Shown here piece after piece: positions 1 through 47,418 of a DNA stretch of 47,418 bases; within the stretch, counting starts at the first letter, position 1; the number at the start of each line of letters is the position of its first letter. Source of the DNA: Fusobacterium sp. Lineage in GTDB: Bacteria; Fusobacteriota; Fusobacteriia; Fusobacteriales; Fusobacteriaceae. The DNA is taken from positions 1 to 47,418 of the forward strand of contig NZ_JARHZE010000008.1 of assembly GCF_029258315.1 (NCBI RefSeq), given 5' to 3'. Under the pieces are notes generated by a model. That model was not told the origin of the DNA, did no database searches, and saw only the letters and a program-made list of their open reading frames with translations. Position numbers and translations under genes: made by a program.

Positions 1-747
1 TTTAATCTTTTCTAGATTATACTCTCTAAGTTTTTTAGAAAGGTATTGTATATATTCGTACTCGAATATATAATCGCTTTCACCGAAGTAGATACCAGCA
101 TTCTTTTTAGTTTGCAATCCAAAAAGGACAGTGAAGTATATAGATCCCACATCAATATGGATAGGATCATAAGGATCAAGCTTATTAATTCCATAGGACT
201 CGATACCAAGTCCAGATATATCTCTAATAGTAGTAGGACCTAAAAGAGGAGCTACCAAGTAAGCCCCTTCCCCTACACCGTAGTAAGCCAAAGTATTTCC
301 AAGTGTTTCCTTATATTTAGGGAATCCCATTTTACTAGCCACGTCAAAAGTTCCAAGAAGTCCGATACTTGAGTTGATACCAAATCTAAAAACAGTTTCT
401 AAAGTTTCAGGTATTCTACCCTGTAAAACAAGGTTACCAGCAGTTTTTATCTCAGAAAAGTTTTCAAAGAAATAGTAAATTCTATCTTGAACAAATTGAG
501 GAGTGTAGTAGCTATATGTTCTGATAGTAGGTTTTAAAACTTTTCTATCAGCAAGGGCATTGAAAGCGTAGACTCTTCTATTGACAGCCCCTAAAGGATC
601 TTTTTTCCCAAATAATATATCCTTATCCTCTTGGACTTGCAACTCTACAAAAGTTTTCCCGTCAATATTTTCTTTTTTCTCAACAGAGCTACATCCCATT
701 ACAAATAGGGAGAATAAAAGCACAATAGCGATTTTAATTTTTTTCAT
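1..747 (-). CDS. mlaA: MlaA (VacJ) family outer-membrane lipoprotein, 3' end cut by window edge
   Basis: The frame is open from the start codon at 747 to the left edge, 249 codons without a stop; the ORF track misses it because no stop lies in the window. The N-terminus is a lipoprotein signal with lipobox VMGC (Cys about residue 19). After it come the family's typical stretch KKDPLGAVNRRVYAFN and the glycine-rich region around GLLGTFDVASKMG. In this family MlaA sits in the outer membrane and removes mislocalised phospholipid from the outer leaflet, passing it to the Mla ABC system. The length already approaches that of E. coli MlaA (about 250 residues), so probably only a few residues are missing. 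The gene starts two bases after the stop of the upstream hydrolase, and its ribosome site (GGGGGATAG) lies inside the end of that gene, so the two are co-transcribed. No other Mla gene is visible here. Confidence 0.9.
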   Translation of the reverse strand, partial: MKKIKIAIVLLFSLFVMGCSSVEKKENIDGKTFVELQVQEDKDILFGKKDPLGAVNRRVYAFNALADRKVLKPTIRTYSYYTPQFVQDRIYYFFENFSEIKTAGNLVLQGRIPETLETVFRFGINSSIGLLGTFDVASKMGFPKYKETLGNTLAYYGVGEGAYLVAPLLGPTTIRDISGLGIESYGINKLDPYDPIHIDVGSIYFTVLFGLQTKKNAGIYFGESDYIFEYEYIQYLSKKLREYNLEKIK

Positions 748-749
748 AA

Positions 750-2003
750 CTATCTATCCCCCTTCATAGTTTTTAACATATAGTCAACATTTTCTTGATA
801 GAACATATTTCCACAGTGTCCACCAGTAGGGTAGATACGAAGTCTATTTTTAAATGTTTTCTTTAAATAATTTAGATTTCCTTTAGTAAGGATTAACTCA
901 TCTTGGTTAGTGACAACATTTATATTTTTAGCATTTCTTAAATAGTTATCAATAATTTTTAAGTCAGCAAGTTTTCCCAAATCTTTTATAGTCATATCCT
1001 CTCTATATCTCTCTTTATAGAATGGAAGAGCCACCTTGTTTAAGTAGTCCTCAAAGTCAGCAAAATTAACTTTTTCAAAATATTTTCCAAGGTTGTCGTA
1101 CTTATCTATTTTTGTATCAGAATAAACCTTCATATTGTTAGTATAATCACTTAAGAAGTTTACATCAATGGCACAAAGACGGAAGATTAAACCTATCCCC
1201 ATTTTCAAATCATTTCTATCAATCTTAAGAGATTTTAAAATCTTCTCTGGATTTCTTGTGAAATTATTTAAATCAGTATCTTGAGAATAAGAAAGGTTAG
1301 TTATAATTTGATTAACCTTTAAGAAGAAATTATCAATATTATTATTTATTGAGTCGTTAAACATCTTATCAAGTATAGTGGCTGAATCCAAAAGATTAAC
1401 AGCTGGGTTTACCATAAATACATTTTTAAAATTAAAAGTTTTATTGTTGCTATCGATAAAAGAAACAACAGCCGAATGAGTACCACCTAGACTGTATCCC
1501 ATAAGGTTATAGCTTTCAACCTTAGCCTTTTTTTCAATAAATGGTTTTATATGCTCCAAAGCTCTATAAATATCCATTCCGTCATTCATAAGGTTTCCGG
1601 GCATCTTCTCAAAAGAAAGTGACACCAAAGAGTTGGTATTCATAATAGAAGATATACCGACAACGTGGTAACCAGCAGTATAGAATATTTTTTGGAAGTT
1701 TTCAGTCTTTAAAGAACTAGCACTTGATCCTGTACCAGAAAGGATAAACACCAAGGGAGCCTCTTTCTCCTGAAGAGCCATAGTAAATTTATAGTCCTCT
1801 TGATACTCAAGTATCTCTGGCACCTCTCTTGTGTTGACAAAGTTAGTTGTATAGTATTTGATAGGTATTTTTTTATCTATCCCCTTTGTCATAAGAGTGG
1901 AAGAACCAAAAACAGTGGCTATATATGGATCTTTTAAAGGGAAATCATATGAAAATAGATTGATCCCTATAAGGATAAATAAAAGCGTCATTATTTTTTT
2001 CAT
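750..2003 (-). CDS. Secreted alpha/beta hydrolase (lipase/esterase-like)
   Basis: This 417-residue protein begins with a signal peptide (about 1-18, MKKIMTLLFILIGINLF), so it is exported, probably to the periplasm. It shows alpha/beta-hydrolase hallmarks: an oxyanion-type segment FILSGTGSS (about 87-95), the nucleophile elbow GYSLGG with Ser171, and a late histidine in PTGGHCG close to the C-terminus. The acid residue cannot be assigned by eye. The substrate is unknown. Coupling to mlaA, two bases downstream, suggests work on phospholipid or another envelope lipid, but this is inference from context only. A GAGGTGAG ribosome site precedes the ATG. The gene is divergent from ylmH; a TATAAT on the minus strand at 2090-2095 could be its -10, without a convincing -35. 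Confidence 0.75.
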   Translation of the reverse strand: MKKIMTLLFILIGINLFSYDFPLKDPYIATVFGSSTLMTKGIDKKIPIKYYTTNFVNTREVPEILEYQEDYKFTMALQEKEAPLVFILSGTGSSASSLKTENFQKIFYTAGYHVVGISSIMNTNSLVSLSFEKMPGNLMNDGMDIYRALEHIKPFIEKKAKVESYNLMGYSLGGTHSAVVSFIDSNNKTFNFKNVFMVNPAVNLLDSATILDKMFNDSINNNIDNFFLKVNQIITNLSYSQDTDLNNFTRNPEKILKSLKIDRNDLKMGIGLIFRLCAIDVNFLSDYTNNMKVYSDTKIDKYDNLGKYFEKVNFADFEDYLNKVALPFYKERYREDMTIKDLGKLADLKIIDNYLRNAKNINVVTNQDELILTKGNLNYLKKTFKNRLRIYPTGGHCGNMFYQENVDYMLKTMKGDR

Positions 2004-2144
2004 TTTCTCACCTCAAAAAAATTTTAACTCCATACAACACTTAAAACAAAAAAAGGGTTATACAGAGATAAAAAAGAATAAATTTATTTATTATATAGTA
2101 TCACAATCGATTGATTTATAAAAGATAAATTTCATTAAAAATAG

Positions 2145-2174
2145 CTGAAATTAGCAAAAAAATTATGGTATAAT
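2145..2174 (+). promoter_or_regulatory. Probable promoter of ylmH
   Basis: A perfect TATAAT at 2169-2174 is preceded by TGG, giving an extended -10. A weak -35 (CTGAAA) lies 18 bases upstream. The start codon follows about 26 bases later with an AGGAGA ribosome site. The rest of the 2004-2200 gap is AT-rich, with no coding potential that I can see. Confidence 0.5.
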
Positions 2175-2200
2175 AATAGAAATAATAATAGGAGAACGAG

Positions 2201-2971
2201 ATGGATAAAAAAGGATTTTTAAATCTTTTCAAGGTTGAAGATGAGCAGATAGTTGTAAAACTTTGGGAGGATATGGAGCTAAGTAGCAGTATAGATTATT
2301 ATATTTCCACAGAGGAGTTTTTTCCACCAAATATCTGGGATATTTTGGAGAAAACAAATATAAATGGAATGAGATTTCTATTAAAAGGTTTGACAAATGA
2401 GAGTGAAAAAAAGAATATAATTATTTTGCCAAGAGATTATTCAGGGGAAGAGCCAGAGTTTCAGTTGGTGTTCTTTAAAATAGACGGGACAAATAAATTT
2501 AAGACTTTGGGGCATAAGGATTTCTTAGGTACAATAATGAGCCTTGGTATAAAAAGAGAGGTACTTGGGGACTTAATAGTTAAGGACAATATAGCTTATG
2601 GTGTGATACACAGAGAAAAATTTCATATAATTAGAGATTTGGATAAGGTTGGTAATCTCCCTGTTAAAATCTCCGAGATAACAGAGGGGGAAGTGCCACA
2701 GAGTGAGTTTAAAGAGATCCAAATAACTGTACCCTCACCAAGACTTGATAGTGTTGTAGGAGAGATTGCCAATAGCTCAAGACAAAAATCAACTACCCTT
2801 ATAGAAGAGGGGGTTGTGATGGTAAACTATGTAGTTCAAAAATCTAAGTCCTACGAGGTGAAAGAGGGGGATGTCATCACAGTTAAAAAACTTGGTAAGT
2901 TTATATTTGAAAAGGTTCTAGGTGAGAACAAAAAAGGTAAGATAAAAATTTTATTAAAACAATTTATTTAA
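2201..2971 (+). CDS. ylmH: YlmH-family S4-domain RNA-binding protein
   Basis: The protein is 256 residues, the usual size for YlmH. The C-terminal third (about 180-250) is an S4 RNA-binding fold, recognisable from SPRLDSVVGEIANSSRQKS, followed by the GVVMVN turn and the EVKEGDVITVKKLGK strand. The N-terminal part fits the YlmH cap region but has no motif that I can call strongly. In Firmicutes the family binds the large ribosomal subunit and has been linked to rescue of stalled ribosomes and, by genomic context, to cell division. Here it stands alone ahead of the rimP operon, with its own promoter and about 180 bases to the next start. No clear terminator separates the two. Confidence 0.8.
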   Translation: MDKKGFLNLFKVEDEQIVVKLWEDMELSSSIDYYISTEEFFPPNIWDILEKTNINGMRFLLKGLTNESEKKNIIILPRDYSGEEPEFQLVFFKIDGTNKFKTLGHKDFLGTIMSLGIKREVLGDLIVKDNIAYGVIHREKFHIIRDLDKVGNLPVKISEITEGEVPQSEFKEIQITVPSPRLDSVVGEIANSSRQKSTTLIEEGVVMVNYVVQKSKSYEVKEGDVITVKKLGKFIFEKVLGENKKGKIKILLKQFI

Positions 2972-3100
2972 AAAAAATTTTTTGAGGACAGCGACAAATT
3001 TTCTAAAAAAAATGTCTAAGATTAATAAAATAGCTATGAAAAAAGCCTGACAAAAAAGGATTTTAAAACTTCTAAAAAAATAAAAAAGCTTAGGAATGAT

Positions 3101-3129
3101 TTGATTTTTTTGATAAAATATGTTATAAT
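3101..3129 (+). promoter_or_regulatory. Strong promoter of the rimP-nusA-infB operon
   Basis: TTGATT (3101-3106), a 17-base spacer and TATAAT (3124-3129), preceded by TGT, make a near-consensus sigma-70 promoter with an extended -10. Transcription would start near 3136, about 25 bases before the leader hairpin. Confidence 0.75.
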
Positions 3130-3159
3130 GGTAAAGAATTGATTATACTGGCTTGTGGA

Positions 3160-3179
3160 AGAGTGGGGCAACCCACTCT
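3160..3179 (+). promoter_or_regulatory. Leader hairpin upstream of rimP
   Basis: AGAGTGGG, loop GCAA, CCCACTCT: a perfect 8-bp stem with a GNRA tetraloop, followed by TTATTT. It is by far the most GC-rich element nearby and lies in the 5' untranslated region. Compact hairpins of this kind are found ahead of rimP in other bacteria and are thought to control this ribosome-maturation/nusA operon. The short T-run would also allow partial termination. The track's rimP start at 3153 falls inside this element, which argues against that start. Confidence 0.6.
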
Positions 3180-3218
3180 TTATTTATGGCTAAAAATGAA
3201 AGTGAGGTGATGACAGTT

Positions 3219-3695
3219 TTGTCAAAAGAAAATACAAATGAAATAATAGGAAAAATTGAAAAAATAGTTCTACCTACATTGGAAAAATTAGGATTAGAAT
3301 TAGTTGATGTTGAGTATCTTCAAGAAGGTGGATATTTTTATGTAAGAATTTATATTGAGTTCTTAGATAAAGAGGTTTCACTAGATGATTGTGCAAAAGT
3401 TAGTATGGCTGTTGAAGATGATATAGATAAGATCATTGATGAGAAGTTTTTCTTAGAAATTTCTTCTCCTGGAGTAGAAAGGCCATTAAAGAAAGAAAAA
3501 GATTATGTAAGATTTACTGGAAGTAAAATAAAAGTTAGTTTAAAACATAAGTTAAATGAAAGTAAAAATTTCGAAGGAATGTTGGAGAAATTTGAAAACG
3601 ATACAGTGTTCTTAGATACTGGAAAAGAAAAATTAGAAATACCATTTAAAGAAGTAAGAAAAGCTAATTTAGTTTATGACTTTAAAAATATTTAA
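3219..3695 (+). CDS. rimP: Ribosome maturation factor RimP
   Basis: RimP is a cytoplasmic factor for 30S subunit assembly. The N-terminal domain shows LEKLGLELVDVEYLQEGG, and the central part carries LEISSPGVERPLK, the family's best-known motif. The C-terminal SH3-like domain ends in IPFKEVRKANLVYDF. I place the start at TTG 3219, because GAGGTGAT at 3204-3211 is an almost ideal ribosome site about seven bases upstream. ATG 3210 overlaps that site, and the track's start at 3153 sits in the leader hairpin. The product is then about 158 residues, close to the family's usual 150-160. It is the first gene of the rimP-nusA-ylxRQ-infB-rbfA-recJ operon. Confidence 0.92.
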   Translation: MSKENTNEIIGKIEKIVLPTLEKLGLELVDVEYLQEGGYFYVRIYIEFLDKEVSLDDCAKVSMAVEDDIDKIIDEKFFLEISSPGVERPLKKEKDYVRFTGSKIKVSLKHKLNESKNFEGMLEKFENDTVFLDTGKEKLEIPFKEVRKANLVYDFKNI

Positions 3696-3721
3696 ATTGA
3701 GTCTACTTTAGGAGGAAAAAA

Positions 3722-4774
3722 ATGAAAGGTAAAGATGGAAAAATATTTCTTGACGCGTTAACTGCTTTAGAAAAGGAAAAAGGAATAAGCAAAGAAAGTT
3801 TATTAGAAACAGTTGAGCAAGCTCTATTAGCTGCTTATAAAAAACATTTTGGTGAAGAAGAAAATGTTGAGGTAGCAATCAATAGAGACAATGGAGAAAT
3901 AGTAGTTTATGAGGTAAAAACAGTAGTTGATGATGTATATGATGCAGCATTAGAGATCACACCAGAAGATGCGAAAGAGGCTACTAAGAGAAGTTATAAA
4001 ATTGGAGATATAGCAAGAATCCCAGTAAACTGTGAGGAGTTCAGAAGAAATGCTATACAAAATGGAAAACAAATAGTTATCCAAAAAGTAAGAGAGGCAG
4101 AGAGAACAAATATATTTGAAAAATTCAAAGCTAAAGAATTTGATCTTATGTCTGGAATCATAAGAAGAATAGATGAGAAAAGAAGTATCTTCATCGAGTT
4201 CGACGGTACAGAGGCTTTCTTACCAACTGCAGAGCAATCACCAGCTGATGTTTACAGAGTTGGAGACAGAATAAAAGTTTATGTAGCTGAAGTTGAAAAA
4301 ACTAATAAATTCCCTAAAGTTGTAATCTCTAGAAAAAATGAAGGGTTATTAAAGAAATTATTTGAATTAGAGATCCCTGAGATAGCAGAGGGACTAATCG
4401 AAATAAAATCTGTGGCTAGAGAGGCTGGATCAAGAGCTAAGATAGCTGTATATTCTAAAGATAAAAACATTGATACAATTGGAGCTTGTATCGGACAAAA
4501 AGGACTTAGAATAAAAAATATAGTTGATGAATTAAACGGAGAAAAAATTGATATTGTTGAATGGAAAGAGTCACCAGAAGAGTTCGTATCAGCAGTATTA
4601 AGTCCAGCTAAAGTAAATAGCGTTGAAATATTAGAAGATGGAACTACTGCAAGAGTAATAGTTGATCCTTCTCAACTTTCATTAGCTATCGGTAAGAGTG
4701 GACAAAATGCAAGACTTGCAGCTAAACTTACAGGAATGAGAGTAGACATAAAGGTTGCTGAAAAAGATGCATAG
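3722..4774 (+). CDS. nusA: Transcription termination/antitermination factor NusA
   Basis: NusA binds RNA polymerase and nascent RNA and modulates pausing, termination and antitermination. The 350 residues hold the N-terminal polymerase-binding domain (about 1-125), an S1 domain (about 130-200, GIIRRIDEKRSIFIEFDGTE) and two KH domains (IGACIGQKGLRIKNIV, and LAIGKSGQNARLAAKLTG near the end). The acidic C-terminal repeats of E. coli NusA are absent, as in most Gram-positive and fusobacterial versions, so the length is normal. A good AGGAGG ribosome site precedes the ATG. The stop overlaps the next gene (ATGCATAG), implying translational coupling. Confidence 0.97.
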   Translation: MKGKDGKIFLDALTALEKEKGISKESLLETVEQALLAAYKKHFGEEENVEVAINRDNGEIVVYEVKTVVDDVYDAALEITPEDAKEATKRSYKIGDIARIPVNCEEFRRNAIQNGKQIVIQKVREAERTNIFEKFKAKEFDLMSGIIRRIDEKRSIFIEFDGTEAFLPTAEQSPADVYRVGDRIKVYVAEVEKTNKFPKVVISRKNEGLLKKLFELEIPEIAEGLIEIKSVAREAGSRAKIAVYSKDKNIDTIGACIGQKGLRIKNIVDELNGEKIDIVEWKESPEEFVSAVLSPAKVNSVEILEDGTTARVIVDPSQLSLAIGKSGQNARLAAKLTGMRVDIKVAEKDA

Positions 4775-5282
4775 TCCAGAGAGAACTTGTGTTATATGTA
4801 AGTCAAAAAAATTAAAATCACAGTTATTTAGAATAGCTGAGAAAGATGGAGAGTATGTCCTTGATGAAAAGCAAACTATACAGGCTAGAGGTCAGTATGT
4901 TTGTAAGGAGCATAACTGTATCCAAAGACTTTCTAAGCATAAGAAGTTAAAAGTATCTTTTGAAGAACTTCTTAAGATGCTTAATTTGTTGAAAAAAGAG
5001 TCCAAAGATTACCTAAAGATTTTTAAAGCAATGAAAAATTCAGGAGAACTTTCTTTTGGAATTAATATGATATTTGATGAGATTGAAAAAATACATTTTA
5101 TAGTTATAGCCAATGATATAAGTGAGAAAAATAATCAAAAGCTTATAGAGAAAGCTAGAGAAAAAAATATACCTTTTGTTCACTATGGAGAGAAGAGACA
5201 ATTAGGAGAGGTATTTGGAAAAGATGAGATAAATGTTATAGCGATAAAAAATAAAAAGGTAGCTCGCGGACTTATTGAATAA
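4767..5282 (+). CDS. Fused YlxR (DUF448) and L7Ae/YlxQ-like RNA-binding protein
   Basis: The first ~80 residues are YlxR: PERTCVICKSKKLKSQLFRI and ARGQYVC match the conserved positions of this nucleoid/RNA-binding family. The remaining ~90 residues (from about GELSFGINMIFDEIEKI to the end) resemble the L7Ae/YlxQ fold, with FVIANDISEKN-type and PFVHYGEKRQLGEVFGKDE segments. In Bacillus the two are separate adjacent genes between nusA and infB; here they form one frame in the same place. I chose ATG 4767, which overlaps the nusA stop by eight bases, over the track's TTG 4755. The exact role is unsettled: YlxR has been linked to RNase P and transcription, and YlxQ binds kink-turn RNA. Confidence 0.85.
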   Translation: MHSPERTCVICKSKKLKSQLFRIAEKDGEYVLDEKQTIQARGQYVCKEHNCIQRLSKHKKLKVSFEELLKMLNLLKKESKDYLKIFKAMKNSGELSFGINMIFDEIEKIHFIVIANDISEKNNQKLIEKAREKNIPFVHYGEKRQLGEVFGKDEINVIAIKNKKVARGLIE

Positions 5283-5299
5283 TAAGTAGGGAGGTATAA

Positions 5300-7414
5300 A
5301 TGGTAGTAAGAGTTCACGAATTAGCCAAAAAATATGAGATGGGAAATAAAGATTTTTTAAACTTACTTCAAGATTTAGGAATAGAGGTTTCATCTCATTT
5401 AGCAGGACTTTCTGAGGAACAAGTGGATAGAATAAAAAATCATTTTGTTAAAGAAGAACAAGAAGATGACGACACTAAAGACGGAAAGAAAAAGAAAAAA
5501 TCTAAAAATAAAAATATGTTAAAAAATAAAAAGAATGATGAAATCGACGATAAAAAAGAAAAAAATAGAAAAAAGAAAAAAGGTAGAAGAACAGACTTTG
5601 TTGTAAAAAAAGTTGAATCTGAAGCTGGAAAAGTTATCGAAGAAGATGGAATCAAAATAATAAAAATGAAAGGTGAAATGACTTTAGGTGATTTTGCTGA
5701 GAAATTAAAAGTAAACAGTTCAGAGATAATCAAAAAATTATTTATGAAAGGTAAAATGTTTACTATAAACAGCCCATTAAGCATAGAGTTAGCAGAGGAG
5801 ATCGCAGCTGACTATGATGTATTAGTTGAGGAAGAGGTTGAAGAGGAATTAGCATTTGGAGATAAATTCGACCTTGAGATAGAGGACAAAGAGTCTGATC
5901 TTGAAGAGAGAGCTCCAGTTATAACAATAATGGGACACGTTGACCACGGAAAAACATCTTTACTAGACGCAATAAGAAGTACTCAAGTTGTTGAGGGAGA
6001 GGCTGGAGGAATCACTCAAAAGATTGGAGCCTACCAAGTAGTTAAAGATGGTAAGAAGATAACATTTGTAGACACTCCTGGACACGAGGCTTTCACAGAT
6101 ATGAGAGCAAGAGGAGCACAAGTTACTGACATAGCTATACTAGTTGTAGCAGCAGACGACGGAGTAATGCCTCAAACAATAGAAGCTATATCTCACGCCA
6201 AAGCAGCAAATGTACCTATCATTGTTGCAATAAACAAAATAGACAAACCAGAAGCTAACCCAATGAGAGTAAAACAAGAGTTAATGGAACACGAACTTGT
6301 TTCAGTTGAATGGGGAGGAGACGTAGAGTTTGTTGAAGTTTCAGCTAAAGCTAAGATAAACCTAGATTCTTTACTTGAAACAATATTACTTACAGCAGAA
6401 ATTCTTGAATTAAAAGCTAACCCTAAGAAAAGAGGAAAAGCTGTTGTTCTTGAGTCAAAACTTGATTCTAAAGTTGGACCAGTGGCTGACATCTTAATTC
6501 AAGAAGGAAATATAAAAATTGGAGACGTTATAGTAGCTGGAGAATCTTATGGTAAGGTAAGAGCTATTATAGATGACAAAGGTAAGAAGATAAACAGAGG
6601 AGAGATGTCTCAACCAGTTGAGATCATTGGATTTAATACTGTACCAGATGCAGGAGATACTGTTTATGTAATTCAAAATGAGCAACACGCTAAAAGAATA
6701 GTTGAAGAGATGGCAAAAGAAAGAAGACTTGGAGAGCAATCTAAGAGAACAATAACTCTTGAGTCATTATCTGAAAGCTTAGAGAACCAAGAGGTTAGAG
6801 AACTTAACTTAGTTGTAAGAGCAGACTCTAAAGGTTCAGCTCAAGCATTAAAAGATTCATTAATGAAATTAAATAATAATGAAGTAGCAGTTAATATTAT
6901 TCAATCAGCTCCAGGAGCAATCACAGAAAGCGACATCAAACTTGCTGAAGTTTCTCAAGCTATCATAATTGGATTTAACGTAAGACCTACAACTAAAGCT
7001 ATAAAAGAAGCTGAAACTTCTGGAATAGAAATAAGAACTTCTTCAATCATCTATGAGATCATAGAGGACGTTGAAAAAGCTCTAACAGGTATGTTAAAAC
7101 CAGAATTTAAAGAGCAATACTTAGGAAGAATAGAGATTAAACAAATATTCAGAGTGGCAAAAGTTGGAAACGTTGCTGGTTGTGTTGTTGTAGACGGAAA
7201 AGTTAGAAGAGATTCTAATATAAGAATAGTTAGAAACGGAACTATTGTTTACGAAGGAAAACTAGCATCACTTAAGAGATTTAAGGACGACGCTAAAGAG
7301 GTTGTTGCAGGACAAGAGTGTGGACTTGGTATCGAAAACTTTAACGACATTAAAGATGGAGATATAGTAGAAGCATTCGATATGGTTGAAATAAAAAGAA
7401 CTCTTACAAAATAA
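5300..7414 (+). CDS. infB: Translation initiation factor IF-2
   Basis: IF-2 is the GTPase that brings initiator tRNA to the 30S subunit. Domains in order: a first IF2_N domain ([21 protein letters not shown]), a very lysine-rich linker (about 50-100), a second IF2_N domain (about 125-175), the G domain from about 205 with GHVDHGKTS (G1), DTPGHEAF (G3), NKID (G4) and SAK (G5), then domains II-IV. The 704-residue length suits the short N-terminal form. An AGGGAGG ribosome site precedes the ATG, 17 bases after the YlxR-L7Ae stop. The minus-strand ORFs over it are shadows of the lysine/glutamate-rich reading frame. Confidence 0.98.
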
Positions 7415-7441
7415 AAAGAACCTAGTAAAGGAGATTAACTT

Positions 7442-7804
7442 ATGAGAAGACAAAGATTAGCAGCTATAGAAAAAGAAGTATTGAGAGTTATATCTAAAAC
7501 TTTACTAGAGGATGTGAAAAACCCTAAAGTAAAAGGGATTGTTTCTTTAGTAAAGGTTAGAGTAACAGAAGATTTAAAATTTGCAGACTTATACTTTACT
7601 ATTTATGAAGATGAAAACAACAGAGTAAATAAAGAAAAAGTAGAAGAGGGACTAAACGAAATAAAAGGATTTTTAAGAAAAAAAATCTCTGAGGAATTAG
7701 CACTTAGATATGTTCCAGAAATTAGAGTAAAAATAGACGATTCAATAGAATATGCAGTAAAGATTTCTAAATTATTAGATGATTTAAAAATTCAACAGAA
7801 GTAG
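7442..7804 (+). CDS. rbfA: Ribosome-binding factor A
   Basis: This 120-residue KH-fold protein helps late 16S rRNA maturation and cold adaptation by binding the 30S subunit. The start MRRQRLAAIEKEVLRVISK and the later LALRYVPEIRVKIDDSIEYAVKI (the classic R-P-L-F-x-D region) are typical. The ribosome site AAAGGAG is strong. It lies between infB and recJ with short gaps, so it belongs to the same operon. Confidence 0.95.
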   Translation: MRRQRLAAIEKEVLRVISKTLLEDVKNPKVKGIVSLVKVRVTEDLKFADLYFTIYEDENNRVNKEKVEEGLNEIKGFLRKKISEELALRYVPEIRVKIDDSIEYAVKISKLLDDLKIQQK

Positions 7805-7815
7805 GTAGATAGAAG

Positions 7816-9504
7816 ATGATATGGAAGGTAAGCGAAGTATCAGATTCTATCATAGAAGAAAAATCAAAAGAATGGAAAACATCAAAAATTTTAACCAGAC
7901 TTTTACTAAATAAAAATATTTTTAGGAAAGAGGATGTCGAAAAATTTATAAATTCAGGAATGGCATTATTGAAAGATCCTTTTGATTTTGAAAAAATGGA
8001 AGAAGCTGTTGATAAAATCATAGATAAGAGAAGGAACAATCAAAAGGTTTACATCTATGGAGACTATGATGTAGACGGGATAAGTGCAGCCTCTTTTCTG
8101 GTAAAAGTTTTTAGAGAAATAGGAATTGATACTGGTTATTATATTCCTAGTCGAATGGAAGAAACTTATGGTTTTGATAAAAAAGCAGCGGATTATATAA
8201 AAAGAAGAAATGGTAGGTTGGTTATAACAGTTGATACTGGAGCCAACTCTATCGAAGATATAAGATATGCAAGAAGTATAGGAGTTGACATAATAGTTAC
8301 CGATCATCACAAATCTGTAAAGGAGAAGGGTGATGAGGAGTATATTATGATCAATCCTAAGCTTAGTGAAAATTATAAGTTTAAATATCTATCTGGTGCT
8401 GGAGTAGCTTTAAAACTAGCCCAAGCTCTACTAAAAAAACTAGGAAAGTCAGAAGATATACTTTATAAATATTTAGATATAGTTATGATAGGTACAGTGG
8501 CAGACGTTGTGCCTATGATTGATGAAAATAGAATAATAATAAGCAATGGATTAAAAGTCCTAAAAGATACCAACGTAAAAGGTCTTACTTATCTTTTAAA
8601 GTATCTTAAATTCCAAAATAAAAATATAACTACGACAGATGTAAGTTATTTTATATCACCACTTATTAATTCTCTTGGAAGAATAGGTGTTTCAAAAGTT
8701 GGAGCAGATTTTTTTATTGAAGATGATGAGTTTAAGATATATAATATAATAGAAGAGATGAAAAAGATGAATAAGATCAGAAGAAAGTTGGAGAAAAAGA
8801 TATATGATGAGGCTTTCGAAGTCATAGAGAAAAAATCTAAGGAAGAGGAGCTTAAATATATATTCCTTTCTTCAGAGGAGTGGCACCCTGGGGTAATAGG
8901 TGTTGTATCCTCAAGACTTTCGATAAAATATGGAGTTCCTGTTGTGTTGGTAGCTACAAATAACGGTGTCGGAAAGGCATCTTGTAGAAGTGTAGCAGGG
9001 ATAAATATATTTAATATATTCACTAGAATAAAGGAAAAATTAGTAAGATATGGAGGTCACGATCTAGCAGCTGGATTTATTGCTAGGGTAGAGGATCTTC
9101 CAGAGATCGAAAGGCTATTCTCTCAAGAGGTTGATATTATAGACAAGGAGAAAGATGAAAAGATAATTGATGTTGATATGGAGTTGTCAGTTACCTCTAT
9201 AAATGAGGAGCTTATAAACGATATGAAAAAATTATCCCCTTATGGACTTGAGAACTTACAACCTTTATTCCTAGATAAAGATATAAAGATAAAATGGATA
9301 GAAAAATTCGGAGTTGAGGACAGACATTTTAATGGTATGTTAGAAAAAGACGGGAGAGAATTCTCTTTTATAGCTTTCAACCTATCCAACGAAGCTACAA
9401 AAATAGATTTTGATAAAAATGTTGAAATTGTGTATTATCCAGAGAAGATAAATGTCAAAGGAAAAGACAGATATAATATCAGGATAAAAAGCATTAGACA
9501 ATAA
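7816..9504 (+). CDS. recJ: Single-stranded-DNA-specific exonuclease RecJ
   Basis: RecJ degrades single-stranded DNA 5' to 3' in recombination and repair. The DHH phosphoesterase motifs are in order: YGDYDVDGISAA (motif I), VTVDTG-type ITVDTGANS (motif II), VTDHHK (motif III) and GTVADVVPM. They are followed by the DHHA1 motif RYGGHDLAAGF and the C-terminal OB-like domain (from about 455). The 562 residues fit the Firmicutes/fusobacterial size. It starts 11 bases after rbfA and is the last gene of the cluster before trigger factor. A recombination enzyme at the end of a translation operon is a matter of arrangement, not necessarily of function. Confidence 0.95.
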   Translation: MIWKVSEVSDSIIEEKSKEWKTSKILTRLLLNKNIFRKEDVEKFINSGMALLKDPFDFEKMEEAVDKIIDKRRNNQKVYIYGDYDVDGISAASFLVKVFREIGIDTGYYIPSRMEETYGFDKKAADYIKRRNGRLVITVDTGANSIEDIRYARSIGVDIIVTDHHKSVKEKGDEEYIMINPKLSENYKFKYLSGAGVALKLAQALLKKLGKSEDILYKYLDIVMIGTVADVVPMIDENRIIISNGLKVLKDTNVKGLTYLLKYLKFQNKNITTTDVSYFISPLINSLGRIGVSKVGADFFIEDDEFKIYNIIEEMKKMNKIRRKLEKKIYDEAFEVIEKKSKEEELKYIFLSSEEWHPGVIGVVSSRLSIKYGVPVVLVATNNGVGKASCRSVAGINIFNIFTRIKEKLVRYGGHDLAAGFIARVEDLPEIERLFSQEVDIIDKEKDEKIIDVDMELSVTSINEELINDMKKLSPYGLENLQPLFLDKDIKIKWIEKFGVEDRHFNGMLEKDGREFSFIAFNLSNEATKIDFDKNVEIVYYPEKINVKGKDRYNIRIKSIRQ

Positions 9505-9533
9505 ATTTTCAAATACAAAACTAAGGAGGAAAA

Positions 9534-10823
9534 ATGAAACACGAAATTAAAAAACTTGAAAAATCAGCTTTAGAAGTTACTATAACTTTAACTAAAGAAG
9601 AATTTAATCCTATCGAAGGAGCTATCTTAGCAAAAGCTCAAAAAACAGTAGAGATCCCTGGATTCAGAAAAGGACACGCTCCATTAGATCAAATAAAAGC
9701 TAAATTTGCTAAAGAAACTGAAGATGAAGTTTGCGACGAAATCGTAAAAAGATACTTTGGTGAAGTAATAAAAGCTGAAGAATTAAGACCAGTTAGCCCA
9801 TTATACAATGGAAAATTAACTTCTGGAGAAGAAGGAGCAACTTTAGTAGTAAACGTTGACATCTTCCCTGAATTTGAATTAGGACAATACAAAGGATTAG
9901 AAGCTGAAAAAGTTGAATTCCAAATGACTGATGAAAAATTAGAAGAAGAGATCCAAAACATAATCAAAAGAAAATCTACTTTAACTGATTGTGAAGAAGG
10001 ACACAAAGCTGAAATGGGAGACACTGTTGAATTATCATTTGAAGGATTCATCGACGGAGTTCCATTTGAAGGAGGAAAAGCTGACACTCATATGTTACAA
10101 TTAGGAAGCCACTCTTTCATCGATACTTTTGAAGATCAATTAGTAGGATATGTAGTAGGACAAGAAGGAGAAGTTAACGTAACTTTCCCTGAGCAATACC
10201 ACTCTCAAGAATTAGCTGGAAAACCTGCTGTATTTAAAGTAAAAGTAAAAGCTATAAAATTCGACAAAACTCCTGAGTTAAACGACGAATTTGCTAAATC
10301 TTTAAACTTTGAATCTGTTGAAGATATGAGAGCTAAAACAAGAGAAGCAGTTGAAAAAAGAGAAACTGAAAACGCTAAAAACCAATACAGAGGAGCTTTA
10401 CTTAAAAAAGTAGTTGAAGGAACTGAAATCGAAATCCCTAGATCTCTAGTTTATAGAGAAGTTGAAGGAAGATTAGCAGAACTTGAGCAACAATTAATGG
10501 CACAAGGAATGGATCTAAAATCTTACCTAGCTATGACTGGAATGTCTCAAGAAGATGTATTCAACCAATTAGCACCTATGAGCGAAAGCAAAGTTAAAAT
10601 GGATATAATCCTTGACAAAATAGCTGAAATTGAAAAAATCGAAGCTACTGAAGATGAAGTAAAAGCTAAAATGGAAGACATCGCTAAAATGTACGGAATG
10701 ACAGCTGAAACTTTAAAAGAAGAGTTAACAAAAAATAAAAATTATGAGAACTTTGAAATAAACGTTAAAAACGAAATCGTTTTAAATAAAGCAATAGACT
10801 TTATCGTTGCTAACGCAAAATAA
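9534..10823 (+). CDS. tig: Trigger factor (ribosome-associated chaperone/peptidyl-prolyl isomerase)
   Basis: Trigger factor binds nascent chains at the ribosome exit. The N-terminal domain contains the ribosome-binding signature PGFRKGHAP (about residues 43-51), the middle FKBP-like domain runs from about 150 to 245 (ELSFEGFIDGVPFEGG), and the C-terminal chaperone arms fill the rest. The 429 residues are the normal length. The ribosome site AAGGAGG is ideal, and codon use is noticeably uniform (many AAA, GAA and TTA codons), as expected for a highly expressed gene. The usual tig-clpP-clpX-lon order follows. Confidence 0.97.
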   Translation: MKHEIKKLEKSALEVTITLTKEEFNPIEGAILAKAQKTVEIPGFRKGHAPLDQIKAKFAKETEDEVCDEIVKRYFGEVIKAEELRPVSPLYNGKLTSGEEGATLVVNVDIFPEFELGQYKGLEAEKVEFQMTDEKLEEEIQNIIKRKSTLTDCEEGHKAEMGDTVELSFEGFIDGVPFEGGKADTHMLQLGSHSFIDTFEDQLVGYVVGQEGEVNVTFPEQYHSQELAGKPAVFKVKVKAIKFDKTPELNDEFAKSLNFESVEDMRAKTREAVEKRETENAKNQYRGALLKKVVEGTEIEIPRSLVYREVEGRLAELEQQLMAQGMDLKSYLAMTGMSQEDVFNQLAPMSESKVKMDIILDKIAEIEKIEATEDEVKAKMEDIAKMYGMTAETLKEELTKNKNYENFEINVKNEIVLNKAIDFIVANAK

Positions 10824-10835
10824 TTTTATTATTGA

Positions 10836-10863
10836 GGACATTGGAATGCTCCAATGTCCCTTT
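10836..10863 (+). terminator. Hairpin between tig and clpP, probable partial terminator
   Basis: GGACATTGGA, loop ATGC, TCCAATGTCC is a perfect 10-bp stem starting 13 bases after the tig stop. It is followed only by CTTT, so termination would be incomplete. It may reduce transcript flow from the abundant tig message into clpP, or protect the tig 3' end. Confidence 0.6.
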
Positions 10864-10919
10864 AAATAAATGATAAAATATTTTTTATCACTTGTTTAAA
10901 GCAAAAAAAGGAGGTTAAA

Positions 10920-11498
10920 ATGTATAATCCAATAGTTATTGAAAATACAAGTTATGGTGAAAGATCATATGACATATATTCAAGACTTCTTAAAGATAGA
11001 ATAATATTTTTAGGAACAGAGATAAATGACAGTGTTGCTAATGCAATAGTGGCACAACTTTTATTCTTAGAGGCTGAAGATCCAGAGAAAGATATCACAA
11101 TGTATATCAATAGCCCTGGTGGAGTTGTTACTTCAGGAATGGCAATATATGATACAATGAATTATATAAAACCAGATGTTCAAACTGTTTGTATAGGACA
11201 AGCTGCTAGTATGGGAGCCTTTTTATTATCAGCAGGAACAAAGGGAAAAAGATTTGCTTTACCAAATTCAAGAGTAATGATACATCAACCTTTGGGAGGA
11301 GCTCAAGGACAAGCTACTGATATAGAGATACAAGCAAAAGAGATATTAAAAATAAAAGATAAATTGAGTGAGATTTTAGCTCAAAACTGTGGAAAAACAA
11401 AAGAAGAAGTGTTAAGAGATACTGAGAGAGATAATTTTATGACAGCAGATGAAGCTTTAGAGTATGGAATTATTGATAAAGTATTTACTAGAAGATAG
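10920..11498 (+). CDS. clpP: ATP-dependent Clp protease proteolytic subunit ClpP
   Basis: This serine protease forms the double-heptamer chamber served by ClpX. The catalytic triad can be read as Ser97 ([11 protein letters not shown]), His122 (MIHQPLGG) and Asp171 (TERDNFM). The 192 residues are standard, and the ribosome site AAGGAGG is strong. clpX follows after 14 bases. No promoter of its own is obvious in the 96-base gap after tig. Confidence 0.98.
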
Positions 11499-11512
11499 AA
11501 AGAGGTGGTATA

Positions 11513-12787
11513 ATGAAGGAGACAAAATGTTCTTTTTGTGGAAGACCTCAAAATGAAGTTGAGCAGATGTTTGCTGGAAAAGACGGAGTTTATATTTGTG
11601 ATAGATGTGTAGAGGCTTGTTATGATCTACTTTTTCCAGAAGATGACTTAGACGATGAGTTAGATAACATAGACAACGGGTATAAAAAAGATTCAGGTAT
11701 TAAAACTGAAACTATGACACCAAAAGATATAAAAGCTAAGTTAGATGAGTATGTAATAGGACAGGAGGAAACTAAAAAAGTTTTATCTGTTGCTGTGTAC
11801 AACCATTATAAGAGAATAAAAAATTTAGAAAAGGGAGATACAAAGGATCTAGAGTTACAAAAGTCAAATGTTTTAATAATAGGACCAACAGGTTCTGGTA
11901 AAACTTTAATGGCTCAAACTCTTGCTAAGATATTAAATCTTCCATTTGCAATAGCAGACGCCACTACACTTACAGAAGCTGGATATGTAGGGGACGACGT
12001 AGAGAATGTTTTAGTAAGACTTTTACAAGCTGCAAACTATGATGTTGAGTCAGCTGAAAAAGGTATAATTTTTATAGATGAGATAGATAAGATAGCAAGA
12101 AAATCTGAAAATATGTCAATAACAAGAGATGTTTCAGGAGAGGGAGTTCAACAGGCTCTATTAAAAATAATAGAGGGTACAAAGGCACAAGTTCCTCCAC
12201 AAGGTGGAAGAAAACACCCTAACCAACCTCTTATTGAGATTGATACAAAGAATATTTTATTTATAGTTGGTGGAGCTTTTGAAGGGCTTGAGAAGGTTAT
12301 AAATAAAAGAACTTTAAATAAAAATATGGGATTTGGTGGAGATGTAACTAAGGAAAAGGCTGGAGAAGAGGGAAGAGTATTTGCTAAAGTTACTCCAGAG
12401 GACTTAGTAAAAAGAGGAATTATTCCTGAACTTGTAGGAAGATTACCTTTGATCACTACCTTAGAAAATCTAAGTGAGGAGATCTTACTTAAGATATTAG
12501 TTGAACCAAAAAATGCCATAGTAAAACAATATAAAAAATTCTTTGAAATGGAAAATATAGAACTTGAAATAACAGAGGAGGCTCTAAAAGAGGTGGCAAG
12601 AAGAGCACTAGCTAGAAAAATTGGAGCTAGAGGTTTAAGAGCTATCTTAGAAAATACAATGATGGAGCTTATGTTTGAGATTCCTTCAATGAAAGATATT
12701 GAAAAAGTTGTTGTAGACATAGACGGATTAGATGACTATAAAAAAGTTAAGTTGATAAAAAGAGGAGGAGAAACTATTGAGCAATAA
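11513..12787 (+). CDS. clpX: ATP-dependent unfoldase ClpX
   Basis: ClpX is the AAA+ hexamer that unfolds substrates into ClpP. The N-terminal zinc domain has the four cysteines CSFCG and CDRC. Walker A is GPTGSGKT, Walker B is IIFIDEIDK, the pore loop is GYVGDDVE, the RKH loop is RKHPNQP and the sensor-2 region includes GARGLRAI. The ClpP-docking loop normally reads I/L/V-GF; here it is MGF (KNMGFGGDV). The 424 residues are normal. The end overlaps the start of lon by 11 bases. Confidence 0.98.
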
Positions 12788-15092
12788 ATTGTCATTTTTA
12801 CCAACTAGGGATTTAGTTATCTTCCCTGGAGTGGTTACTCCTGTATATGTTGGGAGAGATAAAAGTATAAAAACTCTTGAGAGAGTTATGGATAGCGAAG
12901 AAAATAAAATGTTATTTGGAATGCAAAAGGATTCTTTAATAGAGAACCCTGAGCTACCAAAAGACATCTATGAAGTGGGAGTATTAGTTAATATACTTCA
13001 AACTGTTAAGATGCCTAACAACACAATAAAATTATTAGTTGAGGCTGAGAGCAGAGTAACAATAATAAATCCTAGAGAGGTAGATGGGGAGTACGAGGCA
13101 GAGTATACAGTTATCGACTGTGTGAACCAAGATAACAAAGAAACTCAAGCTGTTTACAGAAAAGTATTAGAGTACTTTGAAAGATATAGTAAACTTGGTG
13201 GTAAAATATTACCAGAACTATTAATAAGTTTAAAATCTACTAAGGATATAAACAACGCTTTAGATATTATAGCAAACAATCTTTATATCGACACTCAAGA
13301 AAAACAAAGAATACTTGAGACTTTTGACAGTAAAGAGAGAGGATATTTAATTTTAGATATCTTATCAAAAGAGATAGAGATAAATGAGATTGAGAAAAAA
13401 GTAGAAGATAAAGTTAGAACTAAGATGAACGAGGCTCAAAAAGCTTACTACATCAGAGAAAAAATCAACGCTATGAAGGATGAGATTCAAGATTTCACCC
13501 CTGAAGATGATAATTCTGACTTAAAAGAAAAGATTGAAAAGGCAAAACTTCCAGCAGAAGTAAAGAAAAAAGTGGACGAAGAGCTAAGAAAGATGAGCAA
13601 AATGCCTCCATTCTCAGCTGAGGCATCTGTTTCAAGAAACTATATAGATGTACTTTTAGATTTACCTTGGAAGAAAATGACTAAAGATGATTTAGATATA
13701 GAGAAGGCAAGTGAAATCTTAGATAGAGATCACTATGGATTAAAAGAGGTAAAGGATAGAATACTTGACTACCTAGCAGTTAAAAAACTTAATCCAAAAA
13801 TGAAGGGAACAATAATCTGTCTTGTTGGACCTCCGGGAGTAGGAAAAACATCTATTGCAAAATCAATAGCTGATGCTATGGGAAGAAAATTTGTAAGAGT
13901 TTCCCTTGGTGGAGTTAGAGATGAGGCTGAGATAAGAGGACACAGAAGAACATATATTGGTTCTATGCCAGGAAGAATAATGAAGGCAATGAAACTTGCT
14001 GGAACTAAAAACCCATTTATATTATTAGATGAGCTTGACAAAATGGCAAGTGACTTTAAAGGGGATCCAGCATCAGCAATGCTTGAGGTACTAGACCCAG
14101 AGCAAAATATCCACTTTGAAGACCACTATGTAGATGTTCCTTTTGATTTATCAGAGGCATTTTTCTTAGGTACAGCTAATGACTTAAGAAATATTCCAGA
14201 GCCTTTAATTGACAGAATGGAAATCATAAGCCTATCTTCGTATACAGAATATGAAAAATTACACATTGCTAAAAAATATTTAATCAAACAAATCCAAGCT
14301 GAAAATGGATTGAATGATGTTAAAATAAATATTTCAGACAAGGTAGTTTTAAAAATAATCAACGAATATACTAGAGAGGCTGGAGTTAGAAATCTAAAGA
14401 GAGAGATAAACAATCTATTTAGAAAGATAGCTAGAAAAGTTGTTAAAGAAAATATAGATAAGTTGACTATAAGCACAACAAACCTAGAAAAATATCTAGG
14501 AAAAGCAAAATTCAGACCTGAAAAATTAAAAGAGAGAGAGTACAAAGTAGGTATTGTTAATGGACTTGCTTGGACAGCAGTAGGAGGGGTTACACTAGAG
14601 GTACAAGGTGTATTGATCCCAGGAAAAGGACAGTTAACTCTTACAGGAACTCTTGGAAATGTAATGAAAGAGTCTGGAGAGGTAGCTTTCACTTATGTAA
14701 AATCTAATTTCAAAAAATATAATATAAATGAAAAAGATTTCTTAGAAAATAAAAATATTCACTTACACTTCCCAGAGGGAGCAACTCCAAAAGATGGACC
14801 TTCAGCAGGAATAACTATCACTACTGCAATCTTATCAGTTCTTACAGGAAGAGAGATAAGACAGGATATAGCTATGACTGGGGAAATTACAATAACTGGT
14901 GAAGTATTAGCAATCGGTGGAGTAAAAGAAAAAGTAATAGGAGCTTACAGAGCAGGAATAAGAGAGGTAATCCTACCTGAAGATAACAGAGTGGACACTG
15001 ATGAAATTCCAGCAGAAGTAAAAAAAGATATTACAATTCACTATGCTAAAACTTATGATGATGTTGAGAAATTAGTTTTCAAAAAGGACTAA
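12777..15092 (+). CDS. lon: ATP-dependent protease Lon (LonA type)
   Basis: Lon degrades misfolded and regulatory proteins in the cytoplasm. Order: the N-terminal LON domain ([20 protein letters not shown]), a coiled-coil middle (about 190-250), an AAA+ module with GPPGVGKT and FILLDELDK, and the C-terminal protease with PKDGPSAG (catalytic Ser) and KVIGAYRAG (catalytic Lys). The 771 residues are typical. The start is TTG, supported by GAGGAGGAG seven bases upstream, and lies inside the clpX end, so the genes are translationally coupled. No HrcA/CIRCE-like or CtsR-like site was seen upstream. Confidence 0.97.
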
Positions 15093-15115
15093 TTATTTAA
15101 ATTATAGGAGAGAAG

Positions 15116-15733
15116 ATGATAGTAAAACAAGCGGAATTTGTAAAATCAGCTGTATTTGAAAAAGATTATCCAGAGGAGATTGGAAATATAGAGTTTGCCT
15201 TTGTTGGAAGATCAAACGTTGGAAAATCATCTCTTATAAATAGTATCACTGGAAGAAATAAACTTGCTAGAACAAGTAAGACTCCAGGTAGAACACAACT
15301 TATAAACTATTTCCTTATCAATAGGGAGGTCTTCTTTGTAGACCTTCCTGGATATGGATTTGCTAAGGTACCAAAGGCTATGAAGGCTGAGTGGGGACAA
15401 ACTATGGAGAGATACCTAGCAAGTAATAGAAAAAAATTGGTTTTTGTTCTTTTGGATATAAGAAGAGTACCAAGTGGGGAAGATATAGAGATGTTAGAGT
15501 GGTTAGACCACTACAATGTTCCATTTAAAATTATATTTACTAAGATGGATAAGGTTTCAAATAATGAAAAATTTAAATGTTTAAAAGAGATAAGAACAAA
15601 ATTAGATTTTTCAAATGAAGATGTATTCTTCCATTCATCTCTAAAAAATACTGGTAAAGATAAAGTTTTAGAATTTATCGGAGAGGTATTAGGAGAGAAC
15701 AAGGAAGAGGAAACAGTTGAAATAGAAAAATAG
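15116..15733 (+). CDS. ysxC: Ribosome biogenesis GTPase YsxC/EngB
   Basis: This small GTPase takes part in 50S subunit assembly and is often essential. G motifs: GRSNVGKSSLIN (G1), a G2 threonine in SKTPGRTQ, DLPGYGFAK (G3) and TKMDKV (G4). The 205 residues match the family. The position directly after lon is widely conserved (lon-ysxC). The ribosome site AGGAGAG precedes the ATG. The C-terminus has a short acidic tail. Confidence 0.96.
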   Translation: MIVKQAEFVKSAVFEKDYPEEIGNIEFAFVGRSNVGKSSLINSITGRNKLARTSKTPGRTQLINYFLINREVFFVDLPGYGFAKVPKAMKAEWGQTMERYLASNRKKLVFVLLDIRRVPSGEDIEMLEWLDHYNVPFKIIFTKMDKVSNNEKFKCLKEIRTKLDFSNEDVFFHSSLKNTGKDKVLEFIGEVLGENKEEETVEIEK

Positions 15734-15766
15734 TATATAAAAAATTTAAATACAGGAGGCTATTTA

Positions 15767-18427
15767 ATGAAGGAGCTAGAAAAAATATATTCTCCTAGTG
15801 AAATAGAAAAAAAATGGTATAAACACTGGGAAGAATCAAAGTACTTTGGTGCTACAATGGATGAAGGGAAAAAGAATTACTCAATAATGATCCCTCCTCC
15901 AAATGTTACAGGAATACTACATATGGGACATATCTTAAATAACAGTATCCAAGATACTTTAATCAGATATAAGAGAATGTCAGGGTACAACACTTTATGG
16001 ATGCCTGGAATGGACCACGCTGGAATAGCTACTCAAAACAAAGTAGAGAAAAAATTAGCTGAAGAAGGTTTAACAAAAGAGGATTTAGGAAGAGATAAGT
16101 TCATCGAAGAAACTTGGAAATGGAAAGAAAAACACGGTGGAATTATAACATCTCAACTTAGAAAAATAGGAGCATCACTTGACTGGGATAGAGAAAGATT
16201 TACTATGGACGAAGGACTTTCTCAAGCAGTTAGAGATATATTTGTAAAATTATACAACGACGGATTAATTTACCAAGGTGAATATATGGTAAACTGGTGT
16301 CCAAGATGTGGTACAGCTCTAGCAGATGACGAGGTAGAGTTTGAAGATCAAGCTGGAGGATTCTGGCATATCAGATACCAAATAAAAGATAGTGACGAGT
16401 ATTTAATAATCGCTACTACAAGACCTGAAACAATGTTAGGGGACGTTGCAATAGCAGTTCACCCTGATGATGAAAGATATCAAAAATTCATAGGTAAAAA
16501 AGCAATACTTCCATTAGTTGGTAGAGAGATAGATATAGTTGCTGATAAATATGTTGATATGGAATTTGGAACAGGAGCTTTAAAAATAACTCCAGCTCAC
16601 GACCCTAACGACTTTGAAATCGGAAACAAATTCAATCTTCCAATAATAAACGTATTCACAGGAGATGCTAAAATAGTAGAGGGATACGGAAAATATTCTG
16701 GACTTGACAGATTCGAGGCTAGAAAAGCAATAGCTGAAGATTTAAAAGAGCAAGGATTCTTAGTAAAATTTGAGTCATACTCTCATAATGTAGGAACTTG
16801 TTATAGATGTCATACAGCTATCGAACCAAGAGTATCTAAACAATGGTTTGTAAAAATGAAACCACTTGCTGAAAAAGCTCTTGAAGTAGTTAGAAACGGT
16901 GAAGTAAAAATAATGCCTAAGAGATGGGAAAAAGTTTACTACAACTGGTTAGAAAATATAAGAGACTGGTGTATCTCAAGACAAATTTGGTGGGGACACA
17001 GAATCCCAGCTTGGTATGGACCAGATAAGAAGATGTTTGTAGCTCATAACGAAGAGGAAGCTCACGAACAAGCAAAAGCATTCTATGGAAAAGACGTTGA
17101 ATTAGAACAAGAGCAAGACGTATTAGATACTTGGTTCTCATCAGCACTTTGGCCTTTCTCAACTTTAGGTTGGCCACAAAAAACTAAAGAGTTAGAGATG
17201 TTCTATCCAACTTCAACATTAGTAACAGGAGCAGATATATTATTCTTCTGGGTAGCTAGAATGATAATGTTTGGAGAGTACACTCAAGGTGAAAAACCAT
17301 TTAGCAATGTATATCTTCATGGAATAGTTAGAGATGACTTAGGAAGAAAGATGTCTAAATCTTTAGGAAACTCTCCAGATCCATTAGATCTAATCGAAAA
17401 ATATGGAGCTGACGCTATAAGATTTACAATGCTTTACAACACATCTCAAGGACAAGACGTTCACTTCTCTGAAAAATTGTTAGAGATGGGAAGAAACTTC
17501 GCTAACAAGATGTGGAACGTATCAAGATTTGTTATTATGAACCTAGAAGGTTTTGATGTAACAAAAGTAGATAAATCTAAATTAAAATATGAACTTGTTG
17601 ATAAATGGATATTCTCAAGATTAAACGAAACAGCTAAAAATGTAGCTGATGAGTTAGACAGATTCCAATTAGACGAAGCTGCAAAATCAGTTTATGAATT
17701 CTTAAGAGGGGATTTCTGTGACTGGTATGTAGAGTTAGCAAAAATTAGATTATACAACTCAGAAGATGAGGATTCTAAAACAACAGCTCAATATGTTCTA
17801 TGGACAATATTAGAAGCTGGAATGAGACTTTTACATCCATTCATGCCATTTATCACAGAAGAGATTTGGCAAATAATAAAAACATCAGGAGAAACTGTAA
17901 TGTTACAAGAATATCCTGTATGTGATGAGAAAGTATTAGATCTTGAAGTTGAAAAATCATTTGCATATATTCAAGAGATAGTATCATCTTTAAGAAATAT
18001 AAGAGCAGAGGCAGGAATTTCTCCAGCTAAATTTGCAAAAGTTGTTATTAAATCATCAAATGAAAATGAATTAAAAACAATAGAAGAAAACTATAAATTC
18101 ATAACAAAATTATGTAATTTAGAAGAAATCGAATATGGTAAAGATGTAGAGAAACCAGCACAAAGCGGATTTAGAGTTGCAAAAGATTCAGAAGTTTATA
18201 TGGTTCTTACAGGACTTTTAGATATTGATGCTGAGGTTAAAAAATTAGAAGCTCAATTAGAAAAAGTTTCAAAAGAATTAGAAAAGATGAATGCAAAACT
18301 ATCTAATGAGAAATTTACATCAAAAGCACCAGCACACATATTAGAGAGAGACAGAAGAATACAAAAAGAATATCAAGACAAATATGACAAAATAATGGAA
18401 AATATAAAAGAGTTAAAAGGGGAGTAA
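15767..18427 (+). CDS. valS: Valyl-tRNA synthetase
   Basis: This class I synthetase charges tRNA-Val. The HIGH motif appears as HMGH in PPPNVTGILHMGHIL (about 43-57) and KMSKS as GRKMSKSLGN. The editing domain lies between them (IIATTRPETMLGDVAIAVHP). The anticodon-binding domain and the C-terminal coiled-coil arm (EVKKLEAQLEKVSKELEKM) follow. The 886 residues are normal. The ribosome site is ACAGGAGG. It closes the tig-to-valS cluster. No T-box precedes it: the gap from ysxC is only 33 bases. Confidence 0.98.
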   Translation: MKELEKIYSPSEIEKKWYKHWEESKYFGATMDEGKKNYSIMIPPPNVTGILHMGHILNNSIQDTLIRYKRMSGYNTLWMPGMDHAGIATQNKVEKKLAEEGLTKEDLGRDKFIEETWKWKEKHGGIITSQLRKIGASLDWDRERFTMDEGLSQAVRDIFVKLYNDGLIYQGEYMVNWCPRCGTALADDEVEFEDQAGGFWHIRYQIKDSDEYLIIATTRPETMLGDVAIAVHPDDERYQKFIGKKAILPLVGREIDIVADKYVDMEFGTGALKITPAHDPNDFEIGNKFNLPIINVFTGDAKIVEGYGKYSGLDRFEARKAIAEDLKEQGFLVKFESYSHNVGTCYRCHTAIEPRVSKQWFVKMKPLAEKALEVVRNGEVKIMPKRWEKVYYNWLENIRDWCISRQIWWGHRIPAWYGPDKKMFVAHNEEEAHEQAKAFYGKDVELEQEQDVLDTWFSSALWPFSTLGWPQKTKELEMFYPTSTLVTGADILFFWVARMIMFGEYTQGEKPFSNVYLHGIVRDDLGRKMSKSLGNSPDPLDLIEKYGADAIRFTMLYNTSQGQDVHFSEKLLEMGRNFANKMWNVSRFVIMNLEGFDVTKVDKSKLKYELVDKWIFSRLNETAKNVADELDRFQLDEAAKSVYEFLRGDFCDWYVELAKIRLYNSEDEDSKTTAQYVLWTILEAGMRLLHPFMPFITEEIWQIIKTSGETVMLQEYPVCDEKVLDLEVEKSFAYIQEIVSSLRNIRAEAGISPAKFAKVVIKSSNENELKTIEENYKFITKLCNLEEIEYGKDVEKPAQSGFRVAKDSEVYMVLTGLLDIDAEVKKLEAQLEKVSKELEKMNAKLSNEKFTSKAPAHILERDRRIQKEYQDKYDKIMENIKELKGE

Positions 18428-18510
18428 TCAACTTAGGCTTTGATATGTTTTATGAACACACAAGATAATTTCTAGTTAAAGGGATAAATGCAAAATACTT
18501 GGGAGGTATA

Positions 18511-20148
18511 ATGTTAGAAATTTTAATGAAGGTCGTAGGTGGACTAGGTCTGTTTCTTTATGGGATGGAAAATATGTCTGGTGGAATGCAAAAAATTGCA
18601 GGAAAAAGATTAAAAAAGATTTTAACTATTTTAACAAAAAATAGACTTTTTGCTATAATAGCTGGAGTATTTATTACAGTATTAGTTCAATCTTCATCAG
18701 TAAGTACGGTAATGGCAGTTGGATTTGTTAATGCCTCATTATTAAGCTTAAACCAAGCTTTAGGTTTAATACTTGGAGCAAAGATAGGTACAACAGTTAC
18801 AGGTTGGTTATTAGCACTTAATATAGGAAAATTTGGTTTACCAATAGCTGGTATGGCAGCAATCTTTAGAATGTTCTCAAAAGATGAGAAAACAAAGATG
18901 AAAGCTTCAACAGTATTAGGACTTGGACTTATTTTCTTTGGACTTGAACTTATGAGTAAAGGGTTAGAACCAATTAGATCAATGCCAGAATTTGTAAGTT
19001 TATTTAGTTTATTTACAGCTGACTCATATTTAGGAGCTATAAAAGCAGCATTGGTTGGGGTATTCATAACAGCAATAGTACAATCATCAGCAGCTACTTT
19101 AGGAATCACTATAACTTTAGCATCACAAGGATTGATAACTTATCCAACAGCAGTAGCTCTTGTGTTAGGAGAAAACATAGGTACAACAATAACAGCTTTC
19201 TTAGCATCTCTTGGAGCAAATCCAAATGCTAAGAGAGCAGCTTATGCTAACTCTATAATAAGTATATTGGGGGTTTGTTGGGCTTTAGCTATATTCCCTC
19301 TTTACTTAAAATTTTTAAATAGTGTTGCTAATCCACAGAAGAACTTAGCTTTTGCCATAGCCACAGCTCATACAATGTTCAACATAATCAACGTAATTTT
19401 ATTTACACCATTTGTTGGATACTTGGGTAAATTTTTATGTAAAATAGTAAAAGATGATGGAAAAGGAACTTTAAAAGTTACAAAACTTGATAAGTTGATG
19501 GTAAAAACTCCTACTGTTGTAATAGAGCAATCTAAACAAGAGGTCATAAATATGAATGGCGAGATAAAAGAGATGTTAGAAATCTTACTTGACTTTTATA
19601 TGGAAGGACAAGAATTTTTATCAGATGATAAATTAAAAAGATTGAATGTTATAGAGGAGAGAATGGACTTATATCAAAAGGAGATAACAGATATAGGTTA
19701 CAGCATATTATCAGTTGACATCAGTTCTGAGATGAAAAATGATACTAGAAAAAATATAGAGATCAGTGATGAGTATGAAACAATAAGTGATTACGGAGTC
19801 AGAATAGGAAAAATCTTAAATAAATTTGCAGAATCAGAAATAAAACTTACAAGTGTAGAAAGAGAAAAATTAAAAAATCTTAACAGTCATATAGTTGATT
19901 TATATGAACTAATAAATGTAGGATTCAAAAATAAAGATAAGACTATATTTGCAATAGCAAATGAAAAATGCAATATGATACTAGCAGAATATAGAGCCGC
20001 AAAAGAATTACACCTAGAAAAAATTTCGACATTAGATATAACAGTAACTCAAAGTATAGGATATCTTGATCTATTAAATTATTATAGAAGATTAAGAGAT
20101 CACATATTTAACATAATTGAGTTATATTTAGTAGAAGATGATGAATAG
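18511..20148 (+). CDS. Na/Pi cotransporter family protein with PhoU-like C-terminal domain, copy 1
   Basis: The membrane part (about 1-310) carries the two inverted QSS repeats of the Na/Pi-cotransporter family: VQSSSVSTVMAVG and VQSSAATLGITITLA, each followed by a G-x-x-IGTT motif. The C-terminal ~200 residues are helical and PhoU-like (ISSEMKNDTRKNIEISDEYE). Expected role: sodium-coupled uptake of phosphate or another anion, with the PhoU-like tail regulating it. In the first repeat the usual GANIGTT reads GAKIGTT, unlike copy 2. I set the start at ATG 18511 after GGGAGG, not the track's TTG at 18499, which lies before the ribosome site. It follows valS after 83 bases with no terminator seen. 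Confidence 0.88.
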   Translation: MLEILMKVVGGLGLFLYGMENMSGGMQKIAGKRLKKILTILTKNRLFAIIAGVFITVLVQSSSVSTVMAVGFVNASLLSLNQALGLILGAKIGTTVTGWLLALNIGKFGLPIAGMAAIFRMFSKDEKTKMKASTVLGLGLIFFGLELMSKGLEPIRSMPEFVSLFSLFTADSYLGAIKAALVGVFITAIVQSSAATLGITITLASQGLITYPTAVALVLGENIGTTITAFLASLGANPNAKRAAYANSIISILGVCWALAIFPLYLKFLNSVANPQKNLAFAIATAHTMFNIINVILFTPFVGYLGKFLCKIVKDDGKGTLKVTKLDKLMVKTPTVVIEQSKQEVINMNGEIKEMLEILLDFYMEGQEFLSDDKLKRLNVIEERMDLYQKEITDIGYSILSVDISSEMKNDTRKNIEISDEYETISDYGVRIGKILNKFAESEIKLTSVEREKLKNLNSHIVDLYELINVGFKNKDKTIFAIANEKCNMILAEYRAAKELHLEKISTLDITVTQSIGYLDLLNYYRRLRDHIFNIIELYLVEDDE

Positions 20149-20185
20149 CTAAAAAATTTAATGGTTAAATACTTGGGAGGGTATA

Positions 20186-21823
20186 ATGTTAGAAATTTTA
20201 ATGAAGGTTGTTGGTGGTCTGGGGCTGTTCCTTTATGGAATGGATAATATGTCCAGTGGAATGCAAAAAATTGCTGGAAAGAAATTAAAGAAGATATTGA
20301 CTGTTTTAACAAAAAATAGAATCTTTGCTATAATGGCAGGGATATTTATCACAATGTTAGTTCAATCTTCTTCAGTGAGTACAGTAATGGCAGTTGGATT
20401 CGTAAATGCTTCTCTATTAAGCTTAAATCAAGCTTTAGGTTTAATACTAGGGGCAAACATAGGGACAACAGTTACAGGTTGGTTGTTAGCACTTAATATA
20501 GGAAAGTTTGGTTTACCAATAGCAGGAGTTGCAGCAATAGCTTATATGTTTAGTAAAAACGAAAAGACTAAAGTAAAAGCTTCAACAGTATTGGGACTTG
20601 GACTTATTTTCTTTGGACTTGAACTTATGAGTACAGGTTTAAAACCAATAAGATCAATGCCAGAGTTTGTAAATTTATTTAGTTTATTTACAGCAGACTC
20701 ATATTTTGGTGCTTTTAAAGCTGCATTAGTTGGAGCTTTTATAACAGCCTTAGTTCAATCATCAGCAGCTACTCTAGGAATTACAATAACTTTAGCATCA
20801 CAAGGATTGATAACTTATCCGACAGCAGTAGCACTTGTACTAGGTGAAAATGTAGGTACAACAATAACAGCTTTCTTAGCTTCAATAGGAGCAAATCCAA
20901 ATGCTAAGAGAGCAGCTTATGCACACTCAATTATAAATATAGTTGGGGTGATATGGGCAATATCAATATTCCCTATTTATTTAAAAATATTGGATATTGT
21001 AGCTAATCCACAAGAGAACCTAGCTTTTGGAATAGCCACAGCTCATACAATGTTTAATATAATCAACGTAATTTTATTCACGCCATTTGTTGGATATTTA
21101 GGTAAATTTTTGTATAAGGTTGTAAAAGATGACGGAAAAGGTGTAGAAAAAGTAACTCAACTTGATAAATTGATGATACAGACTCCTACTGTTGTAATAG
21201 AACAATCTAAACAAGAAGTTATACATATGAATGGCGAGATAAAAGAGATGTTAGATATCTTACTTAACTTCTATTTAGAGGGTAAAGAATTTTTATCAGA
21301 TGATAAATTAAAGAGATTATATGAGATTGAAGAGAGAATGGATTTATTCCAAAAAGAGATAACAGATATAGGTTACAGTATATTATCAGTGGATATCAGT
21401 TCAGAGATGAAAGATGACACTAGAAAAAATATAGAGATAAGTGATGAATACGAAACAATAAGTGACTATGGAGTTAGAATAGGAAAGATTTTAAATAGAT
21501 TTGCAGAATCTGAAATAAAATTAACAGAGGTTGAAAGAGTAAAATTAAAAACTTTAAACAGCCACATAGTAGACTTATATGAATTAATAAATGTAGGATT
21601 TAAAAATAAAGATAAGACTATATTTGCAATAGCAAACGAAAAATGTAGTGTGATACTAGAAGAATATAGAGCAGCTAAGGATTTACATTTGGAAAAAATT
21701 TCAACATTGGATATATCAGTAACTCAAAGTATAGGATATCTTGATTTATTAAATTATTACAGAAGGCTAAGAGATCATATTTCTAATATAATAGAATTAT
21801 ATTTAAGAGAAACTAATAATTAA
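20186..21823 (+). CDS. Na/Pi cotransporter family protein with PhoU-like C-terminal domain, copy 2
   Basis: This is a paralog of the preceding gene with exactly the same length (545 residues) and the same two-part layout. It has both conventional signature motifs, GANIGTT and GENVGTT, after the QSS repeats, so it is the more canonical copy. The C-terminal PhoU-like part differs by scattered substitutions. It starts 37 bases after copy 1 with ribosome site GGGAGGG, so the pair is probably co-transcribed. A strong terminator follows 6 bases after the stop. Substrate specificity (phosphate or other) cannot be read from sequence. Confidence 0.9.
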   Translation: MLEILMKVVGGLGLFLYGMDNMSSGMQKIAGKKLKKILTVLTKNRIFAIMAGIFITMLVQSSSVSTVMAVGFVNASLLSLNQALGLILGANIGTTVTGWLLALNIGKFGLPIAGVAAIAYMFSKNEKTKVKASTVLGLGLIFFGLELMSTGLKPIRSMPEFVNLFSLFTADSYFGAFKAALVGAFITALVQSSAATLGITITLASQGLITYPTAVALVLGENVGTTITAFLASIGANPNAKRAAYAHSIINIVGVIWAISIFPIYLKILDIVANPQENLAFGIATAHTMFNIINVILFTPFVGYLGKFLYKVVKDDGKGVEKVTQLDKLMIQTPTVVIEQSKQEVIHMNGEIKEMLDILLNFYLEGKEFLSDDKLKRLYEIEERMDLFQKEITDIGYSILSVDISSEMKDDTRKNIEISDEYETISDYGVRIGKILNRFAESEIKLTEVERVKLKTLNSHIVDLYELINVGFKNKDKTIFAIANEKCSVILEEYRAAKDLHLEKISTLDISVTQSIGYLDLLNYYRRLRDHISNIIELYLRETNN

Positions 21824-21829
21824 TGAATA

Positions 21830-21882
21830 GACTTTACAAACTAATGATTTTAATCTCAGTTTGTAAGGTCTTTTTCTTTTTT
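21830..21882 (+). terminator. Rho-independent terminator after the Na/Pi cotransporter pair
   Basis: GACTTTACAAACT pairs with AGTTTGTAAGGTC (13 bp, one G-U), followed by TTTTTCTTTTTT. It closes the transcript that may begin as far upstream as tig. Confidence 0.88.
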
Positions 21883-21986
21883 ACTAAATAAATGGTATTT
21901 AAAATTTAACAAATATTTTTATTTTAAAAATTAATTTAACTAAAAGTATTTGAAAAAAATACAAAAAATATTTTATTAATTAAAAA

Positions 21987-22015
21987 TTGTATTATATCAA
22001 TATTTATGTTAAAAT
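21987..22015 (+). promoter_or_regulatory. Promoter of the CoA-transferase gene
   Basis: TTGTAT, a 17-base spacer and TAAAAT lie about 50 bases before the start codon. The surrounding 21883-22063 is extremely AT-rich and holds no gene that I can see. Confidence 0.55.
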
Positions 22016-22063
22016 GTTATAGAAGAAATTAAAATACAAAAAGTTTTTAAGGAGGGTATCATC

Positions 22064-23413
22064 TTGTTAACAAATTATGAAAATGAGTACAAAAGCAAAT
22101 TAGTTTCTGCTGAAGAAGCTGCTAGAGTAATCAAATCAGGAGATTTCGTTGATTATGGGTGGTGTGGAACTACAACAGATGCAGTAGACAGAGAGTTTGC
22201 AAAAAGAATTACAGAGGTAGAAGATGTAAATATTTTCGGAGGAGTTTTATTAAAACAACCTGAAATATTTAAAGTCGAAGGTGGAGAAAATCACTTCACT
22301 TGGAACTCTTGGCACGCAAGTGGAATTGAAAGAAAAAGAATAGGAGCTGGACAAGGATTTTATTCACCAATCAGATACTCAGAAGTACCTGGATTTTATA
22401 GAAAAGGATTCCAAAAAATAGATGTAGCTATATTACAAGTTACACCAATGGATAAATTTGGATATTTTAATTTCAGCGTAAGCCCAAGCCACTCTATGGC
22501 TGTGTGTGAAAACGCAAAAGTTGTTATAGTTGAAGTAAATAAAAACTTACCAGTTTGTCAAGGAGGATATGAGAATGCTATCCATGTATCTCAAGTAGAT
22601 ATGATAGTAGAGGGAGATAATCCAAAAGTATCAATACTTCCAGGACCTGGAGAAGCAACAGATGTAGACAATGCAGTTGCAAAATTAATAGTTGAAGAGT
22701 TAGAAGACGGATCTTGTATCCAATTAGGAATCGGTGGAATGCCAACAGCAGTAGGATCTTTAATAGCAAAATCTGATTTAAAAGATCTAGGAGTTCACTC
22801 AGAAATGTATGTTGACTCTTTCGTTGAAATGGCAAAAGCTGGAAAAATAACAGGATCTAAGAAAAATATAGATAGATTTAGACAAACATTTGCATTCGCT
22901 GCTGGAGGAGAAGAGTTATATGAATATTTAAATGATAACCCTGAAATAATGGCAGCACCAGTTGATTATGTAAATGATGTAAGAGTAGTATCTCAAATAG
23001 ACAATTTTATATCAATAAATAACGCTGTTGACTTAGACTTATTTGGACAAGTAAATGCTGAATCAGCAGGAACAAAACATATAAGTGGAGCTGGAGGACA
23101 ATTAGACTTCGTTCTAGGAGCTTACTTATCAAAAGGTGGAAAATCTTTCATCTGTTGTTCATCATCATTTATGGGAAAAGATGGAAAACTTCAATCAAGA
23201 ATTCGTCCAACTTTAACTGAGGGAACAATAGTAACAGACACAAGAGCAAATACTCACTTTGTAGTAACTGAGTATGGTAAAGCTAACCTAAAAGGTAAAA
23301 CAACTTGGCAAAGAGCTGAGGCTTTAATCAACATTGCTCACCCAGATTTCAGAGAAGAGCTTATAAAAGAAGCTGAAAAAATGAAAATCTGGAGAAAATC
23401 AAACAAAAAATAA
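22064..23413 (+). CDS. Butyryl-CoA:acetate / 4-hydroxybutyrate-type CoA-transferase
   Basis: The protein belongs to the acetyl-CoA hydrolase/transferase family (449 residues). The glycine-rich [11 protein letters not shown] (about 222-231), the probable catalytic Glu247 in GVHSEMYVD, and the C-terminal [16 protein letters not shown] are marks of the butyryl-CoA:acetate and 4-hydroxybutyrate CoA-transferase group. It would transfer CoA from butyryl-CoA to acetate, releasing butyrate, the last step of fusobacterial amino-acid fermentation. Other acyl-CoAs are possible. The start is TTG 22064, with GGAGGG seven bases upstream. It is monocistronic or reads into the cobalamin riboswitch, since no terminator lies directly after it. 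Confidence 0.85.
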
Positions 23414-23419
23414 TTAAAA

Positions 23420-23570
23420 TTTAAAGATTAGAAGATGTGGAAACTGGTGAAAATCCAGTACAGGCTTACCCCTACTGTGTTTATAGAGCAATCTATATTA
23501 AGTCAGGTCGCATAATATTAACCATATTTTTGGGTGGGGAAATGTGGAAATTATCATATTTGAAATAGTA
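23420..23570 (+). promoter_or_regulatory. Cobalamin (B12) riboswitch
   Basis: The conserved aptamer core is readable: GTGGAAACTGGTGAAAATCC, then the B12-box region CAGGCTTACCCCTACTGTG, and later AAGTCAGGTCGCAT. This order fits the adenosylcobalamin aptamer. It lies directly ahead of cobalt-uptake genes, with a terminator as expression platform, so B12 should shut the operon off. The edges are approximate. Confidence 0.88.
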
Positions 23571-23592
23571 TTTAAATATGAAATTTTTATAG

Positions 23593-23630
23593 TGCACACA
23601 ATTCTTTATAGGTTGTGTGCATTTTATTTT
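23593..23630 (+). terminator. Riboswitch-controlled terminator before cbiQ
   Basis: TGCACACAA pairs with TTGTGTGCA (9 bp) and is followed by TTTTATTTT. It ends just before the cbiQ ribosome site and is probably formed when B12 is bound. Confidence 0.85.
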
Positions 23631-23640
23631 GGAGAGATTT

Positions 23641-24492
23641 ATGGAAAAATTAATTATAATAATAACAATTTTTTTATTAATTTTTTATTTAAAGAAAAAA
23701 AATGAGATCTATAAAAAAGATAATGAAAAAAATTTAGAATATTATAGCTATAACTCAAAAATAAATAATTGGAATCCTTATCTAAAAGTATATTATTCAA
23801 TGATATTATTAATTTTATGTATCAGTACATCAAATATTTTTTTATCAATTTCAGTGATATTGATAGGTGGATTTATAACAATCTTTTTAGGAAAAATCCC
23901 ACTAAAAAAATATCTGAAATTTTTAAAAATACCAATGTTCTTTTTAATAATCAGTATAATAGCTATAAATCTAAATTTTTCAAGGGAGATAGCAGAGGGA
24001 TATTACTTAAGAATAAACGATTTTTTTATCTATACAACAGATAAAAATATAGAAAAGAGTATAGTTTTATTCTTTAGATCTTTTGGTGGAATATCTGCTA
24101 TGTATCTACTAGCCCTATCAACCCCTATAAATGAGATAATATTGGTTATGAAAAAATCAAAGTGTCCAAAGGTGATTGTTGAGTTGATGTATCTAATTTA
24201 TAGATTTATTTTTATTTTGACAGACACTCAAAGGGAGATGAGAAAATCCATTGAGTCAAGACTTGGATTTATAAATTATAGAACCTCATTATTTTCTTTT
24301 GGAAAGATTATTTCAAATCTTTTATTGATCTCTTTAAAAAAAGCAGAGATGTTTTATGATTCTATGGAGTCAAGAGGTTATAGAGGGGAGATAAAATTTT
24401 TAGAGAGAGATAAAGAAATTAATAAAAAAGTTTTTATTGGAATGGTGTTATCTATTATTTATTTGATAGGAATTTGTTTGGTAGTTAGGTGA
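23641..24492 (+). CDS. cbiQ: Energy-coupling factor cobalt transporter transmembrane protein CbiQ
   Basis: CbiQ is the membrane T-component that couples the CbiO ATPase to the CbiM/CbiN substrate unit. The protein has about six hydrophobic segments and the cytoplasmic coupling motif around MFYDSMESRGYRG near residue 240. The start is ATG 23641 behind GGAGAG; the track's GTG at 23617 lies in the terminator hairpin and must be wrong. That gives 283 residues, slightly longer than many CbiQ proteins because of a charged N-terminal region (KKKNEIYKKDNEKN) after the first membrane helix. It is the first gene after the B12 riboswitch. Confidence 0.9.
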   Translation: MEKLIIIITIFLLIFYLKKKNEIYKKDNEKNLEYYSYNSKINNWNPYLKVYYSMILLILCISTSNIFLSISVILIGGFITIFLGKIPLKKYLKFLKIPMFFLIISIIAINLNFSREIAEGYYLRINDFFIYTTDKNIEKSIVLFFRSFGGISAMYLLALSTPINEIILVMKKSKCPKVIVELMYLIYRFIFILTDTQREMRKSIESRLGFINYRTSLFSFGKIISNLLLISLKKAEMFYDSMESRGYRGEIKFLERDKEINKKVFIGMVLSIIYLIGICLVVR

Positions 24493-24501
24493 TAAAAAAT
24501 T

Positions 24502-25329
24502 ATGAAAGATGAAGTAATAAGAGTTGAAGATCTAAGATTTTCATATAATGAAGAGAGGGAGATCTTAAAAGGGATAAACCTTAAGATATTTTCTGGTGAA
24601 AAGATAGCAGTTTTAGGGAATAATGGATCAGGTAAAACAACCTTTTTTATGAATTTAAACGGGGTTTATTTATTTGATAGTGGAAGAATTTATTTGAGAG
24701 AAAGAGAGATTGGTAAAAAGAAAGAGGATTTAAATTATCTTAGAAAAAAGATTGGAATAGTTTTCCAAAATCCAGATAATCAAATAATAGGAGCTACTGT
24801 ATTTGATGAACTATCCTTTGGACTTATAAACTTAGGACTTGATAAAAAAGAGGTGCTAAGTAGGATAGAGGAGATAGCTGAAAAGATGGACTTAAAAAAA
24901 TATTTGGACACCCCTTCACACTACTTGAGTGGTGGAGAGAAAAAAAGACTTTGTATAGCTGATATTGTGGCTATGAAACCAGATATATTTATTTTTGATG
25001 AGCCAACAGCTGAGCTTGATCAATTTAATATAAGGATATTGGAGGATATTTTAGATGGATTGAAAAAAGAAAATAAAACAATACTTCTATCAACTCACGA
25101 TATAGATTTTGCTTTTAAGTTTGCAGATAGAGTGGTAATTTTTTCTGATGGAAATATAATTGGGGATGGAACACCTAAAGAGATATTTTCAAATGATGAA
25201 CTTTTAAAAAAAGCAAATTTAAAAAAGCCGATTGTTTTTGAAATCTATGAGGAGTTAGTTAGAAAAAATATAATAAAGCCTCAAGAAATTTTACCAAAGG
25301 ATATTGAAGAATTAAAAAAATTAATTTAA
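24502..25329 (+). CDS. cbiO: Cobalt ECF transporter ATP-binding protein CbiO
   Basis: This ABC ATPase powers cobalt uptake. Walker A GNNGSGKTT, Q-loop VFQNPDNQ, signature LSGGEKKR, Walker B IFIFDEPTAELD and the switch histidine in LSTHDIDFA are all present, so it looks fully active. The 275 residues are typical. It starts 9 bases after cbiQ, whose end AGGTGA also supplies the ribosome site. A single ATPase gene implies a homodimer. Confidence 0.94.
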   Translation: MKDEVIRVEDLRFSYNEEREILKGINLKIFSGEKIAVLGNNGSGKTTFFMNLNGVYLFDSGRIYLREREIGKKKEDLNYLRKKIGIVFQNPDNQIIGATVFDELSFGLINLGLDKKEVLSRIEEIAEKMDLKKYLDTPSHYLSGGEKKRLCIADIVAMKPDIFIFDEPTAELDQFNIRILEDILDGLKKENKTILLSTHDIDFAFKFADRVVIFSDGNIIGDGTPKEIFSNDELLKKANLKKPIVFEIYEELVRKNIIKPQEILPKDIEELKKLI

Positions 25330-25339
25330 AGGAGAAGAA

Positions 25340-26062
25340 ATGAAAAAATTAAGTTTAAAAAATTTATTACCAGCATTTATGGTATTAATATTTTCTAGTG
25401 CAAATGCAATGCATATAATGGAAGGATACCTACCTGTAAAATACAGTTTACTTTGGATAGTTGTATCCCTACCTTTTGTTTTATATGGAATGAAATCTAT
25501 AAAAAGTAGATTGAATGAAAACCCAAGAAATATAACTTTAATAGCTATGGCAGGGGCCTTTATATTTGTTATCTCATCTTTAAAAATCCCTTCTGTAACA
25601 GGAAGTTGTTCTCATATGACAGGAACAGGACTTGGGGCAATACTTTTTGGACCCTCAATAGTGGCAGTTCTTGGACTTATAGTTTTACTTTTCCAAGCTC
25701 TTTTATTAGCTCACGGAGGAATAACTACAATAGGAGCTAACACTTTTTCTATGAGTATAGCAGGACCAATAATAACTTTTATCATCTATAAACTATGTTT
25801 AAGAATGAAAGTAAATAAAAGAATTGCTATATTTTTAGGGGCTATGTTAGGAGATCTAGCAACTTACTGTGTAACAAGTTTACAACTTGCAATGGCTTTC
25901 CCTTCAGAAAATGGTGGAGTTTTAGTATCAGCTGTAAAATTCTTAGGAGTTTTTGCACCAACACAACTACCTCTTTCAATTATCGAGGGAATATTAACAG
26001 TTATTATAATAATCGGTTTAGAAAAATATGCTAGAAAAGAGTTAAGAAATATAAAATTTTAG
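25340..26062 (+). CDS. cbiM: Cobalt ECF transporter substrate-binding membrane protein CbiM
   Basis: CbiM captures Co(II). A signal peptide (about 1-23, ending SSANA) precedes MHIMEGYLP. In this family the mature N-terminal Met-His pair coordinates the metal, so cleavage after ANA would expose the binding site. Further conserved parts: GSCSHMTGTGLGAILFGP and LLLAHGGITTIGANTFSM. The 240 residues and about seven membrane segments are normal. RBS AAGGAG. Specificity for cobalt rather than nickel is supported by the B12 riboswitch and the presence of cbiN. Confidence 0.94.
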   Translation: MKKLSLKNLLPAFMVLIFSSANAMHIMEGYLPVKYSLLWIVVSLPFVLYGMKSIKSRLNENPRNITLIAMAGAFIFVISSLKIPSVTGSCSHMTGTGLGAILFGPSIVAVLGLIVLLFQALLLAHGGITTIGANTFSMSIAGPIITFIIYKLCLRMKVNKRIAIFLGAMLGDLATYCVTSLQLAMAFPSENGGVLVSAVKFLGVFAPTQLPLSIIEGILTVIIIIGLEKYARKELRNIKF

Positions 26063-26071
26063 GAGGAAAAG

Positions 26072-26389
26072 ATGAGTAAAGATAAAAAATTAGTGGTAAG
26101 TTTATTGTTGGTAGTAATGCTTATGGCAATATCTCCAATATTTTTATTAAAAGATGCAGAGTTTGGTGGATCTGATGACGCTGGAAGTGTTATGATAGAG
26201 AGTATACACGAAGGATATGAGCCTTGGTTTGAACCAATCCTTGAAAAAGCAATAGGTGGAGAGTTACCTGGAGAGGTTGAAAGTTTATTTTTCTGTCTAC
26301 AAACTGCTATAGGTGTTGGAATAATAGCTTTCTATATGGGGCGTATGGTAGAGAGAAAGAGATTAGGTAAAGAGGACGAAGATTTATAA
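26072..26389 (+). CDS. cbiN: Cobalt ECF transporter auxiliary protein CbiN
   Basis: This short membrane protein needed with CbiM has two membrane helices (about 7-25 and 80-98). The extracytoplasmic loop between them contains FGGSDDAGS and YEPWFEPI, typical of CbiN. It is 105 residues, 9 bases after cbiM, and is the last gene of the operon, followed by a terminator. Confidence 0.93.
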   Translation: MSKDKKLVVSLLLVVMLMAISPIFLLKDAEFGGSDDAGSVMIESIHEGYEPWFEPILEKAIGGELPGEVESLFFCLQTAIGVGIIAFYMGRMVERKRLGKEDEDL

Positions 26390-26433
26390 AATATTTTGAG
26401 ATTATAAAAATAAAAAAATAAATTTTAAAAATT

Positions 26434-26467
26434 GCTAGAGAAATTTTTTATTTCTTTAGCTTTTTTT
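26434..26467 (+). terminator. Terminator of the cbiQOMN operon
   Basis: GCTAGAGAAA pairs with TTTCTTTAGC (one G-U), followed by TTTTTTT. Confidence 0.85.
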
Positions 26468-26510
26468 ATTATTGATGAAATTATAATCTATTTTTTAGAA
26501 AATAATTTTA

Positions 26511-26553
26511 TAAAAAATGCACCCTCAATCTAATTTTAAAGATTTTAGGTGCA
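26511..26553 (-). terminator. Terminator of the two-component system operon
   Basis: On the minus strand TGCACC and AATCT pair with AGATT and GGTGCA around a short loop, followed by TTTTTT. It starts 9 bases after the histidine kinase stop and faces the cbi terminator. Confidence 0.8.
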
Positions 26554-26561
26554 AGATACTA

Positions 26562-27866
26562 TTAGTTAATTTTATTAGGAAGTTTTATAACAAACAGAGT
26601 ACCTGTTTTAGTTTCAGCAAGATAAATATCCCCTTCTAAGTATTCAACAATAGATTTACAGATAGAAAGTCCAAGTCCACTTCCCCCATTATACCCTTTT
26701 ATAAAAGGAGAGAATAAAAATTCTCTTTCTTTTTCAGGAACAGAAGTACCATCATTATAAAAATAAAGGTATAAATTTTCTCCAACTGTTTTAGTTGAAA
26801 TTGAGAAAAAACTTTCAGAATATTTTAATTGGTTAGTTATTAAATTTTCTACTAAAATTTTCACTTTTTCTTTATTCGTTTTGAAAGTTATATTTTTATC
26901 AATAGCTAAACTAAATTTTTTAGAACTTTCTTTCACAGCCAAAAGATCTAAAACTTTTAAAACAACCTCTGAAAAATTAAATTCCTCTATATTTTCATCA
27001 AAATTATTAGCAAACTCCAAATGGATAATAGTTATTAAGTCCTGAACTTTTTGTTTCATTCTATGAGTTTGGGTGATAATAGTTTCAAGAGTAGAATTTA
27101 AATCCCCCTTAGGATAAAGATTATCCATAGCAGATGTAGTGTAACCTTCTATTATCATAAGAGGTGTTTTCATCTCGTGGGATATATATTGTAAGGTTGT
27201 TTGTCTCAAAGCACTTTCTTTATCCAAAGTCTCTTTCATAATTTTTAAATCAGATATAAGGTGTTGAAACTCTAAATCTGTTGTCTTTATAGGTATATCT
27301 TTAACCTTTTTTCCCTCTGTTATTTTCTTAGTATACTCTCTAAGTTTTTTTATATCCATATAAAGCTCTTTACTTACAAAATAAGTATAGCAAATAGATA
27401 CACCTACTAAGAATAGTATAAATCCTAAAAACCAAAGGCAAATTTTTGGAAAAATATCAGCATAAATATTTTTTACAACAGAATATTCATAGATAGTTTC
27501 CCCATTTTTTAATTCTAACTCAATAGTATAAAGAAGATGTTTTCCATCTATTTTATCTTTATAAAGTTTGCTTATCTCTTTTTGAGATTTTGCATTATTT
27601 TCTATAATATCAGCAACTTTTTCTCCGTGAATACTCTGAACTACATCAATACTATTTGTAGTGACTCCTAGTATCCATTCATTTTCAATTCCAAGATCTT
27701 TTTTTTGATTAAGTGCATAATTAGATATAACTCTGTCCTCAAAAATTTTACTGAAATGCACAAATGACCAGTAATAAACAATAGAGATAGAAGTGATTGA
27801 TATAAAAACTATAAAAATAGTAGTAAAAAATATTATTCTAGTTCTGATATTTTTTAGTTTTTTCAT
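26562..27866 (-). CDS. Sensor histidine kinase of a two-component system
   Basis: The 434-residue membrane kinase has TM1 at about 11-32, an extracytoplasmic sensor of roughly 100 residues (no named fold seen), TM2 at about 141-163, a HAMP-like linker, a HisKA box with His230 (QYISHEMKTPLMI), N-box LVENLITNQLKYSE, and G-box GGSGLGLSICKSIV with FSPFIKG before it. All catalytic parts look intact. Its ATG overlaps the regulator stop (ATGA), so the two are co-translated. The ligand is unknown. The divergent carrier and opine-dehydrogenase genes suggest it senses their substrate, an inference from position. Confidence 0.92.
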   Translation of the reverse strand: MKKLKNIRTRIIFFTTIFIVFISITSISIVYYWSFVHFSKIFEDRVISNYALNQKKDLGIENEWILGVTTNSIDVVQSIHGEKVADIIENNAKSQKEISKLYKDKIDGKHLLYTIELELKNGETIYEYSVVKNIYADIFPKICLWFLGFILFLVGVSICYTYFVSKELYMDIKKLREYTKKITEGKKVKDIPIKTTDLEFQHLISDLKIMKETLDKESALRQTTLQYISHEMKTPLMIIEGYTTSAMDNLYPKGDLNSTLETIITQTHRMKQKVQDLITIIHLEFANNFDENIEEFNFSEVVLKVLDLLAVKESSKKFSLAIDKNITFKTNKEKVKILVENLITNQLKYSESFFSISTKTVGENLYLYFYNDGTSVPEKEREFLFSPFIKGYNGGSGLGLSICKSIVEYLEGDIYLAETKTGTLFVIKLPNKIN

Positions 27867-28525
27867 ATATTATACCTATATCCAAATCCATAGATAGTTT
27901 CAATTTTTAATTTTGGTAATTTTTTTCTAATATTTTTTATATAATTATCAACAGTTCTATCACTTCCAAAGTAATCATTGCCCCAAATTTCATTTAATAA
28001 AGTTTCTCTTGAAATAGCCTTACCTTTATTTTTAATAAAGAAATTTATAATTTCAAACTCCCTACTTGTAATTTCAATATAATTTTCACTTTCATTTATA
28101 GTTCTCTTTGTAAAGTTGATAGTGTATGGATCAATGAAAACAATCTCATCAGACTCAACAGTTCGATTTTGTTTTATTAGATTTTTAACTCTGTAAATCA
28201 ATTCAGTAGGTAAAAAAGGTTTGGAGATATAATCATCGCAACCGATTTCAAACCCAGTAACCCTGTCAAAACAATCCCCTTTAGCAGAGATTATTATTAC
28301 AAGGTTATCTTGAGACTTCTGTTTTAACATCTTCATAAGTTCTAGACCATTCCCATCAGGTAGCATAATATCTAAAATCCATAGTTTGAATTTTTTATCA
28401 ATTACATTTAAAGCTTCTTGCATATTTTTACAAGATGTAACATTATAGTTGGAGTTTTTAAGATAAAATGTCAACATTTGATTTAAATCTTTTTCATCTT
28501 CAACTAAGCAAATTTCTTCATTCAT
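27863..28525 (-). CDS. OmpR-family response regulator
   Basis: The receiver domain (about 1-115) has the acidic pair in LVEDEKD, phospho-acceptor Asp52 (LWILDIMLPDGNG) and the conserved Lys in DDYISKPF. The C-terminal winged helix (about 130-220) contains ITSREFEIINFFIKN, DRTVDNYIKNIRKKL and the ending IYGFGYRY, typical of OmpR/PhoB proteins. I place the start at ATG 28525, behind AAGGGAT, which gives 220 residues. The track's longer start adds a hydrophobic stretch before the receiver that is not expected. It probably controls its own operon and the divergent carrier operon. Confidence 0.93.
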   Translation of the reverse strand: MNEEICLVEDEKDLNQMLTFYLKNSNYNVTSCKNMQEALNVIDKKFKLWILDIMLPDGNGLELMKMLKQKSQDNLVIIISAKGDCFDRVTGFEIGCDDYISKPFLPTELIYRVKNLIKQNRTVESDEIVFIDPYTINFTKRTINESENYIEITSREFEIINFFIKNKGKAISRETLLNEIWGNDYFGSDRTVDNYIKNIRKKLPKLKIETIYGFGYRYNI

Positions 28526-28700
28526 AGTAAATCCCTTCTTGTTCAATTGTTTCTGTAAAAAAATTAAATATTGTATTAAAGTTCGATACAATTTTTATAC
28601 ATTCTAACACAAAAAAACTTTTTTTTCTAGATTGTTGTTATATTTTTTATACATTGATTTTGTATCATATAGACAAATCAAAGGGAGGGGTGAAGTGGAA
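28526..28700. promoter_or_regulatory. Divergent control region between the regulator and the YfcC-type carrier
   Basis: The region holds a perfect inverted repeat ATTGTAT-9-ATACAAT (28570-28592) and two copies of TTTTTATACATT (28592-28603 and 28646-28657), plus TGTATC elements on both strands. TATAAA/TAGAAT on the minus strand and TATCAT on the plus strand are possible -10 elements. Repeats of this kind are plausible sites for the response regulator. Exact promoters are not certain. Confidence 0.45.
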
Positions 28701-30167
28701 ATGAAGAAAAAAGGTTTTAAGATGCCGACGTCATTTACAATTTTATTTTTACTGACAGGTATCGTTGCATTATTAACCTTTGTAATTCCAGCAGGGCAGT
28801 ATGAATATGTAAATGGTACTCCAGTGGCAGGAACTTACAAAGTGGTAGCATCAAATACTCAAGGGCTATGGGATATTTTAATGGCACCAATAAAAGGTTT
28901 CAGTAGTGCGATAGATATTATTCTTTTTGTACTTGTACTTGGAGGGTGTTTAGGAGTTTTATTTGAAACAAGAGCGATAGATGCCTCTTTATCAAAAATA
29001 ACAGGTAGATTAAAAGGTAGAGAAAAAGTAATAATACCAGTGATAATGACCATATGTGCTTTCGGGGGGACTACATATGGAATGGCAGAAGAAACAATAG
29101 CTTTTTATCCAATAATTTTACCAGTTTTGTTAGCAGCTGGATATGATGTTGTAACGGGGATTATGGTAATATTCTTGGGAGCAGGAATCGGAATAGCAGG
29201 AGGGATAATAAATCCATTCTCAGTTGGAATCGGTTCTAACCTTGCAGGAATATCTTTGGGCGACGGAATTTTTGTTAGATTTGCTTTATTCTTAACATAT
29301 CTGATATTTGCAATAGCATTTACAATGAGATATGCAGAGAGAGTGAGAAAAGATCCTAAAAAATCAATAGTTTATGATATTAAGGATGTAACAGAAAGCA
29401 AATTTAGAAAAGACTCTTCAGAAGTTTTAGAGTTTGACTCTAAACGTAAAAGAGTAATGACAGTTTTTATAACAATGTTTGTGATAATGATAATCTCTAT
29501 TATTCCTTGGGCTGATAAATTTAATATTTATATCTTTGAAGATTTCCACAACCTTTTAATGAGTTCAAAAATCATCAAAGCACTTATAGGATTTAGTAAA
29601 CCTTTAGGAACTTGGCATTTTTCAGAGATGACAATGCTATTTATGGTAGGGGCTGCCTTAATAGGAAAACTTTACGGATATGAAGAAAAGAAAATAGTTA
29701 GTTTATTTGTAGCAGGAGCAAAAGATATTTTAAGCGTTGCGTTAATTCTAGGAGTAGCAAAAGGACTTTCAGTAGTTATGAAAAATGGATTGATAATAGA
29801 TACAATTCTTAATTATGGAGAGGGCGTACTTTTAAACTTAAAAGCAGAGATTTTCCCAGCAATAACATATCTTTTATATATACCAGTATCATTACTTATA
29901 CCATCATCATCAGGACTACAAACAGCAACAATTCCAATATTAGCACCTCTTGGGGATTTTATGGGAATAAGTAGAGAGTATGTAGTAATGGCTTGTCAAG
30001 CTGGAGCTGAAACAATGAATTTCATTTCTCCAACACAAGCAGTTTTAATGGGGGCTTTAACTTTAACAAATGTTCCATATGAAAGATGGCTAAAACATAT
30101 AATTCCATTCTTCGTAGGAATAATTGTAATAACAATCACAATATTAACAATAAGCAATATGCTATAA
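28701..30167 (+). CDS. YfcC/DcuC-family membrane transporter
   Basis: The protein (about 488 residues, roughly 12 membrane segments) belongs to the YfcC branch of the DcuC superfamily: FTILFLLTGIVALLTFVIPAG at the start, then FGGTTYGMAEETIAFYP and INPFSVGIGSNLAGIS, and near the end LIPSSSGLQTATIPILAPLGD. The family contains carriers and exchangers for dicarboxylates, amino acids and peptides; substrates are mostly unproven. The start is ATG 28701 after AGGGAGGGG (GTG 28695 is also possible); the track's earlier start lies upstream of this site. It forms an operon with the opine-dehydrogenase-like gene 61 bases downstream and is divergent from the two-component system. Confidence 0.85.
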   Translation: MKKKGFKMPTSFTILFLLTGIVALLTFVIPAGQYEYVNGTPVAGTYKVVASNTQGLWDILMAPIKGFSSAIDIILFVLVLGGCLGVLFETRAIDASLSKITGRLKGREKVIIPVIMTICAFGGTTYGMAEETIAFYPIILPVLLAAGYDVVTGIMVIFLGAGIGIAGGIINPFSVGIGSNLAGISLGDGIFVRFALFLTYLIFAIAFTMRYAERVRKDPKKSIVYDIKDVTESKFRKDSSEVLEFDSKRKRVMTVFITMFVIMIISIIPWADKFNIYIFEDFHNLLMSSKIIKALIGFSKPLGTWHFSEMTMLFMVGAALIGKLYGYEEKKIVSLFVAGAKDILSVALILGVAKGLSVVMKNGLIIDTILNYGEGVLLNLKAEIFPAITYLLYIPVSLLIPSSSGLQTATIPILAPLGDFMGISREYVVMACQAGAETMNFISPTQAVLMGALTLTNVPYERWLKHIIPFFVGIIVITITILTISNML

Positions 30168-30228
30168 ACTTAGGAAACAAGAATTACAAATAAAAATAAA
30201 AAAGATAATATAAAATCAGGAGGTTATT

Positions 30229-31344
30229 ATGAGTAGAGTAACAGTAATTGGAGCAGGAAACGGGGGAGTAACAGCAGCATATCATTTCACAAAATTAGGA
30301 CACGACGTATGTATATATGATGACCCTAAATTTGATAAACAAATAAAAGCTATACAAGAAGCTGGAGGAATAAAAGCTTTAAATGAATCACACGGATGTA
30401 ATATGTTATGTTCTGGATTTGCTAATATTCAACTAGCAACTACTGAAATAAAGAAAGCAATGGAATTTGCAGATATATTTGTTATGGTATGTCCTTCATT
30501 TGCACAAGAGAAATTATTTGAATCAATGATACCTTATTTAAAAGATGGACAAACAATATTATTAATGCCAGGAAACTATGGAAGTTTAGTTCTTTCAAAA
30601 ATGTTAAGAGAGAGCGACAAAAAAGATGTAAGAATAAACTTTGCTGATGCAATATCAATTCCTTGGGCTTGTAGAATAGTTACACCAGGAGTAATAACAA
30701 TAATGGGAATAAAAAAATTCCTTCCATTAAGTATAATGGCTAATACAGAAGATAAATCATTAATAGAGAAAAAATTAGCAGAGGTTTTACCAATACCAGT
30801 AGAGGTATTATCAAACCCAATAACTGCTGGACTAGAAAATATAAACTTCGGTGGACATCCACTATTAACAACTCTAAATATGGGATTACTAGAGAACTTC
30901 AATGGAAACTTCAACTATTATAGAGATTGTTGCAGTCCAGCTACATCTAGAGCAGCTGCCAAAATGGACAAGGAACGTTTAAGTGTTGGACAAGCTTTAG
31001 GATTATCTTTAAGAACAGAACTAGATGCAATGAATGCCCTTTATGGAACTGAGTATGAAACAGTATATGCTTTCAACAGAGATTCCACTACCCACGGAAA
31101 AATAAACAATTCCCCAAATAGTTCTAGCTCAAGATACATAACTGAAGATGTTGCTTACTTATTAGTTCCTTGCTATGAATTAGCTAAACTTTCAGGAATA
31201 GATGTACCAGTTGTTGAATCTTGTATAAAAATAGCATCAGCTTATAATGATGTTGACTATTTCAAAGAGGGACGTACTCTTGAAAAAATGGGATTTGCTA
31301 ATGTAAAACATGATGAATTTGTAGAAATGCTAAAAAGCTTTTAA
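30229..31344 (+). CDS. Opine dehydrogenase family protein (NAD/NADP octopine/nopaline dehydrogenase type)
   Basis: An N-terminal Rossmann fold starts VIGAGNGGVTAAYHF (GxGxxG). The C-terminal domain has FGGHPLLTTLNMGLLENF with His210 and RYITEDVAY with Asp307; these match in spacing the His/Asp pair of characterised opine dehydrogenases. Such enzymes reductively condense an amino acid with an alpha-keto acid (pyruvate, 2-oxoglutarate), or run in reverse to break opines down. At 371 residues it is of family size. The tight link to a YfcC-type carrier suggests that the opine, or the amino acid freed from it, crosses the membrane. Substrate and direction cannot be read from the sequence. RBS AGGAGG; a terminator follows. 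Confidence 0.85.
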   Translation: MSRVTVIGAGNGGVTAAYHFTKLGHDVCIYDDPKFDKQIKAIQEAGGIKALNESHGCNMLCSGFANIQLATTEIKKAMEFADIFVMVCPSFAQEKLFESMIPYLKDGQTILLMPGNYGSLVLSKMLRESDKKDVRINFADAISIPWACRIVTPGVITIMGIKKFLPLSIMANTEDKSLIEKKLAEVLPIPVEVLSNPITAGLENINFGGHPLLTTLNMGLLENFNGNFNYYRDCCSPATSRAAAKMDKERLSVGQALGLSLRTELDAMNALYGTEYETVYAFNRDSTTHGKINNSPNSSSSRYITEDVAYLLVPCYELAKLSGIDVPVVESCIKIASAYNDVDYFKEGRTLEKMGFANVKHDEFVEMLKSF

Positions 31345-31388
31345 TAAATTATAATAATAAAGTTTAACTTCCCGATAGTAATAATAAA

Positions 31389-31420
31389 AAGTGTCTTCAA
31401 ATTTTTGAGGGCGCTTTTTA
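31389..31420 (+). terminator. Terminator of the carrier/opine dehydrogenase operon
   Basis: AAGTGTCTTCAAA pairs with TTTGAGGGCGCTT using three G-U pairs, then TTT. It is about 45 bases after the stop. Confidence 0.75.
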
Positions 31421-31428
31421 TATTGCAT

Positions 31429-31454
31429 AAAAAAATAGGCAGTTTTAACTGCCC
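31429..31454 (-). terminator. Terminator of the secreted-protein/MORN operon
   Basis: On the minus strand GGGCAGT, loop TAAA, ACTGCC is followed by TATTTTTTT, beginning 2 bases after the stop of the last gene. Confidence 0.85.
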
Positions 31455-31455
31455 A

Positions 31456-31950
31456 TTAAAATATTAGTCTAGTTTTTAAAGATTTAGAAGCCTCATCTAA
31501 ACCAGATAAATCAAAATCAAGCCAACAAGAAGTGGAGTTTTCCCCTTCATAATTAATCCTTAAAGTTTTAGACCCTTTTAATAATTCCATTTCATTACTT
31601 ATAAAAATTAAATATATTTCATAAGGTTTATTTTTATTTACAAGTCCCGGGTATTCTACTTCATCCAAATATCCTATCTTTACATTTACTTTTATTTTTT
31701 CCAAAGAATCATCTTGATTATTTTCAATAGGAGATGGTTTGCATTTATCCACAAGTAAAGTCATAGAATAATAAGTAAGAGAACCCTTCAAACTATTCTT
31801 TGATATATAAATTTTTCCACTCTGTTTTGGTTCAGAATTAATAGATGAGGTAACTATTATATTTTTATTATTTTCATTTCTTTCAATTTCCCATTTAGCA
31901 AATGAAATGGAAGATAGTAATAAAAATATCAGTAGTAAGTATTTTTTCAT
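31456..31950 (-). CDS. Unrecognised exported protein, 164 residues
   Basis: I do not recognise a family. A clear signal peptide (about 1-18, MKKYLLLIFLLLSSISFAK) precedes a predicted beta-rich domain beginning WEIERNENNKNIIV. Two cysteines, in DKCKPS and SCWLDF, could form a disulfide in the periplasm. It is the last gene of the five-gene minus-strand operon, 17 bases after the previous gene, with RBS AAGGAG and a terminator just after the stop. The function is unknown; the context suggests an envelope role with its operon partners. Confidence 0.75.
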   Translation of the reverse strand: MKKYLLLIFLLLSSISFAKWEIERNENNKNIIVTSSINSEPKQSGKIYISKNSLKGSLTYYSMTLLVDKCKPSPIENNQDDSLEKIKVNVKIGYLDEVEYPGLVNKNKPYEIYLIFISNEMELLKGSKTLRINYEGENSTSCWLDFDLSGLDEASKSLKTRLIF

Positions 31951-31967
31951 TTTTTCTCCTTTTAAAT

Positions 31968-32642
31968 TTAAAAAAATGTTTCATCAGATATACTTATTTT
32001 GAAAGGTTTATCTTCTAAATCAAAATAAACAGTGATATTTTTTTCAAAATCATTGACACTTTTAACAATAGTATACTCTGTTGAGACATTAAATTCAGGG
32101 TGATTTCTATAATTTGTAGGGACGTGTATCCAGCCATCACTTTGAGGATAATCTTTTATTAAGTTCTCTTGTGATAAGCTACTGACCTCCTTATTGTTTA
32201 ATTTAATATTAGAATGTGATTTATCATAAAAAACAATAATAGAATTTACTATCCCCTCTTCTATCTTTTTATAATTTTCACTTTCTTCAGGTATATCAGG
32301 ATTTTTTATTGTAACTTCCAAAAGGATACCATTTTTTTCTAAAAGTCTGATGATAGATCCCCCTTTAATAATACTTTTACCATCTTTGGACAGAGACCAA
32401 TCAGTACGTATATCATAGTAGTCCTCTCCAACCAAAGGATTTAAAAAATACGGCTTTTTATCGGTGATATTCCAACCATCATTTAGAAATTTTTTTAGAG
32501 TGTTTGGAATAGTGAAAGATATATCATTAACTTGAATTTCAAATTTAGAATTATCCTTAGACATTTTATTTTCACCCTCTTTAGAATAGATTACAGAAAA
32601 AGATATTAAAAAACAGATTATAAGAATAAAAATTTTTTTCAT
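31968..32642 (-). CDS. Unrecognised exported protein, 224 residues
   Basis: No family recognised. The signal peptide (about 1-20, ending VIYSK) is followed by a short polar stretch and a soluble domain opening with FEIQVNDISFTIPNTLKKFL. The phrase DGWNITDKKPYFLNPLVG resembles small secreted or lipoprotein-like proteins that scale with a periodic beta structure, but this is only an impression. There is no lipobox cysteine. RBS GAGGTGAGG. It lies 36 bases from the upstream gene in the same operon. No transfer signs: base composition matches its neighbours. Confidence 0.72.
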   Translation of the reverse strand: MKKIFILIICFLISFSVIYSKEGENKMSKDNSKFEIQVNDISFTIPNTLKKFLNDGWNITDKKPYFLNPLVGEDYYDIRTDWSLSKDGKSIIKGGSIIRLLEKNGILLEVTIKNPDIPEESENYKKIEEGIVNSIIVFYDKSHSNIKLNNKEVSSLSQENLIKDYPQSDGWIHVPTNYRNHPEFNVSTEYTIVKSVNDFEKNITVYFDLEDKPFKISISDETFF

Positions 32643-32678
32643 CTATCCTCACCTCTATATTAAAATTTTATTTTCTAT

Positions 32679-33203
32679 CTATTTTATATCAATTACACTG
32701 TCATTTATTTGAATTTCACTTTCATATATTTTTATAATTTTTGGTACTCCATCAGCTGGAAAACAGAAAGTATTTTTAACTGCTGTTTTAGTTGGAATAT
32801 TAATATCATCAAATGGACCTAGAGCAAAAACTGCAAATCCCTCAGTGTCTAAAAGTTGAAGAGTTTTTTTCTCGTGAAGATTTGTTAGCCTTATCATTTT
32901 ATCTGTTTCATTTCTTAATCCAACTGTTACCTTGTATCCTGTTTCATCTTTTTTTACTGATAGAACTGAAACCTTTACATATTTTTCAAAAAGTTCTTTA
33001 TTGTAAATGATTAAAGCCTCATCTAAACTTTCTCCCTCTTTTCTTCCAGAATCTATACCATCTTTTACCCCTTTTAAGATATTTTTTCCTGTGGACACTG
33101 TTTCAGATACCACAGACGATACAGCTTTAGTTATAGGAGATTTCTCTTCTGAATAAGATAGAGCAGATAAAAGTAAACTTAAAACAAAAATAAATTTTTT
33201 CAT
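32679..33203 (-). CDS. Unrecognised exported protein, 174 residues
   Basis: The signal peptide (about 1-18, MKKFIFVLSLLLSALSYS) leads to an amphipathic segment (TKAVSSVVSETVSTGKNILKG) and a C-terminal beta-rich domain with VKVSVLSVKKDETGYKVTV and GLRNETDKMIRLTNL. The latter looks like the Ig/telokin-like folds (DUF4352 style) of secreted bacterial proteins, which is a weak match by eye. RBS GAGGTGA. It follows the MORN gene after 25 bases. The function is unknown. Confidence 0.72.
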   Translation of the reverse strand: MKKFIFVLSLLLSALSYSEEKSPITKAVSSVVSETVSTGKNILKGVKDGIDSGRKEGESLDEALIIYNKELFEKYVKVSVLSVKKDETGYKVTVGLRNETDKMIRLTNLHEKKTLQLLDTEGFAVFALGPFDDINIPTKTAVKNTFCFPADGVPKIIKIYESEIQINDSVIDIK

Positions 33204-33228
33204 TTTATCACCTCGTTATATAGAAATT

Positions 33229-34548
33229 TTAAGAATGATTTTTTATAGAAATAGTTACATCAAAGAACTTAGGTTTTTTATTATTTTCCTCATAGAAATC
33301 ATCTATTGTAGGGTAGATTATCTCTTTAAGATCTATTTTCATATTTTTATTAGTTTTTCTAAATTTTTCATAATCAGTAGTTTTTAAACTATGTTTTCCT
33401 TTTTTATTTTCTTTCATTTCAATCCATAGATAGTCATTTTTAAAAGGAACATTTATACTATAAACTCCATTTTTAAAATTAGTTTTAAATGAAATATCAA
33501 TATTTTCATCTATGGTTATTTTATCCTCAGATGTTGCAAGGTTTTCAGCATTTAAAAGATTCATATAGACAAGATTTGAAATTAAAGCAGTTTCTACCAT
33601 AGAGTTAAGAGCTTCACCCATAGTTTTTCCTAACTCCTCCATTCCTTTTTCAAGTTGTTTGTCTACTTCTTCATCTTCTGAGATCTCTTTTATACTAATC
33701 ATATCATCACTATTTTTATTATCTCTTTCTTCTTCTATCACCTGCCCATTTTTTATTTTTCCTTTAGATTGAAGAGTACCATCTTCATAGTAAACTTCAT
33801 AAATTCCCTCTTCGATATTATTTTTAAACTCTTTTCTTGTCCATAAATTTCCATTGTCATAGTAATCTTCTTTTATACCATTAAGAGCTCCATCTTTAAA
33901 ATTAGCTATATTTTTTAGGATTTTATTTTCAGAATAAAATTTCCAACAGCCGTTTTGTCCAGATTCATTAAAACTACCTTCTAGCTTTAAATTTCCATTA
34001 TCATAGTATTCTTTATATTCACCTATTGGATTACCTTTTTTATAAGTTGTTTTAGATAAAATTTTTCCATTAGGATAGTAAGCAATATATTCTCCCTCAA
34101 TAACCCCATTTTTAAAATTAGTTTTTAGTCTTAAATTTCCGTTATCATTATAATAGTGTTCTGTAACCCCATCTCTTTCACCATCTTTAAAATTGGTATT
34201 ATCAACTAAAACTCCCTCTTCTGTATATAGTTTAAAATTTCCATTTTGTTTTCCATCTTTCCAATGTCCAATCTCTTTTATCTGATTTTTAAAATATATA
34301 ACATTTAATCCATTAAGTTCACCATCTTTATATGAATAGATGTCCATATACTCATCATTTGTTTTTTTTAGTCTTCCAGTAAAAGGTTTTCCATCTTCAA
34401 CAGAAAGTTTACCATTTATATTTCTCACTTTTTCATTATCTTCAATAGCAGGAAGATATTTAAAAAATGAATATCTATTATAATAAATATAGGTTCCAGA
34501 AGTAACACAAAGAAATAATATAGTTCCTAAAATTATTTTTATTTTCAT
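33229..34548 (-). CDS. MORN-repeat (YwqK-like) envelope protein
   Basis: An N-terminal hydrophobic segment (MKIKIILGTILFLCVTSGTYIYY) acts as signal or anchor. About nine MORN-type repeats follow (roughly residues 45-275), recognisable by recurring FKDG..NG...YY.NGNL, for example HYYNDNGNLRLKTNFKNG. A charged linker and an unrecognised domain of about 140 residues end the protein. Databases often label such proteins YwqK family antitoxin, but no toxin partner is seen here, so I do not use that function. MORN repeats elsewhere bind lipid or protein. I took ATG 34548, behind GGAGG, rather than the track's TTG at 34560, which precedes that site. Confidence 0.82.
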   Translation of the reverse strand: MKIKIILGTILFLCVTSGTYIYYNRYSFFKYLPAIEDNEKVRNINGKLSVEDGKPFTGRLKKTNDEYMDIYSYKDGELNGLNVIYFKNQIKEIGHWKDGKQNGNFKLYTEEGVLVDNTNFKDGERDGVTEHYYNDNGNLRLKTNFKNGVIEGEYIAYYPNGKILSKTTYKKGNPIGEYKEYYDNGNLKLEGSFNESGQNGCWKFYSENKILKNIANFKDGALNGIKEDYYDNGNLWTRKEFKNNIEEGIYEVYYEDGTLQSKGKIKNGQVIEEERDNKNSDDMISIKEISEDEEVDKQLEKGMEELGKTMGEALNSMVETALISNLVYMNLLNAENLATSEDKITIDENIDISFKTNFKNGVYSINVPFKNDYLWIEMKENKKGKHSLKTTDYEKFRKTNKNMKIDLKEIIYPTIDDFYEENNKKPKFFDVTISIKNHS

Positions 34549-34578
34549 ATTTTCCTCCAATCAATTTTATAAAGAGTT

Positions 34579-35052
34579 TTAAAATATTATTTTGATAGCT
34601 TTGGAAAGAAAGGATATTACTAAAAATATACTTCCTATTATTATTAAAATATATTCTCTTCCTTTATTAGCTCCATCATCAGCTATCCAAAATTCTTTAG
34701 GATTATTTTTATTTACAACTAATTTATACTCTTTTCCTATTTCATATTCAATAAAATTTATATTTTTTAATTTTTTTATAAATTTTTTAGTTTTTTCTGG
34801 AACTTCATCAGGATTTATATTTTTTAACTCATCTATTTTTTCCTTGTTTGTGTACTTTCCTCTGTACTCTTCATTATAAGTGACTCCATTAACTACATAT
34901 CTAAATATAGGATAATGTCTATTTCTAGATGGGGAATAATAAAATTCAGTAAGAGTTCCCTTTGTATAAAAATTTTCTTTCATAGTTTTATTATATTGGT
35001 AAAGATTAAAACATCCTATAAAAATAAGTATAATTCCAATTATTCTTAGCAT
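34579..35052 (-). CDS. DUF3592-like membrane protein
   Basis: The protein is 157 residues with one hydrophobic helix at each end (about 1-20 and 135-155) enclosing an extracytoplasmic beta domain. YPIFRYVVNGVTYNEEYRG and KEYKLVVNKNNPKEFWI match the DUF3592 pattern of small membrane proteins of unknown role. It is the first gene of the five-gene minus-strand operon. RBS GAGGTGATAG. Upstream lies a strong hairpin rather than an evident promoter. Confidence 0.78.
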   Translation of the reverse strand: MLRIIGIILIFIGCFNLYQYNKTMKENFYTKGTLTEFYYSPSRNRHYPIFRYVVNGVTYNEEYRGKYTNKEKIDELKNINPDEVPEKTKKFIKKLKNINFIEYEIGKEYKLVVNKNNPKEFWIADDGANKGREYILIIIGSIFLVISFLSKAIKIIF

Positions 35053-35066
35053 TCTATCACCTCAAA

Positions 35067-35123
35067 TAAAAAAATGCTCATAACAAAATTATTTATAGGA
35101 ATAAATAATTAAGTCATAAGCAT
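35067..35123 (-). terminator. Strong terminator/attenuator-shaped hairpin before the DUF3592-MORN operon
   Basis: On the minus strand ATGCTTATGAC pairs with GTTATGAGCAT and AATTATTTAT with ATAAATAATT around loop TCCT (about 21 bp), followed by TTTTTTT. It could end the M20 amidohydrolase transcript. It ends only about 15 bases before the DUF3592 start codon, so that gene must be read through it or started within it. Confidence 0.75.
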
Positions 35124-35189
35124 CATCTCCTTAAATTAAGTTAAAGAAGTATTTTAAATATAAAGTCAAATATTTAATTTTGATATGTA

Positions 35190-35222
35190 AATATTTTTTA
35201 TAATTATACTATAAAAAATATT
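35190..35222. repeat. AT-only perfect inverted repeat
   Basis: AATATTTTTTATA and TATAAAAAATATT (13 bp) are separated by 7 bases, just after the M20 stop. It may be a weak bidirectional hairpin or the 3' end of the M20 message. Confidence 0.5.
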
Positions 35223-35234
35223 AAAAATCAACTG

Positions 35235-36425
35235 TTACTTACTAGCTTTTAGATGTTCATAGGCATTGAAAATATTTAAGATTTGCATTTTTATTCCAAC
35301 AATAATAGAACTTTCATCAACCATAAATTTATCATTATGTAGTGGCTCAATAGCTCCAATATCTTCGTTTCTAATTCCTAAAAAGAAAAAAGCTCCGGGA
35401 ACTTTTTCTAAATAATAAGCAAAATCTTCGGCTCCCATTTCAGAATATTTTCTAGTGATAATTTTTTCTTTACCGAGTAACTCTATACCACTTTTTTTCA
35501 CAATGTCAACATACTCTTCGTGATTAATCAAAGCATTGTAACTATCTTTAAATAATACTTCAGCTTTTGCTCCATATCCTTTACATACAAATTCACTCAT
35601 ATCTTTAACTCTTTCTTTAATAAAAGTTCTCATCTCTTGAGAAAGAGTACGAATGATACCAGTTAAAGAAACTTCATCAGCTACAATATTTTCTTTTGTT
35701 CCTCCGTTAATAGTTCCAAAAGTTATAACTGCTGAATCTCTTGCATCAGTATTTCTTGAGATAATAGATTGGATAGAACTTATAACTTGGCTAGCAGTTA
35801 CAATGGCATCAATTCCATTATGTGGGAAGGCTCCGTGAGTGCTTTTTCCAAGAATATTTATTTTGAAAGTTGTTGAGGCAGCAAACATTGGTCCATATTT
35901 AATTCCAATCTCTCCAGAATTTATAAAAGGATCTACATGGATACCAAAAATAGCATCTACTCCTTCAAGAGCCCCATCTTCTATCATAGGTAAAGCTCCC
36001 CCAGTAGTTTCCTCAGCTGGTTGGAATATAAGTCTCACATTGCAAGGCAAATCATCTTTTATTTCAGAGAGAATTTTAGCAACTCCAAGAAGAATAGAAC
36101 AATGGACATCATGTCCACAGGCGTGCATCTTTCCTTCGTGTTGAGATTTATACGGGCAGTCAGAAGTTTCTAAAATAGGAAGAGCATCAATATCAGCTCT
36201 TAAGGCTATTGTTATAGAATTATCTTTTCCATAAAAATTTGCTATAATTCCACTTTTTCCTATATTTGTCTTGTAATTGACACCAAGTTCAGTTAAAATA
36301 GAAGTGATGTATTTTGTAGTTTCAGGTAAATCAAAATCAAGTTCAGGGATTTTATGCAATTCCCTTCTGTTATTTATAAACCAAGTATTATATTTATCAA
36401 TATTTTCTAAAATATTATTTATCAT
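35235..36425 (-). CDS. M20 family amidohydrolase (candidate N-acetyl-diaminopimelate deacetylase)
   Basis: This metal-dependent amidohydrolase has metal ligands MHACGHDVH (Cys103, His105), the Glu pair of PAEETTGGA (138/139) and His163 in GIHVDP. The dimerisation domain is about 180-295 (STHGAFPHNGIDA). At 396 residues it fits the M20D aminoacylase/hippurate-hydrolase/N-acetyl-DAP-deacetylase group. It is divergent from the lysine-riboswitch operon, which contains the acetylase-branch enzymes dapH and a PatA-type aminotransferase but no deacetylase. It may therefore complete that pathway. A general N-acyl-amino-acid hydrolase, perhaps linked to the nearby opine genes, is the alternative. RBS AGGAGG. 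Confidence 0.85.
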   Translation of the reverse strand: MINNILENIDKYNTWFINNRRELHKIPELDFDLPETTKYITSILTELGVNYKTNIGKSGIIANFYGKDNSITIALRADIDALPILETSDCPYKSQHEGKMHACGHDVHCSILLGVAKILSEIKDDLPCNVRLIFQPAEETTGGALPMIEDGALEGVDAIFGIHVDPFINSGEIGIKYGPMFAASTTFKINILGKSTHGAFPHNGIDAIVTASQVISSIQSIISRNTDARDSAVITFGTINGGTKENIVADEVSLTGIIRTLSQEMRTFIKERVKDMSEFVCKGYGAKAEVLFKDSYNALINHEEYVDIVKKSGIELLGKEKIITRKYSEMGAEDFAYYLEKVPGAFFFLGIRNEDIGAIEPLHNDKFMVDESSIIVGIKMQILNIFNAYEHLKASK

Positions 36426-36458
36426 AAAAATTTCCTCCTGAAAAGTTGATTATTAAAA

Positions 36459-36490
36459 ATTATAGCAAAAAAAATTTTTTAAAACAAATA
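36459..36490 (-). promoter_or_regulatory. Promoter of the M20 amidohydrolase gene
   Basis: Minus-strand TGCTATAAT (extended -10, TATAAT at 36459-36464), with TTGTTT about 18 bases upstream and the start codon about 34 bases downstream. Confidence 0.55.
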
Positions 36491-36575
36491 AATTTAAAAT
36501 AAAGTTAAAAAATAGTGTATATATATCAAATTAAGAGAATGTATATAAAATATATATTTTTATTTTTGAAAGTTT

Positions 36576-36584
36576 TGTTATAGA
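36576..36584 (+). promoter_or_regulatory. Possible extended -10 promoter of the lysine operon
   Basis: TGTTATAGA lies about 20 bases before the riboswitch aptamer. The -35 region is only T-rich. The position is right for a transcript carrying the full aptamer. Confidence 0.4.
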
Positions 36585-36604
36585 ATTACAACAATAGAAC
36601 AAAA

Positions 36605-36777
36605 ACGGATTGAGGAGCGATTGACAAGAGTAATTATATGGAGTTACCTAGCTATGATATATAATAAAAGGGTAAATCGCCGAAATTTAGTTGAGTTGGG
36701 TACTTAGCTAAGTTGGGTTTATGGAAAATATTCATAAAACTGTCATTGAATTTCAATGTTGTGCTTTCTGTTGAGTA
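36605..36777 (+). promoter_or_regulatory. Lysine riboswitch (L-box)
   Basis: Conserved L-box parts appear in order: GAGGAGCGA, AGAGTAATTATATGGAG, AAAAGGGTAAATCGCCGAA, GTTGGGTTTATGG, the hallmark AAACTGTCATTGAA, and TGTTGTGCTTTCTGTTGAG. It precedes lysC, with a terminator in between, so lysine should repress the operon. Edges are approximate. Together with its terminator it accounts for the 36426-36898 gap. Confidence 0.92.
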
Positions 36778-36840
36778 ATTTATTCATTCTTTTAAATCTT
36801 AAGTATATTTATATATTTTAGTAAAAATTATGAAAATATT

Positions 36841-36870
36841 AACCAACAGATCGGTCTGTTGGTTTTTTTA
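36841..36870 (+). terminator. Riboswitch-controlled terminator before lysC
   Basis: AACCAACAGA, loop TCGG, TCTGTTGGTT is a perfect 10-bp stem followed by TTTTTATTT, 30 bases before the lysC start. Confidence 0.92.
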
Positions 36871-36898
36871 TTTAAAAAAGTAAAAAGGAGATATTTTT

Positions 36899-38101
36899 AT
36901 GAGAGTAGTACTAAAATATGGTGGATCAAGTGTGGCAACTATCGAAAAGATAAAAGCAATAGCTGAATATATAGTTAACTTGAAAAAAACTAAATATGAT
37001 GAAGTGATAGTTGTAGCTTCTGCAATGGGAAAAACAACAAATGCTTTAATAGCTATGGCAAAAGAGATAAGTGAAACTCCAAGTCAAAGAGAGCTTGACT
37101 CACTTCTTTCAACAGGAGAACAGCAAACTGTATCTCTGCTTTCTATGGCAATTAATTCTATGGGACAAAAAGCAGTATCACTTACTGGGTATCAAGCCAA
37201 TGTAAAAACAGTGGGAGTTCATACAAAAAGTAAGATAAAAAAAATTGATACTGAAAGAATAGAGGAATATCTAAAAGATGATAATGTAGTAATAGTGGCA
37301 GGATTCCAAGGGATAAACGATAATGGTGATATTACTACACTAGGAAGAGGGGGATCTGATACAAGTGCTGTGGCATTAGCAGTATCTTTAAATTGTGAAT
37401 GTAAAATCTACACAGATGTAGAGGGAATTTATAGTGTAGATCCTAGATTATATAGTGAGGCAAAATTTTTAGATAAAATTTCTTATGAAGAGATGATGGA
37501 AATGGCCAATTTAGGTGCTGGAATAATGGAAACAAGAGCAGTTGAAATTGGTAAAAAATATAATATACCTATATTTGTTGGAAAAACTTTAAGCGAAACA
37601 GGAGGAACTTGGATAATGGATATGAACGATATTTTAGAGGATAAATTAGTAACAGGAATAAGCGTAACAAGGGAGATAATAGTAACAACACTTTCAAAAA
37701 TAGAATATTCTAGTGAGAGAATAGCAAAAATATTTTCTATAATAAATGAAGTTGGATTAAATATAAATATGATTTCTCAAAATGTAACTAATGATGGAAT
37801 GGCAAAAATTTCATTTAGTTGTGTTGAGGGAGAGAGATACTTACTAGAACAAGCAATCTCAAGAATAAAAGAGGATATAAATTGTGAATTGGATTATCAA
37901 GATAATATGGCTATGATTTCAATAGTTGGTGTAGGAATGATAAATAACTCTGGTGTATCAGGAAAATTCTTTAAAGCTTTAAGTATGGCTGGAGTTGATT
38001 TCTATCAAGTAACAACATCAGAGATAAGCGTTTCTTGTAGTATAAATAGAAAAGATATAAATGTAGCAGTTGAAAGAGTAGCGAGAGAATTTAATTTATA
38101 A
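36899..38101 (+). CDS. lysC: Aspartate kinase
   Basis: This enzyme catalyses the first step of the aspartate pathway, phosphorylation of aspartate. KYGGSSV at the start, GFQGINDNGDITTLGRGGSDTSA (active-site region) and YTDVEGIYSVDPR are kinase motifs. Two C-terminal ACT domains (about 265-400) give allosteric control, probably by lysine. The 400 residues fit the monofunctional class. RBS AAAGGAG. It is the first gene after the lysine riboswitch, so its role is lysine/DAP supply. Confidence 0.96.
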   Translation: MRVVLKYGGSSVATIEKIKAIAEYIVNLKKTKYDEVIVVASAMGKTTNALIAMAKEISETPSQRELDSLLSTGEQQTVSLLSMAINSMGQKAVSLTGYQANVKTVGVHTKSKIKKIDTERIEEYLKDDNVVIVAGFQGINDNGDITTLGRGGSDTSAVALAVSLNCECKIYTDVEGIYSVDPRLYSEAKFLDKISYEEMMEMANLGAGIMETRAVEIGKKYNIPIFVGKTLSETGGTWIMDMNDILEDKLVTGISVTREIIVTTLSKIEYSSERIAKIFSIINEVGLNINMISQNVTNDGMAKISFSCVEGERYLLEQAISRIKEDINCELDYQDNMAMISIVGVGMINNSGVSGKFFKALSMAGVDFYQVTTSEISVSCSINRKDINVAVERVAREFNL

Positions 38102-38120
38102 TTTTTGGGAGGATATAATA

Positions 38121-39116
38121 ATGAGAGTAGCAATTGTAGGAGTAACAGGATTAGTAGGAAGTACATTTTTAAAAGTTTTAGAAGAAAGAGATTTAGGAAT
38201 AACAGAATTATTTTTATTTGCTTCAGCAAGAAGTGCTGGTAAAAAAATAATTTTCAGAGGAAAAGAATATACAGTAGAGGAATTAACAGAAACAAGTTTT
38301 GACAGAGGGATCGATATAGCACTTTTCTCAGCTGGTGGAGATGTTAGTAAAAAATTTGCTCCAATAGCAGCTTCTAAAGGTTGTCTTGTAGTGGATAACT
38401 CTTCAGCTTGGAGAATGGATCCCGAAGTTCCATTAGTAGTACCAGAGGTAAATAAAGATGCAGCTTTTGGAAATCACGGAATAATAGCAAATCCAAACTG
38501 TTCAACAATTCAATGTATGGCACCACTTAAAGCTCTAGCAGATAAATATGGACTTAAAAGAGTAATCTATAATACATATCAAGCTGTATCAGGAACAGGA
38601 CAAAAAGGTGTTCAAGACTTAGAAAATGGATTAAAAGGTCTTGAGCCAAAAGTATATCCACATCAAATAGTTAACAACTGTTTACCTCATATAGATAGTT
38701 TCTTAGATAATGGATATACTAAAGAAGAGATAAAAATGATAAATGAAACAAGAAAAATTTTAGGATTGCCAAATCTACCAGTAACAGCTACTTGTGTAAG
38801 AGTTCCAGTAATAAACTCTCACTCAGTTTCAATAACAGCAGAGCTAGAAAAAGAATTTGATATAGAAGATGTAAAAAAAGTTATAGGAGAATATGAGGGA
38901 ATTATTTTAGTGGATAATCCTAAAAATAATGAGTATCCTTTAGCAAGTGATGCCACTGGTCAAGATAAAGTACTAGTAGGAAGAATCAGAAGAGACTTCA
39001 GTACAGAAAATAGTGTAAACCTTTGGACAGTAGCTGATAATATAAGAAAAGGTGCAGCAACAAATGCTGTACAGATAGCAGAATTATTTAGAGATATAAA
39101 AAATAAATTGGCTTAG
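38121..39116 (+). CDS. asd: Aspartate-semialdehyde dehydrogenase
   Basis: It reduces aspartyl phosphate to the semialdehyde. The NADP-binding start is VGVTGLVGSTFL, the catalytic Cys127 is in NPNCSTIQ, and the His motif is RVPVINSHS. The 331 residues are typical. It follows lysC after 19 bases with RBS GGGAGG and belongs to the same operon. Confidence 0.97.
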   Translation: MRVAIVGVTGLVGSTFLKVLEERDLGITELFLFASARSAGKKIIFRGKEYTVEELTETSFDRGIDIALFSAGGDVSKKFAPIAASKGCLVVDNSSAWRMDPEVPLVVPEVNKDAAFGNHGIIANPNCSTIQCMAPLKALADKYGLKRVIYNTYQAVSGTGQKGVQDLENGLKGLEPKVYPHQIVNNCLPHIDSFLDNGYTKEEIKMINETRKILGLPNLPVTATCVRVPVINSHSVSITAELEKEFDIEDVKKVIGEYEGIILVDNPKNNEYPLASDATGQDKVLVGRIRRDFSTENSVNLWTVADNIRKGAATNAVQIAELFRDIKNKLA

Positions 39117-39125
39117 GAGGTAAAA

Positions 39126-40013
39126 ATGTCAATATTTGTTGGTTCAGGAGTAGCACTTGTAACTCCATTTGATGAAAACAATCAAGTAAATTATAAAAAA
39201 TTAGGAGAACTTTTAGAGTATCATGTAGAAAATAAAACTGATGCTATTGTAATATCTGGGACAACTGGAGAAGCATCTACAATGACAGAGTCTGAAAGAT
39301 TAAATGTTATAAAATTTACTGTGGATAAAATAGCCAAAAGAATACCTGTAATAGCTGGAACAGGTTCTAACTCAACAGAGATAGCAGTGGAGTTTAGTAA
39401 AAAAGTTGAAGTTTTAGGTGTAGACGGACTTTTAGTGGTGACTCCTTACTATAATAAAGGAAATGAAAGAGGAATTTATGGACACTATAAAGAGATAGCT
39501 GAAAGTGTTGAACTTCCAATAATTTTATATAATGTTCCAGGAAGAACAGGGGTAAACTTATCAGTATCTTTAGTTAAAGAATTAGCTAAATTTAAAAATA
39601 TAGTGGCTATAAAAGAGGCAAGTGGAAATATATCTTATGCAGCTGAGATAGCAAGACAAGTTCCTGAACTTGATATCTATTCAGGAAATGATGATATGAC
39701 AGTTCCTATTCTATCTTTAGGTGGAAAAGGTGTAATATCAGTTTCAGCTAACATTATTCCAGAAGTTATTCATAATATGGTAATGAGTTTCTTAAATGGA
39801 GATTCAAAAGAGGCTTGTAGATTACAACTTGGATATAATGAACTTTCAAATGGTATGTTTATAGAAACAAATCCAGTTCCTGTTAAAGAGGCTATGAACT
39901 ATTTAGGTTATGAAGTTGGAGGATGTAGACTACCACTAGGAGAAATGTATCAAGAAAATATAGAAAAATTACATTCAATAATTGATAGACACGAGGTAAA
40001 AAAATGGAAATAA
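39126..40013 (+). CDS. dapA: 4-hydroxy-tetrahydrodipicolinate synthase
   Basis: It condenses pyruvate with aspartate semialdehyde, the committed step to DAP/lysine. Schiff-base Lys163 is in VAIKEASGN, Tyr135 in LYNVPGRTG and the TTGE motif in GTTGEAS. The 295 residues are normal. RBS AGGAGG lies 9 bases after asd. The 3' end overlaps dapB by 10 bases. Confidence 0.97.
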   Translation: MSIFVGSGVALVTPFDENNQVNYKKLGELLEYHVENKTDAIVISGTTGEASTMTESERLNVIKFTVDKIAKRIPVIAGTGSNSTEIAVEFSKKVEVLGVDGLLVVTPYYNKGNERGIYGHYKEIAESVELPIILYNVPGRTGVNLSVSLVKELAKFKNIVAIKEASGNISYAAEIARQVPELDIYSGNDDMTVPILSLGGKGVISVSANIIPEVIHNMVMSFLNGDSKEACRLQLGYNELSNGMFIETNPVPVKEAMNYLGYEVGGCRLPLGEMYQENIEKLHSIIDRHEVKKWK

Positions 40014-40708
40014 TTATACACGGAACAGGAGCTATGGGAAGTGTTGTAAGAGAATTAGCTACTGAAGACACTGATATAAAAGTAACTGGTTTTGCTGATG
40101 AGTTAACAAATGAAGAGGGAGATGTTATAATAGACTTTTCACATTTTTCAAGATTAAACACTCTTCTTGACTATGCAAATGAGAAAAAAATTCCTCTTGT
40201 AATAGCAACAACAGGATATACAGATGAAATATATAATAAGATAGTAGAAGTTTCTAAAAATATTCCAATCTTATTATCTTCTAATATGTCTCTAGGTGTA
40301 AATCTTATGCAAGATATATTAGAAAAAATAGTTCCTATTTTATATGGAAATTATGATATAGAACTTATAGAAAAACACCATAATAAAAAAGTAGATTCTC
40401 CAAGTGGAACTGCAAAAACAATCTTAGATGTGATCGAAAAAGGTTGCTCAGAAAAGATGGAAAAAGTTTATGGAAGAGAGGGAATTAAAAAAAGAGAAAA
40501 AAATGAAATTGGTGTCAGTGTAGTGAGAGGCGGAACTATTGTTGGTGAACATTCTGTTCTATTTTGTGGGAATGATGAAATAATAGAGATCAAACATACA
40601 GCACTTTCTAAGAAGATATTCGGAATAGGAGCAATAAAAGCTGCAAAATTTTTGGTTAATAAAGAACCAGGACTTTATGAAATGAAAGACATATTTAATA
40701 ATTTATAA
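40004..40708 (+). CDS. dapB: 4-hydroxy-tetrahydrodipicolinate reductase
   Basis: It reduces the DapA product to tetrahydrodipicolinate. The nucleotide-binding motif is HGTGAMGS (2-9 region) and the catalytic segment is EKHHNKKVDSPSGTA. At 234 residues it is shorter than E. coli DapB (about 270), because the loop after the Rossmann start is reduced, as in other compact anaerobe versions. The GAGG ribosome site lies in the dapA end. Confidence 0.95.
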   Translation: MEIIIHGTGAMGSVVRELATEDTDIKVTGFADELTNEEGDVIIDFSHFSRLNTLLDYANEKKIPLVIATTGYTDEIYNKIVEVSKNIPILLSSNMSLGVNLMQDILEKIVPILYGNYDIELIEKHHNKKVDSPSGTAKTILDVIEKGCSEKMEKVYGREGIKKREKNEIGVSVVRGGTIVGEHSVLFCGNDEIIEIKHTALSKKIFGIGAIKAAKFLVNKEPGLYEMKDIFNNL

Positions 40709-40716
40709 AAAATGAC

Positions 40717-40745
40717 AAGACAGATTTAAATTTGTATGATATAAT
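40717..40745 (+). promoter_or_regulatory. Internal promoter before dapH
   Basis: AAGACA, a 17-base spacer and a perfect TATAAT with TGA (extended -10) lie in the 104-base gap between dapB and dapH. It would give riboswitch-independent expression of dapH and the aminotransferase. Confidence 0.5.
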
Positions 40746-40812
40746 TTTACACGGTGGTTTGAGTGGGAAGAAGTATTTTTTCAACAAAAGCCACAATTAA
40801 CTAGGAGGAAGA

Positions 40813-41517
40813 ATGAACGGAGTAAATACAGCTACTGAAATAATAGCTTTTATAAAAAATTCGAAAAAAAGTACACCAGTAAAGGCATATATAAATGGTG
40901 AATTACTAAGTACAGAAGTAGAAGCAAAAATATTTAAAGGTGACGGATCTTATATAGTTATAGGAGAATCATCAGAAGTAGAAAAATTACTAGAAGCAAA
41001 TAAAGATACAATAAAAGATGTATATATAGAAAACGATAGAAGAAACTCTGGAGTTCCTATGCTTGATAAGAGAAATATCAATGCTAGAATAGAGCCAGGA
41101 GCAATAATAAGAGATAAGGTTACTATCGGAGATAATGCTGTTATTATGATGGGAGCTGTAATAAATATCGGGGCTATCATAGGAGATGGAACTATGATCG
41201 ATATGGGAGCTGTTCTTGGAGGAAGAGCCACTGTTGGTAAAAACTGCCATATAGGAGCAGGAGCTGTTCTTGCAGGAGTAGTAGAACCACCTTCAGCAAC
41301 TCCAGTAATAGTAGAAGATGGAGTTTTAATAGGAGCAAACGCTGTTGTTATAGAGGGAGTTAGAATAGGAAAAGGAGCTGTTGTTGGAGCAGGAGCTGTT
41401 GTAATTGAAGATGTTCCAGCAGGGGCTGTTGTAACTGGAAACCCAGCAAGAATAATAAAAACAGTGGATGAAAAGACTTTGGAAAAAACGCAATTAGTTG
41501 ACGACCTGAGAAAATAG
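40813..41517 (+). CDS. dapH: Tetrahydrodipicolinate N-acetyltransferase (DapH type)
   Basis: This left-handed beta-helix acetyltransferase starts the acetylase branch of DAP synthesis. The N-terminal part matches Bacillus DapH/YkuQ ([12 protein letters not shown]), then [13 protein letters not shown] and [11 protein letters not shown]. Hexapeptide repeats follow ([41 protein letters not shown]). The 234 residues match. This acetyl type is distinct from the succinyl-transferring DapD, although it is sometimes labelled dapD. RBS AGGAGG. Confidence 0.95.
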
Positions 41518-41544
41518 GCTGTCGAAAAATAAATAGGAGGCAAG

Positions 41545-42687
41545 ATGCAAGTAAACCAGAATGTAGCTAAAATTCAATATTCATTAATCAGAGTATTAAA
41601 TGAGGAAGCTAAAAAATATGACAATTCAATTAACTTAACTATTGGAGAGCCAGACTTAAGTACAGAGAAAGGAATAGTAGAAGACGCATGTCAATATGCT
41701 ATGACTCACAAATTAAGTTATCCACCAACAGGAGGAGGAGTTGAGTTAAGAGGAATAATCGCTGATTACTACAATAAGAAATATGGGTGTTCTTATGTAG
41801 CAGACAACGTAGTAATGAATATAGGAGCTTCTGAAGCTATTTCTTCATGTTTTAAAACACTACTTAACATTGGTGACGAGGTAATAATATTCAAACCATA
41901 TTATCCAGGATATTTACCAATGATAACAATGACTTATGCAAAACCTGTTTTTGTTGATACTTCTAAAACAAACTTTACAATAACACCAGAATTATTAGCT
42001 CAGTATGTTACAGATAAGACAAAAGTAATCTTAATTTGTAACCCATCTAACCCTTCTGGAAATGTAATGAGTAGAGAAGAGATCGAGAAAATAGTAGATT
42101 ATGTAGCTGATAAGGATATATTTATCTTAGCTGATGAAATTTATAATGAATTATCTTTTGTGGACTTCACTTCATTTGCAAGTTTCCCAAAAATTAAAGA
42201 TAAATTAATAATAGTAAATGGATTCTCAAAATCACACTCAATGACTGGATGGAGAGTAGGATATACTATATTCCCATTAGAGTATAGAAAATTATTTGTA
42301 AATGCTACTTTATTCACATTAGGATCTCCAGTTGCAGTATCTCTAGCAGCAGCAGAGTCAGCTATCACAAAATATAGTGATAGAAGTCATGTAAGAAAAA
42401 TCTATCAAGAAAGAGCAGAGTATTTATACAAAAGACTTATAGATTTAGGATTTGAAGTTGTAAAACCTAAGGGAGCTTTCTATCTATTTGTAAAATACAC
42501 TATGTTCTCAGATTTAGATTCGTTTGAGTTTACTATGGATGTATTAAAAGAGGTTCAAGTAGCTTTAGTTCCAGGAATTTCATTTGGAAATGAGGGATAC
42601 TTTAGAATTTCTTTAATAGCTGATATCCCAACTCTTGGAGAAACAGCAGACAGATTGAAAAAATATTTAGACAATCATAAAAAATAA
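41545..42687 (+). CDS. PLP-dependent aminotransferase, probable N-acetyl-LL-diaminopimelate aminotransferase (PatA-like)
   Basis: This fold-type I aminotransferase has PLP Lys229 in VNGFSKSHSMTGWRVGY, substrate-loop NPSNPSGN and the aspartate in LADEIYNEL. The surroundings of the lysine and the segment GDEVIIFKPYYPGY closely resemble Bacillus PatA, which transaminates N-acetyl-2-amino-6-oxopimelate. Its place directly after dapH fits that step. Broad aspartate or aromatic aminotransferase activity is also possible. The 380 residues are typical. RBS AGGAGG; a terminator follows. Confidence 0.88.
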   Translation: MQVNQNVAKIQYSLIRVLNEEAKKYDNSINLTIGEPDLSTEKGIVEDACQYAMTHKLSYPPTGGGVELRGIIADYYNKKYGCSYVADNVVMNIGASEAISSCFKTLLNIGDEVIIFKPYYPGYLPMITMTYAKPVFVDTSKTNFTITPELLAQYVTDKTKVILICNPSNPSGNVMSREEIEKIVDYVADKDIFILADEIYNELSFVDFTSFASFPKIKDKLIIVNGFSKSHSMTGWRVGYTIFPLEYRKLFVNATLFTLGSPVAVSLAAAESAITKYSDRSHVRKIYQERAEYLYKRLIDLGFEVVKPKGAFYLFVKYTMFSDLDSFEFTMDVLKEVQVALVPGISFGNEGYFRISLIADIPTLGETADRLKKYLDNHKK

Positions 42688-42700
42688 TTTTTAGATAAAT

Positions 42701-42735
42701 GACCTTGATACTTTTTAGTATTAAGGTTATTTTAT
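42701..42735 (+). terminator. Terminator of the lysine/DAP operon
   Basis: GACCTTGATACT pairs with AGTATTAAGGTT (wobbles at two positions), then ATTTTAT. It begins 13 bases after the aminotransferase stop. Confidence 0.7.
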
Positions 42736-42890
42736 ATTACTTAAATAAGTTGATTAAAAGAAAAATTTTTCTTGAAAAAAAGAGTTTTTTTTGTTAAAAT
42801 TATTAGAAGATTAAAAATTAATAGTTTATTTCTTAAAATAAAATTTTATATGTTTTATAAAATTTATTTTTTAATAATATTAATTTAAAA

Positions 42891-42945
42891 AAGGATTTCT
42901 TTTTAAATATTTTATAAAATATTTATAGATGTCCTTATTTTTTTT
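42891..42945 (+). promoter_or_regulatory. Hairpin with T-run ahead of the MATE gene
   Basis: Outer AAGGA/TCCTT and inner palindrome AAATATTTTATAAAATATTT are followed by T8. The structure ends about 20 bases before the MATE start and could be an attenuator. The remaining 42736-42890 is AT-rich, with no gene seen. Confidence 0.35.
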
Positions 42946-42966
42946 CGAAAAAATTTAGGGGGAGAG

Positions 42967-44298
42967 ATGAGCAAAATAAAAGTAAAATCTTTAATCTCTT
43001 TAACATTACCTATTTTCCTAGAACTTCTTCTTATAACCATAGTAGGAAATATAGATACAATAATGTTAAAGCAATATAGTGATGAGGCAGTTGGAGCAGT
43101 TGGAGGGATAAGCCAAGTTTTAAATATTCAAAACGTTATCTTTGGTTTTATCAACTTGGCAACTTCTATACTTTGTGCTCAATTTATTGGGGCAAGAAAT
43201 AAGGAAAAAGTTCAAGAGGTAATAACAGTTTCCTTAGTTCTAAATTTGATACTTGGTGTTATAATGGGAGCTCTTTATTTTATATTCTGGGAGTTTATTA
43301 TGAGGAAGATAAACTTACCAATAGAGCTTTCAGACATGGTAAAATACTATTTCCAACTTGTTGGGGGACTATGTGTGTTTCAGGCTATAACATTAACTTG
43401 TGGAGCTATAATGAAAAGCCATGGAAATCCAAAACTTATGCTTTATGTTAATATAGGGGTAAACCTTTTAAATATTTTTGGAAATGGGATGTTTATTTTT
43501 GGTTGGTTTGGAGCACCTATACTTGGACCAACAGGGGTTGGAATTTCAACAGTTGTTTCAAGATTCTTTGGTTGCATAGTTGGATTTATAGTTATGAGTA
43601 GATACTGCAAATTTAAATTTAGAAAAAAATATTTTAAACCTTTCCCAGTTTATATGGTAAAAAATATCTTGTCAATAGGGATACCTACAGCTGGAGAAAA
43701 CTTTGCTTGGAATATAGGACAGCTTATGATAATGGCAATGATAAATAATATGGGTACAACTATGATAACTTCAAGAACATATTTAATGTTACTTGCAAAC
43801 TTCATAATGACTTTTTCAATATCATTGGGACACGCCACAGCAATTCAAGTTGGACAGTTAGTTGGAGCTGGTGAAGAGGATGATGCTTATAAAAAATGTT
43901 TAAGAAGCTTAAAAATTTCAATAGTTTTATCTTTTGTGGTAACCTCTTTAATAGCATTATTTAGAACTCCTATTATGAGAATGTTTACAAATGATATTTA
44001 TATATTAGAGGCATCTTTAAAAGTTTTCCCTTGGATGATATTATTAGAAGTAGGAAGGGTGTTTAATATAGTTATTATAAACTCACTTCATGCTGCTGGA
44101 GATATAAAATTTCCAATGTTTATAGGGATTATATTTATCTTTATAGTGGCAGTTCCATTCTCATATGTTTTAGGAATAAAACTTGGCTGGGGCTTAGTTG
44201 GGATATGGTTAGCAAATGCTCTTGATGAATGGTCAAGAGGTATAGCAATGTTTATAAGATGGACAAGTAAAAAATGGAAAAATAAAAAATTTGTATAA
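42967..44298 (+). CDS. MATE family multidrug/toxin exporter
   Basis: The protein is 443 residues with about 12 membrane segments in two similar halves. It has MATE signatures: LTLPIFLELLLITIVGNIDTIML in TM1-2, GPTGVGISTVVSRFFG, and the second-half counterpart with GIPTAGENFAWN. MATE proteins export cationic compounds or metabolites against Na+ or H+. The substrate is unknown. RBS GGGGGAGAG. It stands alone with a terminator after it. Confidence 0.92.
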   Translation: MSKIKVKSLISLTLPIFLELLLITIVGNIDTIMLKQYSDEAVGAVGGISQVLNIQNVIFGFINLATSILCAQFIGARNKEKVQEVITVSLVLNLILGVIMGALYFIFWEFIMRKINLPIELSDMVKYYFQLVGGLCVFQAITLTCGAIMKSHGNPKLMLYVNIGVNLLNIFGNGMFIFGWFGAPILGPTGVGISTVVSRFFGCIVGFIVMSRYCKFKFRKKYFKPFPVYMVKNILSIGIPTAGENFAWNIGQLMIMAMINNMGTTMITSRTYLMLLANFIMTFSISLGHATAIQVGQLVGAGEEDDAYKKCLRSLKISIVLSFVVTSLIALFRTPIMRMFTNDIYILEASLKVFPWMILLEVGRVFNIVIINSLHAAGDIKFPMFIGIIFIFIVAVPFSYVLGIKLGWGLVGIWLANALDEWSRGIAMFIRWTSKKWKNKKFV

Positions 44299-44314
44299 TA
44301 AAAAATAAAAGTAA

Positions 44315-44364
44315 GGGAATTTGGTTAATCATTTTTGTAAAATGGTTTATAAATTCCTTTTTTT
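44315..44364 (+). terminator. Terminator of the MATE gene
   Basis: GGGAATTT...TCATTTT pairs with AAAATGGTTTATAAATTCC (long imperfect stem), followed by TTTTTTT. Confidence 0.75.
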
Positions 44365-44395
44365 ATTAAAAGTAAAAAAGTTTTTTATTTAATTC

Positions 44396-44424
44396 TTTAC
44401 TTTTATAGTAGAAAAATTTATAAT
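44396..44424 (+). promoter_or_regulatory. Promoter of the sugar ABC importer
   Basis: TTTACT, a 17-base spacer and TATAAT lie 37 bases before the TTG start. The -35 overlaps the right arm of the inverted repeat AAAAGTAAA/TTTACTTTT (44368-44376 and 44396-44404). Confidence 0.65.
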
Positions 44425-44461
44425 TAAAATAGAGAAAACTTTATGAAGAGAGGTGGATAAA

Positions 44462-45709
44462 TTGAAAAAGAGATTATATATAGGACTTTTACTTGGATTG
44501 ACTATTATTTTTAATGGATGTTCAGAGAAGAAAGATACAAAAAATAATTTAAATAATGAAATATCATTTATGATACCAGACTGGGGAGTTCCTCCTCAAG
44601 AGATGCTTGATGAATTTCAAAAAGAGAGTGGAATAAAGGTAAATGTAGAAACAGTTTCTTGGGATGATATGAGAAATAAAATAGCTATTGCAGCCAGTGG
44701 GAAAAAAGCAGCAGCAGATGTTTTTGAGGTTGACTGGTCTTGGATAGGGGAGTTTAATAGTGCCAATTGGTTGGAGCCATTGGATGTAAAAGAAGAGGAT
44801 ATAAAAGATATTCCTAGTTTGGATACTTTTATTGTAAATGGTAAAGTTTTAGCTATACCATATGCAAACGACTTCCGTATAGCTTATTATAACAAAGATA
44901 TCTACTCAAAAGCTGGATTAGAAGAACCAAAAACTTGGGATGATGTAGTTATGAATATGAAGATTTTAAAAGAAAAAAATATTTTAAAATACCCATACAC
45001 TTTCCCATTAAATGCCAATGAGGGTACAACAACTTCATTTATTTGGTTAACATATTTAAGAGATGGAAAAGTTTTCAATGAAGATGGAACATTAAATAGA
45101 GAGAATGCTTTAGAGTCTTTAAGATTTATAGATGAGATGGTAAAATCTCAAATGATAAATCCAGCAAACCTAACAATGAGTGCAATAGATACATATAGAG
45201 AGCTATTATCTAAAGACTCAGGATTTATGGTTGGACCAACTTCGTTTATAGCAAGAGCTGTTGATCCAAAACAATCAAAAGTAATAGGAGAGATAGAGGT
45301 TATCCTACCTCCGGGTAAAGATGGAAAGGCAACTCAAACTATGGCATTAACAGAGGCTGTTGGTGTTTCTTCTCTTTCAAAAAATAAAGAGGCTGCAAAG
45401 AAATTTGTAGAGTGGTATACTTCAAAAAATTCACAAAGAGCTTTCTTTAAAGAGATGAGTACTATTCCAACAAGAACTTCAGTTCTTACTGAGGTTATTG
45501 ATGCAGGAGAGATTAAAAACTCTGGAGCAATGAAAGAAACTTCATTATTAATAAAATCACCATTCCCTACTGGTGTACCAGCTTATTATGCTGAAATGAG
45601 TAATGCTATTTATAATACAATAAACAAAATGGCTAGTGGAAATATAACTCCAGAATTAGCTTTAGAAGAGATTGATAAGAAAATTAAGGAATTGGTCAAA
45701 AATAACTAA
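44462..45709 (+). CDS. Sugar-type ABC transporter substrate-binding lipoprotein
   Basis: This family 1 extracellular solute-binding protein has a lipoprotein signal, MKKRLYIGLLLGLTIIFNGC, so it is anchored to the outer face of the inner membrane. The mature part shows FQKESGIKVNVETVSWDDMRNKI, FEVDWSWIGEF and DFRIAYYNKDIYSKAGL, typical of maltose/glycerol-3-phosphate-type binding proteins. The start is TTG 44462, behind AGAGGTGG; the track's GTG 44453 lies in that site. The sugar or polyol bound cannot be read. The stop overlaps the first permease start (TAATG). Confidence 0.9.
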   Translation: MKKRLYIGLLLGLTIIFNGCSEKKDTKNNLNNEISFMIPDWGVPPQEMLDEFQKESGIKVNVETVSWDDMRNKIAIAASGKKAAADVFEVDWSWIGEFNSANWLEPLDVKEEDIKDIPSLDTFIVNGKVLAIPYANDFRIAYYNKDIYSKAGLEEPKTWDDVVMNMKILKEKNILKYPYTFPLNANEGTTTSFIWLTYLRDGKVFNEDGTLNRENALESLRFIDEMVKSQMINPANLTMSAIDTYRELLSKDSGFMVGPTSFIARAVDPKQSKVIGEIEVILPPGKDGKATQTMALTEAVGVSSLSKNKEAAKKFVEWYTSKNSQRAFFKEMSTIPTRTSVLTEVIDAGEIKNSGAMKETSLLIKSPFPTGVPAYYAEMSNAIYNTINKMASGNITPELALEEIDKKIKELVKNN

Positions 45710-46587
45710 TGAATATAAAAAAGTTAGGGAGTAGAAGTTTTCCATACTTTTTAATTTTACCATCAATATTAATTATGATATGTACAGTTTTATATCCAGT
45801 TTTTTTAACTTTGATGTATAGTTTTCAAAGATACCAGTTAACAAAACCATATGCAAGAAAATTTATAGGTACTCAAAATTATGTTGATATTTTAAAGGAC
45901 GGAAACTTTTATGATGTATTAATAAATACAGGAATAGTGGTAGGAATTATTTTAATAGTAGGGATAATATTTAGTTTTTTAACAGCTTTGATACTAAATA
46001 GACAAAATAAATTAACAAATATATTAACAGCCATTGCAATAATTCCTTGGGTTTTACCTCCTGTGGTTAATGGAGTTATTTGGAAATTTATTTTCTATCC
46101 AGAATTTGGTTTAGTAAATAAAATTTTATATTATTTTAATTTAACAGACTCACCAATTTTATGGCTAAATACTAGATATGGAGCCTTAATAATAATTGGA
46201 TTGATAGTGGCTTGGAGAACTATACCTTTTTGTACAATTTTACTTTTGGCAAATATAAAAGCTATACCAGAAGATATTTTTGAGGCAGCAGAGGTAGATG
46301 GAGCTACAACTTTTGAACAGATAAAAAGTATAATGATACCTATACTTTTTCCTACTTTTTTAATAGTGATAACAAATCTTGTTTTGACAGGGATAAATGT
46401 TTTTGATGAGATAGTGGCCTTGGTAGGATTTAGAAAATTAGGTGAAACATATATGATATATAATTATAACCAAACTTTTTCATTTTTTAATATAGGGTAT
46501 GGAAGTGCAATATCCTATACAATAACAATAATCTGTGGAATACTAGGATTGATTTATATAAAAGTTTTAAAGAGGAGAACTGCTTAA
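45709..46587 (+). CDS. Sugar ABC transporter permease, MalF/UgpA type
   Basis: The protein is 292 residues with six membrane segments. The EAA loop, EAAEVDGATTFEQIKSIMIP, which docks the ATPase, is clear. The N-terminal PYFLILPSILIMICTVLYPV is typical of the first permease of CUT1 importers. It overlaps the binding-protein stop, so the genes are translationally coupled. The ATPase is not in the window and is often shared (MsmK/UgpC-like). Confidence 0.93.
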   Translation: MNIKKLGSRSFPYFLILPSILIMICTVLYPVFLTLMYSFQRYQLTKPYARKFIGTQNYVDILKDGNFYDVLINTGIVVGIILIVGIIFSFLTALILNRQNKLTNILTAIAIIPWVLPPVVNGVIWKFIFYPEFGLVNKILYYFNLTDSPILWLNTRYGALIIIGLIVAWRTIPFCTILLLANIKAIPEDIFEAAEVDGATTFEQIKSIMIPILFPTFLIVITNLVLTGINVFDEIVALVGFRKLGETYMIYNYNQTFSFFNIGYGSAISYTITIICGILGLIYIKVLKRRTA

Positions 46588-46588
46588 G

Positions 46589-47418
46589 ATGAAGATAAAA
46601 AAAGAAAATATTTTTTATTGGTTGGGAGTTCTAATATTTTTAATAATAGTTCTTGTTCCAATAGTTTGGTGTATAATTATAAGTTTAAGTTCAGAGAAAG
46701 ATATTTTTACTGGAAAGGCAGTTTTCTTGCCTCAAAAATTTGATTTTTCAAATTATAAAAAATTATTAACATATTCAACAAAAGAGGGGAGTAGTTTTCT
46801 ATTATCTATGAAAAACTCCTTTATAACAAGTGCGATAACTGTGATAATAGGAACACCTCTAGCTGTTGTAACTGGTTATGTTTTTGCAAGACATAAGGGG
46901 AAAATTATTTTAAAAATAATGGGACTTCTTATTTCCACAATAATAATACCTGTTTTTACTACAATAATACCTCTATATACAATATTTTCAGAGTATGGAA
47001 TATTAAATAATATTTTTTGGTTGGCTATTGTGTATATTTCATCATTCCTACCTCTTATCACTTGGATATCTATGAATTATTTTAAAGAATTTCCAATTGA
47101 AATAGAGGAGATGGCACTAGTTGATGGTTGTAATAGATTTCAAGTTTTGATATATATCTTAATTCCAAATGTATATCCTATAATATTAACAGGAATGTTG
47201 ATAATATTTTTAAAAGCTTGGAACCAATACCAACTTCCTTTGATTTTAGCAGCATCAAGAGATGTAAAACCATTGACAGTCTTACTTGCAGAATTTTCTT
47301 CAAAGGATATGATACTTTATGGACAGATAGCCTCAGCTGGTATCTTAACAATAATACCTCCAATGATATTCTCATTTGTATTTAGAAGATATTTAATTTC
47401 AGGTTTAACAAAAGGTTC
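46589..47418 (+). CDS. Sugar ABC transporter permease, MalG/UgpE type, cut by right edge
   Basis: The frame is open from ATG 46589 (RBS AGAGGAG) to the edge, about 276 codons. The ORF track omits it because no stop is in the window. The EAA loop reads EEMALVDGCNRFQVLIYILIP. The C-terminal part RRYLISGLTKG is the usual ending of MalG-type permeases, so almost the whole protein is present. It forms the second half of the membrane pore with the preceding permease. Confidence 0.9.
   Translation, partial: MKIKKENIFYWLGVLIFLIIVLVPIVWCIIISLSSEKDIFTGKAVFLPQKFDFSNYKKLLTYSTKEGSSFLLSMKNSFITSAITVIIGTPLAVVTGYVFARHKGKIILKIMGLLISTIIIPVFTTIIPLYTIFSEYGILNNIFWLAIVYISSFLPLITWISMNYFKEFPIEIEEMALVDGCNRFQVLIYILIPNVYPIILTGMLIIFLKAWNQYQLPLILAASRDVKPLTVLLAEFSSKDMILYGQIASAGILTIIPPMIFSFVFRRYLISGLTKG

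Follow-up and report, generated by a model that had tools for sequence, protein, structure and literature searches.

The locus described here raises the question of why a sensor kinase and its response regulator should face an operon of two genes, one encoding a membrane carrier and the other a member of the opine dehydrogenase family; that is, whether the enzyme splits an opine that the carrier imports, makes one that the carrier exports, or is a chance neighbor of the regulatory pair. The locus is located in a contig of Fusobacterium sp. (NZ_JARHZE010000008.1); 'the window' is the whole stretch of DNA that was analyzed (47,418 nucleotides).

Gene content of the locus

The features of the locus are:

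26562..27866, minus strand: sensor histidine kinase, 434 aa, with HisKA and HATPase_c domain matches
27863..28525, minus strand: OmpR/PhoB-type response regulator, 220 aa, with receiver and Trans_reg_C domains; 4-bp overlap with the kinase gene
28526..28694, no strand: divergent promoter region of the regulator and carrier genes, from sequence inspection
28586..28613, plus strand: candidate regulator site, direct repeats ATACAATT / ATACATTC / ACACAA in 10-11 bp steps
28695..30167, plus strand: YfcC/DcuC-family (PF03606) secondary carrier with many TM helices, probable start GTG 28695
30229..31344, plus strand: Octopine_DH-family NAD(P)-dependent dehydrogenase, 371 aa, with GAGNGG motif, H210, R302 and D307

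The preliminary description had placed a kinase/regulator pair opposite a carrier-dehydrogenase operon, and the four genes are found where and in the orientations that it gave; their families also agree, with all matches above the curated Pfam cut-offs. The gene bounds needed correction at two starts, the regulator at ATG 28525 and the carrier most likely at GTG 28695, which is preceded by GGAGG a few nucleotides upstream. The 61-bp gap between the carrier and dehydrogenase genes, together with the opposite orientation of the next gene (ending at 31456), supports a two-gene operon. The kinase (HisKA and HATPase_c) adjoins a regulator with receiver and Trans_reg_C domains, so the pair is an OmpR-type two-component system; the kinase has a first TM helix at about 11-29, an extracytoplasmic domain at about 34-141 (~108 residues) and a second TM helix at about 142-160. 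Our literature searches found no published description of a two-component system/YfcC/opine dehydrogenase gene set.

The dehydrogenase belongs to an uncharacterized subfamily

The dehydrogenase matches Octopine_DH (PF02317) with 130.8 bits (cut-off 30), also contains the Rossmann N-terminal domain, and is the sole Octopine_DH match in the host genome (86% complete). Its closest solved structure is N-(1-D-carboxyethyl)-L-norvaline dehydrogenase (CENDH) from Arthrobacter sp. 1C (1bg6; phmmer E 3e-41, nearly full length). In the 1bg6 alignment, His210 and Asp307, which the preliminary description had noted together with the Rossmann motif, align with His202 and Asp297 of CENDH, and Arg302 corresponds to Arg292; G8, G10, N11, H210, R302 and D307 are invariant across 32 family sequences including CENDH. 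The second solved relative is the octopine dehydrogenase of the scallop Pecten maximus (3c7a; E 2e-9), whose catalytic residues likewise align with His210, Arg302 and Asp307. We found no close solved structure for the subfamily, and the AlphaFold model of the dehydrogenase (three sequences) has a mean pLDDT of 43.5.

In the scallop enzyme, Glu142 and Trp278 hold the guanidinium group of arginine (PMC2924402); these are Ile142 and Ala267 here, in an alignment that is weak in domain II, and the residues therefore give no support to assignment as an arginine-specific octopine dehydrogenase proper. Other arginine-using enzymes may bind arginine in another way than the scallop enzyme.

In a tree of 32 sequences, 18, including that from the window, form one clade (support 100/99; stem of 1.0 changes per site) that represents 18 loci in three phyla. 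The clade is separate from CENDH and from the Ti-plasmid octopine/vitopine synthases, and its deeper placement is unsure because of long branches outside it. The motif ENINFGGHPL around the catalytic His is specific to the subfamily and is absent from the characterized enzymes compared. Matches on plasmids have at most 31% identity, and the five that were retrieved fall outside the clade.

The distribution of the subfamily is sparse and patchy. Among the 98 species genomes of the host phylum in the collection, just four others (G010, G067, G068, G073) encode a member, with 48-51% identity; remoter relatives (24-31%) are found in a few further genomes. In the order to which the Halomonas match belongs, 2 of 392 sampled genomes encode a close relative; in that of the clostridial match, 11 of 395 sampled genomes do, and in the family that includes clostridial genomes G702 and G696, 3 of 71. 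A single-sequence scan of genome contigs gave two relatives. The window dehydrogenase nests among clostridial sequences (97/93), apart from the fusobacterial group encoded by arginine operons (99/99), and this grouping indicates horizontal transfer.

Genome neighborhoods of the dehydrogenase and of the carrier

One of the 18 subfamily loci (L080) is cut by a contig end and was left out. In 15 of the 17 testable loci, the dehydrogenase gene is accompanied by a gene for a transporter or binding protein (YfcC, YjiH/Gate, or ABC with solute-binding protein, the last being an importer of the polar amino-acid type). The contexts are:

Dehydrogenase with a YfcC-family carrier: the window, L074, L075, L076, L077 and L008 (Halomonas)
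Dehydrogenase with a YjiH/Gate-type transporter and, at most of these loci, a PrdR-like sigma-54 regulator: L007, L079, L081, L082 and L073
Dehydrogenase in an arginine-supply operon: L035-L038 (genes not each identified in every one; L037 is short)
Dehydrogenase without an adjacent transporter: L078 (PepV adjoining) and L083 (divergent LysR)

The arginine-supply operons are those of the four other genomes of the host phylum, where the dehydrogenase gene follows the binding-protein gene by 3 bp and directly precedes argH; the operons also encode an ABC permease and ATPase, a Gate transporter, an M20 hydrolase, solute-binding proteins and ArgG, as well as ornithine carbamoyltransferase in G067. 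Operons of this kind would be an unlikely place for an enzyme that uses up arginine or ornithine. In L076 and L077, the dehydrogenase gene is followed by genes for YfcC, a member of the ornithine cyclodeaminase family, a sigma-54 regulator and an aminotransferase; the cyclodeaminase family includes other activities and this member passes no equivalog cut-off, so ornithine cannot be read from these loci.

The window carrier matches DcuC (PF03606) with E 3e-99 (333 bits), and its best NCBIfam match is YfcC (NF008611) with 246.7 bits, below the equivalog cut-off of 500; judged by these scores, it is a DcuC-family carrier, yet not YfcC strictly speaking. It is 60% identical to the carrier beside the dehydrogenase in L075. 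The nearest fusobacterial carriers (about 50%) adjoin genes for isoaspartyl dipeptidase-like proteins in several g12 genomes (the one that was scored has 511 bits, cut-off 331), and one such pair is located in a set with malic enzyme, aspartase and a racemase; the carriers in G032 and G064 adjoin M20 dipeptidases. The common pattern is a carrier paired with a splitting enzyme for dipeptide-like acids, which would amount to import and then splitting. The carriers linked to the dehydrogenase are not one clade but come from several YfcC lineages, so the pairing probably arose more than once.

Predicted function: opine import followed by oxidative cleavage

We favor, with moderate confidence, a horizontally spreading catabolic module, controlled by the two-component system, for the import and oxidative splitting of an opine. 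From the observed gene content, domains, catalytic residues, recurrence and type of partner gene, we predict its ligand, regulation, carrier substrate and reaction direction as follows. The extracytoplasmic domain of the kinase would sense an external signal, probably the opine itself; the regulator would activate the divergent carrier-dehydrogenase operon; the carrier would import the opine, an N-(1-carboxyalkyl) amino acid; and the dehydrogenase would catalyze opine + NAD(P)+ + H2O -> amino acid + 2-keto acid + NAD(P)H, the products of which would feed amino-acid fermentation. As a matter of chemistry, opines resemble dipeptides, yet they contain no peptide bond that a peptidase could cut, so an oxidative splitter would be needed.

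The reaction is reversible, and the gene context favors splitting over synthesis because the partners are of the import type, the enzyme occurs in arginine-supply operons and the regulators are of the inducer type. Import and splitting was one of two options offered in the preliminary description, and it is the better supported: the module recurs in distant genomes, and the partners of the dehydrogenase are importers, dipeptidases and arginine-supply genes. From this context, the amino acid in the substrate may be one related to arginine or ornithine; the arginine-supply operons, however, belong to another subclade of the enzyme than that of the window.

More tentatively, we propose that the subfamily marks a way of feeding on opines that is widespread but patchy in anaerobes and halophiles. 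Its members would work together with importers of several unrelated kinds (YfcC, YjiH/Gate, ABC), and those of the window type also with a two-component system dedicated to sensing the opine. Such a sensor would, to our knowledge, be the first known. If the proposal is correct, opines are ordinary inducible nutrients of anaerobes outside the plant-tumor setting and are split by NAD(P)-type dehydrogenases of this subfamily. The carrier would then be a starting point for finding an opine importer of the YfcC type and the kinase for finding a two-component system that senses opines, and the origin of opines in these habitats would turn into a testable question.

The other option of the preliminary description, a fermentation sink with export, gained no positive support and we regard it as unlikely. 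In this scheme, pyruvate or another keto acid would be condensed with an amino acid, NADH would be reoxidized, and the opine would leave the cell through the carrier, perhaps coupled to uptake of an amino acid. The reversible chemistry would permit this, octopine formation in scallop regenerates NAD+ (PMC2924402), NCBIfam describes YfcC as a putative antiporter, and the host has a butyryl-CoA:acetate CoA-transferase, as in fermenters. However, related dehydrogenases are located with ABC importers and arginine-supply genes, related carriers adjoin dipeptidases, and a two-component system and a patchy distribution are easier to reconcile with a nutrient that is available now and then than with a role in central redox balance.

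Import and splitting of a non-classical imino-linked compound, for example an N-carboxymethyl amino acid or a peptide-like precursor on which an M20 enzyme or PepV would have to act first by hydrolysis, ranks next and is again rather improbable. Genes for M20, PepV or beta-aspartyl peptidases are close to several homologs, and both the loss of the arginine-binding residues of the scallop enzyme and the private motif around the catalytic His are consistent with a different substrate; the His-Arg-Asp set and the Rossmann motif are, however, fully conserved, as opine chemistry predicts.

The module occupies a variable site, and its genes probably belong together

None of the six congeneric genomes searched contains a close copy of the dehydrogenase. 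The flanks of the module are collinear in G001, G003 and G005, the three congeners in which the site is readable: cobalt-type transport genes extend up to 26389 on the left, and genes for an M20 amidohydrolase (35235) and aspartate kinase (36899) are on the right. Between 26389 and 35235, G003 has a gene for an HpaB-type hydroxylase, G005 has a gene of the same length, and G001 has a set with a GntR regulator, a nucleoside transporter and a phosphorylase. Collinear flanks and differing cargo mark the site as variable and the module as accessory DNA. We do not count the M20 amidohydrolase gene at 35235 as part of the module because it is retained in congeners without it.

Conservation of the carrier-dehydrogenase pair, which the preliminary description had proposed as a check, thus has a mixed outcome: in the congeners searched the whole module is missing, whereas across phyla carrier or two-component partners recur with the enzyme subfamily. 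The regulator, kinase, dehydrogenase and YfcC genes also occur together in two clostridial genomes, G702 (L074; all on a single strand, with the dehydrogenase gene before that for YfcC) and G696 (L075; the two-component system convergent with YfcC-dehydrogenase); with the divergent arrangement of the window, the four genes are thus found in three arrangements. The kinases linked to the dehydrogenase in G702 and G696 match the window kinase over its full length (E 1e-100 and 1e-89), whereas the next-best kinases in these genomes match in the kinase part only (E 1e-18 and 3e-20). These unambiguous orthologs beside the dehydrogenase and carrier genes are the strongest evidence that the two-component system and the carrier-dehydrogenase pair belong together. 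The regulators are 52% (L074), 47% (L075, partial model) and 64% (L057) identical to that of the window. As called, the L075 regulator is partial, and its frame continues upstream from TTG.

The closest two-component system overall is that of G050 (54%/64%), which faces a gene whose first 34 residues indicate feoA and precedes genes for an acyl-CoA dehydrogenase-ETF-rubredoxin fusion and a flavorubredoxin-like protein; at the cut-off used, this genome gave neither a dehydrogenase nor a carrier match, so the two-component system need not be dedicated to opines. Its kinase, like those of G702 and G696, is a full-length ortholog that includes the sensor domain (EWILGVT.NSI..V..[IV]HG). Transfer of the intact module in a single event is not supported, since its parts have different nearest relatives: L076-L078 for the dehydrogenase, L075 for the carrier and G050 for the kinase.

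These observations also bear on the possibility that the genes are chance neighbors in a variable spot and that the two-component system controls something else. Unrelated cargo at the site in congeners and the feoA neighbor in G050 would suit this possibility, but in G702 and G696 the ortholog adjoins the dehydrogenase and YfcC genes, in arrangements that differ from each other and from that of the window, which makes it very unlikely; the association of the four genes is more than a chance neighborhood.

Comparison with known systems

Staphylopine-type enzymes have the same fold and fusobacteria with zincophore clusters have been reported (PMC7438024), but biosynthesis of an opine-type metallophore, already thought unlikely in the preliminary description, is scarcely credible: staphylopine_DH (NCBIfam) gives the enzyme 18.9 bits where 675 are required, no nicotianamine-synthase-like gene is present among the neighbors identified in the window or at the other loci, and the partner genes are for nutrient carriers.

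Catabolism of opines is already known; what is new is probably this gene combination with an uncharacterized enzyme subfamily. A precedent is Arthrobacter sp. 1C, the source of CENDH, which can live on a carboxyethyl amino acid as its only carbon source and has an NAD+-dependent enzyme of the same fold (PMC4575208). CENDH shares its domains and the His/Arg/Asp set with the window enzyme; however, the identity is about 30%, CENDH is in another part of the tree, and the window subfamily has its own His motif and a long stem. The Pecten maximus enzyme shares the fold family and a P-W-A-C-R-I motif but is remote, and its Glu142 and Trp278 are missing in the window enzyme.

In Agrobacterium, the Ti-plasmid occ operons encode an opine permease and Ocd (ornithine cyclodeaminase), and the Ti opine systems combine ABC permeases with Oox/Nox flavoenzymes (PMC4575208). 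In gene types, the occ/noc regions resemble the module described here, which combines a putative importer with a putative opine-splitting enzyme, and they resemble L076/L077 also in an ornithine-cyclodeaminase-family gene; in contrast, the module has a secondary carrier, an NAD(P)-type enzyme (another class than Oox/Nox) and a two-component system. In the YfcC-isoaspartyl dipeptidase pairs of Fusobacteriaceae, splitting is hydrolytic and neither a two-component system nor a dehydrogenase is seen beside them, but a carrier about 50% identical to that of the window is likewise located beside a splitting enzyme.

A candidate regulator site

A pair of AYAYAWT repeats at a 10-11 bp step is located upstream of the dehydrogenase operons in the window, L074 and L075. 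Such pairs occur in dinucleotide shuffles of the three regions at frequencies of 0.004, 0.0017 and 0.0087, values that are optimistic because the pattern was picked by eye, so the repeat is a lead and not a test; as a lead, it would suit an OmpR-type regulator. The pair is also found in 2 of 29 other intergenic regions.

Genome context of the module and related genes

The module lies in a variable cargo spot (window 26390-35234) with the cobalt transport genes on one side and an M20 amidohydrolase on the other; the contents of the matching spot differ among congeneric genomes. The same spot contains:

31456-35052, minus strand: a five-gene block, mostly without known function
33229-34548, minus strand: a gene with MORN-repeat-variant units, one of these five

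At the locus with the two-component system most similar to that of the window (L057, 5823-11371), a gene read as feoA is divergent from the system; downstream, an acyl-CoA dehydrogenase-ETF alpha-rubredoxin fusion (639 aa) adjoins a flavorubredoxin-like protein.

Other opine dehydrogenase-family genes

In fusobacterial loci L035-L038 (genomes G067, G068, G073 and G010), an opine dehydrogenase-family gene is located in an arginine-supply operon, together with an ABC importer, a Gate transporter, an M20 hydrolase, argH, argG and, in one case, OTC. The gene is immediately followed by argH, which it overlaps by 14 bp in L036 (gene models as called). A second opine dehydrogenase-like group (L045, L047 and L048, including one congener, G001), about 28% to the window's, is flanked by a LysR-like gene in divergent orientation and, downstream, by a gene of 176-192 aa. 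In locus L052 (7436-10182), the opine dehydrogenase-like gene directly precedes a gene of 542 aa, whose B12-binding domain scores just below the Pfam cut-off. The genes next to an Arthrobacter plasmid odh (L085, 3357-6095) encode a transporter of the p-aminobenzoyl-glutamate type and a GntR regulator; transporter pairing is found outside the subfamily as well.

The carrier family with a dipeptidase-like gene

In Fusobacteriaceae loci L039, L040, L041, L053, L058 and L059, a YfcC-family carrier is coupled with an isoaspartyl dipeptidase-like gene, a candidate module for the import and use of isoaspartyl dipeptides; in L040, malic enzyme, aspartase and racemase genes adjoin the pair.
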